DNA from: Kaistia adipata DSM 17808
GTDB taxonomy: Bacteria; Pseudomonadota; Alphaproteobacteria; Rhizobiales; Kaistiaceae
DNA: 64,000 nucleotides
Assembly: GCF_000423225.1 (NCBI RefSeq)
Contig: NZ_KE383991.1
Location: forward strand, 630,217 to 694,216
Direction of reading: 5' to 3'
Shown here: piece by piece, positions 1 to 64,000 of the stretch
How the letters are laid out: every line of letters begins with the position of its first letter
Position numbering within the stretch: position 1 is the stretch's first letter
Notes under the pieces: model-generated
The model's input: only the letters and a program-made list of their open reading frames with translations
Told to the model about the DNA's origin: nothing
Databases searched by the model: none
Program-made: the position numbers and the translations under genes

Positions 1-522
1 ACCTACGACCCCGGCGCCAAGGATTACGCCGCGCTGGCGGAGCGGCTGATCGCCGACGCCATCGACGTCGTCTTCGTCGGTGGCGACCAGGGCGACGTCG
101 CGCTGATCCTGAAGGCGCTGCGGGCCGGCGGTTCGGACGCCGTCGTGGTCGGCGGCGACGCGCTGGCGACCAGCGAGTTCGCCGCCTCGGCCGGCCCCGC
201 CGCCGAAGGCACTCTCCTGACCTTCTTCACCGACTGGCGCCGCGGCGGCGATGCCGACGGCGTCACCGCGACCTTGCGCACCGCCGGCGTCGAGCCGCAG
301 GGCTACGTCCTCCCCGCCTATGCCGCCGTCCAGCTCTGGGCCGCCGGCCGCCGCGCCAGCGGCTCCGCCGAGGGCGCCGTGCTCGCCTCGACGCTCTCGG
401 GCACGACGACCCCGACCGTGCTCGGCACGGTCGGTTTCGACCCGAAGGGCGACGCCGCGATCCAGGGCTTCTCGATCTTCCGCTGGCAGGACGGCGCGCT
501 CGTGCCCGACGCGCGTGACTAG
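1..522 (+). CDS. Branched-chain amino acid-type ABC transporter substrate-binding protein, C-terminal part
   Basis: The frame is open from base 1 to the TAG at 520-522, so the 5' part lies outside the window. The last 173 residues have the alternating beta/alpha pattern of a type I periplasmic binding protein, with VVFVGGDQGDVALILKALR and VVVGGDALATSEF followed by YVLPAYAAVQLWAAG. That arrangement is typical of the second lobe of LivJ/LivK-like proteins. The family captures amino acids or related small ligands in the periplasm for an ABC importer. The ligand cannot be read from this fragment. It converges with the DadA-like gene, with only 24 bases between the two stop codons. Confidence 0.8.
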   Translation, partial: TYDPGAKDYAALAERLIADAIDVVFVGGDQGDVALILKALRAGGSDAVVVGGDALATSEFAASAGPAAEGTLLTFFTDWRRGGDADGVTATLRTAGVEPQGYVLPAYAAVQLWAAGRRASGSAEGAVLASTLSGTTTPTVLGTVGFDPKGDAAIQGFSIFRWQDGALVPDARD

Positions 523-553
523 GGTTAACGAAGGGCTAACGAGCGGCTAACGG
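521..553. repeat. Three tandem 11-bp units across two convergent stop codons
   Basis: AGGGTTAACGA, AGGGCTAACGA and GCGGCTAACGG lie head to tail. The array begins in the TAG of the binding-protein gene and covers the stop codon of the convergent oxidase gene at 547-549. No terminator hairpin is visible here. Confidence 0.6.
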
Positions 554-1794
554 AAGCGCAGCGGGCTGAACGGCGCCGGATCGACGAACGGCATCTCGCG
601 CGTGATCAGCTCCGAGACCAAGCGTCCGGTCGCCGGACCGAGCGTGAAGCCGAGATGGCCATGGCCGAAATTGAGCCAGAGGCCGGGGTGGCGGGGCGCG
701 GCGCCGACGATCGGCATCGAATCCGGCAGGCACGGGCGCGAGCCCATCCACGGCTCCGCCTCGACCGCCTCGCCGAGCGGGAACAGCGCCTTGGCCTGCG
801 GCAGGATGCGGCCGATCTGCACCGGCGTCGGCGGCGCGTCGCGATCGTCGAACTCGATGCCCGAGGTGATGCGATAGCCCTGCCGCATCGGCGTCAGCAC
901 ATAGCCATGCGCGACATCGACCACCGGCCGTTCCAGCGCCGCGTCGCCGCGCGGCTTGAAATGCTGGTGATAGCCGCGCTTGACGGCGAGCGGATAGCGG
1001 TAGCCGAGCGGCCGCAGCAGGTCCATCGCCCAGGGGCCGAGGGAGACGACGATGTCAGGCGCCGCCACCTTGCGCTCGCCCATGTCGACCATCCACAGGT
1101 CGCTCTCGCGGCGCAGCGACAGCGCGTCGCCCTGGCCGATCGTGCCACCCATCGCCTCGAACAGCCGCGCATAGGCCTTGGTGACGCCGCCCGGGCTCGC
1201 CACCGACACCGTATCCGGCCAGAAGACGGCGCGTGCGAAGACCGGCGCGAGATCGGGCTCGAGATCGGTGATCTCATGGCTGTCGAGGATCTCGTAGCGG
1301 ACGCCGAAGCGCTCGGCGAGCGCCAGATGCGCCTTGGTGTCGGCCTCGAAATGCGCGAGGCTGCGATAGCCCTTGATCCAGCCCGTGCCGCGGAAGAGTT
1401 CGACCGCCCTGCCCTTGCCGGCGAGAACGCCATGCTCGCTCGCCGCATGGGCCAGGATCGGATCCATCGCCGCGGCGTAGTCCTCGATCGCGCGCGGCGA
1501 CGAGCCGGCGCGCAGGCGAATCAGCCAGGGCGCGACCTTCGGCAGGAAGCGGCCATTATAGTGAAGCTCCGCCTCCTGGTTGCGGGCATATCGCCAGAGC
1601 TCGCCGAGCTTGCGCGGGAAGACGATCGGGTAGAACCCCTCCCGCTCGATCACACCGGCATTGCCATAGGACGTCGCCTCGCCCGGCTCGCGCCGGTCGA
1701 CCAGCGCCACCGTCCGGTTGCGCTTCTGCAGGTTGAGGGCCGTCGCCACGCCAACAATGCCGGCGCCGAGCACGATCGCATCAAACCGTTCCAT
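547..1794 (-). CDS. FAD-dependent D-amino acid dehydrogenase-like oxidoreductase (DadA/DAO family)
   Basis: This 415-residue protein opens with a dinucleotide-binding Rossmann motif, GAGIVG at residues 10-15, followed by an acidic strand end (VDRREPGEATSYGNAG) typical of the DAO superfamily. The C-terminal part has GLWLNFGHGHLGFTLGPATG, the FAD-contacting region seen in DadA. The family removes hydrogen from D-amino acids or N-alkylated amino acids and passes electrons to the respiratory chain. Length matches DadA (about 410-430 residues). Next to an amino-acid-type ABC gene, a role in amino acid catabolism is plausible. The exact substrate is unknown; sarcosine-type oxidases are the main alternative. 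Confidence 0.83.
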   Translation of the reverse strand: MERFDAIVLGAGIVGVATALNLQKRNRTVALVDRREPGEATSYGNAGVIEREGFYPIVFPRKLGELWRYARNQEAELHYNGRFLPKVAPWLIRLRAGSSPRAIEDYAAAMDPILAHAASEHGVLAGKGRAVELFRGTGWIKGYRSLAHFEADTKAHLALAERFGVRYEILDSHEITDLEPDLAPVFARAVFWPDTVSVASPGGVTKAYARLFEAMGGTIGQGDALSLRRESDLWMVDMGERKVAAPDIVVSLGPWAMDLLRPLGYRYPLAVKRGYHQHFKPRGDAALERPVVDVAHGYVLTPMRQGYRITSGIEFDDRDAPPTPVQIGRILPQAKALFPLGEAVEAEPWMGSRPCLPDSMPIVGAAPRHPGLWLNFGHGHLGFTLGPATGRLVSELITREMPFVDPAPFSPLRFR

Positions 1795-1953
1795 CTCGCT
1801 CCTGTCGGGAATCGCCCTGCTCCTTCCTGTGCCGTCTCAAGTTTGCCCGTCCACGCCCGGGGCGACAATTGCCCGCGCGAACATGGCATGTTACGGGCGG
1901 AAGACATGTGATCCGGGCCCGGACCGAGGGTCCCCGAAGCTGAAAGCATTATC

Positions 1954-2616
1954 ATGGCCGCGCTCCCGCTGATCTCGCCCTCGATCCTCGCCTCGGACTT
2001 TTCCCGCCTCGGCGAGGAAATGCGCGCCGTCGAGGCGGCCGGCGCGGACTGGATCCATCTCGACATCATGGACGGCCACTTCGTCCCCAACATCACCTTC
2101 GGCCCGCCGGTCGTGCGGTCGCTTCGCCCGCTGACCGACGCCGTCTTCGACGTCCACCTGATGATCACGCCGGCCGACCCGTTCATCGCGGAGTTCGCCG
2201 AGGCCGGCGCCGACATCATCACCGTCCACGCCGAGGCCGGCCCGCACCTGCATCGCTCGCTGCAGACCATCCGCAACCTCGGCAAGAAGGCGGGCGTCGC
2301 GCTCAATCCGTCGACGCATGAGAACGCCATTGCCTACATGCTCGACATGATCGACCTGGTGCTGGTGATGAGCGTCAATCCCGGCTTCGGCGGCCAGACC
2401 TTCATCCCGGAATCGATCGACAAGGTCGCCCGCATCAAGGCGATGATCGGCGCGCGGCCGATCCACATCGAGGTCGACGGCGGCGTCACGCCGGAGACCG
2501 CGCCCGGCCTGATCGCTGCCGGCGCCGACGTGCTCGTCGCCGGCTCGGCCGTCTTCAAGGGCGGCAGCGCCGCCTACGCCGCCAACATCGCCGCGATCCG
2601 CGGCGACCGAAGCTAG
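1954..2616 (+). CDS. rpe: Ribulose-phosphate 3-epimerase
   Basis: It interconverts D-ribulose 5-phosphate and D-xylulose 5-phosphate in the pentose phosphate and Calvin cycles. The 220-residue TIM barrel has all the family signatures: [13 protein letters not shown] near the N-terminus, [12 protein letters not shown] at 35-46, SVNPGFGGQ at 140-148 and EVDGGV at 173-178. The metal ligands His35, Asp37, His68 and Asp175 are all present. Length is normal. It is divergent from the DadA-like gene across a 159-bp gap that must hold both promoters. Confidence 0.97.
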
Positions 2617-2662
2617 CCTCGTAGGCATCGTTTCCCTTCGCCACTAGCAGGAGTTCCGGTCC

Positions 2663-3382
2663 ATGCGCACCTCTGTCCTCAGGGCCAGCCTCGCCGCGAT
2701 CCTCGGCGCCGTCGCGATCCTGCCGGCCGCCGCCGGTGACTTCGCCGAGCGGACGCTGCTCGGCTTTTCGGCGGATGGCGGACGTTTCGCCTTCGAGGAG
2801 TTCGGCATCCAGGACGGATCGGGCTTCCCCTACGCCAACATCTTCGTCATCGACACGACGAAGGACGGCTGGGTGCCCGGCACGCCGGTGCGCGTGCGCC
2901 TCGACGACGAGGAACAAGGCATCGCCGCGGCCCGTCGCGCGGCGGCCGAGCAGGCGGCGGCGCATCTCAAGGGCATCGAGCGACCCGGCACGCTGCTCGC
3001 CTCCAACCCGATCACCGAGAGCGGCCGCGATCCCTACAAGCTGGCCTTCAAGCGGCATCCGGCGCTGCAGCTCGACGGCCCGGAACTCGCGCTCGAGCTG
3101 GAGACGATTCCCCTCCCCGCGCCGGCCAATGACGACCCGGACTACAAGACCCACGGCTTCCGTCTGGTCCTGAAGACGGAAGCCGGCGAGACGGTCCTGC
3201 ACGAGGACCAGTCCCTGCCGGCCAGCCGCGGCACGGCGCTCGACTACCGCATCCACGACGTCGTCATCGACCAGCCTTTCGGCCAGCCGGCCACGCTCGT
3301 CGTGCTGGTGCAGGTGCTGACGCGCGGCTTCGAGGGACCGGATGGCCGCTACCTCGCGGTGACGACGAAGCTCCCTTCCTGA
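2663..3382 (+). CDS. DUF2259-type predicted secreted protein
   Basis: The 239-residue protein begins with a signal peptide (charged start, then an Ala/Leu core ending at PAAAGDF near residue 26). The mature part starts with FAERTLLGFSADGGRFAFEE and YANIFVIDTTKDGWVPG, a pattern I associate with DUF2259 proteins of alphaproteobacteria. The function of that family is unknown. An AGGAG ribosome site sits about 8 bases before the ATG. It follows rpe by 46 bases on the same strand and may be cotranscribed with it. Confidence 0.75.
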   Translation: MRTSVLRASLAAILGAVAILPAAAGDFAERTLLGFSADGGRFAFEEFGIQDGSGFPYANIFVIDTTKDGWVPGTPVRVRLDDEEQGIAAARRAAAEQAAAHLKGIERPGTLLASNPITESGRDPYKLAFKRHPALQLDGPELALELETIPLPAPANDDPDYKTHGFRLVLKTEAGETVLHEDQSLPASRGTALDYRIHDVVIDQPFGQPATLVVLVQVLTRGFEGPDGRYLAVTTKLPS

Positions 3383-3449
3383 ACCGAGGCGGGAACGCGC
3401 GCGGGGATCGGTCGTTGAGACGGCGGGGCGCTATCAAGAGGATCGCGTC

Positions 3450-3776
3450 ATGCCGCTGCCCCGCCGCCCGAGAGCCGAGTCGCACGGTCATCCCGGAATT
3501 GTCACGCTTGGATCGATCCTCGGCGCCTCCGCGCTGATCCTCCTCAGCGTGACACCGGCCTTCGCCATCCGCCTCGCCCTGACCCAGGACGTCCAGGTGC
3601 CGCCGCCCGTCGTCGTCACGCCGCCTCCGCCGCTGCCGCCGCCACCAGGCTGCAAGGAAGCCACCATCCGCACGGAGAACGACGGCGGCGCGACGACCCA
3701 AACCCGAACCGACTGCCCGCCGATCTTGCCGCCCGATGCGCCGCTGCCGCCACCGCCGCCACCGCCCCTGGAATAG
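3450..3776 (+). CDS. Small proline-rich exported protein of unknown function
   Basis: This is a 108-residue ORF with a good ribosome site (GAGG about 8 bases upstream of the ATG). Residues 18-39 form a hydrophobic stretch ending in TPAFA, consistent with a signal peptide or membrane anchor. The rest is two polyproline blocks (PPPPLPPPP and PPPPPPPLE) around a short linker with Cys67 and Cys88, which could form a disulfide. No domain is recognised. Poly-Pro linkers of this sort often cross the periplasm or bind partners, but that is inference. Confidence 0.6.
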   Translation: MPLPRRPRAESHGHPGIVTLGSILGASALILLSVTPAFAIRLALTQDVQVPPPVVVTPPPPLPPPPGCKEATIRTENDGGATTQTRTDCPPILPPDAPLPPPPPPPLE

Positions 3777-3846
3777 GCACGCGGTCGGGTTGTTCGGGCC
3801 CGCCCGCTCTGTTAGACCCCGGGGCGAAAACTGAAAGGGCCCGCCC

Positions 3847-5154
<1,308 letters not shown>

Positions 5155-5182
5155 GACCTCACCGCGGAGCTTGAGCTTTCAG

Positions 5183-5218
5183 CAGGCGCCCTTATGTCTA
5201 GGGCGCCTGTTTTCGTTT
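5183..5218 (+). terminator. Intrinsic terminator of purB
   Basis: A 9-bp perfect stem (CAGGCGCCC at 5183-5191, GGGCGCCTG at 5201-5209) with a 9-base loop is followed by TTTTCGTTT. It begins 29 bases after the purB stop. Confidence 0.8.
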
Positions 5219-5246
5219 GACCGCCAGGAAGCCGAGGTAGCCCAGC

Positions 5247-5723
5247 ATGCCCTCTCCGCTCTACGACATCCCCGTCAACCGCATCGACGGCAGCCAGGCG
5301 TCGCTCGGCGACTATGCCGGCCGAGTGCTGCTGGTGGTCAACGTCGCCTCGAAATGCGGGCTGACGCCGCAATATGACGGCCTCGAGGCGCTCTATCGCA
5401 CCTACAAGGACAAGGGCCTGACCGTCGTCGGCTTCCCCGCCAACAACTTCGCCGGCCAGGAGCCGGGCTCCAACGCCGAGATCCAGGACTTCTGCCGGCT
5501 GACCTATGGCGTCGATTTCCCGATGTTCGCCAAGATCTCGGTCAAGGGCGACGACCGGCATCCGCTCTACGATGCGCTCGCGGGCGACGAGGACATCAGC
5601 TGGAACTTCGAGAAATTCCTGATTGGCCGCAACGGCCGGGTCGCGGCCCGTTTCGCGCCCAAAACCGTTCCCGAGGATCCCGCCATCGTCTCGGCGATCG
5701 AGGCCGAGCTCGCCAAGGGCTGA
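5247..5723 (+). CDS. Glutathione peroxidase (thiol-type)
   Basis: A 158-residue thioredoxin-fold protein. The peroxidatic cysteine is Cys37 in VNVASKCGLT, the motif where animal enzymes carry selenocysteine. The catalytic Gln and Trp lie in the expected NNFAGQEPGSN and ISWNFEKFLI segments. Bacterial members of this family usually reduce hydroperoxides using thioredoxin or glutathione. Length is normal and no signal peptide is present, so it should act in the cytoplasm. A bidirectional terminator separates it from the convergent aqpZ. Confidence 0.93.
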   Translation: MPSPLYDIPVNRIDGSQASLGDYAGRVLLVVNVASKCGLTPQYDGLEALYRTYKDKGLTVVGFPANNFAGQEPGSNAEIQDFCRLTYGVDFPMFAKISVKGDDRHPLYDALAGDEDISWNFEKFLIGRNGRVAARFAPKTVPEDPAIVSAIEAELAKG

Positions 5724-5747
5724 GGGCCTCCATCGGGACAAGGCAGC

Positions 5748-5774
5748 AAAAAGCCCGCCTCGCGGCGGGCTTTT
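5748..5774. terminator. Bidirectional intrinsic terminator between gpx and aqpZ
   Basis: A perfect stem (AAAAGCCCGCC with GGCGGGCTTTT, loop TCGC) carries an A-tract on the left and a T-tract on the right. It can therefore stop transcription from both converging genes. Confidence 0.9.
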
Positions 5775-5801
5775 CTTCGTCGATGTGGTGTCTGGCGGCG
5801 A

Positions 5802-6500
5802 TCAGGTCTCGCCGTTGTAGAGGACGCCCGCCTTGTAGACGAGGCCGGCGACGGCCGCGCCGATGAACGGCCCCACGATGAACAGCCAGAGCTGCGACAG
5901 CGCCGCGCCGCCGACGAACAGCGCCGGGCCGAGGCTGCGGGCCGGATTGACCGAGGTGCCGGTGATGTTGATGCCGACGATGTGGATCATCGTCAGCGTC
6001 AGACCGATCGCCAGGCCGGCGAAGGCATGCGTCACCAGCTTGTGCGTCACGCCGAGGATGACGACGAGGAAGACGAACGTCGCCACGACCTCGAAGATGA
6101 AGGCCGAGGCGAGGTTGTACTCGCCCATGTAGCCGGGGCCCCAGCCATTGGTGCCGAGACCGCCATCCCAGCCGGTTGCCTTGCCCTTCATGATCAGGAA
6201 GAGGATCAGCGCACCGGCGATGGCGCCGAGGACCTGCGCGATGACATAGGTGATGAAGTCCCCGACCGGCATCCGGCCGGCGACCAGCGCGCCGAGGCTG
6301 ACGGCCGGATTGACGTGGCAACCGGAGATCGGCCCGATCGCATAGGCCATGGCGACAATCGCCAAACCGAACGAAAAGGCGATGCCGAGCACCCCAACCG
6401 TGTTGCCGGCGGCGATAGCCGGTCCTGCAACAACCGCCGCGCCGCAACCGAACAGCACGAGCGTGAAGGTCCCGATGAATTCTGCGATGGCTTTTTGCAT
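5802..6500 (-). CDS. aqpZ: Aquaporin Z-type water channel
   Basis: An inner-membrane water channel of the MIP family. The 232-residue protein has six hydrophobic helices and both half-helix NPA motifs: HVNPAVSLG at 62-70 and SVNPARSLGPAL in the second half. Arg follows the second NPA, forming the selectivity filter typical of water-selective AqpZ rather than glycerol facilitators. Length equals that of E. coli AqpZ (231). It is a single gene with its terminator shared with gpx. Confidence 0.95.
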   Translation of the reverse strand: MQKAIAEFIGTFTLVLFGCGAAVVAGPAIAAGNTVGVLGIAFSFGLAIVAMAYAIGPISGCHVNPAVSLGALVAGRMPVGDFITYVIAQVLGAIAGALILFLIMKGKATGWDGGLGTNGWGPGYMGEYNLASAFIFEVVATFVFLVVILGVTHKLVTHAFAGLAIGLTLTMIHIVGINITGTSVNPARSLGPALFVGGAALSQLWLFIVGPFIGAAVAGLVYKAGVLYNGET

Positions 6501-6578
6501 AGGCGTATTCCCCGTAACAGTCGAATCACTGCGGGAAAAAGCCTACGCCTGAACCAATGCTTGTAAAATGGGCAACGA

Positions 6579-7352
6579 CTACTCGGCGCGAGCCTCGGCG
6601 AGCATGGCAGAAGCACCGAGCCGGAAATACATCCCGTCGGAACCGACCGCGACCAGATCGTAGCCCATCAGCCGGTACTGCTTCGCCTCTGCGGCATTGC
6701 CGGCGAAAATACCGGCGAGCTTGCCGGCCTGGCGCGCGCGCCGCAGGATGTCGGCCGTCATGCGCTGGTTGTCGTCACGCATCGGATTGACGTCCTTGCC
6801 ATCGGAAAGCGCGATCGACAGGTCGGACGGGCCGATGAAGACGGCGTCGATGCCCGGGACGGCCAGGATCTCGTCGAGCGCCTCGACCGCCGCCCGCGTT
6901 TCGATCATCGCGAAGGTCAGGACGTCGGCATTCGCCGAGCGCAGGAAGGCGCCGCCATCCGTCGCGCCGGACAGCTGCATGGTCCGGACCGGCCCCCAGC
7001 TGCGCTCGCCGATCGGCGGATATTTGGCGGCGGCCGCAAAGGCGCGAGCCTCGGCGGCCGAGTTGATCATCGGCGCAATGACCGCGCTCGCGCCCATGTC
7101 GAGCGCGCGGCTTGCCATGGCGAAATCGCCAACCGGGATGCGCACAACGGCGGGCACGCCGCCGAGCGCCACGGCGCCGATTCCCCGCATGACGCTGGCC
7201 GGATCATGCAGCCCGTGCTGCATGTCGAGCGTGACGCAATCGAACCCGACGCGCGCCGCGTTCTCGGCGATCAGCGGCTCCGGCGTCGCAATCCACGCGG
7301 CAAGGCATGTGCCGCGCGCGCGAAGCACCGAAACAAGGGATGGCAATGGCAT
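6579..7352 (-). CDS. HpcH/HpaI-family aldolase (2-keto-3-deoxy acid aldolase type)
   Basis: This class II pyruvate aldolase-like TIM barrel has 257 residues from the ATG at 7352, which has a GGAG ribosome site; a GTG nine bases further upstream is less likely. Motifs include TLDMQHGLHD, SAVIAPMINSA, AMIETRAAVE (metal-binding Glu) and DAVFIGPSDLSIALS (metal-binding Asp region). The family cleaves 4-hydroxy-2-oxo acids to pyruvate and an aldehyde with a divalent metal. The substrate cannot be assigned here because the neighbours are unrelated. Confidence 0.88.
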   Translation of the reverse strand: MPLPSLVSVLRARGTCLAAWIATPEPLIAENAARVGFDCVTLDMQHGLHDPASVMRGIGAVALGGVPAVVRIPVGDFAMASRALDMGASAVIAPMINSAAEARAFAAAAKYPPIGERSWGPVRTMQLSGATDGGAFLRSANADVLTFAMIETRAAVEALDEILAVPGIDAVFIGPSDLSIALSDGKDVNPMRDDNQRMTADILRRARQAGKLAGIFAGNAAEAKQYRLMGYDLVAVGSDGMYFRLGASAMLAEARAE

Positions 7353-7379
7353 TAACCGCACTCCAAGGCGCTGCGAGGA

Positions 7380-7703
7380 CTAGCCCTGAGCCCTGATCTG
7401 CTCGATCGCGATGACCAGGAGTTCGTCCATGGTGCGCCGGATCTCGTGGTCCGACTGCTTCACGCCCGCGGCGTCGAAATCCCGGCGGATCTTGCGGAAC
7501 ACGTCCTCATCGCCGGCTTCCTCGAAATCGGCGGCGACGACGTCCGATGCGTAGCTATCGGCGTCCGCCCCGGCCTTGCCGAGCAGTCCGGCGGCCCAGA
7601 GACCCAGCTGCTTGTTGCGCCGGGCGACGGCCTTGAAGCGGATCGCTTCGTCCATTGCAAAGCGGCTCTCGAAGGCATCCTTGCGCTGGTCAAACGTCGT
7701 CAT
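7380..7703 (-). CDS. DUF1476 protein, F1-ATPase zeta-type inhibitor
   Basis: This 107-residue helical protein starts MTTFDQRKDAFESRFAMDEA, the conserved N-terminus of DUF1476. The family's characterised member is the zeta subunit of alphaproteobacterial F1-ATPase in Paracoccus, whose N-terminus blocks ATP hydrolysis. The ATG at 7703 has GAGGAG upstream; an in-frame GTG 15 bases earlier is less likely. It lies just upstream of the aldolase gene (27-bp gap) and is divergent from purC. Confidence 0.88.
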   Translation of the reverse strand: MTTFDQRKDAFESRFAMDEAIRFKAVARRNKQLGLWAAGLLGKAGADADSYASDVVAADFEEAGDEDVFRKIRRDFDAAGVKQSDHEIRRTMDELLVIAIEQIRAQG

Positions 7704-7991
7704 ACCCAGTCTCCTCACTCATTCAACCTCTTAGCGAGGATCATGATATGGGCCTTGCATATCGCCGTCACCACCCCAAATCAACGAAAGCGGTGCATGA
7801 GGCTGCAAGAGCAGGACAACGGCCGGCGGCCCAAAGCGTCGCATCTTCTGTCATTGTGAATTGGCAAGCGATCGAGTAGGTTCACGCCGCGCAAGCGACC
7901 TCGCAGAGTCGGTTGGCTAAGCTTCGCCGCGGCGAATCCCTGACATTGGAACCCCGGCTGTATGGATTTCCTCAAACCACGGTATGTGCCC
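7704..7991. promoter_or_regulatory. Divergent intergenic region upstream of purC
   Basis: These 288 bases separate the DUF1476 gene and purC and must contain the purine operon promoter. No purine-riboswitch fold or clear sigma-70 boxes could be recognised by eye. Short ORFs here look non-coding. Confidence 0.4.
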
Positions 7992-8759
7992 ATGAACCGT
8001 CGTCGGCGCATCTATGAAGGCAAGGGCAAGATCCTTTTCGAAGGACCGGAACCCGGGACGCTGATCCAGTTCTTCAAAGACGATGCGACTGCCTTCAACA
8101 ACAAGAAGCATGAGGTCGTCGACGGGAAAGGCGTGTTGAACAACCGCATTTCCGAGCACATCTTCACGCATCTGAACCGGATGGGCATCCCGACGCATTT
8201 CATCCGTCGGCTGAATATGCGCGAGCAGCTGATCCGCGAAGTCGAGATCATCCCGCTCGAGGTCGTCGTCCGCAACATCGCCGCCGGCTCGCTGGCGAAG
8301 CGCCTCGGCCTCGAGGAAGGCACGGTGCTGCCGCGCTCGATCATCGAGTTCTATTACAAGGCGGACGCGCTGGACGACCCGATGGTCTCGGAAGAGCACA
8401 TCACGGCGTTCGGCTGGGCGACGCCGCAGGAAATCGACGACATCATGGCGCTCGCCATCCGCGTCAACGATTTCCTGTCCGGCCTCTTCCTCGGCGCCGG
8501 CATCCAGCTCGTCGACTTCAAGATCGAGTGCGGCCGCCTCTGGGAAGCCGACATGATGCGGATCGTCGTCGCCGACGAGATCTCGCCGGATTCGTGCCGG
8601 CTCTGGGACGTAGCGACCCAGAACAAGCTGGACAAGGACCGCTTCCGCCGCGACATGGGCGGCCTCGTCGAGGCCTACCAGGAAGTCGCGCGCCGGCTCG
8701 GCATCCTGACCGAAGAGCAGGAGCGACCGCAGGGCGGCGGACCTGTTCTCGTGCAGTGA
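7992..8759 (+). CDS. purC: Phosphoribosylaminoimidazole-succinocarboxamide synthase (SAICAR synthase)
   Basis: PurC joins aspartate to CAIR using ATP in purine synthesis. The protein starts [20 protein letters not shown], the usual N-terminus of rhizobial PurC, so the ATG at 7992 (255 residues) is preferred to one at 7962. Conserved signatures include [23 protein letters not shown] and [10 protein letters not shown]. It opens the operon purC-purS-x-purQ-purL. Confidence 0.96.
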
Positions 8760-8774
8760 AAAATCGTCTATGGC

Positions 8775-8798
8775 AACGGCCGCCGCGAGGCGGCCGTT
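8775..8798 (+). terminator. Hairpin between purC and purS (possible attenuator or partial terminator)
   Basis: A perfect 10-bp stem (AACGGCCGCC with GGCGGCCGTT, loop GCGA) sits 15 bases after the purC stop and 34 bases before purS. It is followed by TGCATTTC rather than a full T-run, so partial termination or mRNA processing is as likely as full termination. Confidence 0.45.
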
Positions 8799-8832
8799 TG
8801 CATTTCTGGATCAATCCCGACTGGAGTACCCG

Positions 8833-9075
8833 ATGAAGGCCCGCGTGACCGTCACCCTGAAGAACGGCGTCCTGGATCCCCAGGGCAAGGCCATCGAAGG
8901 CGCGCTCGGCGCGCTCGGCTTTGCCGGCATCGGCAGCGTCCGCCAGGGCAAGGTGTTCGACATCGAGGTCGAAGGCACCGACGCCGTGAAGGCCAAGGCC
9001 GAGCTCGAGGCCATGGCCGCCAAGCTGCTGGCCAACACGGTCATCGAGAATTATCGTGTGGAGATCGTGGACTAA
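8833..9075 (+). CDS. purS: Phosphoribosylformylglycinamidine synthase subunit PurS
   Basis: This 80-residue subunit bridges PurL and PurQ in the three-part FGAM synthase. It begins MKARVTVTLKNGVLDPQGKA and contains the RQGKVFDIEVEG segment characteristic of PurS. The ATG at 8833 is chosen because the reading frame upstream runs through the hairpin and lacks family similarity. Length is typical. Its order before purQ and purL is the expected one, except for the inserted small gene at 9098. Confidence 0.95.
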   Translation: MKARVTVTLKNGVLDPQGKAIEGALGALGFAGIGSVRQGKVFDIEVEGTDAVKAKAELEAMAAKLLANTVIENYRVEIVD

Positions 9076-9097
9076 GCCCGAAGGTGGAGCAACCATC

Positions 9098-9331
9098 ATG
9101 GCGGAAGTGACGAACGACCTGATCTACGAGGTTCTGAAGTCCATCCGAAATGACGTCACGCGCATCGATCACAAGACCGATGAGATCAAGGCTGAACTTC
9201 AAGCCATGCGTGGGCACATGATCGCGCTCCAGACGGACCTCCACAATATCTACGTGACCCTCGATCGCCACGAAACGCGGCTTGATCGCATCGAGCGCCG
9301 GCTGGAGATCAGTTCGCCCGCGCTGCCCTGA
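9098..9331 (+). CDS. Small coiled-coil protein encoded inside the purine operon
   Basis: A 77-residue ORF lies between purS and purQ with a GGTGGAG ribosome site before its ATG. It is only 22 bases after purS and ends 23 bases before purQ, so it should be translated from the same mRNA. The sequence is highly charged and helical with heptad-like hydrophobics ([20 protein letters not shown], then [12 protein letters not shown]). No enzyme motif, cysteine or membrane segment is visible. Its role is unknown; oligomerisation or binding to FGAM synthase subunits is conceivable. Confidence 0.8.
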
Positions 9332-9354
9332 CCAACCTTGATTTGGGATTGTCC

Positions 9355-10017
9355 ATGAAATCCGCCGTCGTCGTCTTCCCCGGATCCAATCGCGAGCGCG
9401 ACATGATCGCGGCCATCGAGAAGATCACGGGCCACCGCCCCGCCGTGGTCTGGCATGGCGACCATGACCTGCCGAAGGTCGACCTGATCGTCGTCCCCGG
9501 CGGCTTCTCCTATGGCGACTACCTGCGCTCCGGCGCCATCGCCGCGCGCGAGCCGATCATGGGCGCCATCGCCCGCGAGGCAGAACGCGGCGTTGGCGTG
9601 CTCGGCGTCTGCAACGGCTTCCAGATCCTGTGCGAGGCGGGCCTGCTGCCGGGCGTGCTGATGCGCAATGCCGGCCTCAAGTTCATCTGCAAGGAGGTCG
9701 AGCTCCGCGTCGAGACGACCGACAGCCGCTTCACCCGCGGCTACGCCAAGGGCCAGGTCATCCGCTCGCCGGTCGCCCATGGCGACGGCAATTTCCGCAC
9801 CGACGACGAGACGCTGAAGCGGCTGCAGGACGAGGACCGCGTCGCCTTCCGCTATGTCGACAATCCGAACGGCTCGATCGACGACATCGCCGGCATCCTG
9901 TCGGAAAAGCGCAACATCCTCGGCATGATGCCGCATCCCGAGAACCTGATCGAACCGCTGAACGGCGGCACCGACGGACGGCCGCTGTTCGAAGCAGCGC
10001 TCGCCGCCGTCGCCTGA
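9355..10017 (+). CDS. purQ: Phosphoribosylformylglycinamidine synthase subunit PurQ (glutaminase)
   Basis: This class I glutamine amidotransferase of 220 residues supplies ammonia to PurL. The nucleophile is Cys86 in [12 protein letters not shown], and the His/Glu pair is in [12 protein letters not shown] near the C-terminus. The start [17 protein letters not shown] matches the family, so the ATG at 9355 is used rather than a TTG at 9343. It sits 78 bases before purL. Confidence 0.97.
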
Positions 10018-10095
10018 TCCGCAGAACCGCCGCCCGATCCCGACCGCCCTCTCCGACCGCATCCCGGTCCGCGACCCGATTGCCCTGAGGTTTCC

Positions 10096-12309
<2,214 letters not shown>

Positions 12310-12347
12310 TTTGCGAACGGTCGGTTTGGTGGCTGAGGGGATTTTCC

Positions 12348-12581
12348 ATGCCTATGGACGCACGCGACATTGAGGCTCTGATCAAGGAGGCTCTGCCGGA
12401 CGCGACGGTAACCATCCGCGATCTCGCGGGCGACGGGGACCATTATGCTGCCGAAGTTGTGTCGGAATCCTTCCGCGGCAAGAACCGCGTCCAGCAGCAC
12501 CAGATGATTTACGCGGCGCTCAAGGGCAATATGGGCGGCACCCTCCATGCCCTCGCCCTGCAGACGAGCGCCCCCGACTGA
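12348..12581 (+). CDS. BolA-family protein
   Basis: A 77-residue BolA/IbaG-like protein with the conserved helix-turn region [20 protein letters not shown]. These proteins form [2Fe-2S]-bridged complexes with monothiol CGFS glutaredoxins and take part in iron-sulfur delivery and iron sensing. The next gene encodes exactly such a glutaredoxin, 32 bases downstream. The cysteine-poor sequence and short length fit the BolA2-like subgroup. An internal ATG at 12354 is an alternative start. Confidence 0.92.
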
Positions 12582-12613
12582 GTTCGGCCGTGGCCGAGAA
12601 AAGGAAGTTTGAG

Positions 12614-12949
<336 letters not shown>

Positions 12950-12972
12950 TCGCTCCATCTGCCAAGAATCCG

Positions 12973-13003
12973 AACCGCGCGCGGTCCTGCGCGCGGTTTT
13001 TTT
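12973..13003 (+). terminator. Intrinsic terminator closing the pur-bolA-grxD unit
   Basis: A 10-bp stem AACCGCGCGC / GCGCGCGGTT with a short loop is followed immediately by a run of T residues. It lies 23 bases after the grxD stop. Confidence 0.93.
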
Positions 13004-13226
13004 ATGCGCGCTCCGATGTCTCCTACGGCTCGTAGCCGTTGCCGTCCGTTCAATCCCGGGACCGGCACCTATTCGGCAGCGCCGCGCGCCGCCCCTTTTA
13101 CGCCCGCCGCAGGTTAACCATTGTTAAGAAATCGGAAACTTGGTTTCCCGCCGCCGAGGCCTACGCTCTAGGGACCGACGGGGAGCTCATTGCGCGATCG
13201 AAGGCGAACCATCGCAGGGAGATCGA

Positions 13227-13643
13227 ATGATGGCCAGCTTCAGAAGCCTCCTTCACCTCGGCATCCTGGCTGCAATCCTCGGCGCCGGATCCATCGCCAC
13301 GGCCACCCTCTCCGAGGCCCGTCACGGCATCGAAAGCAGTGGCAGCAGCGGCCATTCTCAAGGCATGTCCCATGGCTCGGGCATGGGCATGGCTATGGGC
13401 ATGGGCAACGATGCCGGCGGCCACAACAGCGGCGGCGACATGCACGGCATGCACCCGGGTCACGGACACATCCTGAACCCATTTGATCCGAGAGCCCCGC
13501 TCCTCCGCAACAATATGGGCGGCGGCAGCGGGTCGAGCTATTCCGGCAGCTACGCGACCTATGGCGAGAGCTATGGTTGCGCCTATCCGTACCAGCTCGC
13601 CTATCGCGGCCGGAACGGCATGCCGGTCTGCACGATGCAATAG
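13227..13643 (+). CDS. Met/His/Gly-rich exported small protein, possible metal binder
   Basis: A 138-residue protein with a clear signal peptide (hydrophobic core LLHLGILAAILGAGSIATA). It is followed by a Gly/Met/His-rich stretch, for example GMSHGSGMGMAMGMG and MHGMHPGHGH, and a short C-terminal part with two cysteines (YGCAYP and MPVCTMQ). Such Met/His clusters often bind copper or other soft metals in the periplasm, but no known family is recognised. A GGGAG site precedes the ATG. It is a single gene between the grxD terminator and the convergent ttcA. Confidence 0.7.
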   Translation: MMASFRSLLHLGILAAILGAGSIATATLSEARHGIESSGSSGHSQGMSHGSGMGMAMGMGNDAGGHNSGGDMHGMHPGHGHILNPFDPRAPLLRNNMGGGSGSSYSGSYATYGESYGCAYPYQLAYRGRNGMPVCTMQ

Positions 13644-13687
13644 CCAGGCCGGCATCGTGGCGGCCCGGCGGCGCATGCGCCGGACCG

Positions 13688-14554
13688 CTATTGCCTGCCG
13701 ACCAGCCCGGCGAAATCGAACAGGTCGCGGTCCAGCAGATGCGAAGGATTGGTCCGACCGAGCGCCTTAAGCATCGTCTCCTTGCGGCCGGGCGCCTGCT
13801 TCTCCCAGTCGGCCAGCATCTGCTTGATGACGTTGCGCTGCAGCCCCTCCTGCGATCCGCAGAGATCGCAGGGGATGATCGGAAACTGCATGGCCGACGC
13901 GAAGCGGGCGATATCGTCTTCCGCCGAATAGGCGAGCGGCCTCAGCACCAGTGTCTCGCCGTCCTCGTTCAGGAGCTTGGGCGGCATGGTGGCGAGTTTG
14001 CCGCCATGGAAGAGGTTCAGGAAGAACGTCTCGAGGATATCCTCGCGATGGTGGCCGAGCACGACCGCCCGGCACCCTTCCTCCCGCGCGACGCGGTATA
14101 GATGGCCGCGCCGGAGCCGCGAGCAGAGCGCGCAATAGGTCTTGCCGGCCGGGATCTTCGAGGTGACGATCGAATAGGTGTCCTGCCGCTCGATCCGGTG
14201 CGGCACGCCGAGTTCGGTCAGATAGTTCGGCAGCACGTCGGCGGGAAAGCCGGGCTGGGCCTGGTCGAGGTTGCAGGCGAGCAGGTCGACCGGCAGCATG
14301 CCGCGCCATTTCAGGTCGAGCAGCAGCGCCAGCAGCGTGTAGCTGTCCTTGCCGCCCGAGAGGCAGACCAGCCAGCGATCGCCCGGCCGCACCATGGCGA
14401 AATCGTCGAGCGCCTGCCGGACCTGACGGATCAGGCGCTTGCGCAGCTTGCCGAACTCAACGCTGTCCGGCCCCTTGCGGAACATCGGATGACAGGCGTC
14501 GGCGGCCAGATCCGCCTCGTCCAGCTCGGCCTCGCGCGCGATCACATCGGACAT
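13688..14554 (-). CDS. ttcA: tRNA 2-thiocytidine(32) synthetase TtcA
   Basis: TtcA thiolates cytidine 32 in certain tRNAs using ATP and an iron-sulfur cluster. The 288-residue protein has the PP-loop SGGKDS at 66-71, the paired cysteines CALC at 141-144 and CDLC at 229-232, and [13 protein letters not shown] between them. All cluster ligands expected of the TtcA family are present. The ATG at 14554 is chosen over a longer frame because the family N-terminus fits; length is close to E. coli TtcA (311). Confidence 0.94.
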
Positions 14555-14638
14555 CGGAAACTCCTCGAATTCGGCACCCTTGTGCCCGGATGCGCGCATC
14601 GGCGCAACGAGGAATGACGGCGACACCCAACCACATCG

Positions 14639-14691
14639 TTAAACCGAATGGTTGACCATGGCTGTCACTGGCGTTATTAAACCGTATGGTT
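14639..14691 (+). promoter_or_regulatory. ArsR-gene promoter with two operator repeats and probable leaderless start
   Basis: TTAAACCGAATGGTT (14639-14653) and TTAAACCGTATGGTT (14677-14691) are near-identical direct repeats 38 bp apart, each with an AACC...GGTT dyad. Between them lie a -35 box TTGACC (14652-14657), a 17-bp spacer and a -10 box TATTAA (14675-14680). The predicted +1 falls at about 14687, on the ATG at 14686. The regulator mRNA is therefore probably leaderless, and both operators overlap the promoter. Confidence 0.7.
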
Positions 14692-15039
14692 CAGCAGGAC
14701 TCCGCCAGACTCGATCGCCTGTTCCACGCCCTGTCCGATCCGACGCGGCGCGCCATGCTGCGACAGCTTGCCGACGAGGAACGGAAGATCGGCGATCTCG
14801 CCAGGCCCTTCGCCATGTCGTTTGCCGCCGCCTCCAAGCATGTGCGCGTGCTGGAAAGCGCGGGGCTGGTCAGCCGCCGCGTCGAGGGCCGCGCGCATAT
14901 CTGCCGCATCGAGGCGGCCCCCCTGGCGGAGGCGGAGGCCTGGCTCAGCTTCTACGCCCATTTCTGGAGCCGCCGCCTCGACACGCTCGAGGCCCTGCTT
15001 CAGGCGGAGCCACACCTGCCGCCGCCAGCAACGGAGTAA
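14686..15039 (+). CDS. ArsR-family winged-helix repressor
   Basis: This 117-residue regulator has the ArsR winged-helix fold: LFHALSDPTRRAMLRQL, then the recognition helix MSFAAASKHVRVLESAGLVS and the wing RRVEGRAHICRIE. No metal-binding cysteine pair is present, so it belongs to the metal-free SdpR-like group usually paired with an SRPBCC gene. That gene follows seven bases downstream. Autoregulation is suggested by the two operator-like repeats around its promoter. Confidence 0.92.
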   Translation: MVQQDSARLDRLFHALSDPTRRAMLRQLADEERKIGDLARPFAMSFAAASKHVRVLESAGLVSRRVEGRAHICRIEAAPLAEAEAWLSFYAHFWSRRLDTLEALLQAEPHLPPPATE

Positions 15040-15046
15040 ACACGTC

Positions 15047-15583
15047 ATGAGCGACTACGGCACGATCATCGCGCCTGGCACGATCCGGTTCGAGCGGCTC
15101 CTGCCCGGCCCGATCGAGCGGGTTTGGAGCTTCCTCGTCGATTCCGACAAGCGCGGGCAATGGCTTGCGAGCGGCGCCATGGAGCCGCGCGCGGATGCCC
15201 GTTTCGAGCTCACGTTCCATCATGCCAGCCTGTCGCCCAACGTCGTCCCCACGCCGGAACGCTTCAAGTCGTTCGAGAACGGCGCCACCAGCCGGCACCG
15301 TGTCACCCGGGCCGAGCCGCCGCGCCTCCTGAGCTTCACCTGGAGCGCGGATGCGGAGGCTCCTTCCGAGGTGACGTTCGAACTGGAGCCGGTGGGCGAC
15401 AAGGTGCGGCTGATCCTCACGCACCGGCGCCTGCCGAGCGGTGAAATGGTCAATACCGCGGGCGGCTGGCACACCCATCTCGCCATCCTCACGGACAAGC
15501 TTTCTGGCCGGACACCACCGTCGTTCTGGACCCTGTTCGAGGGCATAGAGGCGGAATATGGCCGGCGCCTCGGGGCACCGTGA
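15047..15583 (+). CDS. SRPBCC (AHSA1-like) ligand-binding domain protein
   Basis: This 178-residue START/Bet v 1-type protein begins with the family pattern IRFERLLPGPIERVWSFLVD, followed by KRGQWLASGAMEPR and a C-terminal helix with WHTHLAILTDKLSG. Such proteins enclose a hydrophobic cavity. When paired with an ArsR gene they form a conserved but poorly understood two-gene module. The start is seven bases after the ArsR stop, so the two are cotranscribed. The ligand is unknown. Confidence 0.9.
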   Translation: MSDYGTIIAPGTIRFERLLPGPIERVWSFLVDSDKRGQWLASGAMEPRADARFELTFHHASLSPNVVPTPERFKSFENGATSRHRVTRAEPPRLLSFTWSADAEAPSEVTFELEPVGDKVRLILTHRRLPSGEMVNTAGGWHTHLAILTDKLSGRTPPSFWTLFEGIEAEYGRRLGAP

Positions 15584-15590
15584 GCCGTGA

Positions 15591-16484
15591 CTATCGGCGG
15601 CGGGTCAGGTTGACGATCAGCACGCCGCCGATCGCCATGGCGCCGCCGGCGAGGCTGAGCAGCGTCGGCACCTCGCCGAGCCACAGCCAGCCGATCAGCG
15701 TCGCGGTCGGGGCGATGCAGTAGAGGAAGTTGGCGGCGCGCGCCGCCGGGAAGCGCTTCAACGCGATCGCCCAGGTCAGGTAGCCGATGACGGTCGGCAG
15801 GATTACGAGATAGGCGATCGAGAGCACGACGGAGAGCGGCGCGGCCTTGAGCGCCACAGCGGTGGCCGGCAGCGCCGGCAGCAGCGGCAGCGCGCCGAGC
15901 AGCAGCACCCAGGCGGTGACGACCAGCGCCGGCATGCGGCCGAGCAACGGCTTCTGCAGGATGGTCGAGATCGAGGTGCAGAGCGCCGCGCCGAGGATCA
16001 GCACGGCGCCGAAGTTCAGCCCGAAGCCGTCGCTGTTGGCATAGGCGATCAGCCCGACGCCCAGGAACGATACCAGCGTCCCGATCCAGCCATAGACGCC
16101 GAAGCGCTCGCCGAGCAGCGGCACGGCGATCAGCGCGACGATGATCGGATTGATCTGGATGATGAAGGAGGCGGGACCGGCGGCGATCGTCTGCTCGCCG
16201 GTATTGAGCAATACGGCATAGGCCGAGATGAAGAGCACGCCGATGACGACGAGCCGCGCAAAATCCCGACCCGATGGCAGAGGCGGCCGCGCGATGGCGA
16301 GGAAGAGACCGGCCGGCACCGCCGCCGAGAGATAGCGCGCCGCCGCGAGTTCGACCGGCGTCAGCGCCGTCAGGCCGACGCGGATCGCGGCGAAGGCCGA
16401 CGCCCAGCCGATGATCGTGGTCGCGATGGCGGCCAGTCCGATCAGATCGGTTGCGCTCTTCCGTTCGGTCACAGCCTCGGTCAT
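15591..16484 (-). CDS. EamA/DMT-family exporter
   Basis: A 297-residue inner-membrane protein with ten predicted hydrophobic helices in two EamA repeats (for example [20 protein letters not shown] in the first and [18 protein letters not shown] in the second). DMT proteins of this type usually export amino acids or other metabolites. The substrate cannot be predicted. It converges with the SRPBCC gene, seven bases apart. Confidence 0.9.
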
Positions 16485-16564
16485 GCGATCCCCGCCTTCG
16501 CCAGCCCCTCCCTGATACGCCGATCACCGGCGGTTTCGAAGAGCAGAAATGCCGCCGGCCGGCG

Positions 16565-16597
16565 CAAAAAAGAAAAGGCCGCCCGAAGGCGGCCTTT
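16565..16597 (-). terminator. Intrinsic terminator of rpsD
   Basis: Read on the minus strand, AAGGCCGCC / GGCGGCCTT with a TTCG-type loop is followed by TTTTCTTTTTT. It begins about 24 bases past the rpsD stop. Confidence 0.92.
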
Positions 16598-16620
16598 CCG
16601 GAAGTCGATGGATCGACTGA

Positions 16621-17238
16621 TCAGCGCGAGTAGAACTCGACGACCAGGTTCGGCTCCATGTGGACCGGATACGGCACGTCGGCGAGAGCCGGAACGCGCT
16701 GGAACTTGGCGGTCATCTTGTGATGATCGACTTCGATGTAGTCCGGAACGTCGCGCTCGGCGAGCTGGGTCGCCTCGAGGACGATCGTCAGCTGACGCGA
16801 GGCTTCCTTGACCTCGATCACATCGCCGACCTTCGCCTGGAAGGACGGAATGTTGACGCGGCGGCCGTTGACCTTGATGTGGCCGTGCGAAATGAACTGG
16901 CGCGCGGCGAAAACGGTCGGGACGAACTTGGCGCGGTAGACGATCGCGTCCAGACGGCACTCGAGGAGGCCGATCAGGTTCTCGGACGAATCGCCCTTGC
17001 GACGGGTCGCATCGGCATAGATCTTCCGGAACTGCTTCTCGGAGATGTTGCCGTAGTAGCCCTTGAGCTTCTGCTTGGCGCGGAGCTGGGTGCCGTAGTC
17101 GGAAACCTTGCCCTTGCGGCGCTGGCCGTGCTGGCCGGGGCCGTATTCGCGCTTGTTGACCGGAGACTTGGGACGACCCCAGAGGTTTTCGCCAAGACGG
17201 CGGTCAATCTTGTGTTTGGACGAAGCACGCTTCGACAT
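16621..17238 (-). CDS. rpsD: 30S ribosomal protein S4
   Basis: S4 nucleates 16S rRNA folding in the small subunit. The 205-residue protein begins [20 protein letters not shown] and contains the S4 RNA-binding domain ([20 protein letters not shown]). It ends LVVEFYSR, as S4 proteins do. The zinc-type N-terminal cysteines of some S4 proteins are absent, giving the C-minus form. Here rpsD stands alone, as is usual in alphaproteobacteria, with a strong terminator; about 190 bases of leader lie upstream. Confidence 0.98.
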
Positions 17239-17427
17239 CGCATATCCCTTGGATACGAGTTACAGGGACACGTGCCCTCCTCTGCCGGCTTGGGACCGGC
17301 CGACAGGAAGCCCTGGGGCCTCCGCGGGTGCGTGAAATACCGCGCCGGCCCAAACGGACCGGCTCGATGGGCCGGGGTGTAGAGGAGAAGGCCGGTCGAG
17401 TCAATTCAAGACGCCGCGCCCGGCGCC

Positions 17428-18204
17428 TCAGGCCACCGACATCAGCAGCCCGCCCTCGACCCGGAGCGCCGCGCCGTTCGTCGCCGCGCCGAGCGGGCTG
17501 GCGACATAGGCGACCAGCGCCGCGATCTCCTTCGGATCGATCATCCGCTGCAGCAGCGACGAGGAGCGGCAGAGCCGGAAGAACTCCTTCTCCAGCTCCG
17601 CCTCGCTGCCCGCATGGCCCGGAAACACCGAGCGCAGGAAATCGCCGATGCCGGCCGAGCGGGTCGGTCCCGGCATCAACGAGTTGACCGTCACCGCCGT
17701 GCCCTTGGTGAGCTCGGCGAGCCCGCGCGCGATCGAAAGCTGCGCGGTCTTGGTCATGCCGTAGTGGATCATGTCCGGCGGCACCTGCAGCGAGGATTCG
17801 CTGGAGATGAAGATGATACGCCCCCAGTTCCGCTCGATCATGCCGGGGAAATAGTGCCGCGCCAGGCGCACGCCGCTCAGCACGTTGACGTCGAAGAAGC
17901 GCAGCCAATCGGCGTCGCTGATCTCGACGAACGGCTTCGCTTCATAGATGCCGAGATTGTTGACGAGGATGTCGACACTCGGCTGCTCGCGGATCAGGAT
18001 CGCCGCGCCCTCGGCCGTCGCGGGATCGGCGGCGATGCCGCGCGCCGCGCCGATCTCGCGCACCACCGCGTCGACCTTGTCGGCCGAGCGCCCGACCACC
18101 GTCACGGCGGCGCCCTCTTCCGCCAGCGTGCGGGCGATCGCCAGCCCGATGCCGCCCGTCGATCCGGTGACGAGCGCTGTCTTGCTCGAGAGTTCGAGGT
18201 CCAT
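17428..18204 (-). CDS. SDR-family NAD(P)-dependent oxidoreductase
   Basis: A classical short-chain dehydrogenase of 258 residues: cofactor motif TGSTGGIG at 14-21, NNLG strand motif, catalytic Ser in FISSESS and YGMTK at the catalytic Tyr/Lys position. The tail LRVEGGLLMSVA matches the usual C-terminal pattern. The substrate is unknown. It is followed on the plus side by a separate Gfo/Idh gene on the same strand (73-bp gap), so the two may be cotranscribed. Confidence 0.9.
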   Translation of the reverse strand: MDLELSSKTALVTGSTGGIGLAIARTLAEEGAAVTVVGRSADKVDAVVREIGAARGIAADPATAEGAAILIREQPSVDILVNNLGIYEAKPFVEISDADWLRFFDVNVLSGVRLARHYFPGMIERNWGRIIFISSESSLQVPPDMIHYGMTKTAQLSIARGLAELTKGTAVTVNSLMPGPTRSAGIGDFLRSVFPGHAGSEAELEKEFFRLCRSSSLLQRMIDPKEIAALVAYVASPLGAATNGAALRVEGGLLMSVA

Positions 18205-18277
18205 TCCGGTCTCCTGATCCTGCCGACATGCCGTGGCGGCAGAGTAGGAGAGTCCGGTGCGGCAGGCACGCCGGAAT

Positions 18278-19267
18278 TCAGGCGCGGCGAATGTCCGCTT
18301 CCCAGTCGGTCAGCATCTGCATGATCTCGATCGAATCGGATGGCCGCGGCGACGGGCGTTCGGCCTGCCTGCGGCCGGCGGCCAGGCTGCGCTCGACCAT
18401 CCGGACCTGATGGACGAAGGCATCCGCATCGCTTTCGACGACGATCTCCTCGCCCTTCCCGTCGAAGCCGGTGAACAGCAGCCGGCTCGAACCCGCCTCG
18501 GGGAGCCAGGGATTGTCGAGGAAACCCAGGCTGCCCTTGTCGCCGACGACGGTGAAATCCGGAAACATGCCGTAGGTCTCGGCCGTCTGGACGGTCGCGA
18601 GGATGCCGCAGCCGAAGCGGACGGCGAGCGCCGCCTCGGCGACGTTGCCGTCATGGGCCGAGATCACTCCCGTGCCGGTCTGGGCGCGATCCGCGAAGGC
18701 GCCCTCTCCCGCCACCGTCTGGACGGCGAGCTGAAGCAGCGACACCGGATAGCAGCCGAGATTGTAGAGCGTGCCCCGCCCCTCGGGATTGACCACCTGC
18801 CAGATGTCGGCGGCGTAGTTCGCATGGATCGATTTGACCGTGCCCAAACGCCCGTCGCGCAGGATCTCGGTGAAGCGCGCGATCAGCGGATGGGCGAGAT
18901 ACATCAGCCCTTCGACAAAGAAGATGTCGTGCGTCGCTACGGCCTCGACCAGCGCCCGGCTCTTCTCCATGTCGACAGACAGCGACTTCTCGCTCAGCAC
19001 CGCCTTGCCGGCCTTCGCTGCGGCGGCGACCGCCTCGTGATGGACATGGTTGGGTAGCCCGACATAGACGATATCGACGGCCGGATCGGCCAGCAGGGCG
19101 GCAGCATCGACATGGGCGCGCTCACCGTCGAAGCGGGCGCGGAATTCCTCGGTACGCGTCACATCACGCCCGGCAACGCCGGCGATGCGCGATCCCGGGC
19201 TCTTCTGGATCGCCGCCGCGACCGTGTCGGAGATGAACCCCGTCCCCCAGATACCCCAACCGATCAT
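18278..19267 (-). CDS. Gfo/Idh/MocA-family oxidoreductase
   Basis: This 329-residue protein has an N-terminal Rossmann domain ([13 protein letters not shown] near residue 5) and the C-terminal alpha/beta domain of the Gfo/Idh family. The usual EKP catalytic motif is EKS in [13 protein letters not shown], and [12 protein letters not shown] carries the family's conserved segment. Members oxidise or reduce sugars, inositols or related diols using NAD(P). A palindromic operator-like site lies in the divergent region upstream. Confidence 0.9.
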
Positions 19268-19337
19268 CGCCCACTCCCCGTTCTGCCTGCGCGCTTCTAC
19301 CGCCGAGGCCTGCCGGGAGCCAGAGGCATGGCGTATA

Positions 19338-19355
19338 TTGTATCAGTCCATACAA
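19338..19355. promoter_or_regulatory. Perfect inverted repeat, operator candidate
   Basis: TTGTAT-N6-ATACAA lies in the 179-bp divergent region between the Gfo/Idh and luciferase-like genes, within a local AT-rich patch. Repeats of this form are typical operators for GntR/FadR-type dimers. Which regulator binds is unknown, and none is encoded next to it. Confidence 0.55.
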
Positions 19356-19446
19356 AAATGTGCGGGACGGGCTTCCCCTTTCCGGATCGGCCTCCCACAT
19401 TGCCTGCACACGGCCCAGACACCCGCCTTACCGGATTGCCCCGCCC

Positions 19447-20445
19447 ATGCCCCTTACCGTCCCGCTCTCCGTCCTCGACCTCGCCCCGGTTCGCCAGGAT
19501 GGAACCGTCGCCGACGCGCTCGCCCGCTCGCTCGATCTCGCGCGCCACGTCGAGAAGCTCGGCTACAATCGATTCTGGGTCGCGGAGCACCACAACATGC
19601 CAGGCATCGCCAGCTCGGCGACCTCGGTGCTGATCGGCTATATCGCCGGCGGCACCTCCACCATCCGCGTCGGCTCCGGCGGCATCATGCTGCCGAACCA
19701 TGCGCCCCTCGTCATCGCCGAGCAGTTCGGCACGCTGGAGGCGCTCTATCCCGGCCGCATCGATCTCGGTCTCGGCCGCGCGCCCGGCACCGACCCGATG
19801 ACGATGCGGGCGCTCCGCCGCGACTTGACCGACGACGACAACGACTTTCCGCGCAACGTGCAGGAACTGCAGGCCCTTCTCGCGCCGGCGACGGAGGGGC
19901 AGAAGGTGCGCGCGGTGCCGGGTGCAGGCTCCAACGTGCCCGTCTGGCTGCTCGGCTCGTCGACCTTCAGCGCCCAGCTCGCGGGACTGCTCGGCCTGCC
20001 CTTCGCCTTCGCCAGCCATTTCGCGCCGCTCCGCCTGATGGAGGCGCTCGAAACCTACCGGCACTTCTTCCAGGCCTCCGAGCATCTGGAGAAGCCCTAC
20101 GCCATGGTCGGCGTTCCGGTGATCGCGGCGCCGACCGACGACGAGGCGCACTATCAGGCGACGACGCAGTACCAGCGCCTGATCAACCTCGTCCGCGGCC
20201 GGCCGACAACGCTGATGCCGCCGGTCGACAACATGGACGGGCTGTGGGAAGCGCGCGAGGAGGCCTATGTGCGCTCGCATCTCGGCGTCGCGGTGATCGG
20301 CGGGCCGGACACGGTGCGCGAGGGGCTGGCGGCGCTCGTCGCGCGCACCGGCGCCGACGAGCTGATCATCACGACGGATTTCTACGATCATGCCGATCGC
20401 TTGCGCTCCTTTGAAATCGTGAAGGAAGCGACAAGCGGGCCTTGA
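19447..20445 (+). CDS. LLM-class flavin-dependent oxidoreductase (bacterial luciferase-like, MsnO8/YhbW type)
   Basis: This 332-residue TIM barrel begins [19 protein letters not shown] and has the LLM motifs [40 protein letters not shown] and [12 protein letters not shown]. Members are FMNH2-dependent monooxygenases or F420-like enzymes. This subgroup is FMN-type, with no known substrate in most genomes. The ATG at 19447 is used because the frame upstream lacks family sequence. Confidence 0.92.
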
Positions 20446-20496
20446 TGCTGTATCAATCTCGGCAGTTCGTATCGAGACCAACTTCAAGCATTCGCT

Positions 20497-21474
20497 GTGC
20501 CGTCATCGCAGGTTACCATTGTCGTACCGGTCTTCAACGAAGCGGCCGGCCTTCCGAACTTCGCTCAGCAGCTCCGCGCGGCGATCGACTCCATTCGCGG
20601 AATCACCTGGACCATCCTGTTCGTCGATGACGGTTCCGGCGACGAGACCCGCGCGGCGATCCGCGCGCTCAACGCCGCCGACGGGCGGTTCCAGGGCCTG
20701 GCGCTGTCGCGCAATTTCGGCAAGGAAACGGCGATCGCCGCCGGCCTGCGCCATGCCAAGGGCGACGCCGTCATCCTGATGGATGGCGATCTCGAACATC
20801 CGCCAGAGGTCATCGCCTCCTTCGTCGAGAACTGGCGCGCCGGCTACAAGATCGTCTTCGGCAAGCGGATCGACAAGGAAACGCAATCGCCGCTGCGCCG
20901 CTTCTATTCGAAAGCCTTCCACGGGCTGTTCAGCGCCATCGCCCGCCCGCGCATTCCCGCCGGCGCGGTCGATTTCCTGCTGATGGACCGCCAAGCCGTC
21001 GACGCGATGAACCAGCTCGGCGAGCGCACGCGCTTCAGCAAGGGGCTCTATGCCTGGATCGGCTTCCGCTCGACGACGGTGCCCTTCGTCGTCGGCGACC
21101 GCAGCGCGGGCCAGTCGAGCTGGCGCTTCCGCTCGCTCGCCCGCTTCGCCGTGGACGGCATCGTCTCGTTCTCGTCCGTGCCGCTCAAGGTCTGGTCCTA
21201 TCTCGGCCTGGTGATCTCGGCCTTCGCCATCCTCTACGCCGCCGCCTTCATGATCCGCACGCTGATCTTCGGCGCCGACGTGCCGGGCTTTCCCACCCTG
21301 GTCGTCTCGATCATGGTGTTTTCGGGCGTGCAGCTGATCTCGCTCGGCGTGCTCGGCGAATATGTCGCCCGCATCTATGACGAGGTGAAGGGGCGGCCGC
21401 TCTTCCTCGTCGAGGAGACGATCGGCGGCGCCCCCGAACAGCAGACCGAGCCCCGCGTGCGGCGCATCGCATGA
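20497..21474 (+). CDS. GT2 polyprenyl-phosphate glycosyltransferase with C-terminal membrane helices (GtrB/ArnC-like)
   Basis: This 325-residue membrane enzyme starts at GTG with VTIVVPVFNEAAGLP, the DPM-like GT2 opening. It has the nucleotide-binding Asp in FVDDGSGDET, the metal-site DGDLEHPPE and the acceptor-region QSSWRFRSLARF. Two C-terminal hydrophobic helices (about residues 232-256 and 265-290) match GtrB/ArnC/DPMS-type enzymes. These transfer a sugar from a nucleotide sugar to undecaprenyl phosphate on the cytoplasmic face. The gene overlaps the following deacetylase by four bases (ATGA), so they are translationally coupled. Confidence 0.92.
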   Translation: MPSSQVTIVVPVFNEAAGLPNFAQQLRAAIDSIRGITWTILFVDDGSGDETRAAIRALNAADGRFQGLALSRNFGKETAIAAGLRHAKGDAVILMDGDLEHPPEVIASFVENWRAGYKIVFGKRIDKETQSPLRRFYSKAFHGLFSAIARPRIPAGAVDFLLMDRQAVDAMNQLGERTRFSKGLYAWIGFRSTTVPFVVGDRSAGQSSWRFRSLARFAVDGIVSFSSVPLKVWSYLGLVISAFAILYAAAFMIRTLIFGADVPGFPTLVVSIMVFSGVQLISLGVLGEYVARIYDEVKGRPLFLVEETIGGAPEQQTEPRVRRIA

Positions 21475-22322
21475 TGACGGCCGGCCGCGTCCTTCTCTGC
21501 GCGGACGACTATGCGCTGTCGCCCGGCGTCTCGCGCGGCATCGCCGAGCTGATCGAGGCCGGCCGGCTCTCGGCGACCGGCGCGATGACCACCGAACCGG
21601 GCTGGCTCCAGGCGCGCGAAGCCGTCGCCGGCCTGCGCCGCCAGGCCGCCATCGGCCTGCATCTGAACCTGACGACCGGCGCCCCGCTCGGCGCCATGCC
21701 GCGCACCCTGCCCCTGGGCCGGTTCGACGGCATCGGCGCCATGATGCGGCGGACGCGGGACGGCTCGGCCGATGCGGGCGAAATCACCTCCGAGATCGAC
21801 CGGCAGCTCGACCGCTTCGAGGCGATCGCCGGCGCGCCGCCCGATTTCGTCGACGGCCATCACCACGTCCATGTCCTGCCGCTCGTCCGCCCGGCCCTGC
21901 TCGCCGCGCTGGCCCGCCGCTATCGGCACGCGCCGCCGCTGGTGCGCGATCCCGGCGACAACCCGCTCCGCATCCTCGCGCGGCGGCGTTCGTTGGTGAA
22001 GGCGCTCGGCGTCGCCTGGCTGGCGCGCGGCCTCGCCGCCGAGGCCCGCCGCCTCGGCCTGCCGACCAATGACGGCTTCTCCGGCTTCTCCCGCTTTGAC
22101 CGGGCCGTGCCCTTTGATCGGGAAATGACCGACTTCCTGCGCGCACCGGGTCCACGCCAGCTGGTCATGTGCCATCCAGGCTATCCCGACGAGATCCTGC
22201 GCCCGCTCGATCCGCTGTTCGAACGGCGCCGCGACGAGCTGGATGCGCTGAAGGCGTTTCCGGCCGAGCGGATCCTGCGCCTCGAGCGCGACGGCTCCGG
22301 CCGGATCCGGTGGCCGGCATGA
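21471..22322 (+). CDS. YdjC/ChbG/HpnK-family carbohydrate deacetylase
   Basis: This 283-residue member of the YdjC superfamily has the metal-binding Asp pair at 12-13 (CADDYALSPGV), His64 in GLHLNLTTG and the histidine cluster DGHHHVHVLP at 129-138. Relatives remove acetyl groups from amino sugars: ChbG acts on chitobiose, HpnK is linked to hopanoids, and Francisella NaxD acts on undecaprenyl-phosphate-GalNAc. Overlap of four bases with both the GtrB-like gene and the GtrA gene argues for the NaxD-like lipid-linked role here. The substrate is inferred, not shown. Confidence 0.9.
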   Translation: MMTAGRVLLCADDYALSPGVSRGIAELIEAGRLSATGAMTTEPGWLQAREAVAGLRRQAAIGLHLNLTTGAPLGAMPRTLPLGRFDGIGAMMRRTRDGSADAGEITSEIDRQLDRFEAIAGAPPDFVDGHHHVHVLPLVRPALLAALARRYRHAPPLVRDPGDNPLRILARRRSLVKALGVAWLARGLAAEARRLGLPTNDGFSGFSRFDRAVPFDREMTDFLRAPGPRQLVMCHPGYPDEILRPLDPLFERRRDELDALKAFPAERILRLERDGSGRIRWPA

Positions 22323-22777
22323 CGGCGGCGACGCTGGCCGGCAAGCTCCGCCACGTCGCCGCCTTCGGCGTCGCGGGCCTGAGCGCCTTCGCCGTCGACG
22401 CGGCGATCCTGAGCCTGCTCGTGCAGCTCGGCGCGGATCCCTATCTCGCGCGGCTTGTCGCCATCGCCTGCGCCATGGTCGTGGGCTGGCTGGCCAACCG
22501 CACCTGGACCTTCCGGGCCCCAGGGCCGCCGCGCCTCGGCGAGTTCCTGCGCTATGCCTCGGTCGCCTCGCTCTCCGTCGCGGTGAACTACGCCGTCTAT
22601 GCGGCGGTGCTCGCGGCGTGGTCCGGCGCGACGCCGCTGCGGGCGCTCGTCGCCGGCACGGCGGTGGCGACGCTCCTCTCCTATCTCGGCTACCGCCTCT
22701 TCGCCTTCGGCGGCGTCAGGCCGGCAGCGTCCGCTCCACCGGCGGCGTCCAGCAACGCCACGCCAGGAACGGAATGA
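22319..22777 (+). CDS. GtrA-family membrane protein (sugar-lipid flippase type)
   Basis: This 152-residue protein has four predicted membrane helices and the GtrA features AAFGVAGLSAFAVDAAI and FVGWLANRTWTF-like region (VVGWLANRTWTF), ending with YLGYRLFAF. GtrA proteins help to translocate undecaprenyl-phosphate sugars to the periplasm. The start overlaps the deacetylase stop by four bases. Its C-terminus runs 62 bases into the convergent GT87 gene, so its last ~20 residues are encoded opposite that gene. Confidence 0.9.
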   Translation: MTAATLAGKLRHVAAFGVAGLSAFAVDAAILSLLVQLGADPYLARLVAIACAMVVGWLANRTWTFRAPGPPRLGEFLRYASVASLSVAVNYAVYAAVLAAWSGATPLRALVAGTAVATLLSYLGYRLFAFGGVRPAASAPPAASSNATPGTE

Positions 22778-23909
22778 AGGCGAGGCAGAGCAGCGGCTTG
22801 AGCCAGAGCGTCGTGTACGGATAGGTCGCGATCGCGACGACGAAGGCGACCGACAGGCCGACCATGAACCAGCTCTCCGCGGCGCGGCGCTCGCGATGCC
22901 AGAGCACCGCCGCGTAGATCGCGACGACGCAGCCGAACATCACATAGGTGTTCGATTCCGTGCGCGGGTTGAACAGCATCAGATAGACGACGGCGATGGC
23001 GAGGATGTGGAACGGCGCGTCGCGCCCCGTCCGACGCAGCGCCACGAAGGCGAGGCCGAGCGACAGCAGCGCGAAGACGAGCCGGATCCCGGTCAGGACC
23101 CGATCGGAAAGCGAGATGCCGAGCGCGTTCAGGAGACCGGTCAAATCCGCCCAGCGCCCGTCGCCGGGATCGCCGGCGGCCAGGATCTTGGCGATCCCGA
23201 GCCGATAGAGATCGACCACGCCGGCGGGATCGGGATTGACGAAGGGGAGCAGCAGGAAGCCGATCGTCACGACGACCAGGCGCCAGCCGAGCTTCGGATA
23301 GAGCACGCCGACGAGCAGCATCAACACCAGCGCCAGGGGCTTGATCGCGAAGGCGAGGCCGAGGAACAGCGCCGAGCGCCACCAGCGCTCTTCAACGATC
23401 GCCACCGAACCGAGCATCAGCAGCGCCATCAGCAGCACCGTCGCCTGGCCGTTGCGGAACGCGCTGAAGCCGCTCGGCTCGAGCAGCAGCAGGCACGCGC
23501 CCAGCACGAGCCACTTGCGGCGCCCCGCCACGGCGGGAAGCAGCAGGCCAACGCTCCACCAGATCGCATAGGCGAGCAGCCCGACCGACACCACCCGCCA
23601 GAGGGCATCGCCGAGCGACGCCCCGAGCAGGGCGAAGGGGGTATAGAGGACGGCGAAGCTCGGCAGGTAGAGGAAGCCGGCGATGCCCCCGCCGAAGATG
23701 TCCTCGCCCCGCCACCAGCCAAGCGCGCCCAGGCGATAGACCGGCACGACGCTGCGGCGCTCGGGATCGACCAGCACCAGCGCCACGACGACGAGGTTGA
23801 ACAGCAGGAAGATGCCGAGTCCCGCCCAGCCAGCGACCGGCAGCAGCCGGTCGAGCGGCCGCTCCGCGACGGCGAACCCCGCCCTTCCGGCGGAGCTGTC
23901 GATCGTCAT
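22716..23909 (-). CDS. GT87 (DUF2029)-family membrane glycosyltransferase
   Basis: A 397-residue polytopic protein with about ten hydrophobic helices. WWRGEDIFGGGIAGFLYLPS in the N-terminal third is the GT87-like loop and AFAIKPLALVLML the central signature. GT-C enzymes of this type transfer sugars from polyprenyl-phosphate donors on the periplasmic side. Its ATG overlaps the murI stop (ATGA). It converges with the GtrA gene. Together with the GtrB/YdjC/GtrA set it can complete a lipid-linked sugar transfer pathway. Confidence 0.85.
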   Translation of the reverse strand: MTIDSSAGRAGFAVAERPLDRLLPVAGWAGLGIFLLFNLVVVALVLVDPERRSVVPVYRLGALGWWRGEDIFGGGIAGFLYLPSFAVLYTPFALLGASLGDALWRVVSVGLLAYAIWWSVGLLLPAVAGRRKWLVLGACLLLLEPSGFSAFRNGQATVLLMALLMLGSVAIVEERWWRSALFLGLAFAIKPLALVLMLLVGVLYPKLGWRLVVVTIGFLLLPFVNPDPAGVVDLYRLGIAKILAAGDPGDGRWADLTGLLNALGISLSDRVLTGIRLVFALLSLGLAFVALRRTGRDAPFHILAIAVVYLMLFNPRTESNTYVMFGCVVAIYAAVLWHRERRAAESWFMVGLSVAFVVAIATYPYTTLWLKPLLCLAFIPFLAWRCWTPPVERTLPA

Positions 23910-24700
23910 GAGAAATCGCCTTCCAGGCCCATGCCCGCGAGAACGGGAGCCAGTTGCCGTGGCCATGCGTGGCCCGAGGTCAGAAAGGCCCGTCCGGGCC
24001 GCATCGGCACGCCGTCCGCCTCGCGCGCCAGCTTGAGCACCGACAGCACGCGCCGGGCGATCGCCTCGGCCGGATCGATCCACTCCACGGGCCACGGCGC
24101 GACGCGCTCGAGCCGGTCGATCAGGAACGGATAATGCGTGCAGGCGAGCACGATCGTGTCGGTGCGCCGGCCGTCGACCTCGATGAAGGCCGGTTCGATC
24201 TCGGTGCGGATCGCCGCGTCGGCGACGCTCTCGCCGCGCATCACCGCCTCCGCCAGCGGCGCCAGCTCGGACGAGCCGACGAGGCGGATATGGCAGCCAT
24301 TGGCGAAGCTGCGGATCAGTTCCCGCGTATAGTCGCGCTTCATCGTACCGGGCGTCGCCAGCACGCCGACGACGCCGCTTTTCGAGCGTTCGGCCGCCGG
24401 CTTGATCGCCGGCACGGTGCCGATGAACGGGATGGCGTGTCGGGCGCGCAGCGGCGGCAACACCAGCGTCGACGCCGTGTTGCAGGCGATCACCACCGCG
24501 TCGGGACGATGGCGTTCGATCAATTGCCCCATCAGCGCGACGATGTGGTCGGAAAGCGGTCCCGCCTCCCAGTCGCCATAGGGAAAGGCGGCATCGTCCG
24601 CGACATAGGCGATCTCGGCGGACGGCAATTGCCGCCGGATCTCGCGCAGCACCGAGAGGCCGCCGATACCCGAATCGAAGACCAGCAGCCTGGCGCTCAA
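23906..24700 (-). CDS. murI: Glutamate racemase
   Basis: MurI makes D-glutamate for peptidoglycan. The 264-residue protein starts at a TTG that overlaps the TGA of trmJ (TTGA), and this gives the family N-terminus RLLVFDSGIGGLSVLRE. Both catalytic cysteines are present, in VIACNTAST and VLACTHYPF, as are the D/S proton-shuttle residues in FDSGIGG. No ATG gives a better fit. It is translationally coupled to trmJ before it and GT87 after it. Confidence 0.93.
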   Translation of the reverse strand: MSARLLVFDSGIGGLSVLREIRRQLPSAEIAYVADDAAFPYGDWEAGPLSDHIVALMGQLIERHRPDAVVIACNTASTLVLPPLRARHAIPFIGTVPAIKPAAERSKSGVVGVLATPGTMKRDYTRELIRSFANGCHIRLVGSSELAPLAEAVMRGESVADAAIRTEIEPAFIEVDGRRTDTIVLACTHYPFLIDRLERVAPWPVEWIDPAEAIARRVLSVLKLAREADGVPMRPGRAFLTSGHAWPRQLAPVLAGMGLEGDFS

Positions 24701-25515
24701 TCGTCCGCCTCGCGGCTGGTGGTCTCGGTGCCGTCGGCCCGCTTGCGCGGGCGGGTCGGCCGGTTCTCCAGCGCCGCGATGACGCCGCGCAGCGTGCGGA
24801 TGTCGGCCTCGGTGAACTGCGCCCGCTGCAGCATGGCGCGCAGGGTCTGCACCACGACCGGGCGCTTCTCGACCGGCCGGAAGAAGGTGACCTGGTCGAG
24901 CGCGCCTTCCAGATGCTCGAACAGGCCGAGCAGCTCCTGCTTGGTGGCCGGCCGGCTGTCGTTCGGCATGGCGAAGCGCAGGCCCGCTTCCTCGGTCTCG
25001 AGCCCGCTCCGGCGCCACTCATAGGCGACGATCAGCACGGCCTGGGCGATGTTGAGCGAGGCGAACTGCGGATCGATCGGCAGCGTCACGATCTCGTCGG
25101 CGAGCGAGATTTCCTCGTTGGTGAGGCCGATCCGCTCGCGTCCGAACAGCACGCCGGTCTTCACGCCGGCCGTCATGTGGCCGCGCATGATGCCGGCGGC
25201 CGAGGCCGGGCCGCGCACCGGCTTTGCCAATTCGCGCGACCGCGCCGTGGTGGCGACCAGATAACCGAGATCGGCGACCGCCGCCTCGACCGTATCGAAC
25301 AGGCGGATGCGATCGAAGACATGGTCGGCGCGGCTGGCGGCGCGACGAGCGCTTTCGTTCGGCCAGCCGTCGCGCGGGTTGACGATGCGGAGGTCGCGCA
25401 GGCCGAAATTGGCCATCGCGCGGGCGGCCGTGCCGATATTCTCGCCCAGCTGGGGTTCGACGAGAATGACGGCGGGGCCATCGACGAGAAGTTCAGGGGA
25501 AGACATGTCGCTCAT
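24697..25515 (-). CDS. trmJ: SPOUT-family tRNA 2'-O-methyltransferase TrmJ
   Basis: TrmJ methylates the ribose at position 32 of certain tRNAs. The 272-residue protein begins with the SpoU motif VEPQLGENIGTAARAMANFGL near residue 20 (an internal ATG at 25506 is an alternative start). It then has the SAM knot motifs GVLFGRERIGLTNEE and LPIDPQFASLNIAQAVLIVAYE. Length matches TrmJ (about 250). Two tRNA-modification genes (ttcA and trmJ) that act at tRNA position 32 occur in this window. Confidence 0.93.
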   Translation of the reverse strand: MSDMSSPELLVDGPAVILVEPQLGENIGTAARAMANFGLRDLRIVNPRDGWPNESARRAASRADHVFDRIRLFDTVEAAVADLGYLVATTARSRELAKPVRGPASAAGIMRGHMTAGVKTGVLFGRERIGLTNEEISLADEIVTLPIDPQFASLNIAQAVLIVAYEWRRSGLETEEAGLRFAMPNDSRPATKQELLGLFEHLEGALDQVTFFRPVEKRPVVVQTLRAMLQRAQFTEADIRTLRGVIAALENRPTRPRKRADGTETTSREADD

Positions 25516-25641
25516 GGGGCGGTGGGAGAAAGGGATGTCCTAGCTGATTGCGCGTGGTCGCGCTATATTTGCGGCTTGGAAAGCGACACACGGATGAGTC
25601 GCTAGTGCCACGGTATTCACGACCCAAGGGGGGTAGACGCC

Positions 25642-26205
25642 ATGCCGGCAGACACAGCAGCCAACAAGAGCTTTTCTGCGGCGGTCCGCGACAAATGGGG
25701 CTGGTTCCTGTTTCTCGGCATCGTCTTCCTGATCGGCGGCGTCTTCGCGATCGGCATGCCGCTGGTCTCCAGCGTCGCCGTCACGATCTTCCTCGCGGTG
25801 GTGCTCGTCATCGCCGGCGTGTTCCAGATCTTCCAGGCCTTCAGCGTCAAGGGCTGGGGCGGCTTCCTCTGGCAGCTGGTCGTCGGCATCGTCGTGCTGA
25901 TCGGCGGCATCGCCATCTACATGTCGCCCGTCTTCGGCAGCTTCGCGCTGACGCTCATCATCGCCTCGGTGTTCCTCGCCAAGGGCATCTTCCAGGTCGC
26001 GCTGTCCTTCCGCATCAAGCCGCTCGACGGCTGGGGCTGGATCCTGGCGGCGGGCATCATCGCCTTCCTGGCCGGCTTCTTCATCCTGATGCAGTATCCG
26101 ACCTCCGGCCTCTGGGTACCCGGCACGCTCGCCGGCATCTCGCTGATCTTCACCGGCTGGAGCTACATCGCGCTCTCCCTGGCGGCCAAACGCAGCCTGG
26201 CATGA
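25642..26205 (+). CDS. HdeD-family (DUF308) membrane protein
   Basis: This 187-residue protein has six hydrophobic helices in paired repeats, for example WGWFLFLGIVFLIGGVFAIG and ILAAGIIAFLAGFFILM. HdeD-like proteins are linked to acid resistance in E. coli but are functionally undefined in most bacteria. Its stop overlaps the next gene's ATG by four bases (ATGA). An upstream region of 126 bp, divergent from trmJ, holds the promoter. Confidence 0.9.
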   Translation: MPADTAANKSFSAAVRDKWGWFLFLGIVFLIGGVFAIGMPLVSSVAVTIFLAVVLVIAGVFQIFQAFSVKGWGGFLWQLVVGIVVLIGGIAIYMSPVFGSFALTLIIASVFLAKGIFQVALSFRIKPLDGWGWILAAGIIAFLAGFFILMQYPTSGLWVPGTLAGISLIFTGWSYIALSLAAKRSLA

Positions 26206-27104
26206 ACGAGAGGGAGTGGCGGTTGCGCTACGGGGTGAGCGGCGACGCGATGTTGCCGCTTGTCTCGATCATCGTGATCAACTGGAACTATGTCGACTAT
26301 CTTCAGGCTGCGCTCGATTCCGCAATCGCGCAGGATTATCCGGCGATCGAGATCATCGCTCTCGACAATGCCTCAACCGACGGCAGCGCCGAGCTCATGG
26401 AAGCCTTCGTCGCCCAACATCCAGCGGTCCGCTTAGTCCGGCTTCCTGAAAACCTGGGCCAGCTCGGCGCAGCGCATCACATCTTTGGACATCATGATGT
26501 CGCCGGAGCGTTCGTCTGCTTTCTAGACACAGACGACCTGCTCTTCCCGCATTTCGTCAGCCATCATGTTCGGGCCCATCTCCTTGTAAGCCAGAACGCG
26601 GGAATCTCGACGAGCGATGCATTCCAGCTTGACAGCCAGGGCAGCGTCATCGCGGGCAGCCTGCCTCACTGGCGAAAAGACCTGATCGAACCGCCTGCTC
26701 ATTGGCAGCAGATCGAAGTCGAGGTTGAGGGCAGCTTGCCCGGAAAGATTTCGGCAACCTCGATATCGAGCAAGGAGTCCAGATGGTTTTGGTATCCAGG
26801 AACGGCCAACCTATTCAGATCGACGATACTGCACGATTTTTTCGCCCTGCTGAACGCGCCGATACCTCAGAAATACTGCATCGACGCTTCTGCAGCGCCC
26901 TTCAGCCACAAGAGATTGGGCACCCTTCTGCTTGAGGCTCCGCTGTCGGCCTACCGCTCCCATGGGCGGAACACCAGTTCAGCTACGCCACGTCTGCAGC
27001 ATTTTCGAGCGCACCGGCAAACCTTCATCGCCAGCGATAAAGAGCAGGCAATATGGTTCAAACTCCAGCGGAGTGCGTCAGGGCTCACGGCCAACCAGAC
27101 ATAG
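26202..27104 (+). CDS. GT2-family glycosyltransferase (first of a tandem pair)
   Basis: This 300-residue cytoplasmic GT2 opens with LPLVSIIVINWNYVDYLQAA and has the nucleotide-binding DNASTDGS, the DXD-like FLDTDDLLF, and a C-terminal WFWYPGTANLFRS and LEAPLSAYRSHGRN. The same blocks recur in the next gene, so the two are paralogues. No membrane helix is present; they likely act on a soluble or membrane-bound glycan from the cytoplasm. Lower GC and different codon use than the HdeD gene it overlaps suggest acquisition. Confidence 0.85.
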   Translation: MNEREWRLRYGVSGDAMLPLVSIIVINWNYVDYLQAALDSAIAQDYPAIEIIALDNASTDGSAELMEAFVAQHPAVRLVRLPENLGQLGAAHHIFGHHDVAGAFVCFLDTDDLLFPHFVSHHVRAHLLVSQNAGISTSDAFQLDSQGSVIAGSLPHWRKDLIEPPAHWQQIEVEVEGSLPGKISATSISSKESRWFWYPGTANLFRSTILHDFFALLNAPIPQKYCIDASAAPFSHKRLGTLLLEAPLSAYRSHGRNTSSATPRLQHFRAHRQTFIASDKEQAIWFKLQRSASGLTANQT

Positions 27105-27124
27105 CAAGCCAATCTCGGGGCTTG

Positions 27125-28423
27125 ATGCAAGCGGCCGGGGGGGCCATCACGTTGAATATTCAGAACAGGGCGGGCGCCAGAAACGAGTTCACGCTCGGCG
27201 GAATCCCTGCCTCACGTCTGGCCGTGCCCGGCCAGATGCAACTGCCACTCGTTTCATTCATCGTCAGAAACTGGAACTACGGCGACTTCATCGGCAACGC
27301 CATCGCTTCGATCAAGGCGCAAGACTACCCGCGTTTCGAAGTCATTGTCGTGGACAACGCCTCGACAGACAACAGCCGCGACATCATCCAGCAGCAAATC
27401 GAAGAGGACCCTCGCTTTAGGGTTGTTCATTCCGACGTTAATCTGGGTCCGCTCGGTGGCGCGCTTCTCGGCCTGGAAAGCGCCAAGGGCGAATTCGTCA
27501 CCTTCGTGGATTCGGATGATACGCTGCTTGCGAACTTCGCCTCCCTGCACATACAGGCCCATCTGGCAGCCTCCCGGAATATAGCCTTCACATCCTGCTC
27601 GACGATCGAAACCGGTCCCGATGGTGCTGTTGTCAATGGACGTCGACAGCGCTCTGGTATCAAGGAAACCGCCCCACGTCACGGTCTGCGCGCGGCCGAC
27701 ATCGTTCCCCGGCTTGGAACTGTCGATGATGAGGCCTACGAGCTGTTGTCGCAAAACACAATGATGCTCGGCCCGGCGACCACGGGTTGGCTTTGGTCAC
27801 CCGGTACCGCCAACATGTATCGCCGCTTCATGCTCGACTTACTGGCACCACTGGCCGATCCGATCGATCTTCTAAAGCTGTCCGGAGACGGTCACTACAA
27901 TCGGCTGTGCCATCTGATTGGCGGTTCGGCGATCATCGACCTGCCGCTTTCCACCTATCGGATCCACGGTGGAAATTTCTACGTCTCGACGCCCAGCCTA
28001 GCGAGCTGGCAGCTGGATGGCGGTCCCGCCCTTCAATTTGGAGCCCTGAGATCACGAGAAATGATCCGAGTCCTGGTTGCCAATACGCAGGACTTCGCTT
28101 GGCGGATCGGCGAGAAGCGCTTCTGGGACTCGCTGTTCATATTGGTGGACTTGGGACAGAAGCGACAAGGCGGAACCACGGAAGAGTTTGCCACTTTCAT
28201 CGGCGAACAGATCGGAATCCTCGCCCAGACCTTTGGGGAGAAGCACACGCTGCACCAGCTGGCAAATCACCTGCCCAGGGACACGTTGAACGAGATCCTC
28301 AGGCAGCGCTACGGTGGCAGCATTCCATACCGTGTTCGATGGTTCCTTCATCCCCTTCACCTTCACCGTCTCAAGGAGCGCGTGAAGCGCCTAGCCCGGA
28401 AATTGCGTATCGCGCGCGACTAA
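27125..28423 (+). CDS. GT2-family glycosyltransferase (second of a tandem pair)
   Basis: This paralogue of the preceding gene has LPLVSFIVRNWNYGDFIGNA, DNASTDNS, TFVDSDDTLL, WLWSPGTANMYRR and LPLSTYRIHGGN in the same order. From the ATG at 27125, which has a GGGG site, the protein has 432 residues; an ATG at 27053 would overlap the previous gene by 52 bases and add 24 residues. A C-terminal extension of about 100 residues ending in a Lys/Arg-rich stretch (HRLKERVKRLARKLRI) is absent from the first copy. Confidence 0.82.
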   Translation: MQAAGGAITLNIQNRAGARNEFTLGGIPASRLAVPGQMQLPLVSFIVRNWNYGDFIGNAIASIKAQDYPRFEVIVVDNASTDNSRDIIQQQIEEDPRFRVVHSDVNLGPLGGALLGLESAKGEFVTFVDSDDTLLANFASLHIQAHLAASRNIAFTSCSTIETGPDGAVVNGRRQRSGIKETAPRHGLRAADIVPRLGTVDDEAYELLSQNTMMLGPATTGWLWSPGTANMYRRFMLDLLAPLADPIDLLKLSGDGHYNRLCHLIGGSAIIDLPLSTYRIHGGNFYVSTPSLASWQLDGGPALQFGALRSREMIRVLVANTQDFAWRIGEKRFWDSLFILVDLGQKRQGGTTEEFATFIGEQIGILAQTFGEKHTLHQLANHLPRDTLNEILRQRYGGSIPYRVRWFLHPLHLHRLKERVKRLARKLRIARD

Positions 28424-28609
28424 AAAAAGCGGTCTCCAAATGCCGCTGGGATGTTCGATGGGGCGTTGGGCCACGCCCCGCCCTTCCCGCCTTTGCGCGT
28501 CCTGAGTGCGATGCTATAGGGAAGCCCGCACCATCCTCGGCGCCCTGGCGCTGGCGGCTTCTTCCGCCGGCAGGCAGCGCCGTCAAACCCGGAAGCGAGG
28601 CAATCCTCC

Positions 28610-29821
28610 ATGGCGAAGATCAAGGTAGCCAATCCCGTCGTTGAGCTCGACGGCGACGAGATGACCCGGATCATCTGGCAGAACATCAAGGACAAGCTGA
28701 TCCATCCCTACCTCGATCTCGACCTGCAGTACTTCGACCTGGGGATCGAGCATCGCGACGCCACCAACGACCAGGTGACGATCGACGCGGCCGAGGCGAT
28801 CAAGCGCGTCGGCGTCGGCGTCAAGTGCGCCACGATCACGCCGGACGAGGCGCGCGTGAAGGAGTTCAACCTCAAGGAGATGTGGAAGTCGCCGAACGGC
28901 ACGATCCGCAACATCCTCGGCGGCGTGATCTTCCGCGAGCCGATCATCTGCAAGAACGTGCCGCGCCTGGTTCCGGGCTGGACGCAGCCGATCATCGTCG
29001 GCCGTCATGCCTTCGGCGACCAGTACAAGGCGACCGACTTCCTCGTCCCCGGCAAGGGCCGCATGACGATCAAGTTCGAGGGCGAGGACGGCACCGTCAT
29101 CGAGAAGGAAGTCTTCAAGTTCCCGGGCGCCGGCGTCGCCATGGCGATGTACAACCTCGACGAATCGATCCGCGAGTTCGCCCGCGCCTCGATGAACTAC
29201 GGCCTCAACCGCAAGTATCCGGTCTACCTGTCGACCAAGAACACGATCCTCAAGGCCTATGACGGCCGCTTCAAGGACCTGTTCCAGGAAGTGTTCGACA
29301 ACGAGTTCGCCGACAAGTTCAAGGCCGCCGGCATCACCTACGAGCACCGCCTGATCGACGACATGGTCGCGTCGGCGCTGAAGTGGTCGGGTGGTTATGT
29401 CTGGGCGTGCAAGAACTATGACGGCGACGTCCAGTCCGACACGGTCGCCCAGGGCTTCGGCTCGCTCGGCCTGATGACCTCCGTGCTGATGACGCCGGAC
29501 GGCAAGACCGTCGAGGCGGAAGCCGCCCACGGCACCGTGACGCGTCACTACCGCGAGCACCAGAAGGGCAAGGAGACGTCGACCAACTCGATCGCCTCGA
29601 TCTTCGCCTGGACCCGTGGCCTCGCCCACCGCGCCAAGCTCGACAACAACGAAGAGCTCGCCAAGTTCGCGCTGACGCTCGAGAAGGTCTGCGTCGATAC
29701 CGTCGAGGCCGGCGACATGACCAAGGACCTCGCGCTGCTCGTCGGTCCTGACCAGAAGTGGCTCTCGACCACCGGCTTCCTCGACAAGGTCAGCGAGAAC
29801 CTGACCAAGGCGATGGCATAA
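28610..29821 (+). CDS. icd: NADP-dependent isocitrate dehydrogenase
   Basis: Icd makes 2-oxoglutarate in the TCA cycle. The 403-residue protein is of the dimeric eukaryote-like class II: it begins [20 protein letters not shown] and has [36 protein letters not shown] and [17 protein letters not shown]. The phosphorylation-sensitive serine loop of the E. coli-type enzyme is not expected in this class. A perfect hairpin follows the stop. Confidence 0.97.
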
Positions 29822-29857
29822 CCAAGCCGTCCGGGAGCCCCGCTCCCTGTTGCCTTC

Positions 29858-29885
29858 GGACAAGGGCGGTTCGCCGCCCTTGTCC
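29858..29885 (+). terminator. Hairpin after icd
   Basis: GGACAAGGGCGG / CCGCCCTTGTCC form a perfect 12-bp stem with a TTCG tetraloop, 36 bases after the icd stop. No T-run follows, so it may act as an mRNA 3'-end stabiliser or a weak terminator. Confidence 0.6.
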
Positions 29886-29934
29886 CCTCGCCTTCACTGC
29901 GCCCCACCGGGCCGCATATGAGCAGGACGCCCGC

Positions 29935-30387
29935 ATGAACGTCGTCATCCGTCCGCTCGCCCCCGCAGACCACGCGGCGTGGCTCTCCCTGTGGCAGGGC
30001 TATCTCGACTTCTATGAGAGAGCGCTCGCTCCCGAAATCACCGATCTCACCTGGACGCGGCTCCACGATCCCGCCGAGCCGATGTTCGCCCTCGGCGCCG
30101 AGCGCGACGGACGCCTGGTCGGCTTCGCCCACGCGATCCTGCACCGCTCGACCTGGCTGGCCGGACACTCCTGCTATCTGGAAGACCTGTTCGTCAGCCC
30201 CGGCGATCGTGGCGGCGGCATTGGCGGCGCGCTGATCGAGGCCGTCGCGCAGCAGGCGCGCGATCGCGGCTGCGACCGGCTGCACTGGCTCACGCACACC
30301 GACAACGCCACGGCGCGGCGCCTCTATGACAAGCTCGCGGCCCATCTCGGTTTCGTCAGCTACCGGCGCAGCCTTCTCGATCCGTGA
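29935..30387 (+). CDS. GNAT-family N-acetyltransferase
   Basis: A 150-residue GNAT fold protein starting MNVVIRPLAPADHAAWLSLW. The acetyl-CoA pyrophosphate loop is LFVSPGDRGGGIGGALIEAV (R/Q-x-x-G-x-G pattern) near residue 86, followed by WLTHTDNATARRLYDKL. Members acetylate amines of small molecules or proteins. The target is unknown. It sits behind the icd hairpin and converges with the YbaY-META gene. Confidence 0.9.
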   Translation: MNVVIRPLAPADHAAWLSLWQGYLDFYERALAPEITDLTWTRLHDPAEPMFALGAERDGRLVGFAHAILHRSTWLAGHSCYLEDLFVSPGDRGGGIGGALIEAVAQQARDRGCDRLHWLTHTDNATARRLYDKLAAHLGFVSYRRSLLDP

Positions 30388-30407
30388 GTCGATAGCGGCT
30401 CCGTCGG

Positions 30408-31202
30408 CTACATCCGCGCCAGCACCACGATCGGCCGTCCGCGGCCGTCGCTCAGGATCAGCTTCTGGCGTGGGCCGTCGATGCGCCAGCTGCGCACGTC
30501 CTTGAGCGCATCCAGGAACTTGCGCTCCTGGTTCATGGCCGCCGGCGTGCAGGCCATCATCGTGCTGACGATCTGGCCGAAGCGGATGCTGTCGCCGCGG
30601 ATCTTCGCGCTGCCGCCTATGGTGTTGCAGCCGCCGGAGCCGCTGACGCCCCCATCCCGCCGGATCACCAGCTCCGTCTGCAGATAGTCCATCACGCCGC
30701 CGCCGCGGATATCCTCGGCGAGCCAGCGCCCGACCGGCCCGCGCGAGGGCCGCTCCATGCCCTGCCCGGCGACGCGCTGAAGCGGAATGTCGATCCGGTC
30801 GGGTCCGCCGATCTCGACCGCATGCCGGCTCGTCGAGGTGAACCAGAGCTTGCCGCCGGCGGAGATCGTGGCGCGCAGCGCATAGCTGTGGCGCGGCCTC
30901 AGCTTGTCGTCATCGAAGCGCAGGCGAAAGGCGATCGGCACCTGGCCGCGCGGCCGGAACGTGGTCTGCGCGATCACCCGGGAAGGAGCGTCGGCGAGCG
31001 ACACGTCCAGGAGTTGCACCTCGACCCGCGCGTCGGGCGGCAGGGCGATGCGTTCGCGATAGAGGATCGATCCGTGCAGGGTGCGCGTCGCGGCGCTGGC
31101 CGGCATCGCGACCAGGCCCGCGAGCAGCGCCAACAGCACCGCCAGCGCCAGCGCGACCGCACAATGTCCACAGCGTGCAAAATCCATTTTGCGAGGGATC
31201 AT
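30408..31202 (-). CDS. Exported YbaY-like plus META-domain protein
   Basis: A 264-residue protein with a signal peptide (Ala/Leu core ending MPASA near residue 36). The N-terminal half (RTLHGSILYRERIALPPDAR onward) resembles the YbaY domain of type III secretion-pilotin-like lipoproteins. The C-terminal half has the META/HslJ pattern GGCNTIGGSAKIRGDSIRFG and MMACTPAAMNQERKFLDAL. No lipobox cysteine was seen. META proteins are linked to heat or antibiotic resistance and envelope stress. The ATG at 31202 has a GGAG site; longer frames are rejected. Confidence 0.82.
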   Translation of the reverse strand: MIPRKMDFARCGHCAVALALAVLLALLAGLVAMPASAATRTLHGSILYRERIALPPDARVEVQLLDVSLADAPSRVIAQTTFRPRGQVPIAFRLRFDDDKLRPRHSYALRATISAGGKLWFTSTSRHAVEIGGPDRIDIPLQRVAGQGMERPSRGPVGRWLAEDIRGGGVMDYLQTELVIRRDGGVSGSGGCNTIGGSAKIRGDSIRFGQIVSTMMACTPAAMNQERKFLDALKDVRSWRIDGPRQKLILSDGRGRPIVVLARM

Positions 31203-31741
31203 CACCCGACACTCCAAGGAAACGCTCATATGCTGCATCGCAATAAATATATGATGCAGGCCCACAACATTACTGCCAGACCGTATCATATTGACCGAGT
31301 AGAAAACATTGCATAGCCTTCCAATCAAGCTAGAGACAACTAGCTTCAGCGGGAGAAAAAACTGTCCTTGATGAACGCGTGACATGCTCCGTCGCATTCG
31401 CGACGATCGGAGGTTGTTGCTGACAGGGAAACGCCATGACGTCTGAGTGCGGCCAACACGGCTGACATCTCGGCCAGCGCCCTGTCCAGGTGAATAGATC
31501 GGGTGACGGTTCGCCGATCTCTTCCGGAATAACCCCTTCCGCAACCTTGCCAACGATGCCGCACCTCGGGGAGGAGCCTGCGGGTGCGCATCAAGGATCA
31601 CCATCACATCGCGAGGCGCGCCGGAATGCCAGCCAGGCATCCGGCCCCGGCGGCTCTGCGAGCGCGCCGGACCGGCGATGGATCACCACAGCGCCAGGAT
31701 CCGTCCAAGGCGACGTCAGTTTAAGTTCTGGGAGGATGTGT
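31203..31741. promoter_or_regulatory. AT-rich divergent intergenic region, two inverted repeats
   Basis: These 539 bases separate the YbaY-META gene and the sugar ABC operon and are visibly richer in A and T than the surroundings. CTGCATC-N13-GATGCAG (31233-31259) lies just upstream of the META gene and AAGCTAG-N6-CTAGCTT (31327-31346) lies further in. Both look like dimer binding sites. No gene or RNA is recognised. Confidence 0.55.
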
Positions 31742-32803
<1,062 letters not shown>

Positions 32804-32890
32804 AGATCGTCAACATCCGAGGCACGCGCCGTGTCGGAACGGCGTCCTGCGTTAAGCAGGAGATTTCCGCATCACAGGAGGAGGACACCC

Positions 32891-34204
32891 ATGACCTTGA
32901 ACAGACGTCATTTTCTCGCTTCGTCCGCCGGCCTCGTCGCCGCGGCCGGTTTCGGCGGCCTCGGCACCAACCGGGCCTTCGCGCAGAACGCCCCGGTCTA
33001 CAAGCCGGAAGAAGGCGCGTCGCTGCGCCTGCTGCGCTGGGTTCCGTTCGTCGCCGGCGAGGAAGCGGCCTGGCTCGAGAACACGCGCAAGTTCACCGAG
33101 GCCACGGGTGTCCAGGTCCGGATCGACAAGGAGAGCTGGGAAGACGTCCGCCCGAAGGCCGCCGTCGCCGCCAATATCGGCTCGGGCCCCGACATGGTGA
33201 TGAGCTGGTTCGACGACCCGCAGCAATATCCCGACAAGCTGGTCGACCTGACCGAGCTCGGCGAATATCTCGGCAGCGCGCATGGCGGCTGGTATCCGGG
33301 CCTCGAGGGCTATGCCAAGCGTGACGGCAAGTTCATCGCCCTGCCGCTCTGCGCGATCGGCAACGCGATCGTCTATCGCGACAGCCACATGAAGGCTGCC
33401 GGCTTCAATGAGTTCCCGAAGGACACCGCCGGCTTCCTCGAGCTCTGCAAGGCCCTCCAGGCCAAGGGCACGCCGGCCGGCTTCCCGCATGGCAAGGCCG
33501 TCGGCGACGGCAACAACTATGCCCACTGGCTGCTCTGGAGCCATGGCGGCAAGATGATTGACGAAGGCGGCAACGTCGTCCTCAACAGCCCGGAAACGCT
33601 CGCCGCCGTCCGCTATGCGCAGGAGCTCTACAAGACCTTCATCCCGGGCACGGAAAGCTGGCAGGACGTCAACAACAACCGCGCCTTCCTGGCCGGCCAG
33701 GTGTCGCTGACCGCCAACGGCGTCTCGGTCTACTATGCCGCCATCAAGGACCCGGCGATGAAGGAAATCGCCGAGGACATGCGCTCGGTCAACCTGCCGA
33801 TCGGCCCGGTCGGCGAATCCGTCGAGCTGCACCAGGCATCGACGCTCTCGATCTTCAAGCACACGAAGTATCCGGAAGCGGCCAAGGCCTATCTGCAGTT
33901 CATGTACCAGGCGGACAACATGAACGACTGGATCGAGGGCGCCAGCGCCTATTGCTGCCAGCCGCTCAAGGCCTTCGCCTCCAATCCGGTCTGGACCAGC
34001 AACCCGATCCACGAGGCCTATGCCAAGGCGTCGGCCTCGCTGCGTCCGAACGGCTATGCCGGCCCGCTCGGCACCGCCTCGGCCGCAACCATGGCCGACT
34101 ATGTCCTGGTCGACATGTTCGCGACCGCCGTCACCGGCCAGATGTCGCCGGAAGACGCGATCGCCCAGGCCGAACGTCGCGCCCTGCGCTACTACCGCGT
34201 CTAG
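32891..34204 (+). CDS. Extracellular sugar-binding protein, Tat-exported
   Basis: A 437-residue CUT1-type substrate-binding protein. The N-terminus carries a twin-arginine motif, NRRHFLASSAG (Arg5-Arg6), and a hydrophobic stretch ending near AFA (residue 32), so export as a folded protein through Tat is likely. The mature part has the MalE-like WYPGLEGYAKRDGKFIALPL, AYCCQPLKAF and related blocks. It sits between the ATPase and permease genes, the usual order of this operon type. Confidence 0.93.
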   Translation: MTLNRRHFLASSAGLVAAAGFGGLGTNRAFAQNAPVYKPEEGASLRLLRWVPFVAGEEAAWLENTRKFTEATGVQVRIDKESWEDVRPKAAVAANIGSGPDMVMSWFDDPQQYPDKLVDLTELGEYLGSAHGGWYPGLEGYAKRDGKFIALPLCAIGNAIVYRDSHMKAAGFNEFPKDTAGFLELCKALQAKGTPAGFPHGKAVGDGNNYAHWLLWSHGGKMIDEGGNVVLNSPETLAAVRYAQELYKTFIPGTESWQDVNNNRAFLAGQVSLTANGVSVYYAAIKDPAMKEIAEDMRSVNLPIGPVGESVELHQASTLSIFKHTKYPEAAKAYLQFMYQADNMNDWIEGASAYCCQPLKAFASNPVWTSNPIHEAYAKASASLRPNGYAGPLGTASAATMADYVLVDMFATAVTGQMSPEDAIAQAERRALRYYRV

Positions 34205-34275
34205 GCGGCACCCCGGTTTCCCGCCGCCCATGCGGCGGGAAACCACCCGATCGATGCCCGGGCGCGGAGTTGTCC

Positions 34276-35208
34276 ATGAGTTCCCAATCCATCCCCCCCC
34301 CGAAGGCCCGCATGACGGACTGGCTCCAGAGCCGGAATGCGACGGGGCTGCTCTTCATGCTGCCGGCGGCGGCGTTCCTGATCTGCTTCCTGACCTACCC
34401 GCTCGGACTCGGCGTCTGGCTCGGCTTCACCGATGCCAAGATCGGCCGAAGCGGCGTGTTCATCGGCCTTGAGAACTACTGGTATCTCTGGCACGACCCG
34501 GTGTTCTGGACCTCGGTGTTCAACACCGTCTTCTACACGCTGATCGCGTCCGTTCTGAAATTCGCGCTCGGCCTGTGGCTCGCCCTGATCCTGAACGAGC
34601 ACCTGCCGTTCAAGTCCTTCTTCCGTGCCATCGTGCTGCTGCCCTGGGTCGTGCCGACGGTGCTGTCGGCGCTCGCCTTCTGGTGGATCTTCGACGCGCA
34701 GTTCTCGATCATCTCGTGGTCGCTGATGCAGCTCGGCTGGATCGACGCCCCGATCAACTTCCTCGGCGACCCGACCAATGCCCGCATCTCGGTGATCGCG
34801 GCCAATGTCTGGCGCGGCATCCCCTTCATCGCCATCTCGCTGCTCGCCGGCCTGCAGACGATCTCGCCCTCCCTGCAAGAGGCCGCCTCGCTCGACGGCG
34901 CCACCAGCTGGCAGCGCTTCCGGCTCGTCACGCTGCCGATGCTGACCCCGATCATCGCGGTTGTCATGACCTTCTCGGTGCTGTTCACCTTCACCGATTT
35001 CCAGCTCATCTACGTACTCACCAAGGGCGGCCCCGTGAACGCGACCCATCTGATGGCCACGCTCTCGTTCCAGCGCGGCATTCCCGGCGGCCAGCTGGGT
35101 GAAGGCGCGGCGATCGCCGTGGCCATGATCCCGTTCCTGCTCGCGGCGATCCTGTTCAGCTTCTTCGGCCTGCAGAGGCGGAAGTGGCAGCAGGGCGGCC
35201 AGGATTGA
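34276..35208 (+). CDS. Sugar ABC transporter permease (MalF/UgpA-like)
   Basis: A 310-residue inner-membrane protein with six predicted helices and the cytoplasmic EAA loop EAASLDGATSWQRFRLVTLP that contacts the ATPase. It is the first of two permease genes and ends 11 bases before the second. The start at 34276 is the first ATG giving a compact N-terminus before helix 1 (GLLFMLPAAAFLICFLTYPL). Confidence 0.94.
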   Translation: MSSQSIPPPKARMTDWLQSRNATGLLFMLPAAAFLICFLTYPLGLGVWLGFTDAKIGRSGVFIGLENYWYLWHDPVFWTSVFNTVFYTLIASVLKFALGLWLALILNEHLPFKSFFRAIVLLPWVVPTVLSALAFWWIFDAQFSIISWSLMQLGWIDAPINFLGDPTNARISVIAANVWRGIPFIAISLLAGLQTISPSLQEAASLDGATSWQRFRLVTLPMLTPIIAVVMTFSVLFTFTDFQLIYVLTKGGPVNATHLMATLSFQRGIPGGQLGEGAAIAVAMIPFLLAAILFSFFGLQRRKWQQGGQD

Positions 35209-35219
35209 GGAGACACCCC

Positions 35220-36113
35220 ATGGCAATCTCATCCGATCAGGACGTCCTGAACGACAACGCCGAAGGCATGAGCTACCTGAACCGGCTGCCGCGCCGGGTG
35301 GTGACGATCTACCTGCCGCTGGCCGTGTTCGTGTTCGTCCTGCTGTTCCCGTTCTACTGGATGGCGATCACCGCGGTGAAGCCGAACCAGCAGCTGACGA
35401 ACTACTCCGAATACAGCCCGTTCTGGGTCGTCAGCCCGACGCTCGACCACATCAAATACCTGCTGTTCGACACGTCCTATCCGGGATGGCTCTTGAACAC
35501 GATGCTGGTCGCCATCGGCTCGACGGTGCTCTCGCTCGCGGCGGCCGTCTTCGCGGCCTACTCGATCGAGCGGGTGCGCTTCACCGGCTCGCGGCCGGCC
35601 GGCCTGCTGATCTTCCTGGCCTATCTCGTGCCGCCGTCGATCCTGTTCATCCCGCTGGCCGTCATCGTCTTCCAGTTCGGCATGTTCGACAGCAAGCTGG
35701 CGCTCATCTTCACCTACCCCACCTTCCTCATCCCGTTCTGCACCTGGCTGCTGATGGGGTATTTCCGCTCGATCCCCTTCGAGCTGGAGGAGAGCGCCCT
35801 GGTCGATGGCGCGTCGCGCTGGCAGATCCTCGTCAAGGTCATCCTGCCGCTCGCCGTCCCCGGCCTGATCTCGGCCGGAATCTTCGCCTTCACGCTGTCG
35901 TGGAACGAGTTCATCTATGCGCTGACCTTCATCCAATCGTCCGAGAACAAGACGATCCCGGTCGGCGTGCTGACCGAACTGGTTCGCGGCGACGTGTTCG
36001 AATGGGGAGCGCTGATGGCCGGTGCGCTGTTCGGTTCGCTGCCGGTGGTCATCCTCTATTCGTTCTTCGTCGACTACTACGTCTCGTCGATGACGGGCGC
36101 CGTGAAGGAATAG
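35220..36113 (+). CDS. Sugar ABC transporter permease (MalG/UgpE-like)
   Basis: A 297-residue permease with six predicted helices and the EAA-type loop EESALVDGASRWQILVKVIL. TIYLPLAVFVFVLLFPFYWM is the first helix. An AGGAG site precedes its ATG, which lies eleven bases after the first permease. With the first permease it forms the membrane channel of the CUT1 importer. A terminator follows 40 bases after the stop. Confidence 0.94.
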   Translation: MAISSDQDVLNDNAEGMSYLNRLPRRVVTIYLPLAVFVFVLLFPFYWMAITAVKPNQQLTNYSEYSPFWVVSPTLDHIKYLLFDTSYPGWLLNTMLVAIGSTVLSLAAAVFAAYSIERVRFTGSRPAGLLIFLAYLVPPSILFIPLAVIVFQFGMFDSKLALIFTYPTFLIPFCTWLLMGYFRSIPFELEESALVDGASRWQILVKVILPLAVPGLISAGIFAFTLSWNEFIYALTFIQSSENKTIPVGVLTELVRGDVFEWGALMAGALFGSLPVVILYSFFVDYYVSSMTGAVKE

Positions 36114-36152
36114 GCCGGCCTCCGGTCACGACCTTCCCGCGACAGACTATCC

Positions 36153-36187
36153 GGCCGCCGCAGCGAAAGCCGCGGCGGCCGATTTTA
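36153..36187 (+). terminator. Intrinsic terminator of the sugar ABC operon
   Basis: GGCCGCCGC (36153-36161) and GCGGCGGCC (36172-36180) pair around an inner GC-GAAA-GC loop and are followed by ATTTTATT. It separates the transporter from the following SDR gene. Confidence 0.85.
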
Positions 36188-36361
36188 TTCCGTCCCCTCA
36201 CCGGGACCCACGCGCCGCGAATGCCCTCCCTGGCAGCGGCATCGGCGACGCGACAAAATCATGGGGGCCGACGGTGGCTCCTGGCCGCCGCCCCGCATCT
36301 GCGGCGTGGCGTTCCGGCCCGCCTTCGCGCTAGGCTCGGCCATCGGATCGGGAGGATCATC

Positions 36362-37090
36362 ATGTCGGAGTTTTCGGGGAAGCGCGTTCTCGTCACGGGC
36401 GCGGGCAAGGGCATCGGCCGCGCGACGGCGGAGCTCATGGCGGAATATGGCGCCCGCGTCGTCGCGCTCTCGCGCGACCCGAACGACCTGGCGAGCCTCG
36501 CCGAGCAGATCGGCTGCGAGACGATCGCGGTCGACCTCGCCGATCCCGTCGCGGCTCGCGTCGCCGCCCGGGCGGCCCAGCCGATCGACCTCCTCGTCAA
36601 CTGCGCCGGCACGACCGTCCTCGAGCCGTTCCTCGAGACCAGCGTCGAGAGCTTCAACCATCTCTACACGGTCAACGTGGTGTCCGCGGCGGTGATCGCG
36701 CAGGAGACGGCGCGCAGCATGATCGAGCGCGGCATCAAGGGCGCGATCGTCAACGTCTCGTCGCTCTCCTCCTGGATCGGCTTCGCCGACCACGCCGCCT
36801 ATTGCGCCTCGAAGGGCGGCCTCGACGGCCTGACCACGGTGATGGCGAACGAGCTCGGCCGCAAGGGCATCCGCGTCAACGCCGTCAATCCCTGCGTGAC
36901 GCTGACCCCGATGGCGGTGAAGGCCTGGAGCGACCCGGCCAAGGCCGACCCGATGCTCCAGCGCATTCCGCTCGGCCGCTTCATCGAGCCGCGCGAGGTC
37001 GCCGAGGCGATCGCCTATCTGCTCTCCGACCGCGCCTCGATGGTGAACGGCGTGACGCTGCCGGTCGACGGCGGCTTCATGGTCAACTAG
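36362..37090 (+). CDS. SDR-family oxidoreductase, L-xylulose (dicarbonyl) reductase-like
   Basis: A 242-residue classical SDR with TGAGKGIG at 12-19, catalytic Ser in VNVSSLSS and Y-C-A-S-K active site, then the DCXR-like block RVNAVNPCVTLTPMAVKAW. Dicarbonyl/L-xylulose reductases interconvert L-xylulose and xylitol with NADPH. Position behind a sugar ABC importer fits a role in sugar or polyol catabolism, but it follows a terminator and may have its own promoter. Its last eight bases overlap the convergent Kef gene. Confidence 0.88.
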   Translation: MSEFSGKRVLVTGAGKGIGRATAELMAEYGARVVALSRDPNDLASLAEQIGCETIAVDLADPVAARVAARAAQPIDLLVNCAGTTVLEPFLETSVESFNHLYTVNVVSAAVIAQETARSMIERGIKGAIVNVSSLSSWIGFADHAAYCASKGGLDGLTTVMANELGRKGIRVNAVNPCVTLTPMAVKAWSDPAKADPMLQRIPLGRFIEPREVAEAIAYLLSDRASMVNGVTLPVDGGFMVN

Positions 37091-38897
37091 GCGGCTCGCC
37101 CGGCGCATCGGCCTCCAGGCCGTCGACCTTCGGCTGCCTGGGGCCGATGAAATCGAGATCCGCGCCGCTCCTCAGCCTTGCGCGGACGATCTCGCGCGCC
37201 CGGCTCAGCCGCAGGTCGATCTCGCTATCCGGCAGGCCCATTCCGGACAGCAACTCGCCGGAGAGCTGGAGGCTCGCCTCCAGCGCCTCGGGAACGACAT
37301 GGGTGGCGCCGAGATTGAGCAGGACGCGGGCATGCGGCACGCTGCGGGCGCGCGCGTGCACCGCGGCCTCCGGCCAGCGCCGCCGCACGGCGGCGATCAT
37401 CTTCTCCGCGACATTGCCGCTGTCCGGCGTCACGACGAAGGCGGCCGCCCGGTCGCCGCCCAGCCTGGCCAGGATCTCGGCCCGCGTCGCATCGCCATAG
37501 AACACCGGATGCCCGTCCCGCTTGGCCCGCTCGACATGCGACACGTCGAGATCGAGCGCGACGAAGGGAATGCCCTCCGTGCGGAGCATGTGGGCCACCA
37601 TGCTGCCGAAACGGCCATAGCCGCCGATGATGACATGATCGGCAAAGTCGACGTCGCCATGGATGCCATGCGTCTGCGCCTGATTGCGCACCTCCATGCG
37701 ACGGCCGAGCCGGCCGCCGACGACGCCGAGCAGCGGCGTGAACATCATCGAGAGCGCGGCGACCGTCGTCGCGAAATGGGCCACGTCGGCGTCGATCACC
37801 TTGCCGCTATAGGCGAGCGCGAACATGACGAAGGCGAACTCGCCCGCCCCGGCGAGCAGGAAGGCCATCTCGACGGCGACGGACGCCTCCAGCCGGTTGC
37901 CCCGCGCCGCGACATAGGCCGTCAGCATCTTGACGAAGATCAGCACGACGAGCGCCGCCAGCACGAAAGCCCATTGCTCGACGACGATCGACAGGTCGAT
38001 GGTCATGCCGACCGTCATGAAGAACAGGCCGAGCAGCAGGTCCTTGAACGGCTCGACATCGACGTCGAGCTGGTGCCGATACTCACTTTCGCTAAGCAGC
38101 AGCCCGGCCAGGAACGCGCCGAGCGCCGAGGACAGCCCCGCAGCCGAGGTCAGCGCGCCCGCGCCGACGATGATCAGCAGGGTGATCGCGATCAGGAGGG
38201 TGCGGTTGCCGGTCGATCCCGCCAGCCGCATCAGCGGCCGGATCAGGAAACGGCCGAGCGCCAGCACCAGCACGACCACGGCGGCGGCGATGCCGATGCC
38301 CTGCACCAGAGCCAAACCGATCTTGGCGCCGCCCGTCGCGCCCGCCGTGCCGAGAATACCCACGACGATGACGATCGGAACGACGGTCAGGTCCTGCAGG
38401 ATCAGGACGCCGAGCGTCGCCCGGCCCGCCGGCGTGCTCAGTCGCTGCCGCTCGATCAGCGACTGGGTGACGATGGCGGTCGACGACAGCGAGAGGGCCA
38501 TGCCGAGAACGAGCGAGTCGTCGAACTGATAGCCGATCGACGCGGCGAGCGCGTAAATGGCGGCCGTCGCCAGCACGACCTGCAGGCCGCCGACGCTGAC
38601 CATCAGCCGCCCGATCGCCTTCAGCCGCGCGAAGGAGAGCTCCAGCCCGATCGTGAACAGCAGGAAGAGAACGCCGAGCTCGCCCAGCGTCTGCAGCCGC
38701 GACACGTCCGAGATCGCGGCATAGCCGAGAATCGGCCAGTGCTCGGCGAGATGGCCGAGGCCGCCGGGCCCGACCGCGATGCCGGCGATCAGGAAGCCCA
38801 GCACCACGCCGAGCTTCAGATATTGGAACAGGGGCACGATGATGCCCGCGGCAACCAGGAAGACCAGAAGTTCCCTGCCTGCCGCGGCGTGTTCCAT
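37083..38897 (-). CDS. Kef-type cation:proton antiporter with TrkA-N domain
   Basis: A 604-residue inner-membrane protein of the CPA2 family: about 12-13 helices, with QFDDSLVLGMALSLSSTAIV and GELGVLFLLFTIGLELSF typical of KefB/KefC. It is followed by a cytoplasmic TrkA-N domain starting VIIGGYGRFGSMVAHML near residue 428, which binds NAD or glutathione-type ligands. It exchanges potassium or other cations for protons, often in electrophile or pH response. It lies 36 bases downstream of alaS on the same strand and may share its mRNA. Confidence 0.93.
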   Translation of the reverse strand: MEHAAAGRELLVFLVAAGIIVPLFQYLKLGVVLGFLIAGIAVGPGGLGHLAEHWPILGYAAISDVSRLQTLGELGVLFLLFTIGLELSFARLKAIGRLMVSVGGLQVVLATAAIYALAASIGYQFDDSLVLGMALSLSSTAIVTQSLIERQRLSTPAGRATLGVLILQDLTVVPIVIVVGILGTAGATGGAKIGLALVQGIGIAAAVVVLVLALGRFLIRPLMRLAGSTGNRTLLIAITLLIIVGAGALTSAAGLSSALGAFLAGLLLSESEYRHQLDVDVEPFKDLLLGLFFMTVGMTIDLSIVVEQWAFVLAALVVLIFVKMLTAYVAARGNRLEASVAVEMAFLLAGAGEFAFVMFALAYSGKVIDADVAHFATTVAALSMMFTPLLGVVGGRLGRRMEVRNQAQTHGIHGDVDFADHVIIGGYGRFGSMVAHMLRTEGIPFVALDLDVSHVERAKRDGHPVFYGDATRAEILARLGGDRAAAFVVTPDSGNVAEKMIAAVRRRWPEAAVHARARSVPHARVLLNLGATHVVPEALEASLQLSGELLSGMGLPDSEIDLRLSRAREIVRARLRSGADLDFIGPRQPKVDGLEADAPGEPPS

Positions 38898-38933
38898 CGC
38901 GTAATCCCTTTCCCGGGCCTACGCGCCCGTCGA

Positions 38934-41585
38934 TCAGCCTGCCAGAACGGCCTCGATCGCGGCGAGCGCCTCATCGGCCTTGGCGCCGTCCGGCCCGCCG
39001 GCCTGCGCCATGTCCGGACGGCCGCCGCCGCCCTTGCCGCCGAGCGCGTCGGAACCGGCGCGAACCAGGTCGATCGCGCTGTAGCTGCCGACGAGATCGT
39101 CGCTGACGCCGACCACGAGGCCGGCCTTGCCGTCGTCCGAGACGCCGACGATCGCCACGATGCCCGAGCCGACCTGCTTCTTGGCGTCGTCGACGAGACC
39201 CTTCAGGTCCTTCGGCGCGATGCCCGAGACGACGCGGCCGAGATAGCGCACGGAACCGACCTCGCGCACGCCCTCGCCGGCCGCCTGGCCGCCGCCACCG
39301 CCGAGCGCCAGCTTCTTCTTGGCCTCGGCGAGCTCGCGCTCGAGACGGCGCTTGTCCTCGACGAGCGAGGCGACGCGATCGGCCGCCTCGTCCGGACGCA
39401 CCTTCAGCGCCGCCGCGACGGCCTTCAGCCGCTTGTCCTGCAGCTCCAGGTGATCACGCGCGGCCTTGCCGGTCAGCGCCTCGACACGGCGCACGCCGGC
39501 CGCGACCGCGCTTTCGCCGACGAGCGTCACCAAGCCGATCTCGCCGGTGCGGCCGACATGGGTGCCGCCGCAGAGCTCGACCGAATAGGCCTTGTTGCCG
39601 TCCTCGCCCATCGAGACGACGCGGACCTCGTCGCCATATTTCTCGCCGAACAGCGCCATCGCGCCGGAATGCATCGCCTCGTCGCGATCCATCAGGCGGG
39701 TGACGACCGGCGCGTCCTGCAGCACCACCGCGTTGGCGATGTCCTCGATCGCGCCGAGCTCGGCCTCGTCGATCGGCTTCGGATGGCTGAAGTCGAAGCG
39801 CAGACGCTCCGGCGCCACCATCGAGCCCTTCTGCGCGACATGGTCGCCAAGCACGCGGCGCAGCGCCGCATGCAGCAGGTGGGTGGCCGAATGGTTGGAA
39901 CGGATCGTCGAGCGGCGGGCGTGATCGACGGTGAGGCGCACCGCGTCATCCACCTTGACCGTGCCGCTCTCGACCGTGCCGACATGCACGAACAGGCCGT
40001 CGGCGCGCTTCTGCGTGTCGGAGACGAGGATGACGGCGCCGCCCTCGGTCTCGATGCGGCCGGCATCACCGACCTGGCCGCCCGATTCCGCGTAGAACGG
40101 CGTCTGGTTGACGACGATCGACACCGCCTCGCCGGCCTTCGCCTCGGCGATCTCGGCGCCGTCGCGCACCAGCGCCTGCACCTTGCCCTCGGCCGCCTCG
40201 GACGAATAGCCGAGGAACTCGGTCGCGCCGAGCTTGTCGCGCAGGCCGAACCACACGGTCTCGGTGGCGGTGTCGCCCGAACCCGCCCAGTTGGCGCGGG
40301 CCTCGGCCTTCTGCCGCTCCATCGCGCTCTGGAACGCGTCGGTGTCGACGGCGATGCCGCGGGCGCGCAGCGCGTCCTGCGTCAGGTCGAGCGGGAAGCC
40401 GTAGGTGTCGTAGAGCTTGAACGCCGTCTCGCCATCGAGCGTCGCGCCGCTGGTCAGCGAGCCCGTCGCGTCGTCGAGCAGCGTCAGGCCGCGCGCCAGC
40501 GTGCGGCGGAAGCGGATTTCCTCCAGCCGGAGCGTCTCGGTGATCAGCGCCTCGGCGCGGACCAGCTCGGGATAGGCCTGGCCCATCTCGCGCACCAGCG
40601 CCGGCACCAGGCGCCAGATCAGCGGCTCGGCCGCGCCGAGGAGGTGCGCGTGGCGCATGGCGCGGCGCATGATGCGGCGGAGCACGTAGCCGCGACCCTC
40701 GTTCGACGGCAGCACGCCGTCGGCGATCAGGAAGCTGGTGGCGCGCAGGTGGTCGGCGATGATGCGGTGGCTGGCGCGGTTGGCGCCCTCGGCCGGCACG
40801 CCGGTCGCCTCGACCGAGGCGCGGATCAGCGCCTTGAACAGGTCGATATCGTAATTGTCATGCACGCCCTGCAGGACGGCGGCGATGCGCTCCAGGCCCA
40901 TGCCGGTGTCGATCGACGGACGCGGCAGCGGCACGCGGTTGCCCGGCGCGATCTGCTCGAACTGCATGAAGACGAGATTCCAGATCTCGATGAAGCGGTC
41001 GCCGTCCTCGTCAGGGCTGCCCGGAGGACCGCCGGGGATGTGGTCGCCATGGTCGAAGAAGATCTCCGAGCACGGGCCGCACGGGCCGGTGTCGCCCATC
41101 TGCCAGAAATTGTCCGAGGTGGCGATGCGGATGATCTTGTCGTCGGAGAGGCCGGCGATCTTCTTCCAGAGGCCGAAGGCTTCCTCGTCATCGTGATAGA
41201 CGGTGACGCAGAGCTTGTCCTTCGGCAGGCCGTACTCCTTGGTGACGAGCGTCCAGGCGAGCTCGATCGCCCGCTCCTTGAAATAATCGCCGAAGGAGAA
41301 GTTGCCGAGCATCTCGAAGAAGGTGTGATGCCGGGCGGTGTAGCCGACATTGTCGAGATCATTGTGCTTGCCGCCGGCGCGGACGCATTTCTGCGACGTC
41401 GTGGCGCGCGGATAGGGCGCGGCGGAACGGCCGGTGAAATAGTCCTTGAACTGGACCATGCCGGCATTGGTGAACATCAGCGTCGGATCGTTGCGCGGCA
41501 CCAGCGGGCTCGACGCGACGATCTCGTGACCGTTCTTCTGGTAGAAGCCGAGATACGCCGACCGGATGTCGTTGACGCTGCTCAT
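38934..41585 (-). CDS. alaS: Alanyl-tRNA synthetase
   Basis: AlaS charges tRNA-Ala. The 883-residue protein starts [15 protein letters not shown] (ATG at 41585), has the class II core [20 protein letters not shown], the editing domain zinc site [13 protein letters not shown] with [12 protein letters not shown], and the C-Ala DHHA1 domain at the end. Length is normal (about 880). Between alaS and the upstream GFA gene there are 142 bases of spacer. Confidence 0.98.
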
Positions 41586-41727
41586 AAACTGACCCGCCTG
41601 CTGCAGTGGGCAGGGCGCGTCAAAGCGCACCCGCCGAAGGAATTGTGCCGGCGTTTGTAACGAGCGCTAAGCGGACTGTCCAGAAACCGCGTGCGGTAGG
41701 GTTAGCGCGCGTCGGCGACCCGACGGC

Positions 41728-42084
41728 TCAGGCGCTGCGGCCGTCATAGGGCGTCACGCTCACCGTCGAAAGATCGATGTCGTCGATGCAGCGGACATTG
41801 ACCGCGACCATGGCGGAGCCGTCCGGCGCCGTGCCGCGCCCGAACGAGCCGACGCCGCAGGTGGTGCAGAAGAGATGATGGATGCGGCGGTGATTGAACT
41901 GGTAGTCGGCGAGCGCCGCCGGATCGGTCTCGAGGACGAAATCATCGGCAGGGACGAAGGCGAGCCAATGGCCGCGCTTCTGGCAGATCGAACAGTTGCA
42001 GCTTAGCGCGGCGCCGAAATCGCCCCGCGCCGTGAAGCGGACATTGCCGCAGTGACAGCCGCCGCGCACTTCCTGCCAAGCCAT
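41728..42084 (-). CDS. GFA-family zinc protein (glutathione-dependent formaldehyde-activating type)
   Basis: A 118-residue Mss4-like fold protein with all zinc ligands: GGCHCGNVRF, CNCSIC and FCTTCGVGSFG. GFA-type proteins bind zinc and, in some cases, glutathione adducts of formaldehyde, but most are uncharacterised. The ATG at 42084 is used because the longer frame has no family sequence. It follows recA by 104 bases on the same strand. Confidence 0.9.
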   Translation of the reverse strand: MAWQEVRGGCHCGNVRFTARGDFGAALSCNCSICQKRGHWLAFVPADDFVLETDPAALADYQFNHRRIHHLFCTTCGVGSFGRGTAPDGSAMVAVNVRCIDDIDLSTVSVTPYDGRSA

Positions 42085-42153
42085 GAAATTCCCTCTCCCG
42101 GTGCTTCCGCGCCGGCCGTCCGGCGCGGACAATCCCGATACAGGAAAGCACGA

Positions 42154-42176
42154 ACGGGGCGTCGGCGACACCCCGT
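42154..42176 (-). terminator. Hairpin after recA
   Basis: ACGGGG / CCCCGT pair around a smaller GTC-GGC-GAC stem, 13 bases after the recA stop on the minus strand. No real T-run follows, so termination is only partial or uncertain. Confidence 0.4.
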
Positions 42177-42188
42177 CCGCGCGGCCGC

Positions 42189-43268
<1,080 letters not shown>

Positions 43269-43315
43269 TCCGGCGCTCCTTATTCCACACCGCTCGGACG
43301 TGAGCAAACAGGGAT

Positions 43316-43343
43316 AATGTACACGTTTTGTTCTCATGCGCAA
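43316..43343 (-). promoter_or_regulatory. recA promoter with alphaproteobacterial SOS box
   Basis: On the minus strand, TTGCGC (43343-43338), a 16-bp spacer and TACATT (43321-43316) form a sigma-70-like promoter. Inside the spacer, GAAC-N7-GTAC (43333-43319) matches the alphaproteobacterial LexA site GAACN7GAAC/GTTCN7GTTC with one mismatch. It lies 50-65 bases before the ATG. Confidence 0.75.
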
Positions 43344-43456
43344 GAACCCGTTGCGCCGGGAACGCCGACCGATCTCCGGTGGCGTCGCCGCGGCCGATCG
43401 GGCTAGGATGAGGCCCATGGGCCATTTGGATGCGCGTTCGCGCCGGAGGCTTGCCT

Positions 43457-44809
43457 ATGCTCCAGTTTGCAACCCGAAGCCCGACTGCCGCCGTGCGCGG
43501 CCTTGCCTTGGCGGCTGCCCTGATCGGGGCCGCCGCGACGATCGCTTCCCTCCCCGCGTCCGCACAGGAAGGCAAGTCGATGACGGCAGCCGAATCCGAT
43601 CCGATCGCGCTCGGCTGGATGGTCGGCGCCCCGCCGCCCGCCGACAAGATCATCCGCTTCACCGATCCCGACTATTTCGCCTTTCCCAAGCTGCGCTGGA
43701 CGGTCTGCCATTTCCGCCAGCTGATGCCGACGGTCGGCGTCGGGCGCGGGCTCGGGCCGCTGCGCTTCTTCGAACGCGCCCCGGACAGCGGCATCGACGC
43801 TCTCACCTTCACCCCGCTCGGCGGCGACAGGAAGATGCGCTTCGACGATTCGCTCGCCGCCAACTACACGGACGGCATCGCCATCCTGCATGACGGCAAG
43901 CTGGTCTACGAGCGCTATGCCGGCTGCCTCGACGACACCGGCAAGCACGCGGCGATGTCGGTGACCAAGTCGCTGACGGGGCTGCTCGGCGAGATCCTCG
44001 TCGCCGAGGGCACGCTCGACGATAAGGCCAAGGTGGCGACGCTGGTGCCGGAGCTTTCGGCGAGCGCCTTCGGGGACGCGACGGTGCGCCAGGTCCTCGA
44101 CATGACCACCGGCCTTCACTACAGCGAGGATTATTCGGATCCGGATGCCGATGTCTGGATCTATTCGGCCGCCGGCAGCCCGCTGCCCAAGCCGGCCGAC
44201 TACACCGGTCCGCGCAGCTATTTCGACTATCTGAAGACGGTCCGGAAGGAAGGCGAGCACGGCGTCGCCTTCGGCTACAAGACGATCAATTCCGACGCGA
44301 TGGGCTGGATCATCGCGCGCGTCACGGGAAAATCCGTCGCGACGCTGCTCTCCGAGCGGATCTGGAGCCGGATGGGGGCCGAGCAGGACGCCTACTACAC
44401 CGTCGATTCGATCGGCACGCCGTTTGCCGGCGGCGGCCTCAATGCCGGGCTCCGCGACATGGCGCGGATCGGCCAGCTGATGCTGGATGGCGGCCGCCAG
44501 AACGGCGTCCAGATCCTCCCGGAAGCGGCGATCGCCCATATCCGCGCCGGCGGCGACAAGGCGGCCTTTGCGAAAGCCGACTATCCCCTGCTCAGGGGCT
44601 GGAGCTACACCGGCATGTGGTGGATCTCGCACAATCCAAACGGCGCCTTCATGGCGCGCGGCGTGCACGGCCAGGCGATCTATGTCGACCCGGCCGCGCG
44701 CATGGTGATCGCCCGCTTCGCCTCGCACCCGAAGGCCGGCAACGCGGCCAATGATCCGACCAGCCTGCCGGCCTACGAGGCGGTAGCGAAATACCTGATG
44801 GCGAAGTGA
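43457..44809 (+). CDS. Exported serine hydrolase of the beta-lactamase/6-aminohexanoate-dimer hydrolase type
   Basis: A 450-residue class C beta-lactamase-fold protein with an N-terminal signal peptide ending near PASA (residue 36). The nucleophile motif is S168-V-T-K171 in [11 protein letters not shown]; the Tyr motif is in [13 protein letters not shown] and the C-terminal HGQAIYVDP is at the KTG-like position. NylB-type esterases and penicillin-binding-like carboxypeptidases share this pattern. The ATG at 43457 has a GGAGG site. The true substrate is unknown. Confidence 0.88.
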
Positions 44810-44812
44810 GCG

Positions 44813-45502
44813 TCAGGCGGTCAGTCCGCCGTCGATGGCGATGGTCTGGCCGGTGACGTAGCGCGCCACCGGCGAGGCGAGATAGGCGACGGTCGCGGCG
44901 ACCTCGGCGACCTCGGCATAGCGGCCGGCCGGGATGCGGGCGATGCGCTCCGGCGTGCTCGGCAGCGAATCGACGAAGCCCGGCGCGATCGCGTTGACGC
45001 TGATGCCGTCCTTGGCGAGCGTCCGCGCGGCGACGCCGACATAGGCGGAAAGCCCGGCGCGCAGCACCGAGGACGAGGCGAAATCCGGATCGGTGCGCTT
45101 GGCGGCGAAGCTCGAGATCGCGATCACCGCGCCCCCGGACTTCTCGAGATCGGCGCGCGCCGCGCGCAGCAGACGAACCGTCGGCATCAGGAAGATGTCG
45201 AGCGCGGCGTGCCAGTCGGCATCGTCGAGATCGAGCAGCTTCTTCTTCGCCGCATGGCCGGTGCTGGCAACGATGACGTCGATGCTGCCGGTCTCGGCGC
45301 GGGCGCGCTCGACCAGCGCGACGAGATCATCGGGGTTGGTGACGTCGCCCCGAACGGCGAAGCCGCCGAGTTCGGCCGCGAGCGCATCGACGCCGTCCGA
45401 GCGACCGAGCAGGCCGACGCGGTAGCCATCCGCGGCGAGGCGGCGGGCGACAGCCGCGCCGATGCCCTTGCTGGCGGCCGTGATGAGGGCGGTCTTGGTC
45501 AT
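44813..45502 (-). CDS. SDR-like protein with a degenerate active site
   Basis: A 229-residue SDR fold with a cofactor-site TAASKGIGAAVARRL and the C-terminal YVTGQTIAIDGGL. At the catalytic Y-x-x-x-K position the sequence is S-S-V-L-R (in FASSSVLRAGLSAYV), so both catalytic Tyr and Lys are replaced, although the upstream Ser (AISSFAAK) remains. It may be a non-catalytic or atypical member. Three bases separate its stop from that of the convergent serine hydrolase gene. Confidence 0.85.
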   Translation of the reverse strand: MTKTALITAASKGIGAAVARRLAADGYRVGLLGRSDGVDALAAELGGFAVRGDVTNPDDLVALVERARAETGSIDVIVASTGHAAKKKLLDLDDADWHAALDIFLMPTVRLLRAARADLEKSGGAVIAISSFAAKRTDPDFASSSVLRAGLSAYVGVAARTLAKDGISVNAIAPGFVDSLPSTPERIARIPAGRYAEVAEVAATVAYLASPVARYVTGQTIAIDGGLTA

Positions 45503-45820
45503 GCTGGGAGCCTCTTGGTGATGCGGCATGGCGACGGCGCGCCGACGCGGTTCGACGGGTCGTCGATAAGAACCGCTCCGTACGCGAAAGAAAAGGCAAT
45601 GGAATGCCGAAACGGGGCCGGGAAAGCGAATGGCTTGCCACTTGCGGATCGAGAACGTCGCGGAACCGGCCGGACGTCAGGCGAGCAGAATCTCTGCGCG
45701 CCGAATCGTCGGAACACTTGCGCGCGCCGCGCCGGATCGGCATGGTCCGCCTTTTCGCGGTCGCTCAGCACCCCCGTCGGGGGCGTCAGCCCGCGCCTCC
45801 AAGAAGAACGGTACTCTTCG
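45503..45820. promoter_or_regulatory. Divergent intergenic region upstream of psuG
   Basis: A 318-base stretch without a convincing gene, divergent between the SDR and psuG. A CCCCC-GTC-GGGGG hairpin (45771-45783) sits 38 bases before the psuG ATG and could affect its translation. No clear promoter boxes were identified. Confidence 0.4.
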
Positions 45821-46729
<909 letters not shown>

Positions 46730-46823
46730 CGCGCCTTCGCGCGGCAGGTTGCTGCGCGCGAGAACACACGACAAGGACCGTCTCGTCGTTCACGAAGCGA
46801 AGGGACGGTTCGGCCCCGGCCGA

Positions 46824-47297
46824 TCAGGATTGCCGTCGCACCGCGTCCCGCCGGCTCTCGGCGCGCTGCGGCCTGGCGATCCAGATGTAGCCCTCGCCAT
46901 ATTGGGTGGCGATCATCGTGGGGCTTCGGGCCGAGTCGCCAAGCTTGGCGCGCAGCCTGTTGATCAGGAAATCGATGCTGCGATCCGTCCCGACGGAACC
47001 GCTACCGGCGATGGCGTCGAGAAGCTGGTTCCGCGTCAGCACCCTGCGCGGATGGCGGGTGAAGACCTGGAGCAGCGCCCGCTCGGACCGGGTGAAGCGG
47101 AATTCCGTGCCGGCGCCATGACGCGCGAACAGGAACGACGGATCGAAGCTCAGATCGCCGTAATGGACCTCGCCCTCCATTTCGCCCTCCTGCCCAATCA
47201 AACAATCATGCAACAATTCTTGGCTATGGTCGAGATGAACAGCGGACCACACCGCGACAGACGAGTTCAACAATAGATCACGATCGTGGATCTTCAT
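46824..47297 (-). CDS. Orphan OmpR/PhoB-type winged-helix regulator
   Basis: A 157-residue protein with a C-terminal Trans_reg_C domain: FRFTRSERALLQVFTRHPRR, VLTRNQLLDAIAG, SIDFLINRLRAKLGD and the wing MIATQYGEGYIWI. The first ~45 residues do not form a receiver domain, so no phosphorylation site is present and the signal is unknown. The ATG at 47297 faces the DUF1194 gene, whose start lies 55 bases away. The gene may control that divergon and itself. Confidence 0.85.
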   Translation of the reverse strand: MKIHDRDLLLNSSVAVWSAVHLDHSQELLHDCLIGQEGEMEGEVHYGDLSFDPSFLFARHGAGTEFRFTRSERALLQVFTRHPRRVLTRNQLLDAIAGSGSVGTDRSIDFLINRLRAKLGDSARSPTMIATQYGEGYIWIARPQRAESRRDAVRRQS

Positions 47298-47344
47298 GAT
47301 GCGCGCCGGATCACGTTCATTTGCGTTTCTACCCAAGAAGATCA

Positions 47345-47369
47345 GATGCCATATGTTTATATTGGCATC
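47345..47369. promoter_or_regulatory. 25-bp palindrome over the DUF1194 start codon
   Basis: GATGCCA (47345-47351) and TGGCATC (47363-47369) flank an AT-rich centre containing the ATG at 47353. It lies between the divergent winged-helix regulator and DUF1194 gene and would suit a dimeric repressor controlling one or both. Confidence 0.6.
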
Positions 47370-48231
47370 CTTTCTGTGCTTGGCCTCGCTCGCCACCACC
47401 GGCGCGGCGATCGCGGAAGCCTCTCGACCGGTCGATCTGAAGCTGGTGATCGCCCTCGACGTGTCGACCTCCATGGACCTGGCCGAACGAAAGCTGCAGC
47501 GCGACGGCTTCGCCACCGCCTTTCGCCAGCCCGATGTGCTGCGCGCGATCCAGCGGGGGGCCCATCAGCGCATCGCGGTTGCGGTCATGGAATGGGCCGG
47601 CGAAACCCGCCAGAACGTCATCCTCGACTGGACCGAGCTCGCCGACGCCCCGGGGATCGCCGCCTTCGCCGATCGCCTCCAGAGCCGGATTCCCGGTCGC
47701 ATGGCGCTCGGCACGGCGGTCGGCGCGGCCATGCTGCGCGCCGCGGCGATGCTCCGCGAGAGCCCCTATGGAAGCGACCGCCTCGTCATCAACATTTCCG
47801 GCGACGGGCTGAGCAATCGCGGGCCGGATCCGGCCGCCGTGCGCGACCTGCTGGTCGCGCGGGGGATCACGATCAACGGCCTGCCGATCGTCTACAAGGA
47901 CCTGCTGCAGGGCATCGCGGCGTTGGGCACGGCGGATGCGCCTGGCCCCGGCGCGCTGATACGCTATTTCGAGGAAAGTGTGATTGGGGGCGCCGGTGCC
48001 TTCGTCGAGCCGGTGGCCAGCATTGACCAGTTCGATGAGGCGATCCGCCGGAAGCTGATCCGCGAGATCCACGGCCCCCTCGACGTCGCCGGGCGCGGCG
48101 ACGTCGACCGGCCAGAGGCTCAGGCGGCGGTCGCCGCCTCGATCGTGCCGGATGCGGACTCCGCCATCCGGATGGCCGCCACGACATGGCCGATCGCAGC
48201 CCGGTCGAGCGCCGACGGCCCGCCCAGATAA
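47353..48231 (+). CDS. DUF1194 (von Willebrand A-like) exported protein
   Basis: A 292-residue protein with a signal peptide (MFILASFLCLASLATTGAA), then a vWA-like fold with a MIDAS-type DVSTSMD near residue 40, GTAVGAAMLRAAAMLRE and VINISGDGLSNRGPDPAAVR. DUF1194 proteins are exported and bind divalent metals by analogy with other vWA domains; their role is unknown. The 3' end runs 112 bases into the convergent methyltransferase gene. A longer start at 47296 lacks a ribosome site and would overlap the regulator start. Confidence 0.83.
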   Translation: MFILASFLCLASLATTGAAIAEASRPVDLKLVIALDVSTSMDLAERKLQRDGFATAFRQPDVLRAIQRGAHQRIAVAVMEWAGETRQNVILDWTELADAPGIAAFADRLQSRIPGRMALGTAVGAAMLRAAAMLRESPYGSDRLVINISGDGLSNRGPDPAAVRDLLVARGITINGLPIVYKDLLQGIAALGTADAPGPGALIRYFEESVIGGAGAFVEPVASIDQFDEAIRRKLIREIHGPLDVAGRGDVDRPEAQAAVAASIVPDADSAIRMAATTWPIAARSSADGPPR

Positions 48232-49016
48232 AGCTGGCCGAGATCGGGGCCGGAACGGTCCTCGATCGACGAGAAGCCAAGCGCGGCCAGCCGCCCGGCA
48301 AGGTCGTCGGGACGGAAGAAGGTGACGAAAGGCTCGCCGAGGCTCGCCGTGCGACCGGCGAGCGTCGTGAAGGCGAGACGCTGCAGGAGCGTGAGCTTCT
48401 CCGGCGATTCGGCGTAGTCGAACACGACCTCGCTGCCGCCCGGCCGCGCCGCGATGATGCCGAGCGTCGAGGTGATCGCCTCTTCGCTCAGATAGGGCGC
48501 CACGCCGAGCCAGGAGAAGAAGGCCGGCACGTTGGGGTCGAGGCCCGCCTCGACCAGCTTCTCGTCCAGCCGGTCCGTGCTGAAATCGATGGGAACATAG
48601 GTCACCGTCTCCGGCACGGTGATGCCGGTCGCGGCGAGACGCTCGCGCTTCCAGGCCTGGGTCGCCGGATGATCGACCTCGAACACCACGACGTCCTGGT
48701 CGGCATAGGGATTGCGATAGGCGAAGGTCTCCAGACCGGCGCCGAGCACCACGACATGGCGGACGCCGCGCGCGACGGCGGCGGCGAGCCGATCCTCGGC
48801 GAAGCGGCTGCGCGCGGCGAGGAAGGCGCGGATCGCCTCGCCGCCGGGCGAATCGGCGCGCGAGAGTTCGTCGCGCGCGAGCACGGAACCGCGATCGCCG
48901 CCGACGATGACGAGCGCGAGCGGATCCTCGAAAATCAGGGGTTTATCAAGAAGCTGGTGAGCCGCGCGCCGCATGGCGACGCGGAAGGCGGTAGCACTGG
49001 GTTGTCCTTCGATCAT
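48120..49016 (-). CDS. LCMT/TIGR00027-type SAM-dependent methyltransferase
   Basis: A 298-residue class I methyltransferase related to leucine carboxyl methyltransferases: FEDPLALVIVG near the N-terminus, SAM-binding VVVLGAGLETFAYRNPY, ATQAWKRERLAATGI and FFSWLGVAPYLSEEAI. Bacterial members often methylate carboxyl groups of small molecules, though few substrates are known. Its 3' end overlaps the DUF1194 gene tail to tail. Confidence 0.88.
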   Translation of the reverse strand: MIEGQPSATAFRVAMRRAAHQLLDKPLIFEDPLALVIVGGDRGSVLARDELSRADSPGGEAIRAFLAARSRFAEDRLAAAVARGVRHVVVLGAGLETFAYRNPYADQDVVVFEVDHPATQAWKRERLAATGITVPETVTYVPIDFSTDRLDEKLVEAGLDPNVPAFFSWLGVAPYLSEEAITSTLGIIAARPGGSEVVFDYAESPEKLTLLQRLAFTTLAGRTASLGEPFVTFFRPDDLAGRLAALGFSSIEDRSGPDLGQLYLGGPSALDRAAIGHVVAAIRMAESASGTIEAATAA

Positions 49017-49025
49017 GTTCGCCTT

Positions 49026-49415
49026 CTACTCCAGACAACCGAAATTGGTAAGCAGCCGAATGGCCGCCTCCCGGTCCGCCGGCTCGCTCGCATCGGAGAA
49101 ACGCAGCAGCGAAGCCGTGCCGTCCGCCTCGATGATCGCGTGGAACGGCACGAAATCCGCGTCCGGACCGACCGCCACCTGGCCGCAATAGCCACGGCCG
49201 TTGCGCGCCTTGGAACGATGGATGCCGCGCAGTCGCGCGTCGGCCGGCGCCGCGAAGTCGCGCGTGGCGAGCTTCGTGATGGCGCCCACCAGCGGCGCGT
49301 CGAGATCCCTGGCGGAACCGTCGACGACCTGCTGCGCCCCGGCCGCCGCCGCGCCCAGAACCGGCGACAGCAGCGCGGCGAGGACGGCGGCCCGACGGCG
49401 GCTGAGGCGCGGCAT
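49026..49415 (-). CDS. Small exported protein of unknown function
   Basis: A 129-residue protein with an N-terminal hydrophobic signal (AAVLAALLSPVLGAAAAGAQ). The mature part has RGIHRSKARNGRGYCGQVAV and FVPFHAIIEADGTASLLRFSD, a pattern shared with short uncharacterised alphaproteobacterial exported proteins, with two cysteines (GYCGQ, NFGCLE). Its ATG overlaps the P450 stop (TGATG), so it is translationally coupled to it. Confidence 0.7.
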   Translation of the reverse strand: MPRLSRRRAAVLAALLSPVLGAAAAGAQQVVDGSARDLDAPLVGAITKLATRDFAAPADARLRGIHRSKARNGRGYCGQVAVGPDADFVPFHAIIEADGTASLLRFSDASEPADREAAIRLLTNFGCLE

Positions 49416-50698
49416 CAACGGTCCCATGCCAGCTGCAGGCCGTCGAGGCCGTGGAAGTGATAGGCGTCGCGATAGCTCGGCTGCCCGGCGAAGCGGAGCC
49501 CCGGCAGGCGCTCGAACAGGATCGGCAGCGCCACCTGCATCTCCAGCCGCGCCAGCGGCGCGCCGATGCAGAAATGAATGCCGAGGCCGAAGGAGACATG
49601 CGGCTTCGGTTCACGGCTCGCATCGAAACGGTCGGCCGCGACGTAGCGCACGGGATCGCGGTTCGCCGCGCCGAGCATCAGCCCGACCTGCTGGCCCTTC
49701 TTCAGCTGGAGCCCGCCATATTCCATGTCCTCGAGCGCATAGCGCATAAACATGTGCAGCGGCGGGTCGAAGCGCAGGCACTCCTCGACCGCCGCGGCGG
49801 TCGCCTCGTCGGAGGCGAACAGCGCCTTCGGGTCGGCGCCGGACTGGAGGATGGCGCGGACGCCATTGCCGATCGCGTGCACCGTCGCCTCGTGGCCGGC
49901 GTTCAAGAGCAGGATGCAGGTCGTGATCAGCTCGTCCTCGGACAACTTCTCGCCCTGCTCCTCGGCGGCGATCAGCTGGCTGATCAGGTCGTCGCCCGGC
50001 TTGCCGCGCCGCTCCTCGACATAGGCGCGCAGGAAGGCGGAGAATTCGAGCGTCGCGGCGACGGCGGCGTCCTCCATCGCGCGGGTGCGGCCGAGCTGGT
50101 ACATGCCGACCATGGCATGCGACCAGGCGAGAAGGTCCGGCGCCCGCTCGACCGGCACGCCGAGGATCTCGGCGATGACGGTGATCGGGATTGGCGTCGC
50201 ATAGGCCTCGATCAGGTCGGCGCTGCCCTTCGCCTCGAAGCCGTCGATCAATTCGTTGCAGAGCGCGGCGATGCGCGGGCGCAGCCGCTCGATCTGGCGC
50301 GAGACGAAGGCGCGGTTGACGAGGGTGCGCAGCCGCGTATGCACCGGCGGCTCGCGCTCCAGCATCGAAAGATTGTCGACGTCGTAGAACGGCTTCAGAT
50401 GCGCCGGGATCTCGGGAATGCCGAGTTCCTCGCGGGTCGCCACATGCAGGATCTCGCGGCCGAAGCGGCGATCACGGTAGATGGCGTTGACGTCTTCCGC
50501 GTCGAGGAAGCACCAGACGCCGGGCTCCTCCCAGAAGAACACCGGCGCCACGGCGCGGATCGCCTCGAAAACCGGATAGGGATCCTGGAAAAAGGCCGGA
50601 TCCTTGGCGTCGATCGAGACGTATCGCGTGGCCGGATCGATCCGGACCGGCAGAACCTGCGCCGTCGCCGTCTGGCCGGGCGCGCTTCCATCATTCAT
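49415..50698 (-). CDS. Cytochrome P450
   Basis: A 427-residue soluble bacterial P450. The I-helix has LLLNAGHEATVHAIGNG (A-G-x-E-T-like oxygen-activating motif), the K-helix ExxR is EECLR and the heme-binding loop is SFGLGIHFCIGAPLARLE with the axial Cys. No membrane anchor is present. It needs a ferredoxin and reductase; a [2Fe-2S] ferredoxin and its reductase occur about 11 kb downstream. ATG at 50698 or 50707 are both possible. Substrate unknown. Confidence 0.93.
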   Translation of the reverse strand: MNDGSAPGQTATAQVLPVRIDPATRYVSIDAKDPAFFQDPYPVFEAIRAVAPVFFWEEPGVWCFLDAEDVNAIYRDRRFGREILHVATREELGIPEIPAHLKPFYDVDNLSMLEREPPVHTRLRTLVNRAFVSRQIERLRPRIAALCNELIDGFEAKGSADLIEAYATPIPITVIAEILGVPVERAPDLLAWSHAMVGMYQLGRTRAMEDAAVAATLEFSAFLRAYVEERRGKPGDDLISQLIAAEEQGEKLSEDELITTCILLLNAGHEATVHAIGNGVRAILQSGADPKALFASDEATAAAVEECLRFDPPLHMFMRYALEDMEYGGLQLKKGQQVGLMLGAANRDPVRYVAADRFDASREPKPHVSFGLGIHFCIGAPLARLEMQVALPILFERLPGLRFAGQPSYRDAYHFHGLDGLQLAWDR

Positions 50699-50801
50699 GA
50701 AGATCATTCCGAGTTTAAAATCTGAACCGCCATTTTCGGCGGCCATGCGCGCCTTGGCAAGCGCGGCGTTTGGCTGCGCCGCCGACACGGCCGGCGCCCG
50801 G

Positions 50802-53342
50802 TCAGTGACCGAGCGCTTCCTTGACCGCCGTCGCCAGCTGCTTGAGCGAGAACGGCTTCGGCAGGAAGTTGAAGGTCTCGCCATCCGGCAGGTTGCGGGC
50901 GAAGGCGTCCTCGGCATAGCCCGACACGAAGATGATCTTCAGGTCCGGCCGCTCCTTGCGCAATTCGCGCAGCAGCGACGGGCCGTCGAGCTCGGGCATG
51001 ACGACGTCGGAGACGACGAGGTCGATCGACCCGCCGGTCTCGCGCATCACCTCGAGCGCCTCGACGCCGGAGGTGGCCTCGTGCACCGTATAGCCGCGCG
51101 AGGCGAGCGCGCGGGCGGCGAAGCTCCGCACGGCCTCCTCGTCCTCGACCAGCAAGATGCTGGCGCTGCCGGTGAGATCGGCGATCTCCGGGGCCTTCTC
51201 GGCGACCGCCTCGGGCTTGGCCGAAACGGCCGGCACATGGCGGGGCATGAAGATGCGGAAGGTCGTGCCGACATCCGTCTCGCTGTCGAAGAAGATGTGC
51301 GCGCCGGTCTGCTTGACGATGCCGTAGACGGTCGACAGGCCGAGGCCCGTGCCCTTGCCGACATCCTTGGTCGAGAAGAACGGCTCGAAGATCTTCGACT
51401 GCACCTCGGGCGGAATGCCGGTGCCGGTATCCTGGACCTCGATCAGGACATAGTCGGCCGGCGGCAGCGGCTTATAGTGGAAGGCCGCGACCTCGTCCGG
51501 CGTGACATTGCGGGTGCGGATCGTCAGCGTGCCGCCCTTCGGCATGGCGTCGCGCGCATTGACCGCGAGGTTGATCACCACCTGCTCGAACTGGTTCAGA
51601 TCCGCCTTGATCGGCCAGACGTCGCGGCCATGCACGAGCTGCAGCTTGACCTTCTCGCCGAGCAGCCGCTCCAGCAGGATCGAGAGATCGGACAGCACAT
51701 CGCCCATCGCCAGCACCTGCGGGCGCAGCGTCTGGCGGCGCGAGAACGCCAGCAGCTGCCGGACCAGGCCGGCGGCGCGGTTGGCGTTCTGCTTGATGTT
51801 CATGATGTCCTGGAAGGACGGGTCGCTCGGCCGGTGGTTGGCGAGCAAGAGGTCGGAGAAGCCGATGATCGCCGTCAGCACGTTGTTGAAGTCGTGCGCG
51901 ACGCCGCCGGCCAGCTGGCCGATCGCCTGCATCTTCTGGCTCTGGGCGAACTGCAGTTCCAGCGCCCGCTGCTCCGTCGTCTCCAGCGCGTAGACGGTGG
52001 CGATCTCGCGATCGGTGGCGTCCTCGTCGACCGCCGACACATAGAAGCGGACGCTGCGCTCGCCATGGCCGGGAATGGTCGTGTCGACGGGCGCGATCTC
52101 GCTGCGGCCGCCGGCGGCGGTCTCGAGCGCCGCCTCCAGCGCCGGGCGTTCGCTTTCGGCGACGAGGTCGATCAGCCGCGTGCGCGAACCGCCTTCCGAC
52201 TTGATCGGCCCGAACAGCCGCGCGAAGGGCGCGTTGGTGCGGCCGATGCGGCCGGACTTGTCGATCGAGGCGATGGCGAAGGGCGTGTGGTTGAAGAAGC
52301 GCATGAAGCGCACCTCGGCCGCGCGCAACGCCTCCGAAAGCTCCTCGCCGGGGCCGCGATTGAGGACCACGGTCCGCGTCGCGCCGGGCGCGCCGTCGCC
52401 GGCGAAGGGCACGCGATGCAGCAGCCGCACCGGCAGGCTCTGACCGTTCTGCTTGACGAGGTCGAGGTCGATCGTCTCGGTGCGCGTCTCGCCACCCCGC
52501 TCGCGGCCGACCGACAGCAGCGCCGCGCCATCGCCGCGCACGATGTCGGAAAGCGTCAGTGTCCCCGACTTGAAGAAAGCGAGATCAATGCCGAGCCAGT
52601 CGGCGAGCGTCGCGTTCAGATAGACGATGCGGCCATCCGGCTCGGCCGAGAAGAAGCCCGCGGGCGCATGGTCGAGATAGTCGATCGCGTGCTGCAGGTC
52701 CTGGAAGACGTTCTCCTGCTGGGCGCGATCGCTGGTGACGTCGGCGATCTGCCAGGCGGTCAGGACGCGGTCCGGCTCCTCGCCGGTGCGCACCGGCCGC
52801 ACGCGGATGCGATACCAGCGCGGCGGGCCGCCGGCGGGGCCGGCCAGCGGGCTCGGCATGCGCACTTCCTCGACCGCCGTGCGGCCGTCGCGGATCGACT
52901 GCGACAGACGGTAGATCGCCTCGCTCGCCGCCTGGTCGGCCGAGAACACCCGCTCGACGACGCGGACGTCCTTCGCCTCGTCGGCGCCGATCAGGTCGGC
53001 ATAGGCGGCATTGGCATAGAGGATGCGGCTGTCGCGATCGGTGATGACGAGGCCGTCGGCCATGGAATCGATGAAGCCGCGGCCGAGTTCGTCGCGCGGC
53101 GAGCGGCCGCTGAAATGCAGGAGCCCGATCGCCGCCGCGAACAGCGTGAATACGCCGACCACGGCGAGCAGCCCGAGCAGGGCGAAGATGAAAGGTTCGG
53201 CCGCATCCGGCGGCAACAGCGCGAAGGCGAGCGCCGCGCCGACCAGGCAGCAGGCGAGCACCAGCAGGCGGCCGATTCCGGTCGGACGATCGGAGCGGTC
53301 GACCAGCGCGCGGCGCGGTGTCTTCTGGCGGTTCTCGGTCAT
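50802..53342 (-). CDS. cckA: Cell-cycle hybrid histidine kinase CckA
   Basis: CckA controls CtrA through ChpT. The 846-residue protein has two N-terminal membrane helices ([20 protein letters not shown] and [20 protein letters not shown]), PAS-like domains, a HisKA H-box [15 protein letters not shown], an HATPase_c domain with [20 protein letters not shown], and a C-terminal receiver with the phospho-Asp in [15 protein letters not shown] and Lys in FLPKPF. The H-box and domain order match alphaproteobacterial CckA. Start at 53342 chosen from the family N-terminus. Confidence 0.95.
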
Positions 53343-53852
53343 GCCGTCACCCGGCCCGATCTGTGCGGCACGAACCCTTGCACCCCGGTCTGCCCCATCT
53401 TCTTCTCGGTCCCGGAAAATCCCTGGCGGCGACGAAGAATCGCCACGCACCGCATGTAGCAGGCAGAATGCGGAGGATCGCCCCCGAATTCAACGCAAGC
53501 GCGGAATTCGACAGCAATCGGCTCCCCCGTTCCTGCCCCTGCCACGGAATCGGCCAGCTCGCCCCCTATCAGGCCGGAACGGGAATCGTCACGCGGCGCG
53601 CCACGCGATGCCTGGCGCCGCCCCGTGGGTGCGAATCCACTGGATTCTGCCAAAGTCATGGTCAATGAATTCTTAATGCCATCAGGGGATTGATGGATCA
53701 GTTCGGTGCTGCGGGCTTGCCAAGGCCCGGCGCACGCAGGAAAAACGTCGGCTATGCGCGGAATCGAGCTTCCGGTCACCGAAGGTGCCAGGCTCGATCC
53801 GTTTCGATGCCTTGCGACGGGCTGAACCGGAATCGGAAGTCGGGAGAATAAG
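53343..53852. promoter_or_regulatory. Divergent intergenic region between cckA and the FliO-like gene
   Basis: 510 bases separate the two divergent genes. No ORF here looks coding on either strand, and no clear binding site was recognised. It must hold the promoters of cckA and the FliO-like gene. Confidence 0.45.
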
Positions 53853-55100
53853 ATGCACGATTATCTGGCGCCAATGTTCGGCGACACAGGCGCGACCATT
53901 GCCCAGTTCGTGATCACCCTCGTGGTGGTTCTGCTGGCCATCCTGCTGGTGTTCTGGCTGATCCGCCTGTTCACGAATGGCCGCCTCGGCAACAGCCCGA
54001 CCCGTGGCCGCCAGCCCCGCCTCGCCGTGCTCGACGCGCTGCCGATCGACCAGCGCCGCCGGCTCATCCTCGTCCGTCGCGACAATGTCGAGCACCTGAT
54101 CCTGATCGGTGGCCCCGCCGACGTCGTCGTCGAGCCGGGCATCCAGCGCGCCCAGCAGTCGCGCCGGCTCGAGCCGCTGCGCACGGAGCCGGCGCCGCGC
54201 CCGGCGCCCGCGCCGCAGAACGGCCGCGTCGCCGCGCCCCTCCCGGCCGAGATGGTCCGCCAGCACGAACCGCACCGTCCCGAGCCGGCGCCGGTCGCCG
54301 AGTTCCAGCCGGTCGAGCCCGCGCCGCAGGCCGAAGCGCCGCGCGCGCCCGAGTTCGACGCCCCCGCCGAGCTTTCGGCGGAACGCGGCCAGGAAGCACG
54401 CTTCCAGCAGTCCGAGCCGGAGCCCGCCTTCGAGCCCGCGTCGCCCTCGCCCCGCGCCCAGCCGCAGCGCCCGATCCCGGAGCCGCGCACCGGCCGTGGC
54501 TTCCCGAGCTTCATCTCCGGCAACCGGCCGCGCCACACGCCGACGACGGCCGACGTGCCGGCCCAGCCCATGCCGGCGCCGCGCCAGGTTCCGCCGGCAG
54601 AGCCGATCGAGGGCCGCTCCACCGGCCAGCGCCCGCGCCCCTATGATCCGCGCCCGCTGCTCGGCTCGCAGCAGACGCCCGTCGCCCCACCGGTGAGCTC
54701 CGCCGCCGCGGTCGATCCCGCCCTTGCCGGCGAGTTCGAGAACGCCCGCCAGGCGGCACGTCGTGGCGCGACGCCGCCGCCGGTCGAGGCCGCCGACCCG
54801 TTCGCCGCGCTGGACGAGGAGGCCGAGCGCCTCGCCCGCTTCGAGCCGATCTTCGACGTCGGCGCCGAGACGGCGACATCCGCGGCGGACGACGCGGCGT
54901 TCGCCGCGCCGCGCCACGCCGCCGCGCCGGCCGTCGAGCCGCCGCAGCCGGAGGACGAGCCGGTCGAGATCGCGGAGGACTTCATCGACCAGGCGCCGTT
55001 GCCGGGCGAGGAGAACCAGCCGCCGCAATCGCCGGTCAGCGATCTCGAGAAGGAGATGGCGCGCCTGCTCGGCGAGATCTCCGGCTCGCGCAAGAGCTGA
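53853..55100 (+). CDS. FliO-like membrane protein with long disordered proline-rich tail
   Basis: A 415-residue protein with one N-terminal membrane helix (FVITLVVVLLAILLVFWLI) and a short FliO-like domain RLAVLDALPIDQRRRLILV and VEHLILIGGPADVVVE. The remaining ~300 residues are Pro/Ala/Glu-rich and probably unstructured. FliO-like proteins help to assemble the flagellar export gate. No other flagellar export genes lie here, so the role may differ, and it is a conserved alphaproteobacterial neighbour of dksA. Confidence 0.72.
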   Translation: MHDYLAPMFGDTGATIAQFVITLVVVLLAILLVFWLIRLFTNGRLGNSPTRGRQPRLAVLDALPIDQRRRLILVRRDNVEHLILIGGPADVVVEPGIQRAQQSRRLEPLRTEPAPRPAPAPQNGRVAAPLPAEMVRQHEPHRPEPAPVAEFQPVEPAPQAEAPRAPEFDAPAELSAERGQEARFQQSEPEPAFEPASPSPRAQPQRPIPEPRTGRGFPSFISGNRPRHTPTTADVPAQPMPAPRQVPPAEPIEGRSTGQRPRPYDPRPLLGSQQTPVAPPVSSAAAVDPALAGEFENARQAARRGATPPPVEAADPFAALDEEAERLARFEPIFDVGAETATSAADDAAFAAPRHAAAPAVEPPQPEDEPVEIAEDFIDQAPLPGEENQPPQSPVSDLEKEMARLLGEISGSRKS

Positions 55101-55126
55101 TCGCGCCGCCAGGCGAAGCCAAGAAA

Positions 55127-55167
55127 AAGGGCGCGGAACCGACGGTTCCGCGCCCTTCTCTTTTTTG
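55127..55167. terminator. Bidirectional intrinsic terminator between FliO-like gene and dksA
   Basis: A perfect 14-bp stem (AAGGGCGCGGAACC with GGTTCCGCGCCCTT, loop GAC) has T-rich tracts on both ends (CTCTTTTTT and, on the minus strand, TTTTTCTT). Confidence 0.95.
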
Positions 55168-55181
55168 AAAAATCCGGTTGT

Positions 55182-55598
55182 CTATTCGTCGCGGTAGACA
55201 CGCTCGCGCCGCTCGTGGCGTTCCTGCGCCTCGAGCGACAGTGTGGCGATCGGCCGCGCGTCCAGGCGCTTCAGGCTGATCGGCTCGCCCGTCTCCTCGC
55301 AGTAGCCGTAGCTGCCGTCCTCGATCCGCTGCAAGGCGGCATCGATCTTGGCGATCAGCTTGCGCTGACGATCGCGCGCCCTGAGTTCGATCGCCCGGTC
55401 GGTTTCCGACGAAGCGCGGTCGGCGAGATCGGGATGGTTGACGTTCTCGTCCTGGAGATGCTGGAGCGTTTCCCGGGACTCCCGGAGAATATCGTCTTTC
55501 CAGGCTAGGAGCTTCTTGCGGAAGTACTCCCTTTGCCGCTCGTTCATGAAGGGCTCGGCTTCTGAGGGCCGATACGCTTCAAGGGTATCTAACGTCAT
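55182..55598 (-). CDS. dksA: RNA polymerase-binding regulator DksA, single-cysteine form
   Basis: DksA enters the RNA polymerase secondary channel and works with ppGpp in the stringent response. The 138-residue protein has the coiled-coil start MNERQREYFRKKLLAWKDD and the C-terminal region YGYCEETGEPISLKRLDARP and IATLSLEAQERHE. Of the four zinc-finger cysteines of E. coli DksA only the first remains; the others are Thr, Ser and Ala. That pattern fits the zinc-independent DksA known from Rhodobacter sphaeroides. The ATG at 55598 matches the usual N-terminus MTLDTLEAYRPSEAEPFMNE. Confidence 0.95.
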   Translation of the reverse strand: MTLDTLEAYRPSEAEPFMNERQREYFRKKLLAWKDDILRESRETLQHLQDENVNHPDLADRASSETDRAIELRARDRQRKLIAKIDAALQRIEDGSYGYCEETGEPISLKRLDARPIATLSLEAQERHERRERVYRDE

Positions 55599-55965
55599 GA
55601 ATGACCCCTGCTCGATGGCATTTCGGCGCGGAATATAGCGATGCGGCCCCCGGAGGACAACTGGTCGCGGCGGTCTTTGTGAGAGACCCGAAATAACCGC
55701 TTGCACAACCCTCCCGCGCCTCCCTGATTCGATCGGAAGCGGCCGGCAAGCCCTTGATGATTCGCGATTTTCGAGAACGCTTACGGGCAGGCTTCCAGCG
55801 CTTCGGCTGCCGACAGGATACACCCTCGCGCCGTGGCATTAACGCAACGGAAGGTAAAACTTCGTTAATCTTAACGATGATTGAATGGGCGGGCTGCCTG
55901 GTGCCCGTCGCCGCCGGCGACACCCCAGCCCTTCCGCGCCGCCGCGCCTGACCGAGGATGCCGCC
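55599..55965. promoter_or_regulatory. Divergent intergenic region between dksA and the FlgN-like gene
   Basis: 367 bases separate the divergent genes. An AT-rich patch near 55835-55890 with several TTAAC runs probably holds a promoter. No coding sequence is convincing here. Confidence 0.45.
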
Positions 55966-56463
55966 GTGAGCCAGTTCCCCCTCCAGCACGCCCCGCACGG
56001 CCGCGCGCCCGAGGCGCCCGCCCCGCCCGCCATCCGCAACCGCGACGACGCCATCCGGCTGTGCGCCGGCATCGAGACGACGATGGAGGCGGTGCTGCAG
56101 ATGATCGAGGCCGAGACGACCTTGCTGCGCAAGGGCCAGCGGATCGCGGCGGCCGAGCTCGAGGCGCGCCAGGGCCATTATGCGCGGCGCTACATCGACG
56201 AGCTCGCCTCGGTGGGCGCCGTCGGCGCCGATCTCGACTATTTCCTGCCCGGCTCCGTCGACCGGCTCCGGCGCCTGCACGAACAATTCTGCGCCGTGCT
56301 GCGGATCGACATGGCGGCGCTCGCCACCGCCCGCGAGGCGGCGAAGACCCGCCTCGCCGCCCCCGCCGCGCCCCAAGCCGCTCCGCCGCCCGCCCGCGCC
56401 GTCAGCGCCCCGCCCGCCGCGCCGATCCGCGACCCGAGACTGGCGCGCGTCGCCGCCGAATGA
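55966..56463 (+). CDS. FlgN-like helical protein
   Basis: A 165-residue mainly helical protein starting at GTG, with a GAGG ribosome site. Residues 26-115 form two long helices (RNRDDAIRLCAGIETTMEAV, ETTLLRKGQRIAAAELEARQ). This layout resembles FlgN-type chaperones of flagellar hook-filament junction proteins. The C-terminus is Pro/Ala-rich. Assignment is by pattern only; an ATG at 55885 would add 27 residues. Confidence 0.6.
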   Translation: MSQFPLQHAPHGRAPEAPAPPAIRNRDDAIRLCAGIETTMEAVLQMIEAETTLLRKGQRIAAAELEARQGHYARRYIDELASVGAVGADLDYFLPGSVDRLRRLHEQFCAVLRIDMAALATAREAAKTRLAAPAAPQAAPPPARAVSAPPAAPIRDPRLARVAAE

Positions 56464-56573
56464 GCGCGACGATCCGATTGAAGTCGGGCTGAAGCCGTGT
56501 CAGCGTAGTGTCTCGACCGCGCCGGCAAACGCTCCGGAACCGCGGTCGCGGAACAGGATTCGACACGACCGCC

Positions 56574-57119
56574 ATGCGCCTTCTGCTGCTCCGCCACGCC
56601 AAATCCGCCTGGGACGTCGCCGGACTCGCCGATTTCGACCGCCCGCTGGCGCCGCGCGGGCGTCGCGCCGCGACCATGATCGGCGAGCATCTGGCGACGC
56701 ATCGGCTGATACCCGACCGCATTCTCTGCTCCTCGGCGCGGCGCACCCGCGAAACGCTGATCGGCCTGCTGCCAATGATCCCGACCGAGCTCGACATCCG
56801 CATCACCCGCGATCTCTACGAGGTCGGGGCCGACGCCTATGTCGATTGCGTCACCGCGCTCGGCGGCAACGCCCGCAGCCTGATGCTGATCGGCCATAAC
56901 CCGACCATGCAGGACACCGCGCTGGAACTGATCGGCAGCGGCAACCCGGCGCTGCGCGACGAGATCGCGTCCAAATTCCCCACCGCCGGCCTGGCGGTGA
57001 TCGATTTCGACATTCACAAATGGTCGGAGCTGCGCCCGCGCACGGGGCGCGTCGTCGCCTTCTTCCGGCCGCGCGAACTGGAGCTGGTCGGCGCCGATCC
57101 CGCCGCCGACGACGAGTAG
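56574..57119 (+). CDS. SixA-type histidine phosphatase
   Basis: A 181-residue histidine-phosphatase-superfamily protein with the RHG-like catalytic site LLLLRHAKSAWD (residues 4-15), CSSARRTRETL and the second His in LMLIGHNPTMQDTAL. SixA removes phosphate from histidine phosphotransfer domains of multistep phosphorelays. The cckA phosphorelay gene lies 3.2 kb away. That link is inference. Confidence 0.87.
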   Translation: MRLLLLRHAKSAWDVAGLADFDRPLAPRGRRAATMIGEHLATHRLIPDRILCSSARRTRETLIGLLPMIPTELDIRITRDLYEVGADAYVDCVTALGGNARSLMLIGHNPTMQDTALELIGSGNPALRDEIASKFPTAGLAVIDFDIHKWSELRPRTGRVVAFFRPRELELVGADPAADDE

Positions 57120-57209
57120 GGCTTTCGCCGCCAGCGCGCCGTGCCTACATGGAGCGCGGTCGGCTCGTCGGCCAGACGCATCGGCCGCGACCGGCCAGGA
57201 ACGGGACCC

Positions 57210-58673
57210 TTGAAGCTCACCACGCTGACTGACGAAGCGCGCCTCGCCCTCTCGACGCTGGGCGATCGCGCGGCGGACCTGATTTCGCCCACCGTGCGCC
57301 TCGGAGTCACCGGACTGGCGCGGGCCGGCAAGACGGTCTTCATCACGGCGCTGGTCCACAATCTCGTCCATGGCGGGCGGCTGCCGCTGTTCCGCGCCTA
57401 TTCCTCCGGCCGCGTCACCGGCGCGAAGCTGGAGCCGCAGCCCGACGACGACGTGCCGCGCTTCGACTACGAGGACCATGTCCGCGCCCTGGTCGACCAG
57501 CGGATCTGGCCGGATTCGACCTATCGGATCAGCGAGCTCCGCCTGACCATCGCCTATGAATCCGCCTCCTATTTCAAGCAGCGCTTCGGGCCGGGCAAGC
57601 TGCATCTCGACATCGTCGACTATCCCGGCGAATGGCTGCTCGACCTGCCGCTGCTCGCCAAGGACTATGCGCAATGGTCGAGCGAGGCGCTGGCCATGGC
57701 GCGGAGCCCGGCCCGCCGCGCCGCGGCCGCCGCCTGGCTGGCGCGGCTCGAGACGGTCGACCCGACCGCTCCCGAGGACGAGGTCGTCGCGCGCGAGCTG
57801 GCGGCGCTGTTCACCGACTATCTCCGCGCCTGCCGGGCTGACGAGAACGCGCTCTCGACCCTGCCGCCGGGGCGCTTCCTGATGCCCGGCGACCTCGAGG
57901 GTTCGCCGGCGCTGACCTTCGCCCCCCTGCCCGAGCCGGAGGCCGGCAGCCCGCCGGGTTCGCTCGGCCGGATGATGGCGCGACGCTACGAGGCGTATAA
58001 ATCGGTTGTCGTGAAGCCGTTCTTCCGCGACCACTTCGCCCGCCTCGACCGCCAGATCGTGCTGGTCGACGCGCTGAATGCATTGAATGCCGGCCCGGCC
58101 GCCGTCGCCGATCTCGGCGCCGCGCTGACCGAGATCCTCGGCTGCTACCGGCCGGGCTCGAATTCCTGGCTCGCCAGCCTGCTGACGCACCGGATCGACC
58201 GCATCCTGATCGGCGCCACCAAGGCCGACCATCTCCACCACGCCGACCACGACCGGCTGGAATCGATCCTCGCCCGGCTGCTCGCCCCGGCGATCGAGCG
58301 CGCCTCGGCCGCCGGCGCGCGGGTCGAGGTGGCGGCGCTCGCCTCGGTCCGGGCGACGCGTGAAGGCGTCGTCATCGAGGACTCGCAGAAGTTGCCGTCG
58401 ATCATCGGAACCCCGCTCGCCGGCGAGACGGTCGATGGCGAAACCTTCGACGGCAAGACCGAAATCGCCTTCTTTCCCGGGGACTTGCCGAACAATCCTG
58501 AATCAGTTCTTGCAGGCCCTGACTCAACTTCCGAACTCGAGCAGACGGCGCTCCGCTTCGTCCGCTTCCGTCCGCCGGCGCTGGAACGGACGGCCGAGGG
58601 CATCACGCTGTCGCTGCCGCATATCCGCCTCGACCGCGCGCTCGAGTTCCTGATCGGAGACCGGCTGGCATGA
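57210..58673 (+). CDS. YcjX-family GTP-binding protein (DUF463)
   Basis: A 487-residue predicted GTPase with P-loop GLARAGKT at 35-42, LDIVDYPGEWLLDLPLL at the switch region and GATKADHLHHADHDRLE at the NKXD-like position. Its start is a TTG with AGGAACGGGA upstream. YcjX and YcjF genes travel together in proteobacteria and have roles linked to envelope stress, but the mechanism is unknown. Its stop overlaps the next start (ATGA). Confidence 0.9.
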   Translation: MKLTTLTDEARLALSTLGDRAADLISPTVRLGVTGLARAGKTVFITALVHNLVHGGRLPLFRAYSSGRVTGAKLEPQPDDDVPRFDYEDHVRALVDQRIWPDSTYRISELRLTIAYESASYFKQRFGPGKLHLDIVDYPGEWLLDLPLLAKDYAQWSSEALAMARSPARRAAAAAWLARLETVDPTAPEDEVVARELAALFTDYLRACRADENALSTLPPGRFLMPGDLEGSPALTFAPLPEPEAGSPPGSLGRMMARRYEAYKSVVVKPFFRDHFARLDRQIVLVDALNALNAGPAAVADLGAALTEILGCYRPGSNSWLASLLTHRIDRILIGATKADHLHHADHDRLESILARLLAPAIERASAAGARVEVAALASVRATREGVVIEDSQKLPSIIGTPLAGETVDGETFDGKTEIAFFPGDLPNNPESVLAGPDSTSELEQTALRFVRFRPPALERTAEGITLSLPHIRLDRALEFLIGDRLA

Positions 58674-59692
58674 GCGACACGCCGCGCAAACCGACCGCAT
58701 TCCGCCTCGACCGCATCCGCGTCGTCGACGATCCCGACATCGCGCATCGCCCGGGCGACCGCCCCGTCGTCATCACCGAACCCGAGGAGATGGAGCTGCC
58801 GGTCGGGGCGCCGAAGCCGCCGAAGCCGATGCGCTGGGCCAACATCCTGCTCTCCGCGCTCGGCATCCTGCTGTCGCTCGGCATCGGGCTTGCCGTCGAC
58901 CAGCTGATCCGCGACCTGTTCCAGCGCGCCGAATGGCTCGGCTGGTTCGCCGTCGTCGTCGCCGCCGTCGCGCTCGTCGCCCTCGCCGCGCTGGCGGCGC
59001 GCGAGATTGGCGGACTGCTGCGGCTCAGACGGATTTCCCGCATCCGCGAGCACGCCGAGGACGCCGCCCGCCGCGACGACCGCGTCGCGGCCCGCGCCAC
59101 GGTGCGCGACCTCGCCACGCTCTACAAGGAGCGGCCCGATACCGCCCATGGCCGCGCCGCGCTGGAGCTGCACGCCGCCGAGATCATCGACGGACGCGAC
59201 CTGATCGGCCTTTCCGAGCACGAACTGCTGAAGCCGCTCGACGCGGCGGCGCAGACGCTGGTGCTCTCGGCCGCCAAGCGCGTGACGCTGGTGACGGCCA
59301 TCTCGCCGCGCGCCGCGGTCGACCTGATCTTCGTGCTGTTCACGGCGCTCCGGCTGATCCGCCAGCTCGGCCAGCTCTATGGCGGCCGGCCCGGCACGCT
59401 CGGCTTCATCCGCCTCGCCCGCACCGTCATCGCCCATCTCGCCGTGACCGGCGGCATGGCGGCTGGCGATTCGATCGTGCAGCAGATCCTCGGCCATGGC
59501 CTCGCCGCGCGGCTCTCCGCCCGGCTCGGCGAAGGCGTGATCAACGGCATCCTGACGGCCCGCGTCGGCATCGCGGCGATCGATGTCTGCCGGCCCCTGC
59601 CCTTCCTCGTCGAGAAGCCGCCGGCGATGGCCGACTTCATGGCCGAACTGACCAAGCTCAATACGGGCAAGGCGCCGAAGGGCGACGCGTAG
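58670..59692 (+). CDS. YcjF/DUF697-family membrane protein (TIGR01620)
   Basis: A 340-residue protein with two N-terminal membrane helices (about 56-77 and 86-110) and a large C-terminal DUF697 region with LVTAISPRAAVDLIFVLFTA and IARTVIAHLAVTGGMA-like segment. It is paired with YcjX by a four-base overlap, as in most proteobacteria. Its function is not known. Confidence 0.9.
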   Translation: MSDTPRKPTAFRLDRIRVVDDPDIAHRPGDRPVVITEPEEMELPVGAPKPPKPMRWANILLSALGILLSLGIGLAVDQLIRDLFQRAEWLGWFAVVVAAVALVALAALAAREIGGLLRLRRISRIREHAEDAARRDDRVAARATVRDLATLYKERPDTAHGRAALELHAAEIIDGRDLIGLSEHELLKPLDAAAQTLVLSAAKRVTLVTAISPRAAVDLIFVLFTALRLIRQLGQLYGGRPGTLGFIRLARTVIAHLAVTGGMAAGDSIVQQILGHGLAARLSARLGEGVINGILTARVGIAAIDVCRPLPFLVEKPPAMADFMAELTKLNTGKAPKGDA

Positions 59693-59743
59693 CCCCCTCG
59701 CAACCAGCGGCCCGCGCTCAGAGCCCTTCGGGCCGATCAATCC

Positions 59744-59900
59744 GCACGACCATCATCCTGAGGTGCTTCGCGTTTGCGAAGCCTCGAAGGAGGATCCAGC
59801 GGAGCGCCGACTGCGGGAACGTGTCTGCAGTCTCCATCTCGCGCACTGGACCCTCCTTCGAGGCCCGGCTTCGCCGGGCACCTCAGGATGATGGTCGTGC
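59744..59900. repeat. 157-bp nested palindromic repeat element
   Basis: A perfect 23-bp inverted repeat (59744-59766 with 59878-59900; arms begin GCACGACCATCATCCTGAGG) encloses a second perfect 13-bp pair (GCCTCGAAGGAGG at 59781-59793 with CCTCCTTCGAGGC at 59852-59864). Small TTCGC-GTTT-GCGAA and CCCGGC-TTCG-CCGGGC hairpins lie between the arms. It contains no gene, and sits between YcjF and the cupin gene. Such elements occur as dispersed intergenic repeats in Hyphomicrobiales. Confidence 0.85.
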
Positions 59901-59936
59901 CTTGGAGGCTGCAGAGGCAGGCTCGGGAAACGGACG

Positions 59937-60452
59937 TCACGCCGCCCAGAGCGAGCCGAGCGGACCGGCGCTGCCGAGGATGGGGTCGCTTTCGGGCATC
60001 GGCACCACCGCGATGCGGGCGCGCACCGCCGCGCCGTCGACGACGTCGTCGGCCCGGATCAGGTCCCAGGTCTGGCCATGCGGATAGGCGCCGACGACGA
60101 GGAGGTCGGGGCTCGAGGCGAGCCGCTTGTGGCCGACGCCGGCCGGGATCAGCACCGCGTCGCCGGCCTTGAGCTCGACGGTTTCGCCCTCGGCGCCGCC
60201 GAGCTGCACCGTGGCGCTGCCGGAGGCGATGCCGAGCACCTCATGCGCGGTCGAATGATAGTGATGGAAGGGATAGATGCCGTTCCGCCAGGTGCCGCCC
60301 CAGCCATGCGCGGCGAACAGACGCTCGAACGCCCTGGCGCGATCCTCGCCCGCCGCGACGAGCGCCTGGCGATAGAGGATGAGCGGCAGGTCCGGATTGT
60401 TGGGAACATCGCCGCCATCGGCGAAATGGTGCGGACTTGCGAGCATCGTCAC
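59937..60452 (-). CDS. Cupin-domain protein (YjlB-like)
   Basis: A 171-residue single-domain cupin. Motif 1 is YPFHHYHSTAHEVLGIASG (His, His and Glu metal ligands) and motif 2 is LKAGDAVLIPAGVGHKRLA with the last His. It resembles the YjlB-like family of unknown function. No enzyme activity is assigned. It is downstream of, and on the same strand as, the ferredoxin reductase gene (87-bp gap). Confidence 0.88.
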   Translation of the reverse strand: MTMLASPHHFADGGDVPNNPDLPLILYRQALVAAGEDRARAFERLFAAHGWGGTWRNGIYPFHHYHSTAHEVLGIASGSATVQLGGAEGETVELKAGDAVLIPAGVGHKRLASSPDLLVVGAYPHGQTWDLIRADDVVDGAAVRARIAVVPMPESDPILGSAGPLGSLWAA

Positions 60453-60539
60453 CTCCGGCTGCGACCGCCAAGAAAACGGCCAAGCGGGGCGCGGAGTTCC
60501 CCCGCGCCCGTCGAAATCGCCGCCCGCCCCGCGGCGTCG

Positions 60540-62019
<1,480 letters not shown>

Positions 62020-62774
62020 GGGATCCGGAACGCTGGATAAGGACTGCCCCCTATAGGCGAAATGCGCCGCATGTGCCAAGGGCCGCGAGGCGGCCGACGC
62101 CGCGACGGATCGCGCATGGCCGGCGATCCGGCGGGTCCGGCCTGGCAAAAGCTGATGCTAGCGTTAACAAAGACTGGCGGGCGACCGGCGCCCCGACGCC
62201 CCTTTTTGACGCGCAGAGCGCGATTTCGATGGAGGCTGATCCGAGAAGAACACGGCCGCGTGACCAGTCCATCCCGAACAGCCGGTCGACCGACACATCT
62301 ACACGCAAGAATAGATGAAACGCCGATCAGTTCTCTGGAGCTTTATTCAGGCCACCAGCCTGCCCACCCGACTGCATCGACAGAATTTCGCCACAATGAG
62401 CGATCGCTCGACGCAGGACCTCGACCTGCCAGTCGAGGTAAACCTTGGGCGGGGCGTCCGGATCGGGAACCGGGCACCTGAGGCAGGCACGACGCTGCGC
62501 GTAAATACCTTGTTAACAAATGACGGCCGAAAGCCGTACTTTCTTGTACCCCCGCGCCGAATGTGCCAAAAGGTGAGGCTACGGGCAAGGGTGTGAAGGC
62601 CGATCCGGCAACGCGTTGTATTGCGCTGTCGGGCGACGGACTGATCTACGGGGCATGGCGACCGTGGCGCGAGTGCAAGCGCCTGCCGTGTCCTGGAAGC
62701 ATCCTCGTGCTTTCGGCGGGTCACTCCGCCGAAGCGGCCGACACAGTATCGAGTACGGACGCGAGGCTACAAAG
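62020..62774. promoter_or_regulatory. Long intergenic region upstream of the GPR-like gene
   Basis: 755 bases divergent between the ferredoxin and the GPR-like gene. Patches with TTAAC and low GC (for example near 62160 and 62500-62520) suggest promoters. No convincing gene or RNA was found; a 93-residue ORF at 62315-62596 lacks features of a real protein. Confidence 0.45.
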
Positions 62775-64000
62775 ATGGCGAATACCCCGAAGTCCAAGGA
62801 CCCGGCGGACGCAGCGCTCACCGCCGTGGAGGAAGCGCTCCGGATCGATTTCAACTCCCCGAATGGTGCCCAGGCCGCCAAGGCGGTCGCGCCGCGCGAT
62901 CGCCGGCTGGAACAGCCCCGCCTGCAGGAGGCGCCCCGCAAGGGCGACGCCCCGCGCAAGGGCGAGGCGTCCCGCAAGGCCGAGCCGGCGCCGCTGAGCC
63001 GCGCCCTGCCGGCGCCGACGCGCGACGAGGCGCCCGCCGCCCCGCGCGGCCGCCAGCCCGGCCGCGGCCGCATGCCGGCCAATGACGATCGCCGCGTCTC
63101 CGGCGCCAGCCTGCCCGCCCGTCGTCCCTCGCGCCTGATCTATCCGGCCGCCACGCTGATCTCGGTGGTCTGGGCCGGCGCCATCGCCGCCTATGCCAGC
63201 GCGGCCGGCGTCAGCCTGTTCTCCGGTGACGCCGTCGGCTCCGCCCTGTTCTCCAATCTCGCCCTCGCCCTGGTGCTGCCGATCGGCATCGTCTGGGGCA
63301 TCGCCATCATGGTCGCCCGCGCCCAGGAGATGCGCATCGCCGCGCGCTCCATCTCGGATGTCGCCGCGCGCCTGTCCGAGCCCGAGGACGCCGCCTCCGA
63401 GGCCGTCGTCACCGTCAGCCAGGCCATCCGCCGCGAAGTCGCCGCCATGGGCGACGGCATCGAGCGGGCGCTCGCCCGCGCCAGCGAGCTGGAGCTCCTC
63501 GTCCACAACGAGGTCGCCGCCCTCGAGCGCTCCTACTCCGACAATGAAGTGCGCATGCGCGGCCTGATCGACGATCTCGCCAACCAGCGCGAGGCCATCG
63601 TCATCAATTCCGAGCGCGTCCGTTCGTCGATCGTGTCGGCGCAGGAATCGCTGTCCAAGGACCTCGGCGAGGCGAGCGAGCAGATCGCCGCCAACATCAT
63701 CGGCTCCGGCGACCGCATCACCCAGGCTCTGGCCGGCCGCGGCGAGACCATCACCTCGGCCCTCGGCAGCGCCGGCGACGACATGATCAGCAAGCTGTCG
63801 CTGCGCGGCGAGGACCTGGTCAGCCGCCTGTCGAGCGCCGCCAGCGACGTCACCGAATCGCTGTCGCGCACCAGCGTCGAGGTCACCGACGTGCTGCTCG
63901 CTCGCAGCGCCGACATCAACGAGACGCTCGAGACCACCGGCCGCGCCATGGCCGAAACGGTCGCCGAGCGCGGCCGCGAGGTCAACGAGACGCTGGCCCG
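62775..64000 (+). CDS. Start of a giant membrane-anchored helical protein, GPR/RgsE-like (partial)
   Basis: The frame stays open from the ATG at 62775 (GAGG site upstream) to the window end, 408 codons. The N-terminal ~120 residues are basic and Pro/Arg-rich. Two membrane helices follow near residues 124-145 and 157-180 (PAATLISVVWAGAIAAYASA and ALALVLPIGIVWGIAIMVA). After that comes a regular, heptad-like, Ala/Glu/Arg/Ser-rich helical repeat with recurring blocks such as ALAGRGETITSALGSAG and SSAASDVTESLSRT. This is the layout of the growth pole ring protein of Agrobacterium (over 2,000 residues) and RgsE of Sinorhizobium, needed for polar growth. Identity is by layout only. Confidence 0.7.
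   Translation, partial: MANTPKSKDPADAALTAVEEALRIDFNSPNGAQAAKAVAPRDRRLEQPRLQEAPRKGDAPRKGEASRKAEPAPLSRALPAPTRDEAPAAPRGRQPGRGRMPANDDRRVSGASLPARRPSRLIYPAATLISVVWAGAIAAYASAAGVSLFSGDAVGSALFSNLALALVLPIGIVWGIAIMVARAQEMRIAARSISDVAARLSEPEDAASEAVVTVSQAIRREVAAMGDGIERALARASELELLVHNEVAALERSYSDNEVRMRGLIDDLANQREAIVINSERVRSSIVSAQESLSKDLGEASEQIAANIIGSGDRITQALAGRGETITSALGSAGDDMISKLSLRGEDLVSRLSSAASDVTESLSRTSVEVTDVLLARSADINETLETTGRAMAETVAERGREVNETLA

Follow-up and report, generated by a model that had tools for sequence, protein, structure and literature searches.

We identified a four-gene cassette in Kaistia adipata DSM 17808 that encodes a GtrB-type glycosyltransferase, a YdjC-family deacetylase, a GtrA family protein, and a GT87 membrane protein. 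With moderate confidence, we predict that its products deacetylate an amino sugar bound to a polyprenyl-phosphate carrier and put it to use, with GT87 handing the sugar to an envelope acceptor. Specifically, GtrB, at the inner face, would load polyprenyl phosphate with HexNAc from UDP-HexNAc, YdjC would remove the acetyl group via a metal-dependent ChbG-type site, GtrA would move polyprenyl-phosphate-HexN to the outer face, and GT87 would transfer HexN to the acceptor. We infer each of these reactions, along with the sugar, the order of steps, the flipping, and the role of GT87 as a transferase. The four-gene set is described in none of the open-access papers found, as judged from titles and the starts of abstracts. 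If the prediction is correct, amino-sugar pathways that use lipid carriers, so far familiar from pathogens that remodel their lipid A, extend to environmental Rhizobiales.

Gene content and arrangement

The cassette lies within a 64,000-nucleotide stretch of contig NZ_KE383991.1 (the window). All four genes are where the earlier note had placed them, with 4-bp overlaps joining GtrB, YdjC, and GtrA, and with GT87 convergent. The first gene (20497–21474, forward strand, GTG start) encodes a GtrB/ArnC-type polyprenyl-phosphate sugar synthase with a GT2 domain (Pfam PF00535, Glycos_transf_2, 95 bits versus a cut-off of 23.3). It is followed on the same strand by a YdjC/ChbG-type deacetylase with polyprenyl-phosphate-HexNAc as its probable substrate (21471–22322; a member of PF04794, 164.1 bits versus 29.7), and by a small membrane protein of the GtrA family, a presumed flippase (22319–22777; PF04138, 80.2 bits versus 26.1). 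The GT87 membrane protein (22716–23909, reverse strand) is a member of PF09594 (70.9 bits versus 25) and belongs to a branch in which the canonical Asp is missing (Ser53). The 3' ends of its gene and of gtrA overlap by 62 bp (22716–22777); the overlap is 35–116 bp in six other cassettes. An Rfam scan of the window at gathering scores returned no match.

The GtrB/YdjC overlap of 4 bp recurs in three of six relatives, the other three having no start codon from which to measure, and a YdjC/GtrA spacing of −4 is among the possible values in all six. No internal stops interrupt YdjC or GT87 in seven cassette genomes, and dN/dS is 0.15–0.32 for the four genes in one pair, the window and its nearest relative. 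The uninterrupted frames and low dN/dS argue that the set is not there by chance, and comparison of these sequences indicates that all four genes are under constraint.

The cassette is bounded on the left by a luciferase-like monooxygenase gene (19447–20445, forward strand), which lies outside it, and on the right by an Asp/Glu racemase (MurI-like) gene (23906–24688, reverse strand); we chose the start codon in both cases. The murI-like gene is upstream of GT87 and co-directional with it. The two overlap by 4 bp at the GT87 start in the window and in one relative; in the remaining five relatives a gap of 30–81 bp, measured from the nearest start, separates them. This proximity couples GT87 to murI rather than to gtrB-ydjC-gtrA, and counts against assigning all four genes to one pathway. 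Two GT2 genes are found 2–4.5 kb from the cassette (26205–28423), and these vary between relatives.

Co-inheritance within Kaistia and the family

All four genes occur at one site in 7 of 14 Kaistia genomes (the window and six relatives). YdjC and GT87 are both missing from the remaining seven, for which GtrB and GtrA were looked for in the fetched stretches. Across 28 family genomes, strong YdjC and GT87 matches coincide without exception, with both present in 7 and neither in 21, so the GT87 gene is co-conserved with YdjC, a point on which the earlier note had made its pathway depend. Weak YdjC matches alone (E 5e-6 to 2e-4) occur in 3 of the 21 strong-match-negative genomes.

Five of the seven Kaistia genomes without the cassette have a closed site in which the luciferase-like gene abuts the murI-like gene, with gaps of 3–72 bp. 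The same adjacency is kept in another of them, on a short contig (G008), where the murI frame is broken, and the site is rearranged in the last (G007). It is also closed, with a gap of 6 bp, in a genome from another genus of the family (G027). Some caution is needed in reading this pattern as evidence for one pathway. A history of one gain and two losses is no more parsimonious than one of three gains, and the flank tree has a weakly supported root (56). A single deletion between the two convergent flanking genes could also remove four unrelated neighbors at once.

The cassette in other lineages

In a second Rhizobiales genus (g69), all eight genomes with a match encode GT87-GtrB-YdjC-GtrA on one strand, as one operon. 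Together with joint presence and absence in Kaistia, these operons support a single pathway, and the comparison supports treating the four genes as a unit. The pathway proposed earlier also withstood a check for freely varying neighbors: in Kaistia the genes are present or absent together, and in g69 they stay together in a different order.

More broadly, GtrB adjoins YdjC in 38 of 39 loci sampled. GtrB-YdjC pairs of other lineages lie beside PMT_2 or YfhO-like GT-C proteins that replace GT87, suggesting a modular scheme in which the pair is combined with varied flippases and GT-C transferases. At one locus (L101) MurJ is beside GtrB, and we take it to be a housekeeping neighbor. Several observations count against one pathway: four GtrB-YdjC-GtrA triads have no recognized GT-C within 5 kb (L091, L093, L096, and L102), in three genomes whose GT87 matches are weak (E about 1e-12) YdjC lies on another contig, and one g69 genome has GT87 copies away from YdjC.

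The acceptor

Overall, the part of the earlier proposal that stands is that the four genes form one unit with a ChbG-like, GtrB-paired YdjC; lipid A as the acceptor is unsupported, as nothing we found ties the cassette to it. One possibility, which we do not favor but regard as the strongest of the alternatives, is that the acceptor is not a lipid but O-antigen, core, exopolysaccharide, or protein. GtrB, GtrA, and a GT-C protein are encoded together here, which is the layout of multi-component transmembrane glycosylation systems; these comprise a GT-A synthase, a GtrA flippase, and a GT-C transferase and have polymers as acceptors (PMC8035078). Also consistent with such an acceptor are the YfhO-like or PMT_2 proteins adjoining YdjC-GtrB pairs elsewhere and the two nearby GT2 genes, but the latter differ between relatives, and none of the ten annotated neighbors belongs to an O-antigen cluster. 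The set contains no PMT-type GT-C; GT87 is its sole GT-C protein, and PMT and PMT_2 matches are on other contigs.

Less likely is a lipid A modification of the Francisella and Bordetella kind, in which GT87 would attach HexN to one of the lipid A phosphates. LpxC is present in the genome, so lipid A is probably made, as far as gene content can indicate. We considered an LPS-free, sphingolipid-based envelope and dropped it, given LpxC and the assignment to Kaistia. Beyond the presence of LpxC, we found no link from the cassette to lipid A: there are no lipid A genes among the ten annotated neighbors, and the transferase is a GT87 rather than PMT/ArnT-like. Because a phosphate would not have to be deprotonated, such an acceptor could be in keeping with the missing Asp. 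However, the acceptor of ArnT is also a phosphate. This enzyme nonetheless keeps its catalytic Asp (PMC12041525). Precedents for amino sugars on lipid A phosphates are FlmK, which uses C55-P-galactosamine as donor to place galactosamine on the 1-phosphate of lipid A (PMC6581854), and LgmB, which decorates lipid A phosphates with glucosamine (PMC8168481).

A GT87 branch without the canonical Asp

GT87 had been proposed to act in place of an ArnT-type enzyme. It cannot be taken as a plain ArnT substitute, since the branch lacks the Asp usual in GT87. The window protein has Ser at column 53, and the 16 rows of the YdjC-linked branch have 15 Ser and 1 Thr; other alphaproteobacterial GT87s have 29 Asp and 1 Ser at this column (n = 30). 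In the second GT87 motif, all 16 branch rows have Thr at the position that is otherwise acidic or His. Tyr81, Gln155, and Lys190 are kept in all 16, and R316, E318, and D255 are invariant residues of the branch's own. The canonical Asp is missing from 15 of 15 YdjC-linked GT87s, and at none of the 30 other GT87 loci does YdjC occur within 1.5 kb of the matched domain on either side. Speaking against a strict link between YdjC and loss of the Asp, L085, a g69 GT87 copy located away from YdjC, carries Ser as well.

For interpretation of these positions we used PimE, which we take to be a solved GT87. PimE is the first fold match (Z 21.1; tied with yeast ALG3 in one search) of a low-confidence GT87 model, built from a 5-row alignment (pLDDT 64, below 50 at residues 50–79). 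In PDB sequence searches, neither the GT87 protein, nor the 16-row profile, nor either of two other GT87 proteins had a match at E 1 or 10, so the mapping to PimE goes via the motif order of other GT87 proteins instead of direct alignment. By motif order, Tyr81, Gln155, and Lys190 would correspond to PimE donor-site residues. The first-loop Asp acts as a base in PimE (PMC12041525), so transferase activity of the branch is doubtful by homology alone.

Loss of the Asp with retained constraint may mean that catalysis has changed, that the acceptor is unusual, or that the protein has a non-catalytic role. Tentatively, the YdjC-linked branch may represent a GT-C transferase of a new type, active in the absence of the canonical Asp, either because its acceptor (a phosphate) requires no base or because R316/E318/D255 or the free amino group of the deacetylated donor substitutes. 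In that case, the loss of the Asp and the removal of the acetyl group by YdjC would be complementary parts of a single mechanism. The branch challenges the indispensability of the first-loop Asp and offers a small system for examining its role.

We consider it improbable that GT87 is instead a non-catalytic partner for acceptor binding or scaffolding, like PIGU in GPI transamidase, with another GT-C protein performing the transfer. Consistent with such a role are the substitutions at both motif positions and the GPI transamidase U chains among the top fold matches (Z 20.1, on the same weak model), but the retained Tyr, Gln, and Lys argue against it. Furthermore, the PMT and PMT_2 families occur in all 14 Kaistia genomes, with or without the cassette, and thus do not track it in this family-level comparison.

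GtrB and the deacetylase

The best sequence matches of GtrB in the PDB are sll0501 (E 1.2e-84), presumably a GtrB, and ArnC (E 3.3e-43). The model of YdjC (pLDDT 88.8) has two tied top PDB fold matches, ChbG (7vi8, Z 27.7) and 2i5i (Z 26.8), and shares a fold with ArnD (Z 12.9). YdjC has the fold of ChbG and its active-site residues. D13, H64, and H130 of YdjC are equivalent to the ChbG Zn ligands D11, H61, and H125, and D12 and H235 to the proposed base and acid D10 and H206; all five residues are invariant in 14 of 14 YdjC rows. Given these residues and the near-constant GtrB neighbor, YdjC most likely deacetylates polyprenyl-phosphate-HexNAc, a prediction from sequence and gene context.

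The ChbG-like fold and active site, and weak NCBIfam matches to both families, might suggest that YdjC deacetylates chitin oligosaccharides as ChbG does, or is the hopanoid enzyme HpnK, and is unrelated to a lipid carrier, but this is very unlikely given the GtrB neighbor and scores that exclude both families by their cut-offs (90.7 versus 227 bits for ChbG, NF002559; 52.6 versus 232.6 bits for HpnK, TIGR03473), with YdjC of four relatives likewise far below.

Comparison with known systems

The predicted pathway resembles several known systems. FlmF2-NaxD-FlmK of Francisella, which delivers C55-P-GalN to lipid A, also has a GtrB/ArnC-type synthase, a YdjC-family deacetylase, and a polytopic transferase. 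NaxD acts on the lipid carrier; its likeness to the Kaistia enzyme is drawn at the level of the family. The Kaistia set adds GtrA and uses GT87 in place of FlmK. LgmB of Bordetella, which is ArnT-like, places a free amino sugar on an envelope lipid.

The four-step logic is shared with ArnC-ArnD-ArnE/F-ArnT, which adds L-Ara4N to lipid A. GtrB is related to ArnC, and the Kaistia set has YdjC for ArnD, GtrA for ArnE/F, and GT87 for ArnT. The group removed is formyl in the Arn pathway, whereas it would be acetyl here. CsbB-GtcA-YfhO and its kin combine a GT-A synthase, a GtrA flippase, and a GT-C transferase as in Kaistia, which differs in adding a deacetylase, in its Gram-negative host, and in having GT87 as the GT-C protein. 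With PimE, the low-confidence model of the Kaistia GT87 shares a fold and, by motif order, the donor-site Tyr, Gln, and Lys. The positions of PimE Asp58 and His322 are Ser/Thr and Thr in the Kaistia branch, and PimE moves mannose, whereas the Kaistia protein would move HexN.

Organization and inheritance of the cassette

The window's genome (4.84 Mb, genus Kaistia) carries four cassette genes, each above its own Pfam cut-off: GtrB (20497-21474, + strand), YdjC (21471-22322, +), GtrA (22319-22777, +), and GT87 (22716-23909, - strand). The GtrB/YdjC and YdjC/GtrA junctions each overlap by 4 bp, gtrA and the GT87 gene overlap tail to tail by 62 bp, and the GT87 gene shares another 4-bp overlap with murI, the racemase-like gene on the right boundary. 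Relative to the nearest relative (one pair), dN/dS was 0.15 for GtrB, 0.23 for YdjC, 0.32 for GtrA, 0.25 for GT87, and 0.15 for murI. Farther along the window (26205-28423), a DUF308 gene precedes two GT2 glycosyltransferase genes; the corresponding spot holds none to three matches per Kaistia genome, at roughly 30-57% identity.

YdjC was matched in 7 of 14 genus genomes, with zero matches in the other seven at E up to 0.001. Among the 28 family genomes searched, GT87 is present in the same seven and has no match in the remaining 21, three of which have weak YdjC matches. Six relatives have all four genes between murI and a luciferase-like gene, the left boundary. Seven genomes of the genus lack the cassette. 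In five of them these boundary genes abut, with gaps of 3-72 bp; another keeps the adjacency on a short contig with a broken murI frame, and in the last, G007, the site is rearranged. The site is closed as well (gap 6 bp) in G027, from another genus of the family. Three independent gains at the same spot would take as many events as one origin and two losses, and the root of the flank tree is weak (support 56). We nevertheless read the Kaistia cassette as having had a single origin and two block losses, because the tree of eight flanking proteins is congruent with that of the four cassette proteins.

In the whole order (397 genomes, E 1e-8), YdjC relatives occur in 135 genomes and relatives of the window GT87 in 18: seven Kaistia, eight from a second Rhizobiales genus (g69), and three weak matches for which YdjC sits on another contig. 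A single-strand operon, GT87-GtrB-YdjC-GtrA, is present in 8/8 g69 genomes, counting genomes with a match (match-free genomes are listed in part). A phylum sample (398 genomes, many of the same order) returned only the window's genome and the eight g69 genomes.

Genomic neighbors of YdjC

Forty regions were fetched from 39 of the 135 YdjC-match genomes: the eight g69 genomes plus a single representative of each of 31 other genera. Sampling was limited to matches at E 5e-30 or lower and left aside genera g80, g101, and g129. YdjC was contained in 39 regions, 38 of which have GtrB within 5 kb (exception, L113). YdjC is followed by GtrA in 13 (eight g69 plus L091, L092, L093, L096, and L102). The GT-C-like partners differ: YfhO-like proteins in L121 (above the Pfam cut-off), L107 (just below), and L103 (no match), PMT_2 in L105 and also L031, and no recognized partner at some other sampled loci. 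Because GtrB is a near-constant neighbor and these partners vary, the GtrB-YdjC pair seems to form the core, with the transferase as an exchangeable part. The arrangement points to the GtrB product as the YdjC substrate, much as NaxD probably acts on the lipid-carrier-linked product of its synthase.

The membrane proteins adjoining GtrB-YdjC in L103, L107, and L121 (807-833 residues; Pfam YfhO match weak or absent) are possibly a Gram-negative GT-C group hardly covered by Pfam. At L092:4474-5910, a protein of 478 residues encoded divergently from the GtrB-YdjC-GtrA triad has nine predicted helices, matches no Pfam family, and may be an unrecognized GT-C. L094 and L097-L101 all belong to one Rhizobiales family; here GtrB and YdjC point away from each other, and GtrB is followed by a protein with 10-13 predicted helices; the sole member tested (L101:8898-10457) is MurJ.

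Predicted YdjC and GT87 proteins

The YdjC model is good (pLDDT 88.8). Two structures tie as its top matches, ChbG 7vi8 at Z 27.7 (rmsd 2.2, 241 residues) and 2i5i at Z 26.8; ArnD is also matched (Z 12.9). D13, H64, and H130 align with the ChbG Zn ligands, and D12 and H235 (the latter read from the alignment) with its proposed base and acid (ChbG residue roles from PMC9402603). Annotation as ChbG or HpnK was ruled out by scores below both NCBIfam cut-offs.

The GT87 model is weak (pLDDT 63.8). Its first match is PimE (Foldseek E 2.9e-4; Z 21.1, rmsd 4.6, 314 residues), a GT87 member, with yeast ALG3 tied in Z and GPI transamidase U chains close. PMC12041525 gives D58 as the PimE base and reports activity abolished by changing Y62, Y92, Q163, K195, or W319.

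We aligned the YdjC-linked branch (16 rows: seven Kaistia, eight g69, and one unlinked g69 copy, a second being omitted) with the 30 other GT87 proteins for which loci were retrieved; the underlying search of 289 genomes gave 73 match rows, spread over 46 of them. The first-loop position is Ser in 15 branch proteins (Ser53 in the window) and Thr in one, versus 29 Asp and one Ser in the others; position 321 is Thr in all 16, versus 24 Asp, two Glu, three His, and one Tyr. Tyr81 and Gln155 are common to both sets (30/30 and 28/30 of the others), and Lys190, invariant in the branch, has a Lys at the same or preceding column elsewhere. R316, E318, and D255 are also branch invariant. The branch forms one clade (SH-aLRT 100, quick tree method). 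No YdjC lies within 1.5 kb, a short reach, on either side of the matched domain at the 30 other loci, a few of which show GtrB or GtrA. One g69 genome, G282, has two further branch copies outside the operon (L085:6129-7340 and G282:C1:1490-2662), and YdjC was not found in their loci. Because the canonical Asp is missing, the presumed transfer by GT87 is the least certain and most interesting step of the pathway.

Acceptor and comparison with known pathways

The earlier note proposed lipid A or another envelope lipid as acceptor. LpxC is present in the genome, and beyond this we found no link between the cassette and lipid A. PMT and PMT_2 families occur in 14/14 genus genomes, cassette present or absent, and thus do not track it at the family level. 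LgmB is ArnT-like, and ArnE/F fills the flippase step of the ArnC-ArnD-ArnEF-ArnT pathway. The cassette would work like that pathway and the Francisella one, with GtrA as presumed flippase and GT87 in the position that ArnT would hold.
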